Below are positions 1-64,000 of a stretch of DNA of 64,000 nt, one piece after another. The stretch comes from Sphingomonas sediminicola (GTDB lineage Bacteria > Pseudomonadota > Alphaproteobacteria > Sphingomonadales > Sphingomonadaceae): NCBI RefSeq assembly GCF_014489515.1, contig NZ_CP060782.1, positions 434,001 through 498,000 on the forward strand. The letters are read 5' to 3'. The notes below the pieces were generated by a model, which was not told where the DNA came from, made no database searches, and saw nothing but the letters and a program-made list of their open reading frames with translations. The translations under genes were made by a program, and so were the position numbers. Each line of letters begins with the position of its first letter. Position 1 is the first letter of the stretch.

Positions 1-174
1 AAGACCGTCTATCTGGCCGCTCCGCTTGTGAAGGCGAACCATGTGATCGACATTCGGAGTGACGAGGTAGCGGAACGGAGCGCCGGACCGGGTCTCCTCG
101 ATTCGGGAAAGCAACCGGTCGACCGAAAGGACATCGAAAGCGACGTCCAGAAAGTTCTCGCGGTCAGTAGGCAT
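1..174 (-). CDS. WecG/TagA/CpsF-family glycosyltransferase, N-terminal part only
   Basis: Only the first 58 codons are inside the window; the rest lies beyond position 1. Reading the minus strand from ATG at 174 gives an open frame containing the segment FRYLVTPNVDHMVRLHK (residues 34-50). This resembles the N-terminal 'TpN.dh...l' motif of WecG/TagA/CpsF enzymes, which add the second sugar (typically ManNAc or Glc) to a lipid-linked intermediate. The ATG overlaps the last 11 bases of the upstream glycosylphosphotransferase gene, so the two are translationally coupled and probably act in sequence on the same undecaprenyl carrier. The family call rests on one motif plus context. Confidence 0.72.
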   Translation of the reverse strand, partial: MPTDRENFLDVAFDVLSVDRLLSRIEETRSGAPFRYLVTPNVDHMVRLHKRSGQIDGL

Positions 175-1654
175 CGCGGTCGAAAAGCACCGCGCGAACG
201 GTCGCAATCATGATCCAGAAGTCGAGACCCAGTGACCAGCGGTCAATATATTCCTTGTCCAGCTCGACCCTACGCTTCGCGCGCTCGACCGAACGGATTT
301 CGCCGCGAAGGCCCTTGACCTGAGCGAGGCCGGTGATGCCCGGCCGAACGCGGTGACGCCCCGCGTACCCGCGTACTGCATCCTGATAGTAGCGGTCCCC
401 GACCCGCATCTCGAGCGCATGAGGCCTCGGCCCCACGAGCGACATGTCGCCTCTAATGACGTTGATCAGCTGCGGTAGCTCGTCGACGCTCAGCTTGCGA
501 AGGATCCGGCCTACCGGAGTCACTCGCGGATCGTCGCGTGTCGTCGTCTCGCGCGCGCCGAGGTCCGACTGGTCCGCGAACATGGTTCGGAACTTGAGGA
601 CGTGGATGATCTCGTTGTTGAAGCCTACCCGCGGCTGCACGAACAGCACGGGGCCAGGGCTCGAGAGCCGAACTAGAAGTGCCGCGAGACCAATGATCGG
701 CGAAAGGAAGACGAGTGCAATCCCACCAAGGATAAGATCTTCGCCTCGCTTCACGAACTGGTTGATGTCGCGGAACGGCCGCTGCCACAGGTTCAGAACT
801 GGAAGCGATCCAAGGAGATGGACCCGATAATCCGGGGCGAGCTCGATCGCCTCCGGCGGTATTAAGGACACGTCGACCGAAACGGCGCTCAGTCCGTCTA
901 CGATTTCGTGCAGTCGCTTGGTCGGCAGGTTTGGAACGCTGATCAGTACCTGGTCGACTTCGCCTCGCCGCGCGAGCTCGGCCAGTTCCTTGTAGCCTCC
1001 GATTAACTTGAGATCGTCGAGCTTGCCGATCTTGGGCCTGTCGTCCGCGACTCCGACGAAGCGCAGGTGAGGCAGATCGAGCGCGCCCAGCAATTGGCGT
1101 ATCATTGCGATCGACTGAGGATCGGCGCCGTAGAAGGCGATGCGCTGCTCGATCGATCCACGCGCCGCCATGCGGGTGAGGCCGATCCTGATCAGCGGCC
1201 GGGACAATGCGAGGCAGAAGAGCAGCGAGACGAGATACAGCAGGCTGACACCGCGGGAATAATTGCCGATCATCCCGAACTGCCAGACGAGCGCCGACGC
1301 GAGGAGGCTGCTGACCGTCGCGTCGACGAGCGCGTCGCCTTCCTCATGCATCAGATTGACGAGCGTGCGGCGGTAGGCGCGCCTCGAGGAACGGATCAGC
1401 AGGAAGCTCGCCGAGAGGATGGCGAACGCAAAAACGTGCACCGAGTATATGAGCCGCTCGCCGACGAGGAGTTCGTAAGCGATGAGCGACATGGGGACGC
1501 TCAGGGCAAGGCATGCCAGGTCGCTCGCGAGGATGATCGGCCCGACGATGTTCGATGTGAAGCGCACTGGCCGCTTGCGCGAGTCAGTAGCCCGCGCATC
1601 GACTGCGGGATCAACTGGTTTCTGCACCACGATTGCGTCGTCAGCAGGTGGCAT
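164..1654 (-). CDS. Exopolysaccharide polyprenyl glycosylphosphotransferase (WbaP/WcaJ type)
   Basis: This 496-residue membrane enzyme should load the first sugar-1-phosphate onto undecaprenyl phosphate and so start the repeat unit. Hydrophobic segments fill about residues 36-150, followed by a Rossmann-like CoA-binding-type region. The catalytic bacterial sugar transferase domain spans about 300-496, with KFRTM near 355, LSVDELPQLINVIRGD near 388, GPRP near 408 and the RPGITGLAQVKG block. Length and order match the family. The ATG at 1654 shares its A with the stop codon of the TPR lipoprotein gene (TGATG), and its own end overlaps the next transferase, so all three form one operon. Sugar specificity (Glc or Gal) cannot be read from sequence. 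Confidence 0.95.
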   Translation of the reverse strand: MPPADDAIVVQKPVDPAVDARATDSRKRPVRFTSNIVGPIILASDLACLALSVPMSLIAYELLVGERLIYSVHVFAFAILSASFLLIRSSRRAYRRTLVNLMHEEGDALVDATVSSLLASALVWQFGMIGNYSRGVSLLYLVSLLFCLALSRPLIRIGLTRMAARGSIEQRIAFYGADPQSIAMIRQLLGALDLPHLRFVGVADDRPKIGKLDDLKLIGGYKELAELARRGEVDQVLISVPNLPTKRLHEIVDGLSAVSVDVSLIPPEAIELAPDYRVHLLGSLPVLNLWQRPFRDINQFVKRGEDLILGGIALVFLSPIIGLAALLVRLSSPGPVLFVQPRVGFNNEIIHVLKFRTMFADQSDLGARETTTRDDPRVTPVGRILRKLSVDELPQLINVIRGDMSLVGPRPHALEMRVGDRYYQDAVRGYAGRHRVRPGITGLAQVKGLRGEIRSVERAKRRVELDKEYIDRWSLGLDFWIMIATVRAVLFDRDAY

Positions 1655-3090
1655 CAGATGAATTCTCGCACCAGCTCCGCATCCTGTTGATGTCGGTATT
1701 CCTCATCCACCGCCTCGGCGGCGTCTGGTCCGTCGGACTTGGCGACATGCGCACGCAGTGCCTCGTAAAGGTCGCGGTTGGCGGGAATCTCATGAAACGC
1801 ATTCCAGAGTGTCCTGTCCAGCTGGCGGCTGTCACCAGCAGCAGCATAAGCACGCGCAAGCAAGAGACGATCGCGAGCCGACTTGGGCAGGACGCTTACT
1901 AGCCTTTGGGCATCGCTGATCGCCGCAATTGCCCTACCAGCTCTTATTTCGAGGTTAATTCGCGCGCGCAGCGCATAGACGTGATCGGGCTCCAGCTTCA
2001 GGATCGTGTCCAGCATCTGCTTTGCTTCAGCAGTGCGGCCGCCGATCGCCAGCGAGTCCGCGATGATCGCATTGGCGCTGGAGTTGGCTAGGCTGATCGG
2101 AAGGATGGGCCTGCCACCGGCCAGGTCGATGGCATCCTGAGGGCTGCCGACCTCATTGAAATAGCCCGCATAGGCCAGCCGCTGCTGCGGGCCGGCCGCC
2201 CTGCTGAATTGCCGCGCGGCGGCGAGTGCCTCCGGCGACCTCCAATGCTCCGCCCACAACCAAAGCACGGAATCCACTTGTTCGCCGGGCGCATCGGGCT
2301 TCAGGAAAGGCTGTGCCGCTCGCAGGGCGCCAGCGATATCCTTCGAACGAAGCCTTGCGTCCACGGCAGCCAGACCGGCATCCACATCCTTGGGATCCAG
2401 CTGTGCGACCCGGCTTGCCGCGGACGCCACCCCCGGCCAATTCTCGTAGCGTTCGTGGAGCGCCATGAGGGCCTTCAGGGAGCCAGCATCATCAGGGCGA
2501 ACGACAAGCTGCTTTTCTAGTAACGAGGCCGCTTCTTCATGCTTCCCGCGCGCCAGCAGGATGCGCGCCTTCAGCAACTTGGCGCCCGGTTCGAACGGGA
2601 GTGACCGGAGCAATGCGTCGGCCTGCCGATCCGCTTCGTCCAGGTTCTGGCGCCTTAGTGCCGCATAGCCGTGGGCGAGCTTGACCGCCGGTGCGTCGGC
2701 GGAAATGAGTTCAAGCTGCCGAGCCTGCTTCTCCGCCACGTCGATGTCGCCGCTGAGCAACGCCAACTGTGTCAAGTTTGCAAGGACCTGCGCGTTCGTG
2801 CGATCTAGTTCATGCGCCCGGGTGTAAGCATAATAGGCGTCGCCGAGCGACCCCAGTTCGACCTGGACCTTGCCGAGTTCCTCCCAATAAGCGGGCTCGT
2901 CGTCCTTGGCGGCTACGACCTCGAGCAATGCCCGTCGAGCCGCGAGCAGGTCTCCGGACGCAACTGCGGCCTGATATTCCTCAAAGCCCGCACGGGCTTT
3001 TGACTCTGATGAACTGCAGCCGGCGAGAGCTACCGAAAGCGCCGTGGCGGCAATGCAACAAGCCGCAAAAAACGGGCTTCGGACCTTCAT
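1654..3090 (-). CDS. TPR-repeat lipoprotein of the exopolysaccharide/exosortase locus
   Basis: A 478-residue protein with a lipoprotein signal (LAGC, Cys25), so it is probably anchored in a membrane facing the periplasm. Nearly the whole mature part is helical tetratricopeptide-like repeats, for example around residues 60-130 and 150-210. Exosortase/EPS loci often carry a TPR lipoprotein (PrsT in other systems, which is longer), and a scaffold role in polymer assembly is the likely function. It is the first gene of the minus-strand operon with the glycosylphosphotransferase. It is divergent from the OPX gene, so the roughly 100 bases between them must hold both promoters. Confidence 0.85.
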   Translation of the reverse strand: MKVRSPFFAACCIAATALSVALAGCSSSESKARAGFEEYQAAVASGDLLAARRALLEVVAAKDDEPAYWEELGKVQVELGSLGDAYYAYTRAHELDRTNAQVLANLTQLALLSGDIDVAEKQARQLELISADAPAVKLAHGYAALRRQNLDEADRQADALLRSLPFEPGAKLLKARILLARGKHEEAASLLEKQLVVRPDDAGSLKALMALHERYENWPGVASAASRVAQLDPKDVDAGLAAVDARLRSKDIAGALRAAQPFLKPDAPGEQVDSVLWLWAEHWRSPEALAAARQFSRAAGPQQRLAYAGYFNEVGSPQDAIDLAGGRPILPISLANSSANAIIADSLAIGGRTAEAKQMLDTILKLEPDHVYALRARINLEIRAGRAIAAISDAQRLVSVLPKSARDRLLLARAYAAAGDSRQLDRTLWNAFHEIPANRDLYEALRAHVAKSDGPDAAEAVDEEYRHQQDAELVREFI

Positions 3091-3190
3091 AATTTGTATA
3101 TACTACTCTGCGAGTTATCGTTTTGTAACCTAGCATGCTGAACGACGAGACGATCTCGCGTGTGCGCGCGGACTGGCGAAAGGAGCCTTG

Positions 3191-3802
3191 GTGCGTAAAG
3201 CCTTTGTCGCATTGATTGCTGGAATCCTCTTCCAGACTGTTCTGCTCCAACCGCTAGCCGCCCAAACGCGGCGGCCAGCGCCTGCCCAGGCCACGGCCGG
3301 GCCCGCGTATCGTATCAATCCCGGCGACGATATCGAGATCATGGTGTGGGGCGACGACCGTCTTCAACGGACCGTTCGCGTCCTTCCTGACGGCACGTTC
3401 GCTTTCCCCCTGGTTGGGCAGCTCGTCGCGGCGGGCCAGCTGCCTGCGGATCTGGAGCGGGTCATCTCGGCGGCTCTTCAGCCACAGTATCGTGGAGCGG
3501 TCCCCCAGGTGACCGTCAGCGTGAAGAACCCGAATGGTTACCAGTTCTCGATCGTGGGCAAGGTCAAGGCGCCGGGCACCTATACTCCTGGCCGCTACGT
3601 CAATGCGCTGGAGGCCGTTTCGATTGCGGGCGGGCCGACCGAATTCGCGTCGATGAGCAACATTTCCATCCTGCGCAAGTCGGGCACGCAATTGCAGACC
3701 ATTCGAGTTCGCTTGAGCAATGTCCTCAAAGGGGACACACAGGGTCTCACTGAAGCAGACATTCCGTTCATCCAGAGCGGAGATACATTGGTGGTGCCGT
3801 GA
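3191..3802 (+). CDS. Polysaccharide export protein, OPX family (Wza/GumB-like)
   Basis: About 203 residues. A signal peptide (about 1-25, ending LAAQ) leads into a Poly_export domain (about 40-115, starting YRINPGDDIEIMVWGDD) and an SLBB domain (about 120-180, FSIVGKVKAPGTYTPGRYVNALEAV cut by loops). It forms the periplasmic or outer-membrane polysaccharide conduit. GTG at 3191 is preferred over TTG at 3188 because AAGGAG at 3180-3185 lies five bases before the GTG. No lipobox Cys is seen, unlike classic Wza, and the protein is short. Such short OPX proteins need a separate outer-membrane barrel, which the next gene could supply. The stop overlaps the next ATG (TGATG). Confidence 0.95.
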   Translation: MRKAFVALIAGILFQTVLLQPLAAQTRRPAPAQATAGPAYRINPGDDIEIMVWGDDRLQRTVRVLPDGTFAFPLVGQLVAAGQLPADLERVISAALQPQYRGAVPQVTVSVKNPNGYQFSIVGKVKAPGTYTPGRYVNALEAVSIAGGPTEFASMSNISILRKSGTQLQTIRVRLSNVLKGDTQGLTEADIPFIQSGDTLVVP

Positions 3803-5048
3803 TGAATGCATTCCGCAAGCACTGTCTCGCCGCGACCGCAGGGGTCTTCGCAGTCTGGAGCGCTCCCGCGCTTGCCCAGGCGGCGGATCAGCCGACCGAG
3901 GGAGCGCAGCCACAGAGGTCGGCAAGCTACATCGATCTGACTGCGGGCCTCGGCTACTCGAGCAATCCGTTCCTGGAGTTCAACGGTGACGGATCTGCTT
4001 TCGGGCGGCTCGGAGCGCGCGGCGTACACGCCTGGTCTAGCGAGCGCGCTTCGACGAGCATTGCGGCGTTTGCCGAGGGCTCCACTTATTTCAACAAGTA
4101 TGATTTCAAGAGCATCTTCTCCGTCACCGGTGACACTCAATACAAAGCGAGCGAAACCATCCGGGTTTTCGCCTCCGGCGGTGTCAGCGGCGATCTTTCA
4201 GGCCAGCTGAGCAATCGCTTCCTGTACGTACCGCCCGTCCCGGAAGTGCCGGACGTAACACTGCCGCCTCCGCCAGTCACGGTGCAGGATCCCGATCTCT
4301 TCTCCTTCGCAGGACGTCAGTACCGTTTGTACGGACAGGGCGGTGCGGCAATCCGGACCGGTCCACGCACCAACATCACCCTTTCGGGGGCGCATCGCGG
4401 GTTTGGTTCACCGGCGATTTTCTCAACGATTATACGACCGTCTTCGTCAACGGCGCCTACAATCACCAATTGTCGGAGCGAACTTCTATTGGGTTCAGCG
4501 TCGGAGCCGACCGCACCAATTATGACAATTCAAGCGACCATTCGACGATCATCAGCCCGAGGCTGACGCTGAGCACGCGGCTCAGCGAGTATTGGGACAT
4601 CCAAGGTGGCATCGGGGTCAGCTTCTCGAGGTTCCAACGCGACGGCGAAAGCGATCATTCCGCGTCGCTCGTGTTCGACGGATCGATTTGTCACAGCTCG
4701 GAAACGGAACGGCTGTGTGGGCGAATTGCGCGGAGCTCGCAGAGTCTCTCACGCGCGGCGCTCTCGAACAGTTCGTCGGTCAACGTAGATTGGTACAAGA
4801 GGCTCGACGACAAGCAGACCGTCCAGCTGTCGACCGGGGTCACTCGATACGTCACCGACGATCAGCTTACGAGCAACTTCAAGTCGCATTATTTCCGCAT
4901 CGCGGCGAGCTACAGCCGCAAGATCAATGGCCGCCTTTCCGGAGGAGCAGACGTGAGCGGGCGCTGGCTTCGCCAGAATGGTCCCGATCCTGATGGCGAC
5001 CTGACCGGTTCGCTGTTCCTCCGCTATCGTCTCGGAGATCTTGGATGA
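3802..5048 (+). CDS. Outer-membrane beta-barrel protein of the EPS locus (one-base frameshift in this sequence)
   Basis: The signal peptide (about 1-28, ending ALAQA) is followed by repeated short amphipathic strands with alternating aromatic residues, typical of the roughly 400-residue beta-barrel proteins beside exosortase and OPX genes. The reading frame changes at a run of five G at 4386-4390. Before it, the frame reads ...TNITLSG; after it, ASRVWFTGDFLNDY continues to 5048 in another frame. Adding one G restores a single 415-residue protein with no stop. A proline-rich loop (residues about 143-160) sits between strands. The stop overlaps the Wzz start (ATGA). It could be the outer-membrane pore partner of the preceding OPX protein. 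Confidence 0.8.
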
Positions 5049-6469
5049 TCGAGCCCGGAACGCTCGAGCGGGCGGAAGGCGGCGGCGCCTGGCTGATCAA
5101 CCACATGCCGGCCATTCTCTGGCAGCGGCGGATGTACGTGATCGTGCCGTTCATCGTCGTGTTCCTCGTCGGCCTGATCACGGCCTTCATGCTTCCTACG
5201 CTCTATCGGTCGTCGGCGACGCTGCTTGTGGAGTCCCAGGATCTTTCGACGGATATCGTCGAAGCTCCGGGCGCTGGTGAGATTGAGAAGCGCATCGCGA
5301 AGATTCGCGAACAGGTCCTTAGCCGCGGCGACCTCATCAGCCTGATCGAGCAGAACGATCTCTATCCGTCCGAGCGGCGAACGAAGCCAATGTCCTATGT
5401 CGTCGACAAGATGCGGAAGGCGACGACGGTCGGAGCATTGGCAGGCGACATTGGACAGAGCGGGACGAGCAAGGAAAGCACCATCGCGATCACGATGAGC
5501 TACGACTACCCGGATCCGGGCAAGTCCCAGGCCGTGATGCAATCCTATGTGACCCAGTTCCTGAAAATGGACAGCGACGAGGTGGAGGATCAGGCCAACC
5601 TGACTGTCCGCTTCCTTCAGGAACAGGCTGGCAGGCTGCAGACCCAGATCCAGCAGATTGAACGGCAGATCACTGCGCTGAAGACGACGAATGGCGTCGT
5701 CCTTTCGGGCGCCGGCGCGCCGGTCTTCATGGATACGGGAAGCTACACGGCGCAGATCACCAGCCTTGAAAACGAGAACCGGCAATTGGTTCGCCAAAGC
5801 AAGACTGGCGGATCGGATTCTCAATTGGCGCAGGCGGAGGCCGCGCTCGCAGTCGCGCAGTCGACCTACAGCGACTCTCACCCGGACGTCATCGCGGCGC
5901 GAGAGCGTGTCGAAATCCTGAGGCAGGCGGCGCGGAACAGTGGCTCCACGTCGAACTCGATCGTCCAGGACCAGATCCAGGCCAATAATGCGGCGATCGC
6001 GCAGCTTCGGGCCGCTCGCGATGCGCTGGTCAATCGGGCCAATGTGGCCGCGGCGGGCCAGGCAAGAGCGCCCGCGATCATGGAACGAGCGTCCCAGCTC
6101 GAGAACCAGGCCAATGCGCTTCGCGAGCAGTACAAGACTGTCGCCGGCAATTTGATGAGGGCTCAGGGTGGTGCGCGTCTCGCCAACGAGCAGCGTGCGG
6201 AGCGCCTGTCGCTTGTCGAGCCCCCGAACCTGCCGGATCGCCCGCAGTGGCCAAATCGACCGCTGGTAATTGGAGCTGGTGCGGCAGCCGGGCTGGCGCT
6301 CGGACTAATACTCGCGCTGCTCATAGAATTGCTCAACCGGCCGATGCGGAGCCCGGCCCAGGTTCAGTCCATGGGGCTTCCGATCCTCGGCGTGGTACCA
6401 ATTCTTCAGACCCGGCCGAGTAAGAAGCGCTTCGGACTATTCAGGAAGCGTGAGGCTCGCTTTGCATAA
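5045..6469 (+). CDS. Chain-length determinant / Wzz-GumC family protein
   Basis: This 474-residue inner-membrane protein has the family architecture: a first membrane helix near residues 30-52, a long periplasmic coiled coil (about 170-400, rich in Gln, Glu and Ala) and a second helix near 415-440 preceded by the proline-rich PNLPDRPQWPNRP. It ends in a short basic tail without a kinase domain, so the ATPase is supplied by the next gene. It controls polymer length and links the polymerisation site to the export channel. It overlaps the beta-barrel gene by four bases (ATGA at 5045), consistent with one OPX-barrel-Wzz-kinase operon. Confidence 0.93.
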   Translation: MIEPGTLERAEGGGAWLINHMPAILWQRRMYVIVPFIVVFLVGLITAFMLPTLYRSSATLLVESQDLSTDIVEAPGAGEIEKRIAKIREQVLSRGDLISLIEQNDLYPSERRTKPMSYVVDKMRKATTVGALAGDIGQSGTSKESTIAITMSYDYPDPGKSQAVMQSYVTQFLKMDSDEVEDQANLTVRFLQEQAGRLQTQIQQIERQITALKTTNGVVLSGAGAPVFMDTGSYTAQITSLENENRQLVRQSKTGGSDSQLAQAEAALAVAQSTYSDSHPDVIAARERVEILRQAARNSGSTSNSIVQDQIQANNAAIAQLRAARDALVNRANVAAAGQARAPAIMERASQLENQANALREQYKTVAGNLMRAQGGARLANEQRAERLSLVEPPNLPDRPQWPNRPLVIGAGAAAGLALGLILALLIELLNRPMRSPAQVQSMGLPILGVVPILQTRPSKKRFGLFRKREARFA

Positions 6470-6500
6470 TCCGTTCCACGAGACTGCTGGAGTGTCTTCC

Positions 6501-7301
6501 GTGAGCGCTGAGCCAGCAACGACTCTGTCCGTAATCCCGATCCCGGGCCGCGAAGGCGCCGTGGAAGTGCCGTGGGATGGTGAAACTGCGCGGGCGCGCG
6601 GAGTGTTCGGTTTCGACAGTATGGATACCCGTTCGCGGAGCTTCAATCTGATCAGGGCGCGGCTGCTAGAAATGAACATGAAGCGCGGCTGGCGGATGAT
6701 CGGCGTCGTATCCGCGACCCCGAACGTCGGAAAATCGTTCATTTCCGCCAATGTTTCCGCATCGCTCAGCCGCGATCCGCGGTTCCGGACCTACGTGGTC
6801 GACCTCGATCTTCGCAGAGGCTCGCTCAGCGATTTCTTCGGCCTCGCGCCGGAAAGCGGACTTCGCGACTATCTGCAAGGTACGCCCGGCGTGGACGCGC
6901 CGGCGGTTTATCACCTCGAGGGCGAACGGCTGCTGATCATGCCGACCATGGCAGGGAAGATTCATTCGGCCGAGTTGCTGGCGGGCGAGCGTGCACAGAC
7001 GCTACTTCGATCGATGCGGGTTTCCGACGAGAAGAACCTCTTCATCGTCGATCTTCCGCCAGTGTTCGCGAATGACGATGCATCGACGGCCATGGGCCGT
7101 CTCGACGCATACATTGTTGTCGCTGAGGAAGGTAAAACAAAGCAGCGCGAAATCCAGGACGCGGTGAACCTGCTGGGCGACGCGCGTCTAGCTGGCGTGA
7201 TCCTGAACAAGTACCGCGGTGGTGTTGTGAGCGAAGGCTATGGCGTCGACGATTATTACGCGGCCGGGTACGGCCAGGCGGAAGCCAAGCCTAAGAGCTA
7301 G
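6501..7301 (+). CDS. BY-kinase-like / CpsD-CapB family ATPase for EPS chain-length control
   Basis: A P-loop protein of about 266 residues. It has a Walker A variant SATPNVGKSF, a Walker A' VVDLDLRRGS, a Walker B LFIVDLPPVF, and a C-terminal tyrosine cluster (GYGVDDYYAAGYG), the autophosphorylation site in bacterial tyrosine kinases. It should act with the cytoplasmic ends of the Wzz protein. The frame is open from GTG 6450, overlapping wzz. GTG 6501 is preferred because GGAG at 6489-6492 is eight bases ahead, whereas AGGAAG is only one base from 6450. The P-loop is unusual (SATPNVGKS rather than GxxxGKS), so kinase activity is inferred rather than certain. Confidence 0.88.
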   Translation: MSAEPATTLSVIPIPGREGAVEVPWDGETARARGVFGFDSMDTRSRSFNLIRARLLEMNMKRGWRMIGVVSATPNVGKSFISANVSASLSRDPRFRTYVVDLDLRRGSLSDFFGLAPESGLRDYLQGTPGVDAPAVYHLEGERLLIMPTMAGKIHSAELLAGERAQTLLRSMRVSDEKNLFIVDLPPVFANDDASTAMGRLDAYIVVAEEGKTKQREIQDAVNLLGDARLAGVILNKYRGGVVSEGYGVDDYYAAGYGQAEAKPKS

Positions 7302-7317
7302 AAGCGGCTCCTGACCC

Positions 7318-8133
7318 TTATTTGGTGGGTGGAGCGAAGCCCTGCTTATATTCGATCTTGGCTGATTGACGGATCGTCTTCAGGCGGTTCTGCATCAGCT
7401 TTGCCGCCTGTTCCCGACGCATTGTAGCGACCGCGACCGACTTGGCCTGTTCGCCGGTAATCGGCGCAGCCTCGCGCGAAACGACTACGCTCGCGACGCC
7501 CAAATTGCCCACCGGAATGATGAAGGGTTCGGTACCTGCCGCCGTTGCAAGCTGGCCGAACAGATTGGGCGGGATGATTGCCGTGTCGAGCCGGTTCTTC
7601 TGGCGGACGAACGTAATGCCCGCGCCAGTGAGGACTGCGGCGATATCATCGAGCGTCTTCGACTGATCCAGCTTGGCTCTCACGGCCGGGTCGGTCGGCA
7701 TCTGGAAGCGCAGCTGCTCAAGGTTCCACTGCTCGCGGTTTGCGAACATTTGCGGTCTGCTCGCCTCGAACTTCTGGATTTCCTCGTCTGATGGAAGTTG
7801 CGCCGTGTCGATCTGCCGCGTTGCGAGCATGCTGATCAGAAGATCTTCAGTGAGCTTGCGCTGCCGGTTGAGAAATTCCGGTGTCTTGTCGACGCCGTCG
7901 GTCTTTGCCTGCTGCGCAAGAAGCCGGCGATCGATCATCGCCTGCAGGACGCGTGAGCGCATCGCGTTCTTATCGGCGCCAACGGGAGTATTCGCACCGG
8001 TCAACTCAGAGTTGAGCTCGGCCGCGGTTATTTCCTCGCCATTGACGATCGCAACCGTTTGACCTTCCGCCTTCTTGTTGCAGGCGGACAAGGCCAGAGC
8101 CAATCCAACGCCAATTAGTATCGTCGAACGCAC
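7318..8133 (-). CDS. EpsD-family peptidyl-prolyl cis-trans isomerase, lipoprotein
   Basis: About 271 residues from GTG 8133, with a lipoprotein signal ending LSAC (Cys18). The body has a SurA-like N-terminal region (VNGEEITAAELNSEL, then a helical segment with RRLLAQQAK) and a parvulin-type PPIase region, matching the EpsD family found in exopolysaccharide/exosortase loci. The frame stays open to an ATG at 8175 and further. GTG 8133 puts the signal peptide at the terminus and has a purine-rich stretch (GGTGGGGG) just upstream. Likely a periplasmic chaperone for export proteins. It converges with the BY-kinase gene, leaving 16 bases between stops. Confidence 0.85.
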   Translation of the reverse strand: MRSTILIGVGLALALSACNKKAEGQTVAIVNGEEITAAELNSELTGANTPVGADKNAMRSRVLQAMIDRRLLAQQAKTDGVDKTPEFLNRQRKLTEDLLISMLATRQIDTAQLPSDEEIQKFEASRPQMFANREQWNLEQLRFQMPTDPAVRAKLDQSKTLDDIAAVLTGAGITFVRQKNRLDTAIIPPNLFGQLATAAGTEPFIIPVGNLGVASVVVSREAAPITGEQAKSVAVATMRREQAAKLMQNRLKTIRQSAKIEYKQGFAPPTK

Positions 8134-8223
8134 GCTAAGCCCCCACCATTTGAAAATCGCGTGGTATAAGGTCATAGCATGGAGGAATCGCCCATGCCAC
8201 AGGCCATTAGGGTGAGGGGGGAC

Positions 8224-8481
8224 ATGGAAACCGTCTACGACTGGGTCACAGTTGGAATCTTCGCCGGGCTTGTAGTTCTCTTCATGCAGCGTTCGACTTC
8301 CGACGAAGTGCAGCATGAAAATGACTCGCTACTGCTTTATCTGGGTGCCGGGCTTGGATGCGCGGTTGCCAATTATATCGGCAACAAGGGACTGCATTTC
8401 ATTGCAATTCCGCTCATTCTCGCGACGCTCGGCTTCATCATCTACTACCTGAGGCCGTTCAAAACCTGGCCGAAGAGATGA
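8224..8481 (+). CDS. Small membrane protein, probable XrtV sorting-system accessory protein
   Basis: An 85-residue protein with about three hydrophobic segments: residues 5-22 (YDWVTVGIFAGLVVLFMQ), 34-50 and 56-77. A charged loop (STSDEVQHEND) sits between the first two. The ATG at 8224 is chosen over ATG 8179 because the stretch GGTGAGGGGG lies directly upstream. It sits between the EpsD-like gene and epsI and is divergent from the former. I recall a small accessory protein annotated with exosortase V in sphingomonads, and size, topology and place fit. That assignment is from memory and context, not from a decisive motif. Confidence 0.65.
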   Translation: METVYDWVTVGIFAGLVVLFMQRSTSDEVQHENDSLLLYLGAGLGCAVANYIGNKGLHFIAIPLILATLGFIIYYLRPFKTWPKR

Positions 8482-8484
8482 CGC

Positions 8485-9174
8485 TCAGGCGATGAATACG
8501 CGCCGCACCTGCGGCGAGACTGAATTCATCAGCGACAGGATAAACTCATCCATCGACGCAAGTGCACGCGCCTTGTCGTTTCCGAAGGTCGATACGCGAA
8601 CCATGATTGCGTCCGGTATGATCCGGCGCAGATTGTCCATTGCAACCACCATCCGCTGCTCTCGCCAGCTTTTCGGGAGGCGATCCCCGATGCGGGTCCA
8701 GTAGACCAGTTGCTCGGTTCGCGAGTCACTCGTCGCAGACATGCTAAGGGTCGGAAGGGCGCCCCAGGGCAATCCAACGACATGCGGCTCGATCGCCGAC
8801 AATTGGTACCCGCCGGCCGTGTAACAAATCTCGGGGCGATGGATTTGCAGAATGCCGGTCTGCGTGGCGCTTTGCGCGACGAGGAGCATGATCGGCGGAC
8901 CGCTTCCATCCGAGTAAACGCGTGTGACGAGTTGGCTGTAAAGCGCGCGGATCATCTGGTCCTCGGGAGGGACCACCAGGCCGCTACTGGAAACATAGTT
9001 CCAGCGTCCGATCTTATCCGGGATGACGCTTTCGAGCTTCTGCTTGCCGAGATAATCCAGATTCTTGTTGGGCAATCTCGCCGCCGCCACGCCCGCGACC
9101 GATGCGAAAGCGAGCCCAAGGCCGAACTTGCGCCTTGTCATCATTCGCTCGGGCCGTCCGATATCGTCGCTCAT
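8485..9174 (-). CDS. epsI: Exosortase-associated protein EpsI
   Basis: A 229-residue protein with a membrane or twin-arginine-like N-terminus (MMTRRKFGLGLAFASVAG) and the EpsI hallmark HRPEICYTAGGY with His112 and Cys117, followed by a short beta-rich domain. EpsI proteins accompany exosortases, either fused or as the next gene. Their role is not settled, but they are needed for EPS in Methylobacillus. The ATG overlaps the exosortase stop (ATGA at 9171-9174), so the two are translationally coupled. The stop lies three bases from the end of the opposite-strand accessory gene. Confidence 0.9.
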   Translation of the reverse strand: MSDDIGRPERMMTRRKFGLGLAFASVAGVAAARLPNKNLDYLGKQKLESVIPDKIGRWNYVSSSGLVVPPEDQMIRALYSQLVTRVYSDGSGPPIMLLVAQSATQTGILQIHRPEICYTAGGYQLSAIEPHVVGLPWGALPTLSMSATSDSRTEQLVYWTRIGDRLPKSWREQRMVVAMDNLRRIIPDAIMVRVSTFGNDKARALASMDEFILSLMNSVSPQVRRVFIA

Positions 9175-10078
9175 TGCGCGGCCCTTCCGGTCCGGAGATG
9201 CAGGACGCGCGTGAAAATGCTGTCAATTACGAAGACTGTCACCAAGGCGACCGCAAACATTGTGAGCCCGGCAAAGTCGTGGAGGAATCCCTGCGCAGCT
9301 GACTCGCCCATGTAATAGGTGATCAGGATCAGGATGATCACCCGGACAAAATTCGAGAAGACGGCGATCGGGATCACTGACAGGGCAATGACTGCAAAGG
9401 ACAGGAAATTGCTGCGGTGACGCAGATATCCATAGAACAGGCAGATCGCACCCAGGCTGATGATCGAGTTCAGCCCCGCGCACGCGGCCGCGACCAGCAA
9501 TTCAAATTGGGCGATCTGGATGGTCACCCTGAACTCGCGATTGGATATCCGAGTGCGTGGAGAAGACTGACCGCCCATTGCGAGATCGCGATCTTGATCG
9601 GTTGGGTGATCGCCGCGACGACCGAATCCGGCGGAGGCAAAGTCAGCGCAAGGTACACTAGCGGAAACCAGATCGATCTGAGCAGCTTTCCGCCCACCAG
9701 CAAATAGAGGCCGGTGATCAGCGCGCTATACATTGCGATCGCCTCGATCTCGAGTATGCCGGTTACCCGCGCCAGCCCGTAGATCGCCAAGAACGGAATG
9801 AGCAGAGAAAGTCCGAGCGCGAGACTACCTGGCTCCCGGACGGCGTGGCTGCCTCTCAATTCCCGCCAAAGGAGCCAGGCACCGGTTGCAAGGACGATGG
9901 GCCCGTGACCGCCTTGTTCAGTCGTCCAGTTGAACCGGGCAACCTGTATCATGGTGGGCAGCAGGATTATTCCAACGCCTGCTATCAGCACCAGATCGGC
10001 GAGGCCGATCGAGCGTACGAAGCTGGTTTGAGGTTGCGCCTTGGCTAAAAGCAAAAGGGGTGCCCGATCTCCGCACAT
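9171..10078 (-). CDS. xrtV: Exosortase V (transpeptidase-like sorting protease; one-base frameshift in this sequence)
   Basis: A polytopic membrane protease/transpeptidase that recognises PEP-CTERM signals. Joined, it has 302 residues and about eight membrane helices. The three conserved catalytic positions are visible: Cys200 in LLVAAACAGLNS, Arg246 in FSNFVRVI, and His267 in AQGFLHDFAG. The frame breaks between IASSG and VTIQIAQF at a CCC run on the plus strand, 9527-9529; one extra base restores the family's usual ...G-(N/V)-x-I.... sequence. The break falls before the catalytic Cys, so if genuine the enzyme would be dead. It is followed by epsI with a four-base overlap. The V-type label comes from its accessory gene and the PEPxxWA substrate in the window. 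Confidence 0.88.
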
Positions 10079-10174
10079 TCGCCTGATTGATTGTGCGAAA
10101 GAAAAGCTAAACCTAGTCTAAACCCGCCGCAAGCTTTCCGGATTGCTGTCGAAAATGAATTTGGGACACATTTC

Positions 10175-11342
10175 GTGATCGGGATCGTGATTATCTTGCT
10201 GGCACCTTTTGCGGTGTTGACGGCATTCTTCGTCGTCGAATTGATCGCGGGTCTGCCAACCAGTCGATTTCGGCGCGCGGGCAGCAAGCGGGTTTCTGCG
10301 GTGGTCATCGTTCCGGCTCACGACGAAGCTCTGGTTATCGGGCATACGGTGGCAGCTTTGACGTCTGTACTGCCGGAGGGCGTTCGGCTTCTCGTCGTGG
10401 CGGACAATTGCTCGGATACGACGGCAGGAATTGCTCGCTCGGCCGGGGCGGAAGTGATCGAACGGAATGAAGCAGACCAGCGGGGAAGGGCCACGCGCTT
10501 GCATTTGCCGCCGAGCATTTAGCGAGCGATCCGCCCGATGTCCTCGCCGTTCTCGACGCGGATTGCCGGATGGATTCCCCGAGCCTGTTGGCATTGGTAT
10601 CGGCGGCTGGATCCGGAAGCCCCGTGCAGGCCGTCAATCTCCTGCGGCCGGACAAGGCAAGCTCCCGCTGGTCCAGATTTCGACCTTTGCATTCATGCTG
10701 AAGAATTTGGTCCGGCAGCGCGGCCTTCAAAGAATCGCAGGACGAGTGCATCTCACCGGGACCGGGATGGCGATGCCGTACGCACTCTTCAGCGCGTCCG
10801 GCGAAGTGCGGTCTAGCATTGTCGAGGACCTGGCGCAGGGGCTCGAGCTTGCCGAATCCGGGCACCATCCCGAGTTCGTTGCCGATGCGACGGTTTGGAG
10901 CTGCGCAAGCACTGAGGAAGGGACGCTCACGCAACGGCGCAGATGGGAAGGCGGTTTCCTCGCGACCTCCTTGCGGCAGGCCCCGAAATTGATCCTCAAG
11001 TCAGTTGTGAAAGGCGACGTCAGGGGCGTGCTCGCAGGCCTCGACCTACTTGTGCCGCCGCTCGCGCTCTTCGCGCTCTTGAACGTTGCCGCACTGGCGA
11101 TTGCCTCGCTCTTGTCCTTGGCATTGAAGCTGGATTGGTGGCCGGTTCTCCTTCAGCTCGGCCTTCTCGTCGTGGCGCTCCTGGCGATCTTCGTCGTCTG
11201 GCTGCGTGAAGGACGGCAATTCATTTCCCTTGGAGTGCTGGCGCGACTGCCTCTCTATGCAATGTGGAAGGTGCCGATGTACCTCGGCCTCGCCAAGCGC
11301 GGGGCCCCGGGGATTGGCTCCGGACGGGCCGCTGAGGGTTAG
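10175..11342 (+). CDS. Glycosyltransferase family 2 membrane protein (two one-base frameshifts)
   Basis: After repair this is a 389-residue inner-membrane GT-A glycosyltransferase. An N-terminal helix (IGIVIILLAPFAVLTAFF) precedes VVIVPAHDEALVIG, VVADNCSDTT and LDADCR (the DxD region). TGTGMAMPY, the acceptor segment TQRRRWEGG (QxxRW-like) and two to three C-terminal helices follow. Breaks lie at about 10482-10490 (GGGGAAGGG) and 10664-10666 (CCC); one added base at each gives one open frame. GTG 10175 has GGGA eight bases upstream. It stands alone on the plus strand between two minus-strand blocks, and its end overlaps the small ORF at 11339-11437. The transferred sugar is unknown. Confidence 0.85.
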
Positions 11343-11437
11343 AGTTTCCGGATCGCGACCATCACGGCAATCACGCATCCGGCAAGCGCCAGCACGACGG
11401 CTTCTCTGAGACCGAACGTTAGGGACAGCTTTCTCAT
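11339..11437 (-). CDS. Predicted 32-residue single-helix membrane protein
   Basis: An open frame below usual length cut-offs. Its ATG (11437-11435) follows the TGA of the upstream glycosyltransferase (11440-11438) with no gap, a coupling arrangement. The product has a short basic start (MRKLSLTFGLRE), one hydrophobic helix (AVVLALAGCVIAVMVAI) and a basic end (RKL). Its stop overlaps the stop of the convergent GT2 gene. Composition looks like a real small membrane protein, but length and overlap mean chance cannot be excluded. No family recognised. Confidence 0.48.
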   Translation of the reverse strand: MRKLSLTFGLREAVVLALAGCVIAVMVAIRKL

Positions 11438-12660
11438 TCAGTTCACCGCAACGCTCGAGCCAAAGTTGTCGTTGAACAGCCGACCCATCTGCATCGCAGA
11501 CTTGCGCGCATCGAATTCCGCCAGCACCTTTGCCTTGCCACGCTCGGCAACGGCCCCGCGAAGCGCCTGATCGTTCAGCAACCGCTCGATCTGTCCTGCG
11601 AGTTGGTCCCAGTCCGAAGGCGCGAAGAGCAAGCCGGAGAGCCCATCGTCCACAAGCTCGGGAATGCCCGCGACCCTACTAGCGACGACGGGAACGCCGA
11701 GAGCCATGGCCTCCATCAGGACGATCGGGAGACCCTCCATGAAGCTTGGCAGAGCAAGCAGGTCACTTTGCGCAATCTCCGCCAGTGTCCGCTCTTCCGA
11801 AAGCCTGCCCAGAAACGTCACTGCGCTGGCGATTCCAAGTTTTTCCGCGAGAGCTTTCAACGAAGCTTGATCAGGTCCGTCACCCACCAACCGCAGCCGG
11901 ATGTCGGCTCGTGCCTTGTGAAGTCTCGAGAAGGCCCGAAGGAGTCCGGCCTGTCCTTTCTCGGGAGAGAGTCGTCCGACACAAATGATGGTCTTTGCTT
12001 CGGAGTCCCGCGGTCCGCTTCGCGGCAGTTGATCGAAGGGAGCCCGCAGCGGACGACGTGCATCCTTTCCCAATGCTCGGGCGCTACCAGCCGCATTCCC
12101 TGCGCCCTTCCGAAGAAGGAGACGCAAGCGACAAACTCAGCAGCTTCGATCTTTCGGCCGAGCATGAGGCCGGCCGGATAATCGGTTTCAGAAATCCCAT
12201 GCATGGTGAAGCTCCACCCGATGCCTAGCAGGCGGGTGGCCAGTAGCCCGACGGTCGCGGCGGAGTTCGCAAAGTGATTGTGAAGATGCTCCGTATTCCG
12301 GAGGCGCAATTCACGCGCAAGCAATACGCTTTCCGCGAAATGGGCGAGCCCAAGGAACAGCCCGCGGGCCCCCGGAGCACGATGGCCAAGCGCCAAACCG
12401 AACGTCTTCAGATAGGCGGCGGGCCGGGTGACGAAGGTTGCAAGGTTTGCGGCGGCAATCGCCAGCGGCGACTGTGCGAGGACATAGAAAGTCCGACCAG
12501 CTTCGGCCTTGTCGGCATCGGCGCTGGCTTCGCCGGAACCGGGCTTGCGGATGCTGAAGGTATCGATGGCGACGCCTTGCTCGCGCAACGCCTCGACCTC
12601 GCGCCGGATGAAGGTATGCGAAGCTGCCGGATATTGGCTCGTGAGATAGGCGATGCGCAT
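11438..12660 (-). CDS. Glycosyltransferase family 4, colanic-acid-type (one-base frameshift)
   Basis: Joined length is 407 residues. The N-terminal Rossmann half starts MRIAYLTSQYPAASHTFIRR (the 'sHTFi..Ev..L' start common in EPS family 4 enzymes). The C-terminal GT-B half contains VGRLSPEKGQ, RLVGDGPD, FLGRLSEE and the donor-site block PSFMEGLPIVLMEAMALG. The frames change at about 12038-12045 (plus-strand GGGAGCCC); one added base joins HVVRCGLP to FDQLPRSGPRD. It is the last large gene of a minus-strand glycosyltransferase operon, 14 bases after its neighbour. Donor and acceptor sugars are unknown. Confidence 0.9.
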
Positions 12661-12674
12661 TTCCGGCCCCTAGC

Positions 12675-13876
12675 TCAGCGTTTCCGTGCGTAAGGATCAA
12701 GCGCACGCCGCATTGCCGAGTACCAGCTGTTGCCGCGATCGTAGAATTGCGCCTGCAAGCCAGCACAGGCGCGCTGCTTCGAGGCATACAACTGGGGGTC
12801 ATCGCTCAGCTTCACGATGGCTTCGCGATAAGAAGCGGGGTCGTCGGGTTTGGCTTCTACGGATGCGTCGCGCAGATAATCGAGCGCGGGGCAGACCGCG
12901 GAGGTCACCAATGGACGCGCTGCGAGAATTGCCTCGGAGCAGGTCATCTCAAAGCCCGCCTCATAGTTCGTCCGGGTCGGAACGATGCAAACGTGGCTGG
13001 AGCTCATCAGTTCGCTGACCTTCTCCGGATTGCTGAAGCCGTGGCACATTACCACGCCTTCTAGGCCAAGGTCGGTAACGCGTTGGCGGAGTGCCGCTAG
13101 CGCGCCGCCGCTTCCGCAAATGTCGAAGCGATACTCCCCCGGCCGCGCAGCTTCGAGCGAGCGTGCAATCTCCACGATATCGAAGACGCCCTTGTTCTCT
13201 TCGATCCGGCTCATGAAGAACGTCCGGAACGGCCGCCGCGGCAAATCATCGGGCGGCGAGATGTCAGCGAACTGGGCCGGCGAATAGGTCGGCAGGTGAT
13301 CGAAGATCGGTACCCGATCCTTGTCGCGGCCCAGAAGCTGCTCGATCTGCCCGCGAATATCCCGCGACGTCGATAGAATGCCCTTGGCGTGACGCAGGAT
13401 GAAGATCCGGTTCAACTCCAGCAGAAAGCGCCACGATTTCTTGACCGGTCGGAACTGCGGCCAAAGCACCGCGTGATAGGAAATGACGATCTTGGCGCCG
13501 AGCCAGCGCACCGGGCGAGCGTCCACCAGAAGTTCTGGTTGCCCGTGAGCATAAGAATATCGGGCCTGAACCGGAGCAGTGTCGGCAGGAGTCGAAGGTG
13601 CCAAAGCAGTTGTGCTAGATAATAGCGGGCCCCGCCCGCAGAAGTGATTGGGCGGTTGTCAAACGTGAACGATCCGAGCTTCGTCACTCCCGGCTCATTG
13701 CCGTACCAGGTGACCACATAGCTTGCCGCGTCGAGGTCGGACGCAACCTGAAGGAACTGCTTCAAATAGTCCGTCCCGAAATATACTTGCGCCTCGGCCT
13801 TGGACCATTCGCGATAGATCTCGGCCGCGTTCGCGGGACCGCTGAGGAATGCGATCTTCAATCGCTTTTTGATCAT
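12675..13876 (-). CDS. Glycosyltransferase family 4 (one-base frameshift)
   Basis: Joined length is 400 residues with a GT-B fold. The N-terminal half (IAFLSGPANAAEIYREW, DILMLTGNQNFWWTLA) and C-terminal half (FFMSRIEENKGVFDIVEIA, RFDICGSGG, MCHGF, TNYEAGFEMTCSEAILAARP) are in different frames. The break is at plus-strand GGG 13513-13515; one added base gives TLAPVRWLGAKIV. The E-(x)7-E pattern in GFEMTCSEA marks the nucleotide-sugar site. It lies 20 bases after the fused oxidoreductase/epimerase gene and 14 bases before the next glycosyltransferase, in the same operon. Specificity unknown. Confidence 0.88.
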
Positions 13877-13896
13877 TTAGCCCCGCCCCCGCACAA

Positions 13897-16048
13897 TCAT
13901 CCTCGCGCCATCAGCCAAACCGCCAGCGACCCTCCGATGCCTTCATCGATCATGCGCTGCGGATCGGAAATCGGCGTCCAGCCAAGCTCCTTGCGCGTAC
14001 GGCTCGTGTCGAACACGGCCTTCTGGGTGCGCGACTCCCAATCTGCATAGCTGGGAATTCTGCCGCCGTCGGGATGGCCGACCGCGAGCTTGATGGGCCA
14101 TTTTGCAAAGTCCGCCAACCAGAACCGCCAGATCGGCCGTGGATGGACTTCGACCTTGTAGCCGGCGAGACGTTCAAGCCCGGCGATATAGTCGCGCGCT
14201 GAAAGCAGCGGAATGTCGACCAGATTATAGGCTCGGCCTTCGACTCCGGGCGCTTCCATTGCCCGGATCAGGCCCGACGCGACATCTTCGACGAGGACCA
14301 GCGGCAGCTTGTTGTTGCCTTCTCCCCACGTTTCAACGACGCCTTCCGACGACCATTTGCCAACCCCCAGTGGAATGGATTTCCGCCGCGGCCGATGACA
14401 ATCCCGGGACGTGCGATAACGACCGGAAGGCCGTCCGCGCGATGCATGTCGGTCAGCAGGTTTTCAACCGCCGCCTTGGCACGTGCGTAATAGTTGCGGC
14501 GCCTGATGTTCGGATCGAGCGGCGTCCGCTCGGTAATCGTGCCAGCGCGGCTGCCAGCGTAAAGTGAATCGATCGTGCCGGTGTAGATCAGCCGCTTGAT
14601 ACCGTGCTTGAGACAGGCGCGGGCGAGCGTTCGCGCCGGCTCAACTTCGCGCTCGATGAACTGGTCCCAGGTTCTGGCGTCCGACGTGGCGAGGTGAAAC
14701 ACAAAGTCGATACCCGCGAGTATGCGCTCGAGATCTTCCTCGGACCGCATGTCGGCCCGCACGATTTCCAGGCGATCGCTACCGAGCTCTTCGAGCGGGA
14801 GGCTCGATCCACGCGCGGCCGCTCGCACGGCATGGCCCTTGTCGAGCAACTGCTTGATCAACTGGCGCCCGATGAAGCCCGTACCGCCCAAGACCAGGAT
14901 CGTCGGTTGGAGCCCGGGGAGGGGCCGACCCGGGTGGTCTCGACGCGGCCCTTGAGCTTCGCCTTCCGGATGATCGTCTCGCAGGTTTCGATGACGGATC
15001 GGCCCGTTTCGCCAGTAATCCGGCTATCCAGGCCTGCAGGCGAGCGCAGCCCGTCGTAGAAGGCCGCGATGCTGTTCATGATCGACAGCTGGTACGGGTT
15101 GCCACGGCGGCGCAGCTTGGCCTTCGTCAGAATGTAATCGGCAAGTGTCGAGCGGGCCTGCGCACTCACCTGCGACGCAATCGAGACGCCTCGCTTGTGC
15201 CGGTCGAAATCGGGACTTGCGGGTGTCCGCCTGTCGATCGTGCAGATGTTCGAATCCAGGTCTGCGAGCGCAGTGCCGAGGAGGCCCCGCACGGCGATGG
15301 TGCGCTGGGGAAATCCCGGCCCAAGCTCGATATTGATGTCGGCTGCGGTGCGGCCGACGCGCGTGTGAATTCGCCAGCGGCGGTAAGCGCGTGCTCCACC
15401 TGGCAGGACGATGTCGCGATCGGCAGCAACCTGGATTTCATCCGGAACGCCCAGCAGGTCGACGAGTCCGGAGACCGGATGTGGACCGATTTCCAGCAAC
15501 GCATTGCCCGGCTCGCGGAGCATCCAGTTGCCGAACGGCCCGAAGCGAATGAAGGCGAGCTCCGCAAAGTGGTTGAACGTCACATGGTCAAGCGGTCCAA
15601 GATCGCCGTTTCGCACATGGTCGCGCAGTCGCTGGAATGCGCCTTCGAAAAGCATGCTGTGGTTGACGCCGATCGTCAGGCCCTTCGCACCGGCGAGATC
15701 AAGGAGATCGCGCGTCTCCTCGGCCGAAACGCACATCGGCTTTTCGATGAAGACGTTTGCTCCAGCCTCGAGCACCACCTTCGCAAGAGGGTAATGCAGA
15801 TCGGGCGGTACCAGCAGGTGGACGACGTCGACGCGCTGTTCAGCCAGCAGGGTCTGCAGCGAGGAATAGGCCGGAACGCCGAGGCCGGCCGCGAACGCCT
15901 TCGCGACGGTCGCGTTGGAATCGCAGACTGCGACAAGCTCGACCTCGCGCGCGTTCTGGATTCCGCGCACGTGGAATTCGGCAATGTAGCCGGTTCCCAC
16001 GATCGCTGCGCGAACAGGTCCGCCGGTCACGACATTTGGTGCGGTCAA
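13897..16048 (-). CDS. Gfo/Idh/MocA oxidoreductase fused to NAD-dependent epimerase/dehydratase (two one-base frameshifts)
   Basis: Residues about 1-395 form a Gfo/Idh/MocA dehydrogenase: RAAIVGTGYIAEFHVRG (NAD site), then EKPMCVSAEE (the EKP motif) and a C-terminal substrate domain. After GRVETTRVGPSPG the same strand continues, once one base is added at plus-strand GGGG 14916-14919, into QPTILVLGGTGFIGRQL, the GxxGxxG start of an extended SDR epimerase. That domain has YYARAKAA (YxxxK). A second break at CCCCC 14364-14368 joins GGNPFHWG to VGKWSSEG. The repaired frame has 717 codons and no start signal between the domains, so a natural fusion is favoured over two genes. It likely makes or trims a sugar nucleotide for the EPS. 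Four-base overlap with the upstream glycosyltransferase. Confidence 0.83.
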
Positions 16049-17186
16049 GCCTGGGCTCCCTGGCGGATTGGGTCGGCGGACGGATGTGCGCGGGAATTCC
16101 CGGACCTGTCCAGAACGTCCTCGAAGAAGTCAACGTACTTCCCGGCGACAACTTTCCAGCTGTATCGGGCATGCGCCCACGCTGCCGCTTCGGCATCCAC
16201 CATGGGCTTGGTCAACGCGTTCCGGATCGCATTCTTCAGGGCCGCTTCCGACGTCGTGTCGACAAGCATTGCGTGATCACCGAGGATCCAGCGCGTGACT
16301 TCATCGTCATGCGCGACGATTGGAATTCCGCAGCTCAGCGCCTCGATGTAGACGTTGCCGAAGGACTCCTGAATCTTGGTATGCAGGAAGAGATCGGCGC
16401 TCCGGTAAAGATCGGGCATCTGCTCGTGACTGAAGGTCGTGCGAAGGAAGCGCCCGGGAAGCCGCTCAGCAGCAAGCCGGTCCACCTCGTCGCGCAGCGG
16501 ACCGTCACCTGCGACGACCAGAAGGGCATCCGGAACGCCGGCGACTGCCCGCATAGCTTCGATGACCCGTTTGCCGGGCTCGAGCGCGCTGACCATCAGG
16601 ATGATTTGACGGTCGACCGGAAGGCCCAGTTCGGCCCTGCGTGCCGGCCCTGGAAGGAAGCGTAGCGGATCGACCCCGTTCGGAATCAATGTCGAATGCC
16701 AGCGCGCGCTATTGCGCTCATAGTAGAGCGGATTGGTGCAAATCAGTCCGTCACAGGAGAAGAAACGCGGTTCCGGCCCCCGTTTAAGCGCGGGCCAGTC
16801 ACCGTTCTGAGTCACGAAGACATGGGCGGGCCGGCCTCCGCTGCGCCGGCGGCGCAACGCCCAGTTTGTGTAGGGATAGCTGCAGGTCATTGTCACATCC
16901 GCCTGCTCGACAATTGGCAATCGCAGCAGGCCGGCCGCGAAGGTCAGTTCCTCGTACATGAACTCGTGCCGGAGGAACGGAAGCTTCGGCCAGTGCTCGA
17001 ACCGCTCTCGCGAAACAGCGGGACGTGGACGAAGTCATAGGCGCGGCCGGGCCGGACCTCACCGGAGCCAACTAGAGTGACCTGGTGGTTCCCAGCCGCG
17101 GCGATTTGCTGCGCGATGGATTCGAAGACGACTTCGGCGCCGCGGCCGAACCGGTGCAGGCCAGGAAGAGCGAATAGGATGCGCAT
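16045..17186 (-). CDS. Glycosyltransferase family 4 (one-base frameshift)
   Basis: Joined length is 380 residues. The start MRILFALPGLHRFGRGAEVV is a typical GT-B N-terminus with a glycine loop. The C-terminal half carries STLIPNGVDPLRF, VSALEPGKRV, VVAGDGPLRDEV and QESFGNVYIEALSCGIPIVAHD with the ExxxxxxxE donor site. The frame break is near plus-strand AAA 17013-17015, where one added base gives ...VPLFSRERFEHWPKLP leading into the second half. It is directly downstream of the GT2 gene (four bases) and overlaps the fusion gene by four bases (ATGA), so all belong to one transcript. Confidence 0.9.
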
Positions 17187-17190
17187 GGGC

Positions 17191-18122
17191 CTAGCGGTGA
17201 TCTATTTCGACGCCGACCGAGCCAAGCAGCTTGCCGATTGATTGCAGGATCTGCGCGAGACAGAAACGGAACTGCGGCTTTTGCCCACGGGCGAGCCGCG
17301 ACAATTGCCGCATTATTGCTCGCGCCAGCGACGCGCTGCCGTGAACGAACATACGGGACCGCTTCATTCCACTCTTGATGCAGGCAAGAGCGGCGCTGTT
17401 GCCATGCCAGAAGTGGACGTAGAGCTGATAGCCGAACGTGGCGCGCTCCGCGGACTCGTTTTCGTAAACGAACCCGTCTTTCGAAAATCTGATCGACAGC
17501 CCTGCCGCCCGCGCCGCGCGGAAGAAGACCATATCCTCTCCGCCGATCACTCCAAATTCTGGGGAGAACCGGATTTTGGGATGATCCCTCAGCCACTGGC
17601 CAGACATCATCGTGTTGAACGTTGCAGCTGTCGGCATTTCGCTCGCGTCGGAGAGTTCTTCGACGCCAAGATCGAGGAACGGCTGTTCCGTGATCCACCG
17701 CGGGGAGTTTTCGGGAACACGGCGGACCATGCGTCCGGTAACCGCATCGGCTCCTGTTTCCTGTTGAAGATTGAGCAGCGCCTCCAGCCATTGCGAAGGC
17801 GGCTCGCAATCGTCGTCGGTCATGGCGATCCAGTCGCCGAGATCGAGGGCGGTCGCGACTGCAAGATTGCGGGCCAGAGAGATATTTTTACGGCCGGAAA
17901 TCCGATACTCCAGCCCAAGCTCGAAGCGGTCGGCAAAGGCGTCCGCAACGACGCGTGCCTGTCCGTCAGGTGTGTCGTCCACCAGCGCGACGCCCACGGC
18001 CGCACGATCCCGGACCTGCTCGGCACACACCAGCAGGGCCTCGAGCAGGCGCGTGAGCAATTCATTGCGCTTGTAGGTGCAGATGGCGACCGCAATGGCC
18101 GTCCTCCCCCTATCGCTAGCAT
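17191..18122 (-). CDS. Glycosyltransferase family 2 (one-base frameshift near the start)
   Basis: Joined length is 310 residues. The frame begins at ATG 18122, which has AGGAG six bases upstream, and shifts at CCCCC 18106-18110 into AIAVAICTYKRNELLTRLLEA, the canonical GT-A start. Further landmarks are RNLAVATALDLGDWIAMTDDDCEP (the DDD metal-binding site, broken here for length after GDW) and GGEDMVFFRAAR near residue 195. It heads the minus-strand glycosyltransferase operon that continues to position 11438. A good ribosome site in one frame and a good protein in the other, separated by a G run, argue for a sequence error here. Confidence 0.87.
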
Positions 18123-18231
18123 GAATTCTCCTGCGCTACCCTTGGTCCCGGTCTAACCGTTCGGCTTGTGGGGCGCCATTTCGAAATCTGCCAACGGGTT
18201 AGCCGTGCCAGAATCGGACGGTCGCCGATTG

Positions 18232-19604
18232 TCAGACCTTGCCAGCAATTTGCAGGAGGAATTGCGGGATCATGCCCTGGATTCCACCTCCAATTCCAAG
18301 CAGACGCGTAATCTCTCCAATCGCCAGAGCAGTCGCGGCAAAGGCGAAGGTGAGCGCGAGATCATCGCGACCGAAATGCAGGTGCTCCTTGTGGCTCAGC
18401 ATCCAGAGGGCCGCATATTTCACGATCTCGCCCAGGCTGATGACAGCAACGGCTCCCATGAAGCCGAAATAGTGAAATGCCAGCGGGACCCCGATCAAAT
18501 AGCTGATCAGCTTCGCCGTGTTGGAAAGCGCGGGGTAGGCGGGGCGGGCCAGCCCATCAGGATGGAATCGTTCGTCGAGGTCAGGATTCCGAACCAGACC
18601 CCGACGCAGAGAACAGGAAGGATCAGGCCTGCCTGCTGGTAACGCTGGTCGTAGAGTAGATCGACGACGATCCCGGAGATTGCCAGAAACGAGCCTAGGA
18701 TGACTGCGGCGGCCAGGAGCAATGTCCGCCTGCCATGAAGCAGCTTCTGCCGGAGTTCCGGAGGCGCGAGACCTGCCGCAGCGACAGTCGGGAAGAGCAC
18801 GAAATTGCTCGCCCGAGCTACGAACAGGCTGACCATATCGGCCAGGCTTCGTGCGATACCGTAAACGCCGAGTTCCGAGAGGCTGATCACCTTCGCGAAA
18901 TAGAGGCGATCGAAATTCATGGCGAAGAAGTAGACGATCGACGAAAGGAACACCCACTTCCCGAACTTCAACAGTTGCCGGGCGCTCTCAGGATCGATCA
19001 TGAATCGGTGGCGCATACCCGGGATGAAGAGGAAGCTCCCGATCAGCGTCGCTGCCCCAGTGATGACGCTTCCAAGCACAAGCGCCCAGACCGTCGGCGT
19101 GAGGATCGCAAGCACGACATGAGCGACCAGCGAAACAACGCCGATGCCAATGTCGAAAAGATTGATGCGAGCGACCTGAAGCTGCTTCTGGATCAGTGGG
19201 CGAGCTGTGGAATCGAACCCGGTGAAGACAAAGAACAGCGAGGCCACCGGCAGGATCGCAGCCAATTCCGGATATTCGAAGAAGCGGGCAAGCGGGACCG
19301 CGAGCGCCATGCAAATGGCCGCCAACACAACTCCCCTGACGGCCTGCAAAGTCCAGGCAGTATCGTAGAAATCGGGATGATCGCCACGCGGGTTGCTGAC
19401 GATGTTCTGCATGATCCCGACATCGGAAAGCAGCTCGACGCCGGTCCGGATCGAATTCACGACTGCCATGAGCCCGAATATTGGCGGCGCGAGAAGCCGG
19501 GCGAGGATGACGTTGTTGGCCAGCCGCAGAAGCTGAGCGCCGCCGTAGCCAACGCTCATCCAGCCCAGGCGGACGACGATCGACTTCGGCACGCCCAGGA
19601 ACAT
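18232..19604 (-). CDS. Wzx-type polysaccharide flippase, MATE/MOP superfamily (one-base frameshift)
   Basis: A 457-residue polytopic inner-membrane protein once joined, with about 12-14 helices. The N-terminus KSIVVRLGWMSVGYGGAQ and NNVILARLLAPPIFGLMAVV are typical of the lipopolysaccharide/EPS flippase family. It moves undecaprenyl-linked repeat units across the inner membrane. The break is at plus-strand CCC 18553-18555; one added base links NDSILMG to LARPAYPALSNTAKL. It is followed by the GT2 gene 109 bases on and is divergent from the WaaL-type gene, so its promoter lies in 19605-19871. Confidence 0.92.
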
Positions 19605-19871
19605 CAGTGCTTCATTCCCCCTTGGCCCGAGACCGGATCGTCCGTTGCCAGTCTAAACTCGATCGTGCCCGGTCTCACAATGGACAGCCGGGCTAGTGGC
19701 AATCAAGAGAATAATCCGTGAGTTGCGGAGGGGCACGCAACCATTGGGTTCGCTGCGAAGGCCGGGCGAATTTTAAACGATTCCCTGCAATGAAAAGCGC
19801 TTACCGACCGGACTGAGCGGCGATATGATCGTTCATCGGATCGAGTGGGGAGCTAGCGGGCAGCAACTGGC
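19605..19871. other. Divergent intergenic region between flippase and WaaL-type gene
   Basis: This 267-base gap must carry promoters for the minus-strand flippase/glycosyltransferase operon and the plus-strand ligase/acyltransferase pair. It is locally A+T richer near 19770-19800. No clear repeat, terminator or operator stands out by eye. Confidence 0.5.
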
Positions 19872-21197
19872 GTGAAATGGATCTTCCTTCTTGCGCTGAT
19901 TATCGGGACGCCCGCGCTTGCGGGCTTCTTGCGGTCGCAGCCGCGCTATATCGTGCAAGCCTGCTTCGTCCTTGGCGCTACGATGTTTTTCCTGGCTCCG
20001 CGGCTATGGGCCGCGCCAATCGCCTGGCCGCTTTGGCCGGGTCTGGCTAGGGGCATCGAAGTCTCATTTGTCGATGCCATTTCGATCGCGCTGATCGCGT
20101 CGACGAAAAGCGTTCGAATACCTCTCTCGTTGAAGCTGGCGTTCGGGATCTATTGTCTAGCTGTCCTGGTCTCGACCTTCGTCGCTTACCAGTGGATCCC
20201 GGCGACGTTTTACGCCTGGCAGCTCTTCAGAACCGTGCTCTTGTTTATCGCGGTGGCACATGCTTGTGCGACCGTCGAAGAGGCTCCCGTCGCCCTGATT
20301 TCCGGTCTCGGCTTCGGTCTGATGATCGAGGCTCTGGTCGTGATCTATCAATATGTGACGGGAAATCCGCGACCCGGAGGAAGTCTCGGCCATCCGAATT
20401 TCATCGGCCTCAGCCTCGATTTCGTGGTCTTTCCCGCTGTCGCCCTCATGCTCGGAACCCGCCGAACCTATTGGCCCGCAGCGACCGCGGGTGCCGGGCT
20501 CATCATCGCCGTGCTCGGCGGGTCTAGGGCTACGATGGGACTGCTCGCCATCGGCGTGATCCTCACCGTGATCCTTTCGATCCGCCACGGGAAGACGTCA
20601 CGCAAGAATGCTTTCGCAGGCATGCTTGCCATGCTGCTCATCGCGGCCGTTCCGGCGATGTTATGGGCGGCCAATCGTCGGACCGATGCCGCGAAGGAGT
20701 CGAGCGACTACGAGCGGTCTGCGATGAAGCAGGCGGCCAAGATGATAATCGCCGATCATCCGTTCGGCGTGGGCGCCAACCAATATGTCCTGGTCGCGAA
20801 TACGGGCGGATACTCGCAGCGGGCGGGTGTCGCCTGGAACGAGGACAATCGCGCCGCCGCGGTGCACAGCACCTATTATCTCGTCACTGCGGAAATGGGC
20901 TTCCTGGGACTGGTCGGATTCGCCGCGACGCTCGTGTCGATTATCGTTCTCGGGTTCCGATTGCTCAGGCGGCATGTGGCCGGCGAACATGGTGAACTCG
21001 TTCCGGGCCTGCTCGCGACGATGATCGTCGCGGTTGCGCACATCTCGTACGAATTCGTCTTCATGGACTTCGTGCTGCACTATCTCTTTGCGATTTCCGC
21101 CGGCCTTCTCGTGGCGATCGCGGCACGTTCCAGATCGGCAGCGAGGAGCGGTGTGGCGCGCGCCATTCCCGGCGGCGCGCTGGCGCAGGCGAGCTAA
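19872..21197 (+). CDS. O-antigen ligase / Wzy-type polymerase family membrane protein
   Basis: A 441-residue protein with about 12 hydrophobic segments and one large periplasmic loop (about 265-325). The loop holds SDYERSAMKQAAKMI and HPFGVGANQY, the pattern of the WaaL/Wzy_C domain; HSTYYLVTAEMGFLGL follows. In an EPS locus with a Wzx flippase and Wzz protein, a polymerase role is at least as likely as ligase. The start is GTG 19872 with little ribosome-site support (no ATG nearby). The acyltransferase gene follows five bases after the stop. Confidence 0.9.
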   Translation: MKWIFLLALIIGTPALAGFLRSQPRYIVQACFVLGATMFFLAPRLWAAPIAWPLWPGLARGIEVSFVDAISIALIASTKSVRIPLSLKLAFGIYCLAVLVSTFVAYQWIPATFYAWQLFRTVLLFIAVAHACATVEEAPVALISGLGFGLMIEALVVIYQYVTGNPRPGGSLGHPNFIGLSLDFVVFPAVALMLGTRRTYWPAATAGAGLIIAVLGGSRATMGLLAIGVILTVILSIRHGKTSRKNAFAGMLAMLLIAAVPAMLWAANRRTDAAKESSDYERSAMKQAAKMIIADHPFGVGANQYVLVANTGGYSQRAGVAWNEDNRAAAVHSTYYLVTAEMGFLGLVGFAATLVSIIVLGFRLLRRHVAGEHGELVPGLLATMIVAVAHISYEFVFMDFVLHYLFAISAGLLVAIAARSRSAARSGVARAIPGGALAQAS

Positions 21198-21202
21198 GCC
21201 GC

Positions 21203-22300
21203 GTGCGTGACGAACGGGCGATGGACAGTGACGCGACGGACGAACAATCCGTAGCCCCGATCCAGGCTCAGCCCAGGCTGTCCACCCGAATCCCGGTTCT
21301 CGACGGTTGGCGAGCGACGAGCATCCTGCTTGTGCTGGGTGCGCACCTGCTCCCGCTGGGGCCGAAGGTCCTTGAACTCAACGAATTGTCCGGCGCCATG
21401 GGAATGGCGCTTTTCTTCACTCTCTCCGGCTTCCTGATCGTGCAGTTTCTGGCGGCCGGCGCACCCCTTGGCATCTTCGTAATGAAGCGCCTCGCGAGGA
21501 TCGTGCCCTTGTCCTGGGCTGCCATGCTATTCTTGGTCCTGTGGCACCAGTACGACCCGGTAACGGTCGCCCGGAACCTGCTTTTCGTCGCGAACCTTCC
21601 GCCGGTCAGCCTGCTGATCGGCGGCGAGCATCTCTGGTCCCTTTGCGTCGAGATGCAGTTCTACCTGACGGTCGCGACGATCTGCCTTCTTTTCGGCCGG
21701 CGCGGCCTCTATCTGGTGCCCGTCCTTGCGATTGCAGTCACCAGCGCCCGGATTGTCGCGGGCGAGCACATCAGCATCGTCACCTGGCACCGCGTTGATG
21801 AGATCCTCGCCGGCGGCACCATCGCGCTCGTCTACGCAGGATGGTTCGGGGAACGCGCGTCCGGCATCCTCAGGAAACTGCCAGTCTGGCCATTCGCAGT
21901 CGCGTTGATCGTCTGCAGCCATCCCGATGCCGGGCCGCTGCAATATCTGCGGCCCTATGCAGCCGCGATCCTGGTCGGCTCTTCGCTAACGGGCGCGCCG
22001 GCATTCCTGCAGCGGATCCTCGTGTCTCGGCCGATGGCCTATGTGGCTGAGATTTCCTACGCCCTCTACGTCATTCACGGCGTGCTCTCGCATACCTGGC
22101 TCGGAAGCGGCGAGCGCCTGGAAAAATATCTGAAGCGGCCGCTACTATTCGGGCTGACGTTCGCTCTTGCGCATGTTTCGACACGCTATTTCGAGCAACC
22201 GATTACGAGGAGGGTCCGAGAGTTCGGGAAGCGCCGCCAGGCGGCGAGGCTGGCTACGAATCCTTCTGGTCGCGCAGAAGCATCTCGCCCTTCCGGATGA
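21203..22300 (+). CDS. Acyltransferase family 3 (OafA-like), polysaccharide O-acetyl/acyl modification
   Basis: A 365-residue integral membrane acyltransferase. The start RIPVLDGWRATSILLVLGAHLLPLG (split at the helix start) contains the catalytic-type His of this family near residue 48. FFTLSGFLIVQF, MKRLARIVPL and ISYALYVIHG are further family blocks. It probably decorates the exopolysaccharide with acyl groups. GTG 21203 gives the longest frame and ATG 21221 is an equally plausible start; neither has a strong ribosome site. The end overlaps the convergent protease gene by 47 bases, so the last 15 residues may be an artefact. Confidence 0.9.
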   Translation: MRDERAMDSDATDEQSVAPIQAQPRLSTRIPVLDGWRATSILLVLGAHLLPLGPKVLELNELSGAMGMALFFTLSGFLIVQFLAAGAPLGIFVMKRLARIVPLSWAAMLFLVLWHQYDPVTVARNLLFVANLPPVSLLIGGEHLWSLCVEMQFYLTVATICLLFGRRGLYLVPVLAIAVTSARIVAGEHISIVTWHRVDEILAGGTIALVYAGWFGERASGILRKLPVWPFAVALIVCSHPDAGPLQYLRPYAAAILVGSSLTGAPAFLQRILVSRPMAYVAEISYALYVIHGVLSHTWLGSGERLEKYLKRPLLFGLTFALAHVSTRYFEQPITRRVREFGKRRQAARLATNPSGRAEASRPSG

Positions 22301-22733
22301 CGATCTCGTCGATGTTCTCGAGGAACGGCTGGCCGAGCAGCGAAACATCGGCGCCCTGAACGACAACGGCCTTGGCGTTGCTTTCACGAATTGCGCCAAG
22401 CTGGATTTCGCTCAACTCGACATATTGGCCGCGCACGATCCCGGACGCGCCTTGACCGATCAGCTCGTATTTCGAGGGGTCCACCTCGATGCCGATTTTC
22501 CGTGCATCGTCTTCCGTAAGCGCGATCTCGCTGGACCCGGTGTCGACAAGGAAATGGACGCTGCGACCGTTCACCTCGGCATCCGCGTAGAAATGACGGT
22601 CAGAATTGCGCTCCAGCGTGACTTCGATCGCAGCCGGACTGATCGTCGGGGCATCGCTCTTGTGAAGCGGCCAGAACACGCCAAGCGTGGCGCCGCCAGC
22701 GATCGTTGCCAGGAAGAGGACGCGTTCGATCAT
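22254..22733 (-). CDS. Retropepsin-like aspartic protease, membrane anchored (TIGR02281-like)
   Basis: A 159-residue protein with an N-terminal membrane helix (about 5-22) and a single clan AA aspartic domain. The active-site block is FLVDTGSSEIALTEDDA (Asp64), with a later hydrophobic-hydrophobic-Gly element in VSLLGQPFLENI. One-domain bacterial retropepsins act as dimers, probably in the periplasm here. Starts at ATG 22733, nine bases after the CAP-domain gene. Substrate unknown. Confidence 0.88.
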   Translation of the reverse strand: MIERVLFLATIAGGATLGVFWPLHKSDAPTISPAAIEVTLERNSDRHFYADAEVNGRSVHFLVDTGSSEIALTEDDARKIGIEVDPSKYELIGQGASGIVRGQYVELSEIQLGAIRESNAKAVVVQGADVSLLGQPFLENIDEIVIRKGEMLLRDQKDS

Positions 22734-22742
22734 CGCCCGGTT

Positions 22743-23272
22743 TCAGATTGGACGTTCACCGAGGACATTCCCGGCCTGTGTGTAGCGGCAGACCAGAAAG
22801 TCCTCGTTGCGCCCGCGCTCGAGAGCGCAGCCAACTGCACCGGTCTTCTCCCAGATCAGCTGAGTATAATGGCCGACATCCTCGACGCGGCCGGTGCGGC
22901 TGTTGTTGGGGAAGACACCGGCCTTGTAGGCGCGCTTCTCAGAGGCCCACAAACCGACCATCGCTTCCGGTTGATAGTAATTGACCGTGCCTGCCCAGAG
23001 ATTCTCGCCTTCGGGGCCCGACCACCAAGGACTGTCCGGCGAATGCTCGAACTTGCCGGTTCGGGCGAGATAGCGAGCCCAGTCGCGCGCTGAGCGCGCA
23101 AGCACCGGATCCCAGCTAAGGGGGCAGCGCCGATTGCATCCCGCTCACGATTTTGCGCGGCGAGGAGTCTCTCATCGAAGTTCTGCCGCGGTCCGACGCC
23201 GCCCACGAGCATTGGACTGGCCGAAGCCAGTGCAAGTACGGCGGCAACGCGACGCAGGCGCGAAAGAGACAT
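22743..23272 (-). CDS. CAP-domain (SCP/PR-1-like) secreted protein (one-base frameshift)
   Basis: Joined length is 176 residues. A signal peptide (about 1-25) leads to a CAP domain with AAQNRERDAIGA, ENLWAG, GHYTQLIWEKTGAVGCA (the His/Glu-rich CAP signature) and FLVCRYTQAGN. The frame breaks at plus-strand GGGGG 23120-23124; one added base joins GAAPL to SWDPVLARSARDW. Plant PR-1-like CAP proteins in bacteria are extracytoplasmic and of poorly defined function. It precedes the aspartic protease gene by nine bases and may form a transcript with it. Confidence 0.86.
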
Positions 23273-23367
23273 GGAGCAACCTCGGTTGAGCTCCTGTCTT
23301 TTCGCAGGGGATGGTCACCAAAGAGTTTACGCGGACGATGAATTGCGGCCGCGATACGGAATTCGCG

Positions 23368-24009
23368 TCAGGATGCGCGCTGCTCGTCGTCAGACACGAT
23401 CACGACCTGATCGCCCCTGGAGACCTGTCCGTACAGCTTCTGGGCGAATTCAAGCGGCACGCCGATGCATCCGTGCGTCGCGGCTCCCCACCGAACGTCG
23501 CTCCCGTGGATCGAGACGCCGTCGTTCGTAAGTCTCAGGGTATAGGGCATCGGTGCATCCCCATAGGTCACGGACTTGTGGTCCTTGATCTTGGCGATCA
23601 CCGGAAAGACGCCGTCCGGAGTTTCCTTCTCTTCGGCACCGTAGAGGATCACGGCCGTGCCAATCTCGTGCCCGGCCCGGAAAACCGAAATCAGCTGTTG
23701 CTTGAGGTCGACTCGGACCCAGACCGGTCCTTTTGGAACGTTGCGGTCATTCCAGATGAAGTCGCCGTAATGCATCCGCTTTGGGACATTGAGGATCGAC
23801 TGGACGTCGCGGTCGATGGCGCCTTCAGCATGAGCCTGGAACAGCTGCGCCTTCGTCAGGAAGATGCGATCCTTTCCGCCCCATGTCGGAAGTTCATCGT
23901 CCGTTGAGGCAACCGGGGCTGGGCGCTCGATAATCCGGCTCGACCATGCCGCAGCGGCAGCCGTGGTCAATCCCGCGAAGGCGAGAGCGACGACCATCCC
24001 GCGTTTCAT
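23368..24009 (-). CDS. L,D-transpeptidase, YkuD family
   Basis: A 213-residue protein with an N-terminal signal/anchor (about 1-22). The YkuD catalytic domain occupies the last 120 residues; its motif SIHGSDVRWGAATHGCIGVP carries the catalytic Cys181 and the His of HGxx. It should form or remodel 3-3 peptidoglycan cross-links or attach proteins to peptidoglycan. ATG 24009 lies four bases after the stop of the PEP-CTERM gene, so the two share a transcript. Confidence 0.92.
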   Translation of the reverse strand: MKRGMVVALAFAGLTTAAAAAWSSRIIERPAPVASTDDELPTWGGKDRIFLTKAQLFQAHAEGAIDRDVQSILNVPKRMHYGDFIWNDRNVPKGPVWVRVDLKQQLISVFRAGHEIGTAVILYGAEEKETPDGVFPVIAKIKDHKSVTYGDAPMPYTLRLTNDGVSIHGSDVRWGAATHGCIGVPLEFAQKLYGQVSRGDQVVIVSDDEQRAS

Positions 24010-24013
24010 GATG

Positions 24014-24688
24014 CTATCCTGTGACGATCGCTGCGACGGTGCGGCGGCGCCGGCGCATCACCCAGCCGGTCAGTCCAAAGCCGAGCAGCATCGTTGCCCA
24101 GGTGCCGGGTTCCGGAACCGCCGGCGGCGGAGGCGGAGGTGGCGGCGGTGGAGGCGGCGGCTCTTCCGGCGGTGGCGGTGGATTCGGGCCTCCGCCTCCA
24201 CCTCCCGGTGGCGATGGAGGAAACAAGATCCCGCCCCCTCCACCGGGTGGCGGAGGGACGAGCAGCGGCCCGAGCCCGCTGATGGTCGGGGCAAATTGTG
24301 CCGGCTCCTGGAGCGTCGGGGCCTGCGGTGCGATGGCCTCGATGAATTCCTTGGGTGGCTCAGGCTTTGTGATCTTGCCGAGCGCACGCTGCTGGGGCGC
24401 CGGGGCCGCAGCCTTCTTCGTCTTGGTCAGCTCGCCCTTGGTCCGGTCGCCCGGCGAACGATCGGCCATCATCGCAAGGAAGCTCTTGGCTGTCTCGAAC
24501 CCGGGAAGGGACGTTTCCACGCCCATGTACGCGGCAATCGACAGTGGAGCGGCGAGGACAATGGCCACCGCCCCGCTGACAGCAAGCGCCGTGTTCCGCC
24601 TCTTTGCGGCAGCAAGCTTCTCGCGGCGGGCGCGGCTAGTCGCGCTCAGACGCCTTCGAGATTGGCTTGGGATACGTTTGGCCGCCAT
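24014..24688 (-). CDS. PEPxxWA-CTERM sorting-domain protein, candidate exosortase substrate
   Basis: A 224-residue protein with a tripartite C-terminal signal: VPEPGTWATMLLGFG (residues 191-205), a short hydrophobic helix, and the basic tail MRRRRR. This is the PEPxxWA form of the PEP-CTERM tag recognised by exosortases. The N-terminus is unusual, with about 30 Arg/Lys-rich residues before a hydrophobic helix (about 35-54). The middle is a Pro/Gly tract (about 145-190) that may span the wall or bind polysaccharide. ATG 24688 is chosen over the upstream 24736 because AGGGA precedes it. First gene of an operon with the L,D-transpeptidase. Confidence 0.88.
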   Translation of the reverse strand: MAAKRIPSQSRRRLSATSRARREKLAAAKRRNTALAVSGAVAIVLAAPLSIAAYMGVETSLPGFETAKSFLAMMADRSPGDRTKGELTKTKKAAAPAPQQRALGKITKPEPPKEFIEAIAPQAPTLQEPAQFAPTISGLGPLLVPPPPGGGGGILFPPSPPGGGGGGPNPPPPPEEPPPPPPPPPPPPPAVPEPGTWATMLLGFGLTGWVMRRRRRTVAAIVTG

Positions 24689-24751
24689 GAAAATCCCTGA
24701 AAAGCGAGCCATCCACGCGCTCAAAAATACGTGCACGACTCCAAGTAACCA

Positions 24752-24766
24752 TTAACTCAAAATTAA
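24752..24766. promoter_or_regulatory. Candidate CtrA-binding site (TTAA-N7-TTAA)
   Basis: The bases TTAACTCAAAATTAA match the full CtrA consensus of alphaproteobacteria exactly in both half-sites and spacing. The site lies 64 bases upstream of the PEP-CTERM gene start and 119 bases upstream of the manC-like start, in the divergent promoter region. Activity is inferred from the motif alone. Confidence 0.5.
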
Positions 24767-24884
24767 GCTCCCGAATCAACCGAAGAGTTTAATTCGTCCC
24801 GATTTTGAACAGAAATGTGTCGAGCTGGCGCAGTATCATTCAGCGGGATTTGGCCGGCTGCGCAGTGAACGATATGGCTGTGCG

Positions 24885-25919
24885 ATGAAAAGCCTTGTTC
24901 AGCCTGTCATTCTCGCCGGTGGTTCCGGCACTCGATTGTGGCCCATCTCTACGGGAAACCGACCCAAACACCTCCTGGAAATGGTCGGCAAGGGGACGAT
25001 GGTCGAGCAAACGCTCGATAGAGTGGGGGATCCCGACCTCTTCGCTCCTCCAATGATTGTCGGGGCGGCCTCCCAGGCGGACGATGTCGGGAAGCTGGCG
25101 CCGAATGCTCGGCTGATTCTCGAGCCCATTCCGCGCGGGTCGGCGGCCGCAGTCGCGTTGGCGGCACTAGCTACGGACGAAAACGCTATCATGCTCGTCC
25201 TTCCGAGTGACCATTACATCACCGATCCTGCGCCGCTGTACGAAGCAGTGCGGCGGGGTCTCCCGGCGGCTGAGGCGGGACATCTCATCACCTTTGGAAT
25301 TGAACCCGAGCAGCCGGAGACCGGTTACGGTTACATCACCGGCGGCGATCCGATCGGCAACGGCGTGCTCGAAGCGAGCTCGTTCGTGGAGAAGCCCGCG
25401 AAGGAGGTCGCGGAGCAGCTTATTCGCTCGGGGAAGGCTTACTGGAACTCAGGCATGTTCATGTTCAGCGCGGCTGCGATGCGCCGTGAGCTCCAACGTC
25501 ATGCGCCGGAAATCTATGGCGCGGCGAAAGCCGCGATGGAACGAGCCTCGGTCGAAGGTCAGGGAACTACGCCCGACCGCGACGCCTTGGCCGGCTGCCC
25601 AGTCACCTCGATCGACTATGCGGTGATGGAGCACTCGGACCGGGTCGCCGTCGTCCCCGTCCGATTGAGCTGGTCGGACGTCGGAAGCTGGGCGGCGGTC
25701 TTCGACCTGGCACCCAAGGATGCGGACGGGAACGTCCTGGGTGGAAGAGCGCACTCCCTGGGGAGTCGTGGCTGCCTGGTTCGATCAGATGGACCCGAAA
25801 TCGTCACGATCGGCGTCGAGAACCTTGTCGTCATCGCGACCGCCGACCATGTGCTCGTGGTCCCGCTTTCCGAAGCCCAGCGCGTCCGGGAAGCCGCCGA
25901 ATTGATGAAGCGGCGCTAA
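24885..25919 (+). CDS. manC: Mannose-1-phosphate guanylyltransferase
   Basis: A 344-residue cytoplasmic enzyme making GDP-mannose from GTP and mannose-1-phosphate. The nucleotidyltransferase signature LAGGSGTRLWP is at residues 10-20, with RPKHLL next. VLPSDHYI, EKPAKEVA, YWNSGMFMF and SIDYAVME all follow in the family order. It lacks the C-terminal cupin isomerase domain of bifunctional type II enzymes, so it is the one-activity form. It is divergent from the PEP-CTERM operon and likely supplies GDP-mannose or GDP-linked sugars to the exopolysaccharide. Confidence 0.93.
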   Translation: MKSLVQPVILAGGSGTRLWPISTGNRPKHLLEMVGKGTMVEQTLDRVGDPDLFAPPMIVGAASQADDVGKLAPNARLILEPIPRGSAAAVALAALATDENAIMLVLPSDHYITDPAPLYEAVRRGLPAAEAGHLITFGIEPEQPETGYGYITGGDPIGNGVLEASSFVEKPAKEVAEQLIRSGKAYWNSGMFMFSAAAMRRELQRHAPEIYGAAKAAMERASVEGQGTTPDRDALAGCPVTSIDYAVMEHSDRVAVVPVRLSWSDVGSWAAVFDLAPKDADGNVLGGRAHSLGSRGCLVRSDGPEIVTIGVENLVVIATADHVLVVPLSEAQRVREAAELMKRR

Positions 25920-26166
25920 ACCAATCGACAAGCAGGTCGATTCATGTCGGGAGCGATACAATTCGAGTTAGCGCAGTCCGTGTAATCCAATGCTTAATCG
26001 GATGTTTACGTTACTCTTACGGCGTTCCTCGTTTCGACTGTAAAAAACACCGACACGTCGCGGATAGGTCGCAAGACGCTTGTTGCTGCGACTCCGAACA
26101 GGTCACATTCTCACGGTAAGCTTCGTTAATTTCTAGACCCGGAGGGGGGTCATTCCTGATTTGCGC
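25920..26166. other. Intergenic region before the DUF1996/virB operon
   Basis: A 247-base gap, A+T richer than its surroundings, with a poly-A stretch near 26042. It should hold the promoter of the DUF1996-virB operon. A purine-rich ribosome site (GGAGGGGGG) is at about 26141-26149, upstream of ATG 26167. A weak hairpin follows manC (ATCGAC...GTCGAT at 25923-25940) without a T run. No gene seen. Confidence 0.5.
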
Positions 26167-27341
26167 ATGAATTTGAGGACGCTTGCCGCGTCACTAATGC
26201 TGTTTGCCGTTCTTACGGGATGCAAGGTTTCAGCCAAAGACAACTCGAGCCACGATACGACGACGTCCGACACAGCAGCGCCGGCCCCAACGCCAGCGCC
26301 GCCGCCGCCCACGTCGCCGACCCCAGCCCGAGCCTGCTCGGCGAAGCGGCGATCGCTTCGAACTTCGACTACAACTCCGAGTTGGTTCCGGCCGGTGGCA
26401 ATGGCGCAATCCCGCCTTCAGCCAGCCCGGACGTCGTCGGAGCATTCCGCTTTATCTGTAATGCCGGCCAGGTGCTTCGCGACGATCCGATCGTCTATCC
26501 AGGCCAGCCCGGCAAGAGTCACCTTCACCAGTTCTACGGAAACACGGGCGCGAACGCGTCCTCTACATACAACTCGCTCCGCACCAGCGGCCAGTCGACG
26601 TGCATGTCTCCGCTTAACCGCTCGGCCTACTGGATGCCGGCGATGCTGGATGGAGCAGGCAACGTTGTCCGCCCAGACTTCGTGAGCATCTATTACAAGC
26701 GCCGGCCGAAATCCGACCCGAAATGCAGCCTCTCGAGCGGCGATCCGCAGGCTCAGGGCAATTGCGTCAATTTGCCGAACGGCCTGAAGTTCATCTTCGG
26801 TTACGACATGCTGACGGGCAAATCGCCGACCGGCTTCCTCTGGTTCAATTGCCAGGGACCCGGTTCCGTCCCCGGCAAGTACAAGACGCTTCCGGAGGCC
26901 GCGAAGAATTGCCCGGCCGGTGCGCAGCTGGGTGCAGTCATCGAGGCTCCGGACTGTTGGGACGGCAAGAACCTCGACAGCGCGAACCACCGCGATCACG
27001 TTGCTTACGCTAGCTATGGCGACTGGGGCTACTTCAAGTGCCCGTCGACGCACCCGTACGTCATCCCGACTTTCACTCTCGGAGCATGGTTCACAACGGA
27101 CTCCAACGTGGGGAACTGGCGCCTGTCTTCGGACGAGATGCTCCCGAGCTTGCCGCGCGGGACCACCTTCCACGCCGATTTCTGGATGGCCTGGGATCCG
27201 ACCGTGCACCAGATGTGGGAAGACAATTGTCTCGACAAGAAGCTCAATTGCTCGGCCGGCGATCTTGGTAACGGCTGGCAGATGAAGCAGTTCGCCGGCT
27301 TCACCTGGAACGCGAATCCACGATTGGTCGCGGTGCCGTGA
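26167..27341 (+). CDS. DUF1996-domain lipoprotein, coupled to the virB operon (one-base frameshift)
   Basis: Joined length is 391 residues. The lipoprotein signal MNLRTLAASLMLFAVLTGC (Cys19) is followed by a Thr/Pro-rich linker (about 35-58). The DUF1996 domain then contains GKSHLHQFYGN, STCMSPLNRSAYWMPAML, SIYYKRRP and NHRDHVAYA. Function of DUF1996 is unknown; fungal and actinobacterial members are secreted and resemble carbohydrate-active proteins. The signal and domain are in different frames, broken at CCCC 26321-26324; one added base joins TSPTP to SPSLLGEAA. Its stop overlaps the GTG start of the transglycosylase gene (GTGA at 27338-27341), tying it to the secretion operon. Confidence 0.84.
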
Positions 27342-27952
27342 GCTTGATGCGGCATCTCGCGCTCGCGTTCGGCCTTGTGTGGGCGGGCGCGGCGCAGGCC
27401 GACGTGATCGAGATCGGTCCGAAGGGGTCGGTCAAGACCCTGAGCGATGCTCCGAACGCGACCTGGATGTCGGACGAAACACAGCAGACGACCGGGATTA
27501 CGGACGATGTCGCCATCTTCCCGGACGGTGCCGTGACCGTCCTCAGCGACCGCATCACGGGGAACTACGCACAGGCGTTGCAGGACATCGCCAAGGCCAA
27601 CGACATCAGTCCGCACCTGCTCGAGGCGCTGGTCTGGCAGGAGAGCCGTTGGAACCCGACGGCCATGTCTCGGGCAGGCGCAATCGGTTTGGCGCAATTG
27701 ATGCCCGGAACGGCGCGTGACCTTGGCGTCGACCCGCGCGACCCGATACAGAATCTGGCGGGGGGTGCGCGGTACCTTCGTCAGCAACTGAACCGTTTCG
27801 ACGGCGACGTTGAGAAGGCGCTAGCGGCCTATAACGCGGGTCCGGGGCGGGTGATGACGGCACGGGGGATTCCGTCGATTCCTGAAACGCAAGCGTATGT
27901 GCGCGCCATCGTCGCGCGCCTCGCGGCCAATTCGATTCAAGAAGGAAAATAG
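27338..27952 (+). CDS. virB1: VirB1-like lytic transglycosylase
   Basis: A 204-residue periplasmic enzyme with a signal peptide (about 1-21) and a C-terminal SLT domain. The catalytic Glu lies in ALVWQESRWNP; AGAIGLAQLMPGTA and ALAAYNAGPGRV are the other SLT motifs. Such enzymes open peptidoglycan for a type IV secretion channel. The N-terminal 80 residues (DVIEIGPKGSVKTL...) are not part of the SLT domain and recall other sphingomonad VirB1-like proteins. GTG 27338 overlaps the DUF1996 stop. virB2 follows two bases after the stop. Confidence 0.92.
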   Translation: MSLMRHLALAFGLVWAGAAQADVIEIGPKGSVKTLSDAPNATWMSDETQQTTGITDDVAIFPDGAVTVLSDRITGNYAQALQDIAKANDISPHLLEALVWQESRWNPTAMSRAGAIGLAQLMPGTARDLGVDPRDPIQNLAGGARYLRQQLNRFDGDVEKALAAYNAGPGRVMTARGIPSIPETQAYVRAIVARLAANSIQEGK

Positions 27953-27954
27953 TA

Positions 27955-28257
27955 GTGAAGATTGTCAAAGCGACGGTCGCACTTGCCGCTGCCGCCATGC
28001 CGTCAGCGGCATTCGCGCAGGCCAATCCGCAGGGCTCGGGCCCGATCGTGTCGGCGCTCAGCTGGCTGCAGGGCACTTTGCTCGGCAATGTCGCAACTTC
28101 GGTCGCCGTGATCGCGGTCGCCATGGTCGGTTTCATGATGCTGACCGGCCGCCTCAACTGGCGCGTCGGAGCTACGGTGATCATCGGCTGCTTCATCCTG
28201 TTCGGATCGGCAGCGATCGTGTCGGGCATCCAGTCGACCGCGGCGGTCTCGGGTTAG
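27955..28257 (+). CDS. virB2: TrbC/VirB2-family pilin subunit
   Basis: A 100-residue pilin precursor with a signal peptide (about 1-20, ending AFAQ) and two hydrophobic helices (about 43-63 and 70-95) separated by a short polar loop (TGRLNW), the VirB2 layout. The start written here is GTG 27955, right after the virB1 stop. It would be the major surface-pilus or channel-lining subunit. Confidence 0.9.
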   Translation: MKIVKATVALAAAAMPSAAFAQANPQGSGPIVSALSWLQGTLLGNVATSVAVIAVAMVGFMMLTGRLNWRVGATVIIGCFILFGSAAIVSGIQSTAAVSG

Positions 28258-28262
28258 CCTAG

Positions 28263-28535
28263 GTGCGCGCGCCGCTCTTTCGCGCCCTGACCCGGCCGCA
28301 AATGTTCGCCGGAGTGACGTTCAATTTCTTCGTGATCAATGCCGCGGTCACAACGGAGCTTTTTCTCCTGACCCGCTCGTTCCTGGCCCTTCCGGCGGCG
28401 CTGGCGATCCATGCCGTCGGATATTTCCTGTGCCTGCGCGAGCCCCGCGTCTTCGATCTCTGGCTGACCAAGGTCAGCCGCTGCCCCCGGGTGCGCAACT
28501 ACAAGCGCTGGGGCTGCAACAGCTATTCGCCTTAA
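28263..28535 (+). CDS. virB3: VirB3-family membrane protein
   Basis: A 90-residue protein with the VirB3 pattern: a short start (PLFRALTRPQMFAGV), then two close hydrophobic helices (about 17-34 and 40-58), and a polar tail. It sits between virB2 and virB4 as in most VirB operons and is needed with VirB4 for pilus assembly. GTG 28263 is five bases after the virB2 stop. The virB4 ribosome site AGGAGG (28536-28541) follows directly. Confidence 0.9.
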   Translation: MRAPLFRALTRPQMFAGVTFNFFVINAAVTTELFLLTRSFLALPAALAIHAVGYFLCLREPRVFDLWLTKVSRCPRVRNYKRWGCNSYSP

Positions 28536-28545
28536 GGAGGCGCTA

Positions 28546-30948
28546 ATGAAGTGGACCGGCCCTGCGCAGTGGATGAAGCGGGAAGCAAAGGCAGGCGATC
28601 GCCTGCCGTTCGACCGCCACATCGACGACGCGACGATCCGGCTTCGCGACGGTGCGGTGATGCGCACGTTGCACATCGGTGGGATGGAGTTCGAGACCCA
28701 GGATTCCGAACAGCTCGACCATGCCCAGGCGGTGCGGGAAGTGCTTCTGCGCAGCGTCGTCGACGCACGCTTCGTGCTCTACCATCACGTCGTTCGACGG
28801 CGGGTGACAGTCGCCTCAGGCGGCGAGTTCGATTCCCCCTTCTGCGCTGCTGTCGGCAAGCAGTGGGATGCGCGGCTGGCCGAGCGCCGGCTGTTCGTGA
28901 ACGAGCAGTTCCTGACCATCGTTCGCCGTCCGGCGCGGGGCAAGACGGGCTGGCCCGAGCGCCTGCAGCGCCGCTTCAGCCGTCGCACCGAAGACGATCA
29001 CGGCGCCATTCGCGACCTTGAAGCCGCGACGGCTTCGTTGCTCGCCGGCCTCGAGCCCTATGGTGCGCGCCTATTGTCTACCTACCGGACCGACACCGGC
29101 GAACTCTCGGAGCCGCTCGAATTCCTTTCGAGCATCTACAATGGCGAGATGCGGCCGGTCGCCATGCCTCCGGACGGCAGCGACCTAGGGCATCACCTTC
29201 CGTACAAGCGCGTGAGTTTCGGCCTCGACGCGCTTGAAGTGGGAGGCGCGAGCGGACGCAGCTTCGCGGCCATGCTCTCGATCAAGGAATATCCGGCAGA
29301 GACCCGTCCCGGCCTGATCGACAACATCCTCCGGCTTCCGTGCGAGCTGGTCCTCACGGAGACCTTCGCTCCGGCCGACCGGCAGATTGCGCGCGAGCGA
29401 ATCGACCTCGCGCTCCGCCGTCAGAAAGCCAGCGAGGAAGACAGCGGAACCGAGCGACGGGAGATGCTCTCGGCACGCGACGCGCTCGGGGCTGGCCAGG
29501 CCGGTTTCGGCGACCATCACTTCAGCCTTCTCGTTCGTGCGTCGGACCTCGCCGAGCTCGATACGGCGATGGCGAATGCTGCAGCCGGCATCGCCGACAT
29601 CGGCGCGATCGCGGTGCGTGAGGACGTGAATCTGGAGCCGCTCTTCTGGGGCCAGTTCCCGGGCAACGAATCCTACATCGTTCGCAGAGCGCTCATCTCG
29701 ACCGCCAATGCGGCCGGCTTCATCTCGCTCCACGGCTATCCGGTTGGTCAGCCGGTCGGCAATCACTGGGGCGATTCCGTTTCCGTGCTCGAGACGACCA
29801 GCTCGACCCCTTATTTCTTCAACTTCCACGAGGGCGATCTCGGCCACTTCTCGATCATCGGCCCATCCGGGTCGGGCAAGACGGTCGTGCTCAACTTCCT
29901 CGCCGCGCAGGCGCAGAAATTCGGTCCGCGCACGATCTTTTTCGACAAGGATCGTGGCGCCGAGATCTTCCTTCGGGCTGCGGGCGGCCATTACTCGGTC
30001 CTTCGCCCGGGCGAGCCGACAGGCTTCAACCCGCTTCGCCTGCCGAACACTCCCGAAAACAAGGCCTTCTTGCGCGACTGGCTCGGCGTGCTCCTCAACG
30101 CCGAGGGGCCGGAGGAGCTTGCCTCCATCTCGGCGGCGGTCGACGCCTGTTTCGATCACGATCCGGCCTTCCGCCGGCTCCGCTATTTTCAGGAACTGCT
30201 CGGCGGCCGTCGCCGGCCGGAAGCGGGCGACCTTCAGTCCCGTCTGGATCCATGGGTCAACAATGGCGAGCATGCTTGGCTGTTCGACAATGACGAGGAC
30301 CATCTCGACCTGAGCGCGCGCATCTTGGGTTTCGACATGACCGCGCTGCTGGACAGCCCGCGCCTGCGAACTCCGGCGATGATGTACCTCTTCCACCGCA
30401 TCGACGAGCGGCTCGACGGCGAACCGACCGCAGTGCTGATCGACGAAGGTTGGAAGGCGCTCGACGATCCAGTCTTCGCCGCGCGCATCCGCGATTGGCT
30501 GAAGACGCTTCGTAAGCGCAACGCGATCGTCGGCTTCGCGACGCAGTCGGCGCGCGACGCTCTCGACAGCCGGATTTCGTCGGCGCTCGTCGAGCAGACG
30601 GCGACGATGATCTTCATGCCCAACCCGAAAGCGAAGGCGGAAGACTATTGCGCGGGCTTCGGACTGTCGGCGCATGAACTCGACCTCATTCGCTCGCTGC
30701 CCGCACACAGCCGCTGCTTCCTGATCCGCCATGCCAACCATAGCGTGGTTGCGCGGCTGGACCTGGCTGGAATGCCGGAACTCCTGCTCGTCCTGTCGGG
30801 CCGTGAGTCCACCGTCCGGCGGCTCGACGCAATCCGCGCCAACGTCGGGGACGATCCCGCCCACTGGTATCCGCTGCTGACGCGGGCTCCGTGGCCCGGC
30901 GGTCCGGATGCGGACGATGACGTGCTCTACATCGAGGCGGCTGAGTGA
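28546..30948 (+). CDS. virB4: VirB4-family type IV secretion ATPase
   Basis: An 800-residue P-loop ATPase, the usual VirB4 length, intact in one frame. Walker A GPSGSGKTVV is at about 439, Walker B TAVLIDEGW at about 630, followed by LRKRNAIVGFATQSARDAL (RecA-like sensor region). It drives pilus assembly and substrate transfer at the inner membrane. Its GTGA junction (30945-30948) couples it to virB6. A 616-codon frame on the opposite strand is a shadow of its codon use. Confidence 0.96.
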   Translation: MKWTGPAQWMKREAKAGDRLPFDRHIDDATIRLRDGAVMRTLHIGGMEFETQDSEQLDHAQAVREVLLRSVVDARFVLYHHVVRRRVTVASGGEFDSPFCAAVGKQWDARLAERRLFVNEQFLTIVRRPARGKTGWPERLQRRFSRRTEDDHGAIRDLEAATASLLAGLEPYGARLLSTYRTDTGELSEPLEFLSSIYNGEMRPVAMPPDGSDLGHHLPYKRVSFGLDALEVGGASGRSFAAMLSIKEYPAETRPGLIDNILRLPCELVLTETFAPADRQIARERIDLALRRQKASEEDSGTERREMLSARDALGAGQAGFGDHHFSLLVRASDLAELDTAMANAAAGIADIGAIAVREDVNLEPLFWGQFPGNESYIVRRALISTANAAGFISLHGYPVGQPVGNHWGDSVSVLETTSSTPYFFNFHEGDLGHFSIIGPSGSGKTVVLNFLAAQAQKFGPRTIFFDKDRGAEIFLRAAGGHYSVLRPGEPTGFNPLRLPNTPENKAFLRDWLGVLLNAEGPEELASISAAVDACFDHDPAFRRLRYFQELLGGRRRPEAGDLQSRLDPWVNNGEHAWLFDNDEDHLDLSARILGFDMTALLDSPRLRTPAMMYLFHRIDERLDGEPTAVLIDEGWKALDDPVFAARIRDWLKTLRKRNAIVGFATQSARDALDSRISSALVEQTATMIFMPNPKAKAEDYCAGFGLSAHELDLIRSLPAHSRCFLIRHANHSVVARLDLAGMPELLLVLSGRESTVRRLDAIRANVGDDPAHWYPLLTRAPWPGGPDADDDVLYIEAAE

Positions 30949-32131
30949 GCGGTTGCCCGACATTCGACGGCGCCGGCCCGTCCGGCATCGCCGAGGCGCT
31001 GCGCGTCGTCGACTGCATGAGCGGCGAGGCGGCATCGTTCGCTTTCGCGCGCCTATTCGGGACGGATGCTCTGCTCGGCCAGGCGCTGACGGCGGCGCTG
31101 ACCCTGTACATCGGCTTCTACGCTATTGGATTGCTGACCGGCCGGACGTCGCTTTCCTTGTCCAGTCTGACCCCGCGGATGATGACGCTTGGCATTGCGC
31201 TGACGTTCGCGACCTCGTGGGTCGCCTATCAGTCCGTGATCTGGAACCTGCTGGTCGGTGCCCCGACCAGATCGCGAGCCTGCTCATCGGCACGAACGGA
31301 AGCGCGACTTCATTGTTCGCCGACCGGCTCGACAAGATCTTCGTGGTCGTAGCGCAGGCTGCCGCCGCGACCGAAGCCGCCACGAAGGGTTTGACGGACA
31401 CCGGCTCGATCGCGTCCGGACCGGACCTGCTTTGGCTGTCCGCTCTCCTGCTCCTGCTGGGAACGGTTGGAGTTCTGCTTGTCGCAAGGATCGCGCTCGC
31501 GGCAATGCTCGCGCTGGGCCCCATCTTCATCATCTGCGGCCTATTCGAGGGGAGCCGCGGCTTGTTTGAGGGCTGGCTGAAGGCAGCTGTCCTGTTCGCT
31601 CTGACTCCGCTTCTGGCGGTCCTGATCGGAGGAGCGACCATCGCGCTGCTCTCGCCGATGCTGGACTCCCTTGCAGCAGCGGGCGGCCAGGTCCCGCTCC
31701 GGCTGACCACGACGCTCTTCTTGGCCGCTGCCGTCTACTGCGCCCTGATGGCCGTGACCCTCAAGATCTCGGCAACAATGGTTGCCGGGTGGCGGTTGCC
31801 GTTCGGCGCAAGCCGCGAGCGCAAGACCTCGACCACTTCTGTGGAAGCCGTTCCGGGTCAGTCGCAGGTTCCGTCCGTCGGCCTCGAACCGGCTGCCGCG
31901 ACCGCAAGCAACAGCGATCCTCGCGTCCGCGCGATCATCAGCGCCGCGTCGGGCGGGGCAGCGAGTTACGACCGCGCTCCCGCTCCCACCTATCCTCTTT
32001 ATTCGAGCGCGAGCCAGACGGTGGATGCCACCACTGCCCCTGCGCCCGCACCCCGCACCGACCCACGGCTGGGCAGTCTCAGCCGCCAATATCGACCACG
32101 TAACATGCAGTTTCAGAGGACCAGCTCATGA
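30945..32131 (+). CDS. virB6: VirB6-family inner-membrane channel protein (one-base frameshift)
   Basis: Joined length is 395 residues. About six hydrophobic segments lie between residues 40 and 290, then a polar, Ala/Pro/Ser-rich C-terminal tail (about 300-395). That is the TrbL/VirB6 organisation. The frame breaks at CCCC 31261-31264; adding one base joins VIWNLLVGAP to DQIASLLIGTNG. GTG 30945 overlaps the virB4 stop, and the end overlaps the virB9 start (ATGA). Identity rests on topology and operon position, since VirB6 proteins diverge strongly. Confidence 0.87.
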
Positions 32132-32910
32132 CGAAAATCCCGGCCGCCTTCCTGGCCCTGGCGCTTTTCGCCGTTCCTGCTCACGCAGCCGATCCGCGGC
32201 TCCAGAGCGTCCATTACCAGGCCGACAAGGTCGTCAAGGTTCAGGGCCGTCTCGGCTACCAATCGATGATCGAGTTCGGCCAAGGCGAGCAGATTGAGAA
32301 TGTCGCCGTTGGCGATTCCTCAGCCTGGCAGGTGACGCCGAACAAGCGCGCCAACCTGCTGTTCCTGAAGCCGCTGATGGGCAAGGCGAAGACCAACATG
32401 ACGGTCATCACCGATCAGCGCACCTATCTCTTCGATCTCAGCGTCGCCTCGACGGGCAGCACGCCGATGTACAACCTGCGCTTCACCTATGGCGCATTGC
32501 CCCCGCCAAGTGCGGAAGCGCCGCAGAAGAAAATTGCCTACCCGCAACTCCTCGCGGATGCGTCTGCCGCGGCTCCGGCCGTCGCCGCGTCTGCCGCGGC
32601 TCCGGCCGTCGCTCATCCCAAGATGAACTATGCGTGGAAGGGAAAGGGCGACAAGGAACTGCTTCCCGCCCGCTACTATGACGACGGCCACTCGCTCTAC
32701 CTTCAGTGGAAAGCCGGGGCGCCGATGCCCGCCTTGTTCGACCGCGACGAGGAAGGCCGCGAAGGTCTTCTGAACTATCGCCAGCAGGGCTCCTTCGTAG
32801 TCGTAGAGGGCGTCCCGAACACGCTGGTCATGCGGCTCGGCAAGGACACGGCCGTATTGATCAATCGCAACCAATCAAAGTCGGACTCCATCCGGTTGGC
32901 GGGGCGCTAA
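32128..32910 (+). CDS. virB9: VirB9/TrbG/CagX-family outer-membrane complex protein
   Basis: A 260-residue periplasmic protein with a signal peptide (about 1-20, AHAAD). The N-terminal domain includes IEFGQGEQIENVAVGDSSAW and FLKPLMGKAKTNMTVIT, and the C-terminal domain contains MNYAWKG and DDGHSLYLQWK, the CagX pattern. The linker holds a perfect 9-residue duplication (ASAAAPAVA twice), encoded by a 27-base tandem repeat. With VirB10 it forms the core complex in the outer membrane. virB7, usually next to it, is absent. Confidence 0.94.
   Translation: MTKIPAAFLALALFAVPAHAADPRLQSVHYQADKVVKVQGRLGYQSMIEFGQGEQIENVAVGDSSAWQVTPNKRANLLFLKPLMGKAKTNMTVITDQRTYLFDLSVASTGSTPMYNLRFTYGALPPPSAEAPQKKIAYPQLLADASAAAPAVAASAAAPAVAHPKMNYAWKGKGDKELLPARYYDDGHSLYLQWKAGAPMPALFDRDEEGREGLLNYRQQGSFVVVEGVPNTLVMRLGKDTAVLINRNQSKSDSIRLAGR
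32560..32613 (+). repeat. 27-base tandem repeat inside virB9
   Basis: Two copies of a 27-base unit (32560-32586 and 32587-32613) identical except for the last base. They encode an Ala/Pro linker between the two VirB9 domains. Copy number could vary between strains by slippage. Confidence 0.9.
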
Positions 32911-32911
32911 G

Positions 32912-33994
32912 ATGAAGAATTCTCTCATTCTGCTCGAGAAGCAGGAGCAATCCGATCCACGTATCGAGCTCGAGCCTGAAACGCTTGCGCTCGCCAAGCG
33001 GAATTCATTCCCGCTCGTTGCCCAGCGCACCTCGAAGAAGGACGGAATGGGCCTCGCGATGGGCGCCGCCGGAGCGCTGATGATCGGTGCGGTGACGTTC
33101 GTCGGGTTGTCCGGCGGTCGCGAGAGCGCTCCCAGCCCCAAGGCTCCCGCCGCGGCCACGCTTCCGCAGACTACTCCGGGAGCGGTCGCGCTGCCGCCGG
33201 AGGCTGTAACCCAGCTTGCGCCCGGAGCACCGCTTGCCGCTCCCGTTCCGGGACAAGGCCCGGTCATGACCGGCGAGCCGGCGGTTCCGCCGCAGCTTGT
33301 TCCGGGCGAGCCACTAAACACCCATGGCGGCCCGACGCTAATCGTCGACAACAGTGGCTCGAATGCGGGCACGCCGGCGGCCCTCGCTCCCGGCGGTGCG
33401 GGCGGTGACGACGCATTCGGGATCGCCAGCACCGACGTCGCCAGGGCCACGCGGATGAGGAACCCGGCCCAGACCGTATCGCAGGGCACTCTGATCCCGG
33501 CGGTTCTGGAAACGGCGATCAACAGCGACCTTCCAGGCTATGTCCGCGCAGTCGTGAGCAGCGATGTCCGCAGCTTCGACGGTAAGAATATTCTCGTTCC
33601 GAGGTCTTCGCGCCTGATCGGCCAGTACAAGAGCGGCGTCGCGAACGGACAGACGCGCGCCTATGTCATGTGGACGCGCCTGATCCGTCCCGACGGCGTC
33701 TCGGTCGCGCTTGCATCGCCTGCCGTGGACGAAACCGGCCAGACCGGTCTTACCGGCAAGGTTGACAGCCACTTCATGAAGAGGTTCGGCTCGGCACTCC
33801 TGCTGTCCATCGTTGGAACGGCTTCCACGCTCGGAAGCGGCGGAAGCGCGCTCATCCTTTCCGGCGGGCAAAGCGCTGCGTCGGTGGCCGCCTCGCAGAA
33901 CGGCCAGATTCCGCCGACGATCAAGGTTCGTCAGGGTCAGCCGATCCGGGTCTTCACGGCCAAGGACCTCGACTTCTCGACGGTGGCTGGATGA
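32912..33994 (+). CDS. virB10: VirB10/TrbI-family protein
   Basis: A 360-residue protein spanning both membranes. A cytoplasmic N-terminus (about 1-45) is followed by a membrane helix (LAMGAAGALMIGAVTFVGL), a Pro/Ala-rich periplasmic stretch (about 70-140) and the TrbI beta-barrel domain (about 165-355). That domain includes QGTLIPAVLETAINSDLPG, RSSRLIGQY and MWTRLIRPDG. It links the energy source to the outer-membrane pore. One base separates its ATG from the virB9 stop, and it overlaps virB11 by four bases. Confidence 0.94.
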   Translation: MKNSLILLEKQEQSDPRIELEPETLALAKRNSFPLVAQRTSKKDGMGLAMGAAGALMIGAVTFVGLSGGRESAPSPKAPAAATLPQTTPGAVALPPEAVTQLAPGAPLAAPVPGQGPVMTGEPAVPPQLVPGEPLNTHGGPTLIVDNSGSNAGTPAALAPGGAGGDDAFGIASTDVARATRMRNPAQTVSQGTLIPAVLETAINSDLPGYVRAVVSSDVRSFDGKNILVPRSSRLIGQYKSGVANGQTRAYVMWTRLIRPDGVSVALASPAVDETGQTGLTGKVDSHFMKRFGSALLLSIVGTASTLGSGGSALILSGGQSAASVAASQNGQIPPTIKVRQGQPIRVFTAKDLDFSTVAG

Positions 33995-35001
33995 CCGTAC
34001 CAGCGCCTGCGACCGCGCCGGCGGACGTAGCCCACCTCGGCGTCTATCTTTCCGCCTATCTGGCGCCGTTCCAGCAATGGCTGGCCGACGAGAATGTCAC
34101 GGAGATCCTCGTCAACCAGCCGGGCGAGGTATGGACCGAGAGCGCCGGGAAGGCCGGCATGGCGCGGCACGAGGCTCCGGGCATCGACGATGTCCTTCTC
34201 AGCCGGCTCGCGGCCCAGGTCGCGCGTTTCAGCCACCAGGGCATCAGCCGCGAGCGGCCCTTGCTGTCGGCGGTGCTTCCGACCGGCGAACGAATCCAGA
34301 TCGTCAGTCCGCCAGCGACGCGGCGCCACTTCGCGTTGTCGATCCGCCGCCACCGGCTGCTCGACGTTCCGCTGACCGCTTACGAGCGCGAATCGAAGGG
34401 TGCCTCTGCAAAGCCTTGGCACGAGCGAGCAGAGGAAACGAGCGACGTCGACTTCCTCAGCCAGGCAGTGCGCGGTGGTGCGACGATCTTGATCTCCGGA
34501 GGCACCTCGAGCGGCAAGACGACGTTCCTCAACGCTCTTCTTCGTGAAATTCCGGAGCACGAGCGGGTCATCCTAGTCGAGGACACGCCGGAAATACGCC
34601 TCGGAAATCGCAACGGCGTGGGCCTGATCGCCGTGAAGGGCGAGACGGGAGAAGCGCGGGTCACCACCGACGACCTGCTCCAGGCCGCGCTGCGACTTCG
34701 CCCTGACCGTATCGTCCTCGGCGAGCTTCGCGGTGGCGAGGCCGTCAGCTTCCTCCGCGCGATCAATACCGGTCACCCGGGCTCGTTCAGTACTATCCAC
34801 GCCAACTCGCCGCAGGGCGCGTTGGAGCAGCTCGCCCTGATGGTGATGCAGAGTGGCCTCGGCCTCTCGCGGCTGGATACAATCGCTTACGTCCGCTCTG
34901 TCGTCGACCTAATCGTCCAGCTCGACCGGCAAGGCGGCCAGCGCGGGATTGCCTCGATCGAACGCACGTCGGACATCTTCAAAAGGGAATTCGGCTCTTA
35001 A
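33991..35001 (+). CDS. virB11: VirB11-family secretion ATPase
   Basis: A 336-residue hexameric traffic ATPase. Walker A GGTSSGKTTFL is at about 170, the Asp box EDTPEIRL near 195, Walker B IVLGELRGGE near 241 and the His box GHPGSFSTIHANS near 261, all in family order. It would switch the VirB4 machine between pilus building and transfer. Last gene of the operon; its stop is ten bases from the 3' end of the tRNA-Gln gene. No virD4 coupling protein follows. Confidence 0.95.
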   Translation: MTVPAPATAPADVAHLGVYLSAYLAPFQQWLADENVTEILVNQPGEVWTESAGKAGMARHEAPGIDDVLLSRLAAQVARFSHQGISRERPLLSAVLPTGERIQIVSPPATRRHFALSIRRHRLLDVPLTAYERESKGASAKPWHERAEETSDVDFLSQAVRGGATILISGGTSSGKTTFLNALLREIPEHERVILVEDTPEIRLGNRNGVGLIAVKGETGEARVTTDDLLQAALRLRPDRIVLGELRGGEAVSFLRAINTGHPGSFSTIHANSPQGALEQLALMVMQSGLGLSRLDTIAYVRSVVDLIVQLDRQGGQRGIASIERTSDIFKREFGS

Positions 35002-35011
35002 GTCGATCGAC

Positions 35012-35085
35012 TGGATGCCCCGCGTGGATTCGAACCACGATTGACGGAGTCAGAGTCCGTAGTCTTACCATTAGACGACGGGGCA
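35012..35085 (-). tRNA. tRNA-Gln (anticodon CTG)
   Basis: On the minus strand the acceptor arms TGCCCCG and CGGGGCA pair perfectly. The D-arm GTCTAATGGTAAGAC, the anticodon arm with CTG between ACGGA and TCCGT, and the T-arm GTGG-TTCGAAT-CCAC are all present, and CCA is encoded at 35014-35012. The U1-A72 pair is typical of glutamine tRNAs. A perfect palindrome (AGTCGATCGACT, 35001-35012) abuts the 3' end. Confidence 0.95.
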
Positions 35086-35244
35086 ATGCCGGCAGGCGGG
35101 CGGGATAGAAAGAGCCCCTTCGACTGTCAACGCCGCTGGGGCGAACCGAGCCGTCCGCTTGCTCTTAATCGCCTTTGCCGGTTAAATGCGCCTCAAGTCA
35201 GCCACCTGATCCAGGTGGTGAAGGATAGAAACGGGCGTTTGTTC
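35086..35244. other. Intergenic region between tRNA-Gln and ppx
   Basis: A 159-base divergent gap that must contain the tRNA promoter (minus strand) and the ppx promoter (plus strand). No obvious repeat, operator or short gene was seen. Two TTAA tetramers near 35164 and 35180 are not spaced as a CtrA site. Confidence 0.45.
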
Positions 35245-36309
35245 ATGGCGAATGGTATCGCCAGTGCGCCGGCTCCATCGCTGCGGCAGGATTCGCAGCC
35301 AGGTGCGCCGGCCTCGGGAAAACTGCCGGAGCGGCGGTCCCATCACTCTCGTCATACTTACGGAGCGATCGACCTCGGCACCAACAATTGCCGCTTGCTG
35401 ATTGCCCGGCCTGTCGACGGCGGATTCACGGTCGTCGATGCTTTTTCCAGAATCGTTCGCCTTGGCGAGGGTCTCTCCCGGACCGGAGAGCTATCTCAGG
35501 ATGCGATGGACAGGGCGGTTGGAGCCCTTTCGGTGTGCGGGGAGAAGCTGCGGCGCCGCAACGTCTCCCTCTCGCGCTCGGTCGCAACCGAAGCCTGCCG
35601 GCGGGCTGGAAACGGCGAAGAGTTTGTCGACCGCGTTCGGCGCGAAACCGGCATCGTCCTCGATATCATCGAGCCGCAGGAAGAAGCGCGCCTTGCGGTG
35701 CTGGGTTGCCACAAGCTGCTGGAGCCGGGTGACGGTCCCGCACTAATCTTCGACATTGGCGGCGGATCGACCGAGCTTGTCCTGATCGACCAGGAAGAAG
35801 GCATTCCCCGAATCCGCAGCTGGTGGAGCGCGCCTTGGGGCGTGGTCTCATTGACCGAGAGCGAGGGAACGGTCGCGCTCGAGGGCCCCGACCGCGTACA
35901 AGCCTATGGCCGCATGCGCGAACGCGCCCGCCGCGCCTTCGCAGGCTTCGCTTCGGCCCTTCCGAGCGATGTGGAGGGTATTCGCCTTCTCGGAACCAGC
36001 GGGACGGTGACCACTCTCGCCAGCGTCTATCTCGCTTTGCCCGCTTACGACCGCCGAGCGGTCGACGGCCTGCACGTTCCCGTGGATGCGATGCAGAAGA
36101 TCAGCACGATGATCGCGGAAATGGATCACAACGAGCGCGCTGCGCTGCCGTGCATCGGCCGCGACCGTGCCGACCTAGTCGTCGCGGGCTGCGCGATCCT
36201 GGAAGCGATCGTTGAAATCTGGCCGGCGGAGAAGCTCGGCGTGGCTGACCGCGGCATCCGCGAGGGAATCCTTCGGTCGTTGATGGCGCGTGACGGTCAC
36301 ATTCTGTGA
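35245..36309 (+). CDS. ppx: Ppx/GppA family exopolyphosphatase
   Basis: A 354-residue ASKHA-fold phosphatase releasing phosphate from polyphosphate or pppGpp. Family blocks: YGAIDLGTNNCRLLIARP (phosphate 1), ATEACRRAGNGEEF, DIGGGSTEL (phosphate 2) and LLGTSGTVTTLA. It lacks the C-terminal HD-like domain of the roughly 500-residue E. coli enzymes, which is common in alphaproteobacteria. ATG 35245 is taken as start; in-frame GTGs at 35218 and 35221 are possible. Its stop overlaps the rlmE start (GTGA). Confidence 0.92.
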   Translation: MANGIASAPAPSLRQDSQPGAPASGKLPERRSHHSRHTYGAIDLGTNNCRLLIARPVDGGFTVVDAFSRIVRLGEGLSRTGELSQDAMDRAVGALSVCGEKLRRRNVSLSRSVATEACRRAGNGEEFVDRVRRETGIVLDIIEPQEEARLAVLGCHKLLEPGDGPALIFDIGGGSTELVLIDQEEGIPRIRSWWSAPWGVVSLTESEGTVALEGPDRVQAYGRMRERARRAFAGFASALPSDVEGIRLLGTSGTVTTLASVYLALPAYDRRAVDGLHVPVDAMQKISTMIAEMDHNERAALPCIGRDRADLVVAGCAILEAIVEIWPAEKLGVADRGIREGILRSLMARDGHIL

Positions 36310-36953
36310 AGCGCATCCGCACCGCCAAGGGGCGGAAACCGTCGTCGACCCGCTGGCTCGAGCGGCAACTCAACGATCCCTATGTACGGCGCGCCAAGGC
36401 AGAGAATTACCGGAGCCGCGCCGCGTTCAAGCTGACCGAGCTCGATGAGCGTTTCGGCCTGCTGAAGGGCGCGAAGGCGGTCGTCGACCTCGGCATCGCT
36501 CCCGGAGGCTGGAGCCAGGTCGTCCGCCGCAAGGTGCCGCAGGGCAAGGTGGTCGGCATCGACCTGCTCCCGACCGATCCAATCGAAGGCGTCACCATCC
36601 TGCAGATGGACTTCATGGACGAAACGGCACCGGACCGGTTGAAGGAAGCGCTTGGCGGCGAGGCCGACCTCGTCCTGTCCGACATGGCGGCCAACACCGT
36701 GGGCCACCAGCAGACCGACCATTTGAGGACCATGGCGCTTGTCGAGGCAGGACTATTGTTCGCGACCGAGGTGCTTCGGCCGGGCGGAGCCTATGTCGCG
36801 AAGGTCTTGGCAGGGGGCGCAGACAATCAGCTCGTCGCCGAGATGAAGCGGCATTTCACGGCCGTGAAGCATGCCAAGCCGCCGGCGAGCCGCAAGGATT
36901 CGTCGGAATGGTACGTCATCGCCCAGGGTTTCAAGGGGCGTGATGGCGACTAG
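36306..36953 (+). CDS. rlmE: 23S rRNA (uridine-2'-O)-methyltransferase RlmE
   Basis: A 215-residue FtsJ/RrmJ methyltransferase that modifies U2552 of 23S rRNA. Seen: YRSRAAFKL (catalytic Lys), VVDLGIAPGGWSQV (SAM motif I), LVLSDMAANTVG (catalytic Asp), AYVAKVLAGG (catalytic Lys) and SSEWYVIAQGF (catalytic Glu), the complete K-D-K-E tetrad. GTG 36306 overlaps the ppx stop, and its end overlaps the NRAMP gene start. Confidence 0.96.
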   Translation: MKRIRTAKGRKPSSTRWLERQLNDPYVRRAKAENYRSRAAFKLTELDERFGLLKGAKAVVDLGIAPGGWSQVVRRKVPQGKVVGIDLLPTDPIEGVTILQMDFMDETAPDRLKEALGGEADLVLSDMAANTVGHQQTDHLRTMALVEAGLLFATEVLRPGGAYVAKVLAGGADNQLVAEMKRHFTAVKHAKPPASRKDSSEWYVIAQGFKGRDGD

Positions 36954-38238
36954 GGCGCGCGTGCACCGAATCCGGAATTCCGGATTGCGGCACGCGCTTG
37001 TCGAAGCCGCGAACGAGCTTGGGCCGGGCGTCGTAACCGGAGCGGCCGACGACGATCCCAGCGGCATTGCCGCCTATTCGCAGGCTGGCGCGCAGTTCGG
37101 CTACGGCCTCCTGTGGACGATGATCCTCACCTACCCGCTGATGTGCGCGGTGCAGCTGGTAAGCGCGCACATTGGCCGGGTGACCGGAGACGGGCTGGCG
37201 AAAAACCTGTCCGCGAGCTTCCCTAGGGCTGCCGTCACTTTCCTGGTCGCGGCCCTGCTGATCGCCAATACGATCAATATCGGGGCCGATCTCGCGGCGA
37301 TGGCTGCTGCGACCGAGCTGGTCATCGGCGGGCGCACGCACATTTTTGCGGTTCTCTTTGCACTGACGACCGTGCTGCTCCAGCTGTTCGTCCCGTACCA
37401 TCAATATGCGCGCATCCTGAAATGGCTGACCCTCAGCCTGTTCGCCTATGTCGGGGTGCTCCTTTCGGTTCACATCGACTGGTCAGCCGCGCTGATCGGA
37501 ATGGTCTGGCCGGGTGAGATAGACCGGACGACGATCGTCACGATCGTCGCCGTCTTCGGTACGACCATCAGTCCTTACCTGTTCTTCTGGCAGAGCGCTC
37601 AGGAAGCAGAGGAGGTCAGCGACACGGGAGACAAACCTCTCAAGGATGTCCCGCGAGAAGCGCCGGCGCAGTTTCGAAGAATCCGGCTGGATACGTTCGT
37701 CGGGATGGCGTTCTCCAACCTGATCGCACTCGCCATCATCCTGGCCGCCGCGGCGACACTTCATCAGCAGGGCATCACCCAGATCAACACTGCGGCGGAA
37801 GCGGCTGAGGCATTGAGGCCGATCGCCGGCCAGTTCGCGTTTGCCCTGTTTGCCCTCGGGATCATCGGAACCGGCCTGCTCGCTGTGCCTGTCCTGGCGG
37901 GCTCGGCGGCCTTTGCGGTCAGCGAGGCGCGGGGATGGAAGCACGGCCTGGAATACAAGCCACAGCAGGCCGTGCGCTTTTATGCCATCATCGTTGCCGC
38001 AACGATGGCCGGTGTCGCCATCGACTTCCTCCACATCAATCCGATCCGCGCCCTGTTCTGGAGTGCGGTCTTGAACGGCGTAGTTGCCGTGCCCTTGATG
38101 GCCGCGATGATGATCCTGGTCGGGCGACGCAAGATCATGGGCCGCTTCGTGGCGGAGCCGATGGTCCTGGCCTTTGGCTGGGCCGCAACCCTCGTCATGG
38201 CTGCTGCGACGATCCTGTTCTTCGCGTCGCTGCTTTGA
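36943..38238 (+). CDS. NRAMP-family-related divalent metal transporter
   Basis: A 431-residue membrane protein with about 11 helices in the SLC11/NRAMP order. The first-helix metal motif reads DDDPSGIAAYSQAG, with DPSG where classic Mn/Fe transporters have DPGN. The sixth-helix region reads TISPYLFFWQSA in place of the MPH motif. Both changes suggest a branch with different ion choice, for instance the NRMT magnesium-type transporters (inference from memory). ATG 36943 overlaps the rlmE stop and is preferred over the upstream in-frame 36871, which lies deep in rlmE. Confidence 0.87.
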   Translation: MATRARVHRIRNSGLRHALVEAANELGPGVVTGAADDDPSGIAAYSQAGAQFGYGLLWTMILTYPLMCAVQLVSAHIGRVTGDGLAKNLSASFPRAAVTFLVAALLIANTINIGADLAAMAAATELVIGGRTHIFAVLFALTTVLLQLFVPYHQYARILKWLTLSLFAYVGVLLSVHIDWSAALIGMVWPGEIDRTTIVTIVAVFGTTISPYLFFWQSAQEAEEVSDTGDKPLKDVPREAPAQFRRIRLDTFVGMAFSNLIALAIILAAAATLHQQGITQINTAAEAAEALRPIAGQFAFALFALGIIGTGLLAVPVLAGSAAFAVSEARGWKHGLEYKPQQAVRFYAIIVAATMAGVAIDFLHINPIRALFWSAVLNGVVAVPLMAAMMILVGRRKIMGRFVAEPMVLAFGWAATLVMAAATILFFASLL

Positions 38239-38242
38239 GGAT

Positions 38243-38952
38243 TCAGGCCTTCTTCTGGGCGGCCTCGACAGCCTTCTTCAGAGCGTCGTATCCGACCGCT
38301 CCGCTAAGCACTCGGTCCCCGACCACGAACAAGGGTGTTCCCGTCGCGCCGAGCTGGCTCGCGAGGCTGAAGTTTTTCTTGAGCTCCGCCTCGATCGCAA
38401 CGTCCTGGCTCGGCGTCGGCGGGATGTTCGCGATGCGAGCGGCTGCCGCATTCGTTTCCGGCGCGGGTCTCCCCGCCGCGTAGAGGGCGTCGTGGAACTG
38501 CTGGAACCGGCCGGCCTTTGATGCCGCGAGCGAAAGACGTGCGGCCACGACGCTGTCAGGTCCGAGGATCGGAAGCTCACGATAGACGACGCGGAGCTTC
38601 GGGTTCTCGCGAAGGAGCTGGTCGACGTGCGGGTTGCTCGCTTTGCAGTAGGGGCAGGCGTAGTCGTAGAATTCGACGAGAATAACTTCCGGCTTCTCCG
38701 CGCCCTTCCACGACGATCCGAACGGCGTCTCCAACATTCCACGCGAACTGGCGAGCGTCGGCGCATATTGCCGATCGCGCAATGCATCGGCCGCATCGAC
38801 CAGGATCTGGGGATCGTGAAGCATGCCCTGTCGCACGATGCGACCGCTCATGAATTGCGGAGCGGCGACGAGCAGGACCGCCGTTGTCAGCACGGACCCG
38901 ACGACACCCCCACGATCGCCGAGACCAGCGGCGATCCCTTACTCTCTGTCAC
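38243..38952 (-). CDS. DsbA-family thiol-disulfide oxidoreductase (one-base frameshift)
   Basis: Joined length is 236 residues: a membrane helix (LVSAIVGGVVGSVLTTAVLLVAA), a helical linker, and a thioredoxin-fold domain with active site DYACPYCKAS and cis-Pro block GATGTPLFVVGD, as in DsbA/BdbD and ScsC-like proteins. The downstream frame has only a GTG at 38893, inside the helix. Adding one base at CCCCC 38907-38911 opens the frame back to GTG 38952 with a good ribosome site (GAAGGG) and a complete anchor. The true start therefore overlaps the M48 gene end by 14 bases. Confidence 0.87.
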
Positions 38953-40321
38953 GGCCCTTCTTGTCCTTCTTCAGCTCGATCTTCGACACCATGGCGATGT
39001 CCTGGGCACGAAGATAGTCCGGAGTTCCGGCGGGAATCCCGCGCATGGCCATTTCGGCACTCGCCAGCGCGAGCTTCGGATTGCCCTCGAGATTGTTGCG
39101 CTCCGCCGTTGCTAGCGCTGCCCGAGGCGTATCGCCTTCGCTGTCGTAGATGATGCCCAGCTGGTACCAGGCAAACGGGTTCTCGTTGTCGACCGCGACC
39201 GCTGTCTTCAGGATTCCCTTCGCCTCTTCCATGTTCTTCTGGTTCTCGGTCGAGATCAGCGCGTGGCCGAGCATGGAGGCGATCAGGGGCGCTCGCCCGG
39301 ACTTTTCCGTGGCCTCCCTCAGTGGGGCAATGGCTTCCGCCGGCTGCCCGGACTCGAGCAGGATCTGGCCCTTCAGCTCAAGGAAATAAGGGTCGTGCGG
39401 GTTCGTCTTCAGCAGGGAGTCCGCTTCTGCCAGAGCTTTGTCCGGATAGGCGCCGAGATGGTAGGCGTAAGCGCGGGCGTAGTGCGCCGGCACCGTCTGG
39501 TCGGTTTCCGGATACTTGCTGATCGCCTGCTTCGGATTGATGAACCCGACGAGCTTCGCCTTGACCCGCTGGAACCGCGCCTCGAGCGCGGGGTCAGTCG
39601 GCTTGTTCCACGCCGGGTCCTTCTCGAACAGGTTGGTCAGGATCGAGATTCGTTCGCTCGATAGCGGGTGGGTCCGGTCGTAGCTGTCGGTCGCGTAGAT
39701 CGCGAGGCGATACTCCTGGTTCTGGAGCTTCTTGAAGAAGTCGAGGCCGCCTTTGCCGCTGATCCCGGCCTTGTGCAGGTAGCTCGCGCCAGCGAGATCG
39801 GCGCTGGTCTCCTGCGCCCGGGTGAAGGCCAGGAACTGACCCATTGCCGCGCGCTGGCCCATCATCATCAGGCCAAGACCGGCGTCGCCTGCACCTGCCG
39901 CGATTGCAATTGCGCCGAGCACCATGGTCGCGAGGGTGATCCCGGTCGCTTCCTTCATCCCTTCGCCCATTCGGATGGCGTGTCCGCCGGCGACGTGGCC
40001 GAGCTCGTGGGCGATGACGAACTGAAGCTGGTTCACATTGTCGGCCCGGGTCAGGAGGCCCGAGTTTACGTAGACGTTCTGGCTGCCGGCGACGAAGGCG
40101 TTGATCTCGTCGTCGTTGAGAAGGACGACCTTCACGCTCTTGTTGTCGAGGTTTGCGGCCTCGACCAGCGGCTTGGCGATGTCGGCGAAAAGAGCTTCGG
40201 TCTCCGTGTCACGGAGAATCGATGGCCCTTCGTCGGCCGCGACTGCGGGCCTCGCCGAGGCAAGGCCAAGCACCAGCGCCAGCATCAGCATCCGCACGAA
40301 GCGGGAAAGCGGCGAGCTCAT
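38939..40321 (-). CDS. M48-family metalloprotease with TPR domain (BepA-like)
   Basis: A 460-residue periplasmic protein: signal peptide (about 1-29), M48 protease domain with FVIAHELGHVAGGH (HExxH zinc site) and AQETSADLAGASY (third ligand Glu), then TPR repeats over about residues 270-440. This layout matches BepA/YfgC-type quality-control proteases of outer-membrane proteins. The DsbA-like gene overlaps its end, which suggests a shared role in folding of exported proteins. It lies 57 bases from the end of rne on the same strand. Confidence 0.93.
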   Translation of the reverse strand: MSSPLSRFVRMLMLALVLGLASARPAVAADEGPSILRDTETEALFADIAKPLVEAANLDNKSVKVVLLNDDEINAFVAGSQNVYVNSGLLTRADNVNQLQFVIAHELGHVAGGHAIRMGEGMKEATGITLATMVLGAIAIAAGAGDAGLGLMMMGQRAAMGQFLAFTRAQETSADLAGASYLHKAGISGKGGLDFFKKLQNQEYRLAIYATDSYDRTHPLSSERISILTNLFEKDPAWNKPTDPALEARFQRVKAKLVGFINPKQAISKYPETDQTVPAHYARAYAYHLGAYPDKALAEADSLLKTNPHDPYFLELKGQILLESGQPAEAIAPLREATEKSGRAPLIASMLGHALISTENQKNMEEAKGILKTAVAVDNENPFAWYQLGIIYDSEGDTPRAALATAERNNLEGNPKLALASAEMAMRGIPAGTPDYLRAQDIAMVSKIELKKDKKGRDRE

Positions 40322-40378
40322 GCCGCCGCCTTCCCATTCGCGGTCTGAACGCTGGATGAAAGCAGTCCCTTCAGCGGA

Positions 40379-42827
40379 TCACCCGAAGGTGCGTTGCCAC
40401 CAGCCGCGACGAGGTCCGTCACCCGAGTCATCGTCCGCTTCGTCATTGTCGGCGGTAGGCGCGGCAGCTTCCGGCGCAGGCGCGGGAGCCTCCGCTGTCG
40501 CCTTCTTTGCACGCGACTTGCGAGCCGGCTTGGCGGGTTTGGCTTCCGCCTTTTCTTCGGCGGCAGCAGGAGCGACGACCGCCTCAGCGGTTGCGTCGAC
40601 CTTCTTTGCGCGGCTCCTGCGGGCCTTGGGCTGAGGCTCGGCCGGGGCCTCGACCTCAGCGATCGGCGGCTCCTCCGCCGTCGGCGTTTCAGCCATCGGC
40701 GAGCGCTCCGAAGCCACCTCGGCTTCCTCGGTGTTCACGTCGACCGCGGACTCGGAGCGCTTGCCACGACGGCGACGCCGCTTCTTGTCGCCAGCGGGTG
40801 CAGCCTCTTCCACGACGCCCTGCTCGGGAGCCCGCGGCTCCTCGCCTTCGGCGGCCGGTTCGACACCGGCTTCGTCGGCTCCCTCGGCGCCTTCGCCACC
40901 TTCGCGGCGGCCACGGCCACGGCCACCCGGCGCCTGCGCCGACGGCGGCGACCCGGGCGGTCCTCTTGCGAGCGAGAGGTCTCGCGCTCTTCCTGTTCTT
41001 CTTCCTCGTCCCCGTCCTCGTCGGCTTCATCTCCGAGCAGGGCTTCGACTTCTTCGAGGTCCTCCTCGATCGGAGTCGGCTCGGGGCGACGCTGCGGAGC
41101 GGTCGGACGCGGACCCGAGCTTTCGACGCTCATCCGGGCGCCTTCGAGGCCCTCGTCAATCGCGACTTCGATCGAGACGCCATAACGCGCCTCGATCTCG
41201 GCGAGCTCGCTGCGCTTCTTGTTGAGAAGATAGATCGCGGCCTCGCGCCCGGCGCGGAGCAGGATCTTCTCACCCCGGCCGCGCGCGGCCTCGTCCTCGA
41301 TCATGCGGAGCGCCGAAAGGCCGGCCGAGGATGCGGTGCGCATCAGGCCAGTGCCTTCGCAGTGCGCGCAGGGCTTGGTCGAAGCTTCGAGCACGCCGGT
41401 GCGCAGGCGCTGGCGGCTCATTTCCATGAGGCCGAAGCTGGAGATTCGACCGACCTGGATGCGGGCGCGGTCGTTCTTCAGCGCCTCCTTCATCGCCTTC
41501 TCGACCTTACGGACATGGCTGTTCTGCTCCATGTCGATGAAGTCGATGACGATGAGGCCCGCCATGTCGCGAAGCCGGAGCTGGCGGGCGATCTCGTTCG
41601 CTGCCTCGAGGTTCGTGGCGAAGGCGGTCTGCTCGATATTGTGCTCGCGCGTGGACCGGCCGGAGTTGATGTCGATCGACACCAGGGCCTCGGTCGGGTT
41701 GATCACCAGATAACCGCCCGACTTCAGCTGGACGACCGGCTGGTACATGGCCGAAAGCTGGTCCTCGACCCGTAGCGCTGGAAGAGCGGCGTCGCTTCGG
41801 AATGAAGCGCAACGCGCCGCACATGGCTCGGCATCAGCAGCTTCATGAAGCCCCGGGCCGCCTTGTAGCCATCCTCGCCCTCCACGATCACGTCGCTGAT
41901 ATCGCGGTGATAGAGATCGCGGATGGCGCGTTTGATGAGATCGCTGTCGCGATAGATGAGCGCCGGTGCGCTGCTCTTCAGAGTGCGCTCGCGGATCTCG
42001 TCCCAGAGGCGGGCGAGATAGTCGAAATCGCGCTTAATCTCGGTCTTGGTGCGCGACAGGCCGGCCGTACGGACAATCAGGCCCATGGTCTTGGGCAGGT
42101 TGAGGTCCGACATGATCGACTTCAGACGCTTGCGGTCGGCACCGTTCGAGATCTTCCGGCTAATGCCGCCGCCGTGCGACGTGTTCGGCATCAGAACGCA
42201 GTAACGGCCGGCGAGGCTGAGATAGGTCGTCAGCGCCGCGCCCTTGTTGCCGCGCTCTTCCTTGACGACCTGAACGAGCAGGACCTGGCGGCGCTGGATA
42301 ACGTCCTGGATCTTGTAGCGACGACGGAGGTTCTGGCGCTTCTTGCGAAGCTCGTCGGCGGCGGACTCGTCGACCGGCGAGCGGTTCGAGCCGGTGCCGG
42401 CTTCCTCGGCGCCGTTTTCGCCATTGCCTTCGCCGGTGCCGTTCTCGTCGGCTTCGGCCTCAATGGCCTCAGCCTCTGTCTCCTCGACATCGCCCTCATC
42501 GTCGTCCTCGGCGGCGCGCAGGCGCTCTTCCTCGGCAGCGTGCTCGGCCTCCTCGCGGAGCAGGGCTTCGCGATCGGCCTTCGGGATCTGGTAATAGTCT
42601 GGGTGGATTTCGCTGAAGGCCAGGAAACCGTGACGGTTTCCGCCGTAATCGATGAAAGCCGCCTGGAGCGACGGTTCGACTCTCGTGACCTTGGCTAGGT
42701 AGATGTTTCCTTTGAGCTGCTTGTGCTCAGCGGATTCGAAATCAAATTCCTCGATGCGATTTCCGGTCGCGACTGCAACCCGGGTCTCCTCCGGGTGGCG
42801 CGCGTCGATTAGCATGCGCGTTGACAT
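40379..42827 (-). CDS. rne: Ribonuclease E (two one-base frameshifts)
   Basis: Joined length is 816 residues. It starts STRMLIDARHPEETRVAV, with an S1 domain carrying a long acidic insert (about 90-170). The catalytic core contains VSIDINSG and IVIDFIDME (metal Asp residues), the Zn-link CAHCEGTG, and a basic/acidic low-complexity C-terminal half ending GWWQRTFG. ATG 42827 has GGAG eight bases upstream; the longer frame from 42878 lacks one. Breaks are at plus-strand CCC 41769-41771 (YG to VEDQLSAMY) and CCC 40926-40928 (RRRR to GGRGRG). Since rne is essential in most relatives, the breaks are best read as errors. Confidence 0.95.
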
Positions 42828-43236
42828 TGAAAATTCTCCGGGCGCGCGAGCCGCTCCGTTCCGGGCGGGCGCGCGCAATTGAAATGGCCATTCCAGTCGG
42901 GTGTCGGCCGACGGTCATGGTATCCTGTTGAATTGTTGCCTCTGCTGCGTGAACCATCCCGGATTTTGCGGGAGACGCGACCCGCCGCTCTTCAGGGAGC
43001 GGGCGAGAGGCGTTTCTTGGCATCATGCAGCGTCAACCTGTGAAGCCGCATCCCCTGCGGGAGCGGCGCTTGATCCTTTGCCGCCGTTTCGGGGCTTAGG
43101 ATTAATGCCGGTTAGCATCCCCGACGGGTGCCGCAACTGGCTGGGAGAGGTCGGAACCGCTGGAATCCAGCAATAATTGCGCGTTAACCATGTTCGCGTG
43201 ATAGGATGACTGCGGCAAATGCCGGGTAAGGGAATA
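42828..43236. other. Divergent intergenic region, rne 5' leader and amidase promoter
   Basis: This 409-base stretch without a gene holds the rne leader on the minus strand and the amidase promoter on the plus strand. RNase E leaders are known to be long and to carry autoregulatory hairpins in enterobacteria. Here a 6-bp hairpin is seen at 42985-43002 (CCGCTC / GAGCGG) along with a very GC-rich inverted stretch near 42838-42876. A TTAACCAT element lies at 43184-43191. A 91-codon open frame at 42901 looks non-coding. Confidence 0.5.
43184..43191 (+). promoter_or_regulatory. Possible CtrA half-site (TTAACCAT)
   Basis: Exact match to the CtrA half-site form TTAACCAT, 46 bases upstream of the amidase start. 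An 8-base match is weak evidence on its own. Confidence 0.28.
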
Positions 43237-44133
43237 ATGGCGCCAAGGTCGAAACGGGCGAGAGCGGCAGTGGGCGTGGCGATCAGCATCGCTGGCGTCG
43301 CGCTTGCGGCTGCGGCGTTCGGCGCAAGCCAGCGCTCCGCGCCTGTCCCCGATGACGAGAAGGCCCTCGTCGGCGAGGCACGCTCGAACAGCCTTACGGT
43401 CGAGCTGGGATCCGCAGTCGGCGAAGTGAAGCTGACGAAGGCGAGCGCACCCGGCCGGCCGATCGTCGTCCTCGATCCGGGGCACGGAGGCCGCGACCCG
43501 GGGGCGTCCGGCGTATCCGGCTCCATCAGCGAAAAGAGTTTGACCCTGGCCCTGGCGCGCGAGCTTCGCGACAAGCTTGCGGAGCGGGGCCGCGTTCGCG
43601 TCGCTATGACGCGCGACGATGATCGTTATCTAACCCTGGATCAGCGTGCGGAAATCGCGCGGCGGCTCGGAGCGAGTGCCTATCTCTCCCTCCATATCGA
43701 CAGCGCGCCCAATCCGGACGCCCGAGGTGCGACCGTCTATTCGCTTTCGGATGTCGCGTCGGACGCAGAGACCGCGCGGTTCGCCGAGCGGGAAAACAAG
43801 GCAGGCGAGGGCCTGTCGAGCGAGCAGGACGGTTCGGTCCGTGGAATGCTCTCAGACCTAGCATTGCGCGAACAGATGAATTCGTCAGCGACGCTCGCCG
43901 AGCGGCTCGTCCGGAAGTCTGCGGGCCGATATATGCTTCGCCCGAATCCTCATCGTTTCGCGGATTTCCGCGTGCTTCGTCACGCACAGGTGCCCGCAGT
44001 GCTCTTTGAAGCCGGCTATATCAGCAATACCGATGACGAGGCCCTCTTGGCCCAGCCGGAAAAGCGGGCGCAGATCGTCGCAGCTTTGGCGCAGGCGATC
44101 GAAGCCGACGTCGCATCACGCATCGTTCGGTGA
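43237..44133 (+). CDS. N-acetylmuramoyl-L-alanine amidase (Amidase_3)
   Basis: About 298 residues: an N-terminal signal/anchor (about 9-32), a short linker, and an Amidase_3 zinc domain. The domain has IVVLDPGHGGRDPGASG (zinc His), a Glu in SEKSLTLALA, YLSLHIDSAPNPDARG (second His) and VPAVLFEAGYISN (catalytic Glu). It cleaves the stem peptide from peptidoglycan, usually at cell separation. ATG 43237 (MAPRSKRARAA) has AAGGGA upstream and is preferred over ATG 43219. It precedes the PBP1A gene by 47 bases, pairing hydrolase and synthase. Confidence 0.94.
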   Translation: MAPRSKRARAAVGVAISIAGVALAAAAFGASQRSAPVPDDEKALVGEARSNSLTVELGSAVGEVKLTKASAPGRPIVVLDPGHGGRDPGASGVSGSISEKSLTLALARELRDKLAERGRVRVAMTRDDDRYLTLDQRAEIARRLGASAYLSLHIDSAPNPDARGATVYSLSDVASDAETARFAERENKAGEGLSSEQDGSVRGMLSDLALREQMNSSATLAERLVRKSAGRYMLRPNPHRFADFRVLRHAQVPAVLFEAGYISNTDDEALLAQPEKRAQIVAALAQAIEADVASRIVR

Positions 44134-44180
44134 TCCTTTCCCTTTCGGCCTCGCCCCAGAGGCGCTAGAGGCGATTACGC

Positions 44181-46779
44181 ATGCGTGCCGACCGTCTCAG
44201 TGCTTCCCAGTTCCAGCTTCCGGACCTCGTCGCTTTTAACCAGCGCGTTCGTGAGCGCATCGACCCTTGGTTGGAGAAGAAGTGGGTCCGAAGGGGTGGC
44301 ATCTTGCTGCTTGCCGGATTCGTTCTTTTTTCCGGGATATGGCTCTATTTTGCGAGCGGGCTTCCGTCGTCTGAAAAGCTGCTCGCCTACCAGCCTTCGC
44401 TTCCCACGAACGTCCGGGGTTATGACGGGACGCCGGTCCAGACCTTCGCCCGCGAACGGCGCGTGGAACTTTCCTACGAAGAATTCCCGCCGATGGTGGT
44501 TCAGGCGTTCATTTCCGCCGAGGACAAGACCTTCTTTCGTCACGGCGGCATCGACTATCCCGGCCTGATCGGCGCGGTCTTCGATTTCACGACAAAGACC
44601 GCGACCGGCGGCGGGCGTGCACGTGGCGGCTCGACCATCACGCAGCAGGTCGCGAAATATCTGCTCCAGGACAGCAGCTACTCGATCGGCCGCAAGGCGC
44701 GCGAAGCCATTCTCGCGTTCCGGCTGGAATCGACGCTCAGCAAGGAACAGATCCTCGAGCTCTACCTCAACTCCATATTTCTCGGCCGCAATGCCTATGG
44801 CGTGCAGGCTGCGAGCCGCGCCTATTTCGACAAGGACGTCAAAGACCTGACGCTGCCTGAAGCGGCCTATCTGGCGGTCCTTCCGAAGGCTCCGTCCAAC
44901 TACGATCCGGTCCGCGCGACGCAGAAGGCGCTCACTCGCCGCAACTATGTTCTGCGCGAGATGGAGAACAACGGCTACATTACGGCCGATCAGCGTGCCG
45001 CGGCTTCCGCGACCCCGCTCGGCACCATTCGCTACGGAAGCAACGAGAAGTTCCGTCAGCAGGGCGGCTACTTCATGGAAGAAGTGCGGCGGACTTTGCT
45101 CAAGAGTTACGGCGACAACGCAAACGATGGCCCCAACAGCGTCTACGCGGGCGGCCTCTGGGTCCGAACTTCGATGAACCCGGTCATGCAGGACGCAGCG
45201 GCGAATGCCCTGCGCGAGGGTCTCGCGCGGTTCGACGGCGGCCGCGGCTGGCGCGACCTCGAACTCAGCGTGGACCTGAATGGCGACTGGGCCGCGCAAC
45301 TCGATCGCGCAGCGGTCGGCACCGGCTTTGCGGACTGGAAGAAAGCCGTGGTGCTCTCGAAGGATTCGGCCGAAGCGAGGATCGGTTTCACCAACGGCTC
45401 GACCGGATCCCTTCCACGGTCGGTCGCCGACTTGCCCAAGCGAGGCGGCGGCGGAACGGCGTTCGACAATCTCCGGCCGGCATGATCATCATCGTCAAGC
45501 AGCTTGGCGCCAGCAGCTACGCGCTCCGCTCGATCCCTGAAGTTGGCGGCGGCTTCCTTGTCGAGGAAGTCCGCACCGGGCGCGTCCTCGCCATGCAGGG
45601 GGCTTCGATGTCGTCGGTTCCAGTTACAACCGGGCGACGCAGGCGATGCGGCAGCCGGGGTCTGCGTTCAAGCCGATCGTTTATGAGACCGCGCTCGAGA
45701 ACGGCCTGAGCCCAGCGTCGATCATCGTCGATGCTCCGTTCTGTACGTCGCAGGGCCCGGGCCTTCCGCAAAAGTGCTTCGTCAATTTCGATCGCAAATA
45801 TGCGGGTCCGAAGACATTGCGCTGGGGTGTCGAGCAGTCGCGCAACCTGATGACGGTTCGCGCCGCGTCGCAGACCGGAATGCCCAAGATCACCGCCAAT
45901 GCCCGTAAGCTCGGCGTTGGCGACTTCCCCAATTACCTGTCGATCTCGCTCGGCGCCGGTGAGACCACCGTGGCCCGGCTGGTGAATGCTTATGCCATCC
46001 TCGCCAACCAGGGGCGGGCGGTGAAGCCGACCACGATCGACTTTGTCCAGGATCGGACCGGCAAGGTTATCTACCGGACCGACAATCGCTGCGCGGTCAT
46101 GGGCAATTGCAATTCTGCGGATTGGGACGGCAAGGCCATGCCGCGGCCGCCGTCGCGCGACCGCCAGCTGCTGGAGCCGATGGCCGCGTTCCAGATGGTC
46201 CACATCATGGAAGGCGTGATCGAGCGCGGGACGGCAACGATCCTTCGCGACCTCAACCGGCCGATGTTCGGCAAGACCGGCACGACCTCCGGCCCGACCA
46301 ACGTGTGGTTCGTCGGTGGAACCCCTGACATCGTCGGCGGCGTCTACCTGGGTTACGACCACCCGCGTCCCATGGGCCACGGCGCGCAGGGCGGTCGCAT
46401 CGCAGCGCCGATCTTCAAGCAGTTCGCGGAAGTGGCTTTCAAGGACATGCCGAAGGTTCCGTTCGTGGCGCCACGCGGGATACGCTGGGTCCGTGTCGAT
46501 CGTGCGACCGGCCGCCGCGTGTTCGGGTCGTTCCCAGTTCAGGAAGATCCGAAGTCGGCGGTGATCTGGGAAGCATTCCAGCCACAGACCGAGCCGCGAC
46601 GATTCCGCCGTTCACATGGGCTCAGCATCGCTGGCCAGCCGGAAGAGGGCGACGAGAACAATCCGGACAAGATCGCCGAACTGGAGCGCCGTCCTCGCGT
46701 TGTTCGGGCCCAGTCACGACGGACGTCCCAGCCGCAAGCTGCGGAGGCGGCCTTGCAAAATCAGGGTGCCATCTACTAG
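44181..46779 (+). CDS. mrcA: Penicillin-binding protein 1A, bifunctional (two one-base frameshifts)
   Basis: Joined length is 866 residues. A membrane anchor (about 39-61) is followed by a GT51 transglycosylase domain (EDKTFFRHGG near 113, RGGSTITQQVAKYLL, RKAREAILAFRLE). An OB-like insert leads to the transpeptidase with RQPGSAFKP (active Ser near 495) and FGKTGTTSGPTN (KTG near 697). Breaks lie at GG 45479-45480 (NLRP to GMIIIVKQ) and GGGGG 45598-45602 (AMQG to GFDVVGSSYN). Three pieces appear in three frames and join cleanly with one added base each. Builds and cross-links peptidoglycan. Confidence 0.95.
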
Positions 46780-46821
46780 CTCGCGCCTAAGTCCACGCGT
46801 TTACAACGAAAGCAATTCACC

Positions 46822-47948
46822 ATGCGCGCCGAAGCGCAGGCTCACGCCGACCAGATCAATGCTGCGCTCGACCTCTTGCGTCGCTTCCTCGATTGGGACC
46901 GCGCGCTGAAGAGGCTCGACGAGCTCAATGCGAAGGTCGAGGAATCGTCGCTCTGGGATGACCCAAGGCAGCGCAGGAAGTCATGCGCGAGCGGCGGCGG
47001 CTGGAAGAGGCGATCAACGCCACGCGCTCCATCGAGCGCGAGCTAGCCGACACGTCCGAACTCCTGGAACTTGCCGAGGCGGAAGGCGACCAGGCGCTCG
47101 CCGACGATGCCGTCCGCAGCCTCGGTGAGCTCGCCGACCGTGCGGAGCGCGACAAGGTCGCAGCGCTTCTCGCGGGCGAGGCCGATGCCAACAGCAGTTA
47201 TGTCGAGGTCAATGCCGGCGCTGGCGGCACCGAAAGCCAGGATTGGGCTGAAATGCTCCTGCGCATGTACACGCGCTGGGGCGAGCGCCACGGCTACAAG
47301 GTCGAGATGATCGACCACCATTCGGGTGAGCAGGCCGGCATCAAGTCCGCGACGATCCTGATCAAGGGCGAGAACGCCTACGGCAACCTCAAGGTCGAGA
47401 GTGGCGTGCACCGGCTGGTGCGCATCAGTCCGTACGATTCAAACGCTCGCCGCCACACCAGCTTTTCGAGCGTGTGGGTCTATCCCGAAGTCGACGAGGA
47501 CATCGACATCCAGGTCGAGGACAAGGACCTGCGCATCGACACCTATCGCGCGTCGGGCGCGGGCGGGCAGCACGTCAACACGACGGATAGCGCCGTACGC
47601 ATCACGCACATCCCGACGGGAATTGTCGTCGCCTGCCAGAACGAGCGTTCGCAGCACAAGAACCGCGCGTCGGCGATGAAGCAGCTCAAGGCTCGCCTCT
47701 ACGAAGCCGAGCTTCAGAAGCGCGAGGCCGAGGCGAGCGCGCAGAACGCGACCAAGACCGACATCGGCTGGGGTCACCAGATACGCAGCTATGTCCTCCA
47801 GCCGTATCAGCTGGTGAAGGACCTTCGGACCGGTGTGACATCAACGGCGCCGAGCGACGTGCTCGACGGCGATCTCGACCGGTTCATGGCCGCGGCTCTT
47901 TCCCAGCGCGTTACCGGCGAGCGCGTCGAGGTCGAGGATGTCGAATAG
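46822..47948 (+). CDS. prfB: Peptide chain release factor 2 (one-base frameshift)
   Basis: Joined length is 375 residues. Release factor 2 ends translation at UAA and UGA. The GGQ motif lies in [12 protein letters not shown] (near 247), and the codon-recognition tripeptide reads SPY in [13 protein letters not shown] instead of SPF. The break at 46962-46966 (CCCAA) joins SLWDDP to [13 protein letters not shown]. This is not the known programmed site: that one is a +1 shift at an in-frame UGA near codon 25, and neither the UGA nor the CUU slip codon is present here. The methyltransferase gene overlaps its end by 11 bases. Confidence 0.96.
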
Positions 47949-48638
47949 GGCGCTCATCGCCCTGCTTCTGATTTCAGCAATGGGCGCCTGCCGCCAGGCG
48001 CCCGAACAGCCACGTTTCCCGAAAGCCGACCGTCCTGTCGCGCCGATCGTTGGGGACTCCTTCTCCACCGAAGACGCGCGCGATCGGGTGGGCGAAGCCG
48101 AACAGGTCATCCAGCTTGCGGGGGTCGTACCGGGCATGTCGGTGGCCGATATCGGCGCCGGCGAAGGCTATTACACGGTCAGACTGGCGCCGGTCGTCGG
48201 TCGGCGAGGCCGTGTTCTCGCCGAGGACATCGTACCGGAAATCGAGGATCGCCTCGTCCAGCGCGTCCATCGAGAGAGTCTCGACAATGTCGCGGTCAAA
48301 TTAGGGAGCCGGACGATCCGAAACTGCCGCCGCATTCGTTCGACCGCATCTTCATGGTCCACATGTACCATGAGGTAGAATCGCCCTACGCATTCCTCTG
48401 GCACATGCGCGATGCGCTAAAGCCCGACGGCGAGGTGATCGTCGTTGATGCCAACCGGGAGCCCAAACGTCACGGAATCCCGCCCAACTTGCTGAGATGC
48501 GAGTTCGCCGCCGTCGGGTTGAAGCTGATCAGGCTCGAGCCAATCGCGGAGGGCGAGAATTATTTCGCTTCCTTCCGCATGGCCGGCCCCCGCCCGGAGC
48601 CGGGCCAGATCAGAGCATGCAAGGAAGGCCTAAAGTAG
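47938..48638 (+). CDS. SAM-dependent methyltransferase with a signal/lipoprotein-like N-terminus (one-base frameshift)
   Basis: Joined length is 233 residues. The N-terminus [19 protein letters not shown] looks like a lipoprotein or signal sequence, then a class I methyltransferase core follows: [16 protein letters not shown] (SAM motif I), [14 protein letters not shown] and [16 protein letters not shown]. The break is at GGG 48304-48306, joining VKLG to [11 protein letters not shown]. Extracytoplasmic methyltransferase-fold proteins of this kind are annotated in sphingomonads without known substrate. Overlaps prfB by 11 bases and the opposite-strand JAB gene by nine. Confidence 0.8.
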
Positions 48639-49032
48639 GGCCAGCCGTCGGAAGCTGCTCCAGTGCGCGGCGGAAAGCACGAAATGATCGAGCAGTGTGC
48701 AGCCGATGCCCTGGGCCGCGCATGCCAAGCGTCGCGTGGCGAGGCAGTCGGAAACGCTGGGTCGCGGATCGCCGCTGGGATGGTTGTGGGCGAGAAGAAT
48801 ACCCGTGGAGGCGTGCAATGCCGCGTTTGCGATGATTGGACGGACCGGGAAGTACCGCCCGTCTCATCGCTTTCGTGACGGAACAGGTGAGGGCAATTCC
48901 AGTCCGCATCGACGTGAGCAACCGCAGGCACTCCCGAGCGGGATCGGACTCTGCGAAGCACTCGGCGAAGACCGGGCGGGCCGCTTCAAGTCCGTCCAGC
49001 TTGAGAGGCTGTGAGGCACGCTGATAGCGCAT
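48630..49032 (-). CDS. RadC-like JAB/MPN-domain protein, short form (two one-base frameshifts)
   Basis: Joined length is 134 residues. The JAMM zinc motif is intact: LLAHNHPSGDPRPSVSD gives H-x-H-x7-S-x2-D, and SDETGG supplies the upstream acidic segment. Breaks lie at plus-strand CC 48922-48923 (CLR to VAHVDADW) and GGG 48847-48849 (GGTS to PVRPIIANAAL). The helix-hairpin-helix N-terminus of full RadC proteins (about 220 residues) is missing. Three frames are involved, and the repaired protein matches the family throughout. Function of RadC-type JAB proteins is not established. Confidence 0.8.
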
Positions 49033-49158
49033 CGAAGCCAGCTATGCGGTGCAACTCGCGATATCGACGGAAATCAGGTTCATTCCGGACGACCATTCTG
49101 GTCGTCCAAATGGACTATCTCGCTTGGTCTGGGTCAGATCCGAGGCTAGGCTTTCAAC

Positions 49159-49952
49159 ATGCGCCAATACCTCGACCTTATGCAGCGGATCCTCGACGAA
49201 GGTGTCGAGCAGCAGGACCGCACCGGAACCGGAACGCTTTCCCATTTCGGGGCCCAGATGCGCTTCGATCTTCGCGACGGCTTCCCGCTGCTGACTACCA
49301 AGAAACTCCATCTCCGATCGATCATCGTGGAGCTGCTCTGGTTCCTGCGCGGCGATACCAACATTCGCTGGCTGCAGGAGCGCAAGGTCAGCATCTGGAA
49401 CGAATGGGCGGACGAGGAAGGCAATCTCGGCCCCGTCTACGGCAAGCAGTGGCGGCATTGGCAGACGGCCGACGGCCGCGAAATCGACCAGATCAAGAAC
49501 CTGGTCGAGCTCATCAAGCGCGATCCGTCGTCTCGGCGCCAGATCGTCACCGCCTGGAATCCAGGCGAGATCGACCGGATGGCACTCGCGCCGTGCCACT
49601 GCCTGTTCCAGACCCAGGTCGCGGGCGGCCGCCTCAACCTTCAGCTCTACCAACGCAGCGCGGATTTCTTCCTCGGAGTTCCGTTCAACATCGCAAGCTA
49701 TGCCCTGCTGACCCACATGCTGGCCCGTGAGACGGGCAACGAACCCGGCGTATTCGTCTGGACCGGGGCGATGTGCATCTTTACTCCAACCACCTTGAGC
49801 AGGCCCACCTTCAACTGACGCGCGAGCCCCGGCGGCTGCCGCAGCTCATTCTGAAGGATCGGGGACAGTCGATCTTCGACTATGAGCCCGAGGACTTTGC
49901 GTTCGAAGCTTATGAGCCGCACCCGCATATCTCGGCGCCCGTCGCCGTCTGA
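49159..49952 (+). CDS. thyA: Thymidylate synthase (one-base frameshift)
   Basis: Joined length is exactly 264 residues, the E. coli ThyA length. It methylates dUMP to dTMP using methylene-tetrahydrofolate. The active Cys146 lies in LAPCHCLFQ, with [11 protein letters not shown] (phosphate Arg) and [17 protein letters not shown]. The frame breaks at GGGG 49765-49768; one base added joins VFVWTGG to [16 protein letters not shown] and reads on to the family C-terminus ISAPVAV. Without it the protein would end 45 residues early and lose the conserved HxY dUMP-binding motif. No dihydrofolate reductase gene follows. Confidence 0.96.
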
Positions 49953-50050
49953 GGACGGTTCGCCGCGAACACCCGAGAAAATTCCGGTGCCGGAATGGAG
50001 CGCTTCCGAAATCGGCGCGTTACTAGTGACCGTCAAACGAGGAGTTTCGT

Positions 50051-50191
50051 ATGGTCCAGAAGATTCTGACGGCGGCGCTTATCACTGCCGCGCTGGCGAC
50101 CGCGGCCTGCAACACGGTCCGTGGTGCTGCCCGCGACGTGAATTCGGTCGCGAATTGCACCGAGAACACAATGAACGGTGGCAAGTGCTAA
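50051..50191 (+). CDS. Entericidin-like small lipoprotein, copy 1
   Basis: A 46-residue lipoprotein: signal MVQKILTAALITAALATAAC with Cys20, then NTVRGAARDVNSVANCTENT. This matches entericidin A/B-type toxin-antidote lipoproteins, commonly stress induced. GAGG precedes the ATG. A rho-independent terminator follows within 35 bases, so it is its own transcript. A paralogue lies 158 bases downstream. Confidence 0.85.
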   Translation: MVQKILTAALITAALATAACNTVRGAARDVNSVANCTENTMNGGKC

Positions 50192-50224
50192 GGCACTAAT
50201 CGCTCACTTCGAACAAAAGGAATG

Positions 50225-50257
50225 TGCCTCGTCGGGAAATCCCGGCGAGGCATTTTT
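50225..50257 (+). terminator. Rho-independent terminator after entericidin copy 1
   Basis: A 12-bp stem (50225-50236 with 50241-50252, one G-T pair) with an AAAT loop is followed by five T at 50253-50257. Confidence 0.86.
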
Positions 50258-50349
50258 CATGCCTCCAGGGCGGCTGATTCATCCGGGAGTCAGTCGACAA
50301 ATGCACAACTTGACGTCATGTCGTTTCGCAAACGCAATGGAGGGTGGAC

Positions 50350-50490
50350 ATGAAATCTAAACTGGTGACCGCGGCGCTGATCGGGACCTGCCTGGCGCTC
50401 GCCGCATGCAACACGGTTCGCGGTGCCGCGAAGGACGTGGAGTCCGCAGCGAACTGCACGGAGAATACGATCAAGTCCGGCCGCTGCTGA
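50350..50490 (+). CDS. Entericidin-like small lipoprotein, copy 2
   Basis: A 46-residue paralogue of the gene at 50051: KSKLVTAALIGTCLALAAC (Cys20) then NTVRGAAKDVESAANCTENT. Ribosome site GGAGGGTGG lies at 50338-50346, just before the ATG. The two mature parts differ by few residues, implying a tandem duplication; the pair may form the toxin/antidote arrangement known from enterobacteria, but which is which cannot be told. A strong two-way terminator separates it from rpoC. Confidence 0.85.
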   Translation: MKSKLVTAALIGTCLALAACNTVRGAAKDVESAANCTENTIKSGRC

Positions 50491-50513
50491 TCCATCGCTG
50501 AGACCAAAAGAAA

Positions 50514-50549
50514 AGCCCCGCCGGTTTGCGCCGGCGGGGCTATCTTTTT
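50514..50549. terminator. Bidirectional terminator between entericidin copy 2 and rpoC
   Basis: An 11-bp GC-rich stem (AGCCCCGCCGG with CCGGCGGGGCT) and a six-base loop. It is flanked by ATCTTTTT on the plus-strand side and, read on the minus strand, by TTTTCTTTT, so it can end both the entericidin and the rpoC transcripts. Confidence 0.9.
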
Positions 50550-50567
50550 GCCCTCAAAGGCTAGCGA

Positions 50568-54842
<4,275 letters not shown>

Positions 54843-54925
54843 CTCGTTTCTCTTCCTCTAATCCCTCGGTTCCCGGAGGGCAGGGATGGGGTGGCGGGAC
54901 GCTAGGCCCCGCCGATCTCGTTCAA

Positions 54926-59095
<4,170 letters not shown>

Positions 59096-59215
59096 TGTCT
59101 TCCCTGCGCTGGAGCTGAAGCTCACGCACGGGAAGCGAGAGCCCAGCTCAGTTCTCCGGCCTCGGCCGGAGTTGAGTTTGGAGCGCTACCCCCGTTCTTC
59201 CTCCCCAATTCGTTT

Positions 59216-59283
59216 GGTCCGTGCGCTGTTCGGACCCTGTCCCGGGGAGGACGGGAAAAGCCCCGGGACGCACGAAATCGTGC
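59216..59283 (-). promoter_or_regulatory. Structured leader upstream of rpoB
   Basis: Three hairpins lie in the 281-base gap before rpoB: GGTCCG/CGGACC (59216-59236), a 9-bp GTCCCGGGG/CCCCGGGAC stem (59239-59269), and GCACGA/TCGTGC (59270-59283). No T run follows on the minus strand, so an mRNA leader structure or protein-binding site is likelier than a terminator. Function is inferred from position only. Confidence 0.45.
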
Positions 59284-59376
59284 GGCGGAGCCGTCTATTT
59301 GTTGGATGAAGCCGATATAATCCAATTTTTCCCCTTGTGAAGGGGTCTTGCAGGAAATTTCAGAGAGGTCGGGGTG

Positions 59377-60195
59377 TCAGGCCGGATCCCGGTAATAAAC
59401 GAGCTGGTGGCTCGTCGCGAGCAGGCGGCCATCGCCGCTCCAAAGCTCCGCGGATTGATCGTGAAACCCGCGGTCGAAGATGCGGGCGTCCGCAGTTCCG
59501 AGGATTGGATTTGAGCCAAGTTCGGCGAGGTCGTTTTCCGTCGCGTGAAAATAGGATGTGAGGGTGACCGTTCCGAACGGCACCATTCGCTGCCGGACGT
59601 GGATGATCCGCCCGAAGAAGATGTCGGTGAGAGCGGCGAGCCCGACGAAATCCATCGGCCGCGGCGGGTCCGAGGCAATCCAGAGCGTTGATCGCGCCGA
59701 AGACGGCTCCTCCCGTTGGTTGGCCCAGAAGGGCTCGCCTTCCGCGAAGCGCAAATCGAAACGTTCAATCCAGCCCGAACCCGGCCAGGGCATGCGGGGA
59801 AGACTTTCGAGTGAAGGCACAATGGGCGGTTCGACGGGCCGACCGGCAAAAGTCTCGGGCCGCTTCCCAAACATCGCCGTCGCCGTCGCGACGCACTCGC
59901 CTGCCTGGAACATGGTCATGGTCCAGTGCTGGGTCGAGCGATTGGTCCGCGCCGGCCTGGCAGTGATCTGCATCTCGCCCTTCGCGATGGCGGCGCAGAA
60001 GTTGACCGTCAGCGCGAGCGGCTCGCCCTCCCGATCTGGATGGGAGAATGCCGACTTGAACAGGAGCGCTGCGACAAGGCCGCCGAAGGGTCCGACCATG
60101 TTCCAGTAGGCGTCGCTCGTACGTGCAATCCAGCTGTCGTCGCCCTCTTGCTCAAGGTCCGTGGCGATGTCGAAGGGGTGGCGTTCGTTCGCCAC
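59377..60195 (-). CDS. Acyl-CoA thioesterase-like double-hotdog protein
   Basis: A 272-residue cytoplasmic protein with two hotdog-like halves. The first holds YWNMVGPFGGLVAALL (the 'GG' helix start of TesB-like proteins) and the second GLAALTDIFFGRIIHVRQ. It resembles the thioesterase families that hydrolyse acyl-CoA. The start ATG 60195 shares one base with the stop of the TetR gene on the same strand (TGATG-type overlap), so the two are co-transcribed. Substrate unknown. Confidence 0.85.
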   Translation of the reverse strand: MANERHPFDIATDLEQEGDDSWIARTSDAYWNMVGPFGGLVAALLFKSAFSHPDREGEPLALTVNFCAAIAKGEMQITARPARTNRSTQHWTMTMFQAGECVATATAMFGKRPETFAGRPVEPPIVPSLESLPRMPWPGSGWIERFDLRFAEGEPFWANQREEPSSARSTLWIASDPPRPMDFVGLAALTDIFFGRIIHVRQRMVPFGTVTLTSYFHATENDLAELGSNPILGTADARIFDRGFHDQSAELWSGDGRLLATSHQLVYYRDPA

Positions 60196-60827
60196 TAGCC
60201 CTTCGCCCGCGCTTTCTTTTTCGGCTTCTCGGGGCCGTAGAGTTGCAGAAAGGCATCGGCAGCGAGTGTCGAGGCTCGATTGATTTCGACGAGGTCTGGA
60301 CCGCGGATGGCGCCGAGCAGCCTCTTCTCAAACATGTCCCACTCGTTAAGACCCTTCCAGTGCATGGCGGCGACCCACGGGTCAGCACGCTTCAGAAGTC
60401 CCTGATCCATCATCAGTTCGAACCGTCTTGCAAGGCGTTGCCAGGCCGGCTCCAGCACTCTTTCGAAGAACTCCTTGCCGAGCGTAGAGTCAGAGGGCTG
60501 ATTGGCGACCATGCGGACGTTAGCAATCGGTACGGATGACAAGCGGCGCGTCATGTAGGCGACGCCGAGCTTGATCAGGCCTTCCCGAAGATCGTCCGAT
60601 GACAGGAACTCATTCATCAGCCGATCGGCTTGATCGGTCACGTCATAGAGAAGGACCGCAGCCAACAACTGCTCCTTCGATTTAAAGTAGCCGTAAAGCG
60701 TGGCCTTCGAGCCGCCGAGCCGCTCCGAAATCATCGACATCGAAGTCCGTTCGAAACCGTGCTCCTCGAAGAGCTCGGAAGCGACCCTGACGATCTCGCG
60801 CCGCTTTTCGTCAGTCCTAACCCGCAT
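60195..60827 (-). CDS. TetR/AcrR-family repressor of the efflux operon
   Basis: A 210-residue regulator: an N-terminal helix-turn-helix (about 8-54: REIVRVASELFEEHGFERTS, then ISERLGGSKATLYGYF) and a helical ligand domain. It is divergent from the tripartite efflux genes, with two copies of an inverted motif between them (60857-60872 and 60908-60924), so it most likely represses that operon and itself. The thioesterase gene is downstream in its transcript. Inducer unknown. Confidence 0.93.
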   Translation of the reverse strand: MRVRTDEKRREIVRVASELFEEHGFERTSMSMISERLGGSKATLYGYFKSKEQLLAAVLLYDVTDQADRLMNEFLSSDDLREGLIKLGVAYMTRRLSSVPIANVRMVANQPSDSTLGKEFFERVLEPAWQRLARRFELMMDQGLLKRADPWVAAMHWKGLNEWDMFEKRLLGAIRGPDLVEINRASTLAADAFLQLYGPEKPKKKARAKG

Positions 60828-60856
60828 AACCGCGCATCACCCTCTCATTCCCCAAT

Positions 60857-60872
60857 ACTGTACATGGCGGTT
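60857..60872 (-). promoter_or_regulatory. Second, imperfect copy of the TetR operator motif
   Basis: On the minus strand this reads AACCG-CCAT-GTACAGT. It shares the five outer bases and the GTACAGT half with the site at 60908 and runs in the opposite direction. It lies just upstream of the -35-like TTGACA (60883-60888), so it could serve the divergent tetR promoter. Confidence 0.42.
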
Positions 60873-60882
60873 CAGTTTAGCG

Positions 60883-60911
60883 TTGACAAGGGGCGAATCG
60901 TAAAATAAACC
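60883..60911 (+). promoter_or_regulatory. Predicted promoter of the efflux operon
   Basis: TTGACA at 60883-60888 is followed, 17 bases on, by TAAACC (60906-60911), a weak -10. The -10 overlaps the operator at 60908-60924, as expected of a TetR-repressed promoter. Confidence 0.45.
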
Positions 60912-60924
60912 GTACCGTACAGTT
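60908..60924. promoter_or_regulatory. Predicted TetR-family operator (near-perfect palindrome)
   Basis: AACCGTACCGTACAGTT is palindromic (AAC.GTAC.GTAC.GTT) apart from two symmetric positions and the centre. It lies between the divergent repressor and efflux genes, 24 bases before the outer-membrane factor ATG. Confidence 0.62.
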
Positions 60925-60947
60925 ACAGATCAACGGGAATATTACTG

Positions 60948-62384
60948 ATGATGCGGTTTTCCACTGCGCGGAGCGTCCGCGCGGCAATGCTGTCGGCCAC
61001 CCTTTTGACGGGCGCGTGCGCGTCCGTTCCGGACCTCGGTGCAAAGCCGGAGATCAGCGCACCAACGACCTTCGCGTCGAGTGCCTCGCTCGGCGGTTCG
61101 CAGGCAGCGTGGCCGGCAGACGGCTGGTGGCTCCGATACCGCGACCCGCAACTGGCGCGCCTCATAGACGAGGCCTTGATCAGTTCGCCCGACCTCGAGG
61201 CGGCCGCAGCGCGTATGCGCGCTGCCGACGGCTTCGCGCAGAGGGCAGGGGCCGCGCTCAAGCCGTCCATCGACGCCTTCTCGCAGCCTGAGCTCGCTAA
61301 GCAGAGCCAGAACCAGAGTGTGCCGGCGGCGATGATACCCAACGGCTGGAATGACAGCGGTTCGATGGGCCTGAGCCTGTCACTCGACCTAGACCTGTGG
61401 GGCAAGAACCGCGCCGCGCTCCGGGCGGCCAATGCCGACGCAGATGCCGCGCGCTACGAAATGGAAGCCACCAAGCTCGCGCTGACCACCGGAATAGCGT
61501 CGACCTATGCGGAGCTGGCCTCGCTTTATGCTCAACGCGACACGCTCGAGGCCGCCCTCGCGATCCGTACGGAGACGGCCAGGCTCGTCGCCCAGCGGAC
61601 CGCGATCGGCCTCGATACTCGTGCGGAGCTGAAGCAGGCCGAAGCCCGTATCCCGCAGACGCAGGCCGACCTTGAATCGACTGACGAGGCCATTGCGCTG
61701 ACGAGGAACGCGCTCGCCGCCTTGGTCGGTAACGGGCCGGATCGTGCGCTGACGATCGAGCGCCCGGCAGTCGCCGCCCTGCAGGCGCAGGGCGTCCCGG
61801 CCGACGCATCGATCGAGCTGATCGCTCGCCGCCCCGACGTCGCCGCAGCCCGCGCGCGTGTCGAAGGCGCGAACGATCGCATCAAGGAAGCGAAAGCGGC
61901 CTTCTATCCCAACGTGAATCTGAGCGCCTTGATCGGCTTGTCGTCCTTCGGGCTCGGCAATCTGTTCAACAGCGGCTCCGGAATTGGAAGCGTGAGCCCC
62001 GCGGTTTCCCTCCCCTTGTTCCACGGGGGCGCGCTCCAGGGCCAGTACCGCGGTCGACGCGGTCAATATGACGAGGCGGTCGCTCTGTACGACCGCCAGG
62101 TCATCGAGGCGCTGCACGAGACGGCTGACGCCGTGACGAGCCAGAAGATGCTCGTTTCACGGCTCGCCAACTCGCGCCGCGCGCTGGCCGGTTTTGAAGA
62201 GGCCAACCGCCTCGCCCGCCAACGCTACGAGCACGGCCTGTCCACGTATCTCGATGTGCTCACCGCCGAAGAAGGCGTGCTCGAAGCACGGCTGAATGTC
62301 GCGCAGCTCGAAACGCGCGCCTTCTCCCTCGACGTGCAGCTGATCCGCGCCCTCGGCGGCGGCTTCAGCGCCTCAATCCACTGA
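60948..62384 (+). CDS. Outer-membrane efflux lipoprotein, NodT/TolC family
   Basis: A 478-residue outer-membrane channel protein. The lipoprotein signal ends LLTGAC (Cys24). Two OEP repeats each contain a long helical hairpin (about 75-260 and 280-470), with WWLRYRDPQLARLIDEAL at the start and RRPDVAAARARVEGANDRIKEAKAAFYP (cut at RRPD.A.AR) between them. It pairs with the EmrA- and EmrB-like proteins that follow to pump substrates across both membranes. First gene of the operon. Confidence 0.95.
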   Translation: MMRFSTARSVRAAMLSATLLTGACASVPDLGAKPEISAPTTFASSASLGGSQAAWPADGWWLRYRDPQLARLIDEALISSPDLEAAAARMRAADGFAQRAGAALKPSIDAFSQPELAKQSQNQSVPAAMIPNGWNDSGSMGLSLSLDLDLWGKNRAALRAANADADAARYEMEATKLALTTGIASTYAELASLYAQRDTLEAALAIRTETARLVAQRTAIGLDTRAELKQAEARIPQTQADLESTDEAIALTRNALAALVGNGPDRALTIERPAVAALQAQGVPADASIELIARRPDVAAARARVEGANDRIKEAKAAFYPNVNLSALIGLSSFGLGNLFNSGSGIGSVSPAVSLPLFHGGALQGQYRGRRGQYDEAVALYDRQVIEALHETADAVTSQKMLVSRLANSRRALAGFEEANRLARQRYEHGLSTYLDVLTAEEGVLEARLNVAQLETRAFSLDVQLIRALGGGFSASIH

Positions 62385-62406
62385 CAAGAAACAGGGAATT
62401 GAAGAA

Positions 62407-63582
62407 ATGGCTGAACGTGATCCCATTGAATTGCAGCAGGCGGAGAATCTCGAAGAGGTTTCCGTGCCTGATGCGGAAAGAGCTGCCGACGATGTCCGCA
62501 AGAAGCGCCGGAAGAAGGTTCTACTCGCCCTTGTAGCCGCGAAGCTCGCAATCGCCGGTGGCGCATGGATGTTCTTCGACGACGCGCATGTCGAAACCGA
62601 CAACGCCTATGTCAGTGCGGACTCCGCGCAGGTGACCCCGCTCGTTTCGGCGGCCGTTACCGAAGTCGCAGTCGTCAACACGCAGATGGTGCACAAGGGC
62701 GACGTCCTGCTTCGTCTCGACGACAGCGATGCGCGCCTCGCGCTTGCCAAGGCCGAGGCCGAGTTCTTTAAGGCCCGGCGCCAGTATTCGCAGATGGCCG
62801 CCAACGGCGGATCACTCGCGGCGCAGATCAATGCCCGCGACGCCGACGTCGGTCAGGCGCGTGCTCAGCTTGCATCTGCCGAGGCGAACTTCGGCAAGGC
62901 TCGCATCGACCTCGCCCGCCGTTCGGAGCTTGCCGAGTCCGGCGCGGTCTCCGGCGAAGAGCTGACGAATGCCCGTAACGCCTATTCGAGCGCCGAAGCG
63001 AACCTCGCGCTTGCCCGCGCCGGCGTCGCCCAGGCGGCCGCCATGCGTGGCGCGGCCCGCGAAAGCTGGGCTGCGAACGAAGCGCTGATTGCCGGCTCGA
63101 CCATCGACACCAGCCCGGAAGTCGCCGCCGCCAAGGCCAAGCTTCAGCAGGCTCGTCTGGATCTTGAGCGGACCGTCATCCGCGCACCGATCGACGGCGT
63201 CGTCACGAACCGCCAGGTCCAGGTCGGCCAGCGCATTGCGGCTGGCACCCCCGTGATGACCCTCGTCCCGATCGGGAAGGTCTATGTCGACGCCAACTTC
63301 AAGGAAGGCCAGCTGGCGAAGGTCCGGCCGGGTCAGGAGGTTGAGCTTGTCTCCGATCTCTACGGCGGCGACGTCGTCTACCACGGCCGCGTCGCCGGCT
63401 TCTCCGGCGGTACCGGCTCGGCATTCGCGCTGATCCCGGCCCAGAATGCCACCGGTAACTGGATCAAGGTCGTGCAGCGTCTGCCCGTCCGAATCACTCT
63501 CGATCCTGCCGAGCTAGCGAAGCATCCGCTCCGCGTCGGCCTCTCCATGGAGGCCAAGATCGACGTTTCCGGAGGCAAGTGA
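62407..63582 (+). CDS. EmrA/HlyD-family membrane fusion protein
   Basis: A 391-residue adaptor: cytoplasmic charged N-terminus (about 1-37), one membrane helix (VLLALVAAKLAIAGGAWMFF), then a lipoyl half-motif (VETDNAYVSADSAQVTPLVS), a coiled-coil hairpin (about 110-240), the second lipoyl half (VIRAPIDGVVTNRQVQVGQR) and beta-barrel domain. GAATTGAAGAA lies before ATG 62407. The stop overlaps the start of the transporter gene (TGATG). Confidence 0.95.
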   Translation: MAERDPIELQQAENLEEVSVPDAERAADDVRKKRRKKVLLALVAAKLAIAGGAWMFFDDAHVETDNAYVSADSAQVTPLVSAAVTEVAVVNTQMVHKGDVLLRLDDSDARLALAKAEAEFFKARRQYSQMAANGGSLAAQINARDADVGQARAQLASAEANFGKARIDLARRSELAESGAVSGEELTNARNAYSSAEANLALARAGVAQAAAMRGAARESWAANEALIAGSTIDTSPEVAAAKAKLQQARLDLERTVIRAPIDGVVTNRQVQVGQRIAAGTPVMTLVPIGKVYVDANFKEGQLAKVRPGQEVELVSDLYGGDVVYHGRVAGFSGGTGSAFALIPAQNATGNWIKVVQRLPVRITLDPAELAKHPLRVGLSMEAKIDVSGGK

Positions 63583-64000
63583 TGCAGACGGAGACGTCGG
63601 CGCCGGCGATGAGCAAGGGGACATTGCTCCTCGCCTGCCTCGTGCTGGCCTTCACCAACTTCATGGTGGTTCTGGACACGACGATCGCCAACGTGTCGGT
63701 CGCGCACATCGCGGGCGGCCTCGGCATTTCATCGAGCGAGGGTACGTGGGTCATCACGTCCTACGCGGTCGCTGAGGCGATCTGCGTTCCCTTGACGGGC
63801 TGGCTCGCCCGCCGGTTCGGAACGGTCCGCGTGTTCGCGCTAGGCATGGCCGGGTTCGGCGTATTTTCCCTCCTTTGTGGAATGGCCTGGAGTCTCGGCT
63901 CGCTGGTCGCTTTCCGGATCGGGCAGGGGCTCTGCGGCGGGCCTTTGATGCCGATCAGCCAGACTCTGCTGCTGAGCATCTTCCCGAAGGAGAAGCATGC
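63582..64000 (+). CDS. DHA2/EmrB-family MFS multidrug transporter, N-terminal part
   Basis: The first 139 or so codons of a 14-helix drug:proton antiporter, cut by the window end. The start MQTETSAPAMSKGTLLLACL leads into NFMVVLDTTIANVSVAHIAG, the DHA2 first-helix motif with D and T. Helix 2-3 loop motif A GWLARRFGTVRVF and RIGQGLCGGPLMPISQTLLL (motif C region) follow. It completes an OMF-MFP-MFS efflux operon. Confidence 0.95.
   Translation, partial: MQTETSAPAMSKGTLLLACLVLAFTNFMVVLDTTIANVSVAHIAGGLGISSSEGTWVITSYAVAEAICVPLTGWLARRFGTVRVFALGMAGFGVFSLLCGMAWSLGSLVAFRIGQGLCGGPLMPISQTLLLSIFPKEKH

Follow-up and report, generated by a model that had tools for sequence, protein, structure and literature searches.

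VirB8 is usually regarded as a core part in the assembly of type IV secretion systems (T4SSs). Ptl, the exporter of pertussis toxin, is a T4SS without VirD4, in which the cargo genes directly precede the machine genes; this cargo, a soluble toxin, is first exported by Sec, and the system retains VirB8 (PtlE). T4SSs lacking VirB8 are recorded for Erythrobacter litoralis HTCC2594 and Erythrobacter sp. NAP1 in a table footnote of Persson et al. (2009; PMC2702493), whose methods state that both VirB8 and VirD4 were looked for. These systems come from the same bacterial group as the locus described here, lack the same part and very likely belong to the same lineage; the footnote and methods of that account name no partner gene. 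Erythrobacter sp. SD-21, which carries no such footnote, has a VirB8-less locus in our data set (L117).

The locus lies on the forward strand of a 64,000-nucleotide stretch of the Sphingomonas sediminicola chromosome (the window), at positions 26167-35001. Analysis with Pfam and NCBIfam profiles confirmed a real reduced VirB operon with an upstream DUF1996 gene. Like the Agrobacterium-type VirB T4SS (P-type, MPF-T), it contains virB1, virB2, virB3, virB4, virB6, virB9, virB10 and virB11 in the usual order; unlike that system it has no virB8 or virD4, and VirB5 and VirB7 were not recognised. The DUF1996 lipoprotein gene (26167..27341; PF09362, E 3.7e-39) is followed by virB1, encoding an SLT lytic transglycosylase (27338..27952; PF01464, E 1.1e-27; start ambiguous, GTG 27338 or ATG 27347), the pilin gene virB2 (VirB2/TrbC, 27955..28257; PF04956, E 7.7e-18), virB3 (28263..28535; PF05101, E 7.3e-27), the ATPase gene virB4 (28546..30948; TIGR00929 over its cut-off, E 7.5e-222) and virB6, encoding a polytopic channel protein (30945..32131; PF04610, VirB6/TrbL, in two pieces). 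Then come virB9 (VirB9/CagX, 32128..32910; PF03524, E 5e-50; TIGR02781, E 5.4e-57, under its cut-off), virB10 (VirB10/TrbI, 32912..33994; PF03743, E 9.9e-53) and the ATPase gene virB11 (VirB11/T2SSE, 33991..35001; TIGR02788 over its cut-off, E 3.1e-94). The Pfam matches of VirB2, VirB3, VirB6, VirB9 and VirB10 exceed the gathering score, and the Walker A motifs of VirB4 (GPSGSGKT) and VirB11 (GGTSSGKT) are intact. The coupling overlaps noted in the preliminary description can be read directly: GTGA at 27338 (DUF1996-virB1) and 30945 (virB4-virB6), and ATGA at 32128 (virB6-virB9) and 33991 (virB10-virB11). That description was thus correct in gene set, order, overlaps and local absences, but had overlooked frameshifts in the DUF1996 gene and virB6, which are considered below. 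No promoter was detected by a promoter scan.

VirB8, VirD4 and VirB5 are indeed absent from the locus, as had been claimed, and a genome-wide search for VirB8 and VirD4 proteins that might complete the system found neither. The VirB8 search was silent in this genome and in 14 named controls, yet it matched 99 of the 296 sampled genomes of the order. VirD4 likewise had no match in this genome, with 5 of 14 controls matched; it was found in 22 of 64 genomes (E under 1e-50 in 3). The one relaxase family searched (PF03432) was absent here and present in 9/64 genomes and 1/14 controls. The search for VirB5 (PF07996) was a weak one, giving no match in this genome, in the 64 genomes or in the controls. 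Between the end of virB4 and virB9 lie 1166-1418 bp in 121 of the 124 VirB8-less loci (the other 3 show no VirB9), compared with 1943-3893 bp in 13 VirB8-positive loci, so that the interval conceals no further gene. A VirB8 concealed inside the operon was therefore rejected for insufficient space, and there is likewise no room there for a small VirB7-like lipoprotein gene. Compensation by a longer VirB6 was also rejected, as the VirB6 of VirB8-positive relatives, at 392-439 aa where called, is no shorter.

The reduced set proved to be genuine and conserved. In 90 of the 296 genomes there is a close VirB4 (at least 59% identity); VirB8 was not matched in 64 of these 90, and in 24 of the remaining 26 (those with positions listed) it lies more than 20 kb away. 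Within the reach of their contigs, all 120 related loci show the same virB gene order, with BLAST detecting VirB3 and VirB4 in all 120, VirB6 in 118, VirB2 and VirB9 in 117, VirB10 in 114, VirB11 in 112 and VirB1 in 99. In a VirB4 tree of 75 of the 131 distinct rows (the beta-helix-type class, lipo11, sampled one in four), the VirB8-less rows share one side of a starred branch (98, 61 rows), with the exception of one long-branch VirB8-less operon (L198). Repeats with identical VirB4 (6 pairs) were left out of the counts. A mobile plasmid origin was rejected: none of 72,556 plasmid records contained a VirB4 with at least 60% identity, the best being 56.3% identical. A class-wide search of 385 genomes added two VirB4 matches (70-71%), both in one genus. 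We place the operon in a VirB-type lineage, chromosomal and conserved, that occurs in Sphingomonadales and in some Azospirillaceae. This lineage has lost VirB8 and is independent of VirD4, and neither VirB5 nor VirB7 is recognised in it.

The gene preceding this machine usually encodes a predicted exported lipoprotein with a flexible linker, whose family varies by lineage: beta-helix (most loci), dioxygenase-like, phosphoesterase, ferritin-like, DUF1800 (with DUF1501), pectate-lyase-like and, in the present locus, DUF1996. The lipobox and linker are the one trait common to these otherwise unrelated partners. When the two closest upstream genes were scored automatically, at least one was a lipoprotein in 72/72 lipo11 loci, 15/20 basal loci and 0/13 displaced loci (15/33 for all non-lipo11 VirB8-less loci), and in 1/13 VirB8-positive loci, against a background of 22 in 700 genes. 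Ten loci with less than 5.5 kb of upstream sequence were omitted (L101 and L103, also short, were retained). Because the partner families were identified post hoc, the basal set was defined from the tree and the loci share ancestry, p-values on this enrichment overstate independence. Among the 18 of 33 distinct non-lipo11 VirB8-less loci in which the count failed, 14 show no adjacent lipoprotein; loci W and L137 failed for detection reasons, the upstream gene of L118 was uncalled, and the partner in S. gellani (L102) is an exported protein with a twin-arginine signal and no lipobox (read by eye and missed by the automated detection). On the VirB4 tree the dioxygenase label requires five changes over seven rows and DUF1800/DUF1501 appears in three separate places, while the phosphoesterase and ferritin-like labels need one change each. 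The lipo11 partner is a predicted right-handed beta-helix (VIA Z up to 22.3, rmsd 3.5, 282 aligned). Since lipo11 is also common in genomes without this operon (116 of the 206 others, compared with 82 of the 90 with a close VirB4), its adjacency to virB may be old synteny. The listed titles and abstract beginnings of papers on DUF1996, DUF1501 with DUF1800, sphingomonad or VirB8-lacking T4SSs and T4SSs with Rhs mention no lipoprotein partner of such an operon.

The pattern suggests that the reduced VirB machine brings a single adjacently encoded lipoprotein to the cell surface. We tentatively favour a VirD4- and VirB8-independent VirB variant acting as a two-step exporter or display device for a Sec/Tat-exported lipoprotein encoded next door; we infer that the neighbour is what is transported, which way it is transported and that it resides at the surface. 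The lipoprotein would first be exported over the inner membrane through the Sec or Tat pathway and lipidated. An envelope complex of VirB9, VirB10 and VirB2, powered by VirB4 and VirB11 and with VirB1 opening the wall, would then carry it through the outer membrane or anchor it there, its folded domain kept outside the cell by the flexible linker. Lineages would fill the neighbouring slot with different lipoproteins, DUF1996 in this genome. Ptl resembles this arrangement in the lack of VirD4, in the putative cargo genes before the machine and in the (here predicted) Sec step; it differs in keeping PtlE and exporting a soluble toxin, whereas the present lineage has lost VirB8 and has neighbouring lipoproteins of many folds. 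That these operons form a separate VirB-derived secretion class, free of VirB8 and VirD4, dedicated to surface display of a neighbouring lipoprotein and exchanging the cargo gene between lineages, is a more doubtful proposition. If the neighbour is cargo, type IV machines would join the few known lipoprotein routes to the outer surface, and DUF1996, DUF1800, DUF1501 and the sphingomonad beta-helix lipoprotein would gain a function by association. A lineage keeping the ATPases, channel and outer-membrane core without VirB8 and VirD4 is a natural minimal machine in which to probe their roles.

The preliminary description had proposed DUF1996 as a lipoprotein partner or product of the machine. 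In its general form this idea is strengthened, with unrelated lipoproteins occupying the slot in other loci, and the set itself is genuine and conserved, with no VirB8 or VirD4 found to complete it in this genome; the specific coupling to DUF1996 is not a conserved feature. Sequence ahead of virB4 extends to 2.5 kb or more in 110 of the 120 related loci, enough to cover the place of such a gene, and none of the 110 has DUF1996 directly in front of virB; this outcome had been regarded beforehand as refuting, and DUF1996 was rejected as a conserved virB partner. A first set of 40 neighbourhoods gave no DUF1996 match, and a second set of 80 gave one (L166), on the opposite strand about 3 kb beyond a copy of virB4, in a locus of exosortase type. 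The DUF1996 gene might be a passenger from an exopolysaccharide locus or phage, placed before a horizontally gained virB set whose function lies elsewhere. We consider this rather unlikely, given that the four-base overlap with virB1 and the same-strand packing suggest co-expression and that related loci fill the same slot with other linker-bearing lipoproteins. It is, however, consistent with the distribution of DUF1996, matched in 12 of 296 genomes and, in the 7 others of these with a close VirB4, located on a different contig or at a distance of at least 185 kb. The pairing is a single case, and it adjoins an exosortase/exopolysaccharide cluster (about 5 to 22 kb of the window), a frequent DUF1996 setting: several other copies lie in loci read as exopolysaccharide/PEP-CTERM, including a second copy in this genome (65-75% identical, about 29 kb away). 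Relatives with 44-63% identity also occur beside phage-like genes on 27 IMG/VR contigs, and in a congener (G303) manC and ppx are, in our reading, separated by a symporter-like gene alone, with neither virB nor DUF1996. Shared synteny via ppx was dropped, as the Ppx of the window (35041) is a different protein from the ppk-linked Ppx in loci of Erythrobacteraceae (23-35% identity).

Other readings concern the machine as a whole. The lack of room for a VirB7-like gene and the lipobox and linker common to unrelated partners would suit a structural VirB7 stand-in, whose lipidated N-terminus anchors VirB9 in the outer membrane. A fixed structural part is unlikely to change its fold between lineages, several loci have no adjacent lipoprotein and the S. 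gellani partner has no lipobox, which makes this role very unlikely; the unrelated families in the slot favour cargo. A machine that forms a pilus or serves attachment, has no cargo of its own and is flanked by incidental surface genes is improbable in view of the strong enrichment of one kind of neighbour, recurring with independent families, even though VirB2 and VirB3 were detected in 117 and 120 of the 120 loci and the operon lies in or beside exopolysaccharide genes in Sphingorhabdus/Sphingopyxis (our own reading of the sequences) as well as in the window. The frameshifts raise the question of decay. The lipoprotein start (26167) and the DUF1996 domain (ORF 26220-27341) are in different frames with one frameshift between them, and virB6 spans two frames (30945-31352, corresponding to TrbL positions 1-57, and 30908-32131, corresponding to 55-213), with the frameshift placed near 31265. 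Both genes could be pseudogenes of a decaying operon, and 20 other congeneric genomes listed show no VirB4 match at 1e-50. We judge this quite improbable: the remaining virB genes are open, and comparison of DUF1996 with the second copy in the same genome points to purifying selection (dN/dS roughly 0.16, over three frames and with synonymous differences near saturation). An exosortase gene (9171-9527/9524-9952) and an RNase E/G gene (40735-41748/41724-42827) in the window are split in the same way, genome completeness is just 90.6% in a single contig, and in most of 40 relatives the virB6 halves form one frame with gapless alignment. The two frameshifts are therefore probably assembly errors.

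The VirB8-positive chromosomal relatives in Sphingomonadaceae (12 loci, VirB4 51-58% identical) have the same order apart from VirB8, which lies between VirB4 and VirB9, and in L204 VirB2 and VirB3 follow VirB6; a thirteenth locus (L199, 45% identical) belongs to another family. Rhs-repeat proteins flank 4 of these 13 loci. A DUF1501/DUF1800-like pair adjoins virB11 in one VirB8-positive locus (L058), so the partner and the loss of VirB8 are imperfectly linked. The DUF1996 protein itself carries a signal peptide and lipobox (LTGC, by eye) and a Pro/Thr-rich linker in the frame of 26167. Its match to PF09362 is full-length (profile 1-237 of 237), and an alignment of 19 sequences contains many invariant columns. 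The AF2 model of the 26220 ORF has a pLDDT of 80.3; searches for the DUF1996 fold gave no PDB match at E 0.001 and a best VIA Z of 2.7. PADLOC, run on five proteins, returned a single weak ATPase match, for VirB11 only. A published account of DUF1996 deals with fungal vacuolar proteins (PMC4738358).

We confirmed, by sequence reading and with Pfam and NCBIfam, that the virB operon (26167-35001) has the order DUF1996-virB1-B2-B3-B4-B6-B9-B10-B11 on the + strand, and direct reading bore out the four-base overlaps between genes claimed in the preliminary description. The reported absence of VirB8 and VirD4 from the locus extends to the whole genome: a genome-wide profile search gave no VirB8 match, and a genome-wide VirD4 search, in which five controls gave a match, found none either. 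The genome encodes one VirB4 domain, and a profile search detected no PF03432 relaxase in it. The VirB5 search yielded no matches in the genome, and likewise none for its control.

The assembly breaks two operon genes by a change of frame: the DUF1996 gene, whose lipoprotein signal is read in the frame of 26167 and whose domain in that of 26220, and virB6, which shifts frame near 31265. We take these splits as sequencing errors; the rival explanation is decay of the operon. In most of 40 aligned relatives the virB6 halves share one frame. The window genes for exosortase EpsH (9171-9952) and RNase E/G (40735-42827) are likewise broken over two frames, a pattern that suggests indel errors in the assembly, which is one contig of 2.76 Mb with a completeness score of 90.6%. 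The two DUF1996 copies of the genome gave a rough dN/dS of ~0.16, at a pS of 0.64 (synonymous differences near saturation) and with the second copy read in three frames.

With the window VirB4 as query (cut-off 1e-50), matches were obtained in 161 of 296 genomes of the order; 90 genomes, this one included, carry a copy of at least 59% identity, as counted among the matches listed. Among the genomes listed, S. sediminicola alone in its genus gave a match, 20 listed congeners having none. A class-wide search (385 genomes) added two copies outside the order (70-71%), both in one genus, one of them identical to VirB4 of Niveispirillum lacus (L096 = L196), and no VirB4 of at least 60% identity was found in 72,556 plasmids. 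VirB8 had no match in 64 of the 90 genomes; in 24 of the remaining 26 the listed VirB8 lies more than 20 kb away, the distance covering 24 because G161 and G285 gave matches without a listed place. VirD4 matches (three of them strong) occurred in 22 of the 64 VirB8-less genomes, and the PF03432 relaxase in nine.

We compared the neighbourhoods of 120 loci (40 + 80), which comprise 115 distinct VirB4 sequences and include two VirB8-positive loci, L058 and L061; at least 2.5 kb before virB4 was present in 110. The virB gene order is invariant as far as the contigs extend, and virB1 was detected in 99 loci. The commonest surroundings are genes for a TonB-dependent receptor, the lipoprotein lipo11 and a small TPR protein; ppk and ppx frequently follow virB11. 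The lipo11 product belongs to no Pfam family; VIA-align identifies its predicted model (pLDDT 84.7) as a right-handed beta-helix (best Z 22.3), although Foldseek alone gave no match at E <=0.001 (best E 0.0036, an alginate epimerase).

Elsewhere the partner differs, some family members being recognised by Pfam scan and the remainder placed by tblastn. Dioxygenase-like Tat-type lipoproteins with Ser/Thr-rich linkers occur at L057, L059, L071, L096 = L196, L098 and L197 (at L102 such a Tat-type protein has no lipobox), ferritin-like Tat-type lipoproteins at L101 and L103, phosphoesterase lipoproteins with a MauG-like gene at L032 = L097, L099 and L106, DUF1800 lipoproteins with DUF1501 at L060, L137 and L198, pectate-lyase-like lipoproteins at L112 (under the Pfam cut-off) and its relative L124, and the DUF1996 lipoprotein in the window. 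The lipoboxes of L060, L112, L124 and L137 were recognised by eye. The DUF1800 protein of L060 (4791-6992) has, after its possible lipobox, a very long Pro-rich linker of more than 100 residues with repeats such as PPPPPVPV.

In the VirB4 tree (75 rows, midpoint root) the VirB8-less loci, except L198 on its long branch, occupy one side of a branch with SH-aLRT 98 (61 rows); they would form a clade only if the root falls on the other side. Five changes are required for the dioxygenase label over seven rows and three for DUF1800 over three rows; partner kinds recur with distant machine versions. VirB8-positive L058 has a DUF1501/DUF1800-like pair adjoining virB11, so the partner association may predate the loss of VirB8.

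Lipoproteins were scored automatically, wherever a lipobox followed a hydrophobic stretch in the two nearest upstream genes of at least 150 aa; this rule found one at 72/72 lipo11 loci, 15/20 basal loci (VirB8-less loci outside the lipo11 clade, defined from the VirB4 tree), 15/33 of all VirB8-less loci without lipo11 and 1/13 VirB8-positive loci, against 22/700 other genes. Fisher tests on genes versus this background gave p = 9.4e-45, 1.1e-11, 3.1e-8 and 0.56, respectively, values that are too small because the loci are related. The basal misses reflect the frameshift in the window, the missing lipobox of L102, a lipobox with Glu in L137 and an uncalled gene in L118; at L209 no lipoprotein was seen among the upstream genes. 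Thirteen further misses, inside the lipo11 clade, have no lipoprotein next door (L037, L045, L047, L053, L055, L065, L105, L113, L125, L140, L146, L170 and L195). The lipo11 search covered the genomes of seven of these: in five (G253, G219, G244, G175 and G204) the gene lies elsewhere, and G177 and G182 gave no match. Overall, lipo11 is present in 82/90 genomes with the operon versus 116/206 without.

Judged from sequence, the machine is most likely a coupling-protein-free two-step exporter: Sec or Tat would carry the lipoprotein to the periplasm, and the VirB core would then take it across the outer membrane or place it there. Among working systems, Ptl offers the nearest parallel. Loci at which no lipoprotein adjoins the operon weigh against this reading. 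For DUF1996 itself it is nearly as likely that the gene came along as a passenger of the neighbouring exopolysaccharide cluster (window ~5-22 kb). This exosortase/exopolysaccharide cluster next to the operon (~5-25 kb in a wider delimitation) contains Wzz-like (below cut-off), EpsI-type DUF3485, EpsH, glycosyltransferase, Wzx- and Wzy-like genes, a PEP-CTERM protein and manC (named by sequence reading). DUF1996 matches occur in 12 of the 296 genomes; of these, the seven besides S. sediminicola that have a close VirB4 carry DUF1996 on another contig or at least 185 kb away. Among the copies inspected, those of L189, L190, L191, L192 and L194 sit, by eye, in loci of exopolysaccharide, exosortase or PEP-CTERM type (a PEP-CTERM motif was matched in all but L191; other gene names are by eye), and those of L186 and L187 beside unrelated genes. 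L194 is the second copy of this genome, 65-75% identical and ~29 kb off. In the congener G303 (86% complete, 4% contamination) a symporter-like gene (by sequence reading) separates manC from ppx, and there is neither virB nor DUF1996, so the module was inserted in the window genome or lost in G303.

The DUF1996 fold had no PDB match at E 0.001. Relatives with 44-63% identity occur on 27 viral contigs of IMG/VR (L211-L237, some near-copies of each other), near genes named by sequence reading as lysozyme-/lysis-, integrase- and capsid-like; some are lipoproteins with extra N-terminal regions.

For two Erythrobacter genomes, a T4SS that lacks VirB8 is already on record in a table footnote of Persson et al. 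2009 (PMC2702493). For the lipoprotein neighbours, our literature search (titles and abstract beginnings; DUF1996, sphingomonad/Erythrobacter T4SS, VirB8 absence, DUF1501+DUF1800, T4SS + Rhs) found no paper.

Two contigs of Tsuneonella troitsensis (L160 and L166) share a 2.5-kb virB3-virB4 stretch at 99.7% identity, one running on into the virB operon and the other into a locus of exosortase type, where DUF1996 lies on the opposite strand; the second virB4 copy is either a true duplicate or an assembly artefact. Chromosomal VirB8-positive operons of sphingomonads (L200, L201, L206 and L208) adjoin Rhs-repeat proteins of ~1,400 aa (assigned by Pfam for L200 and L206, by tblastn for L201 and L208), possibly T4SS-linked effectors; that of L206 has a C-terminal phospholipase A2 domain. 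A second VirB2-like gene follows virB11 in L200, L201 and L206.
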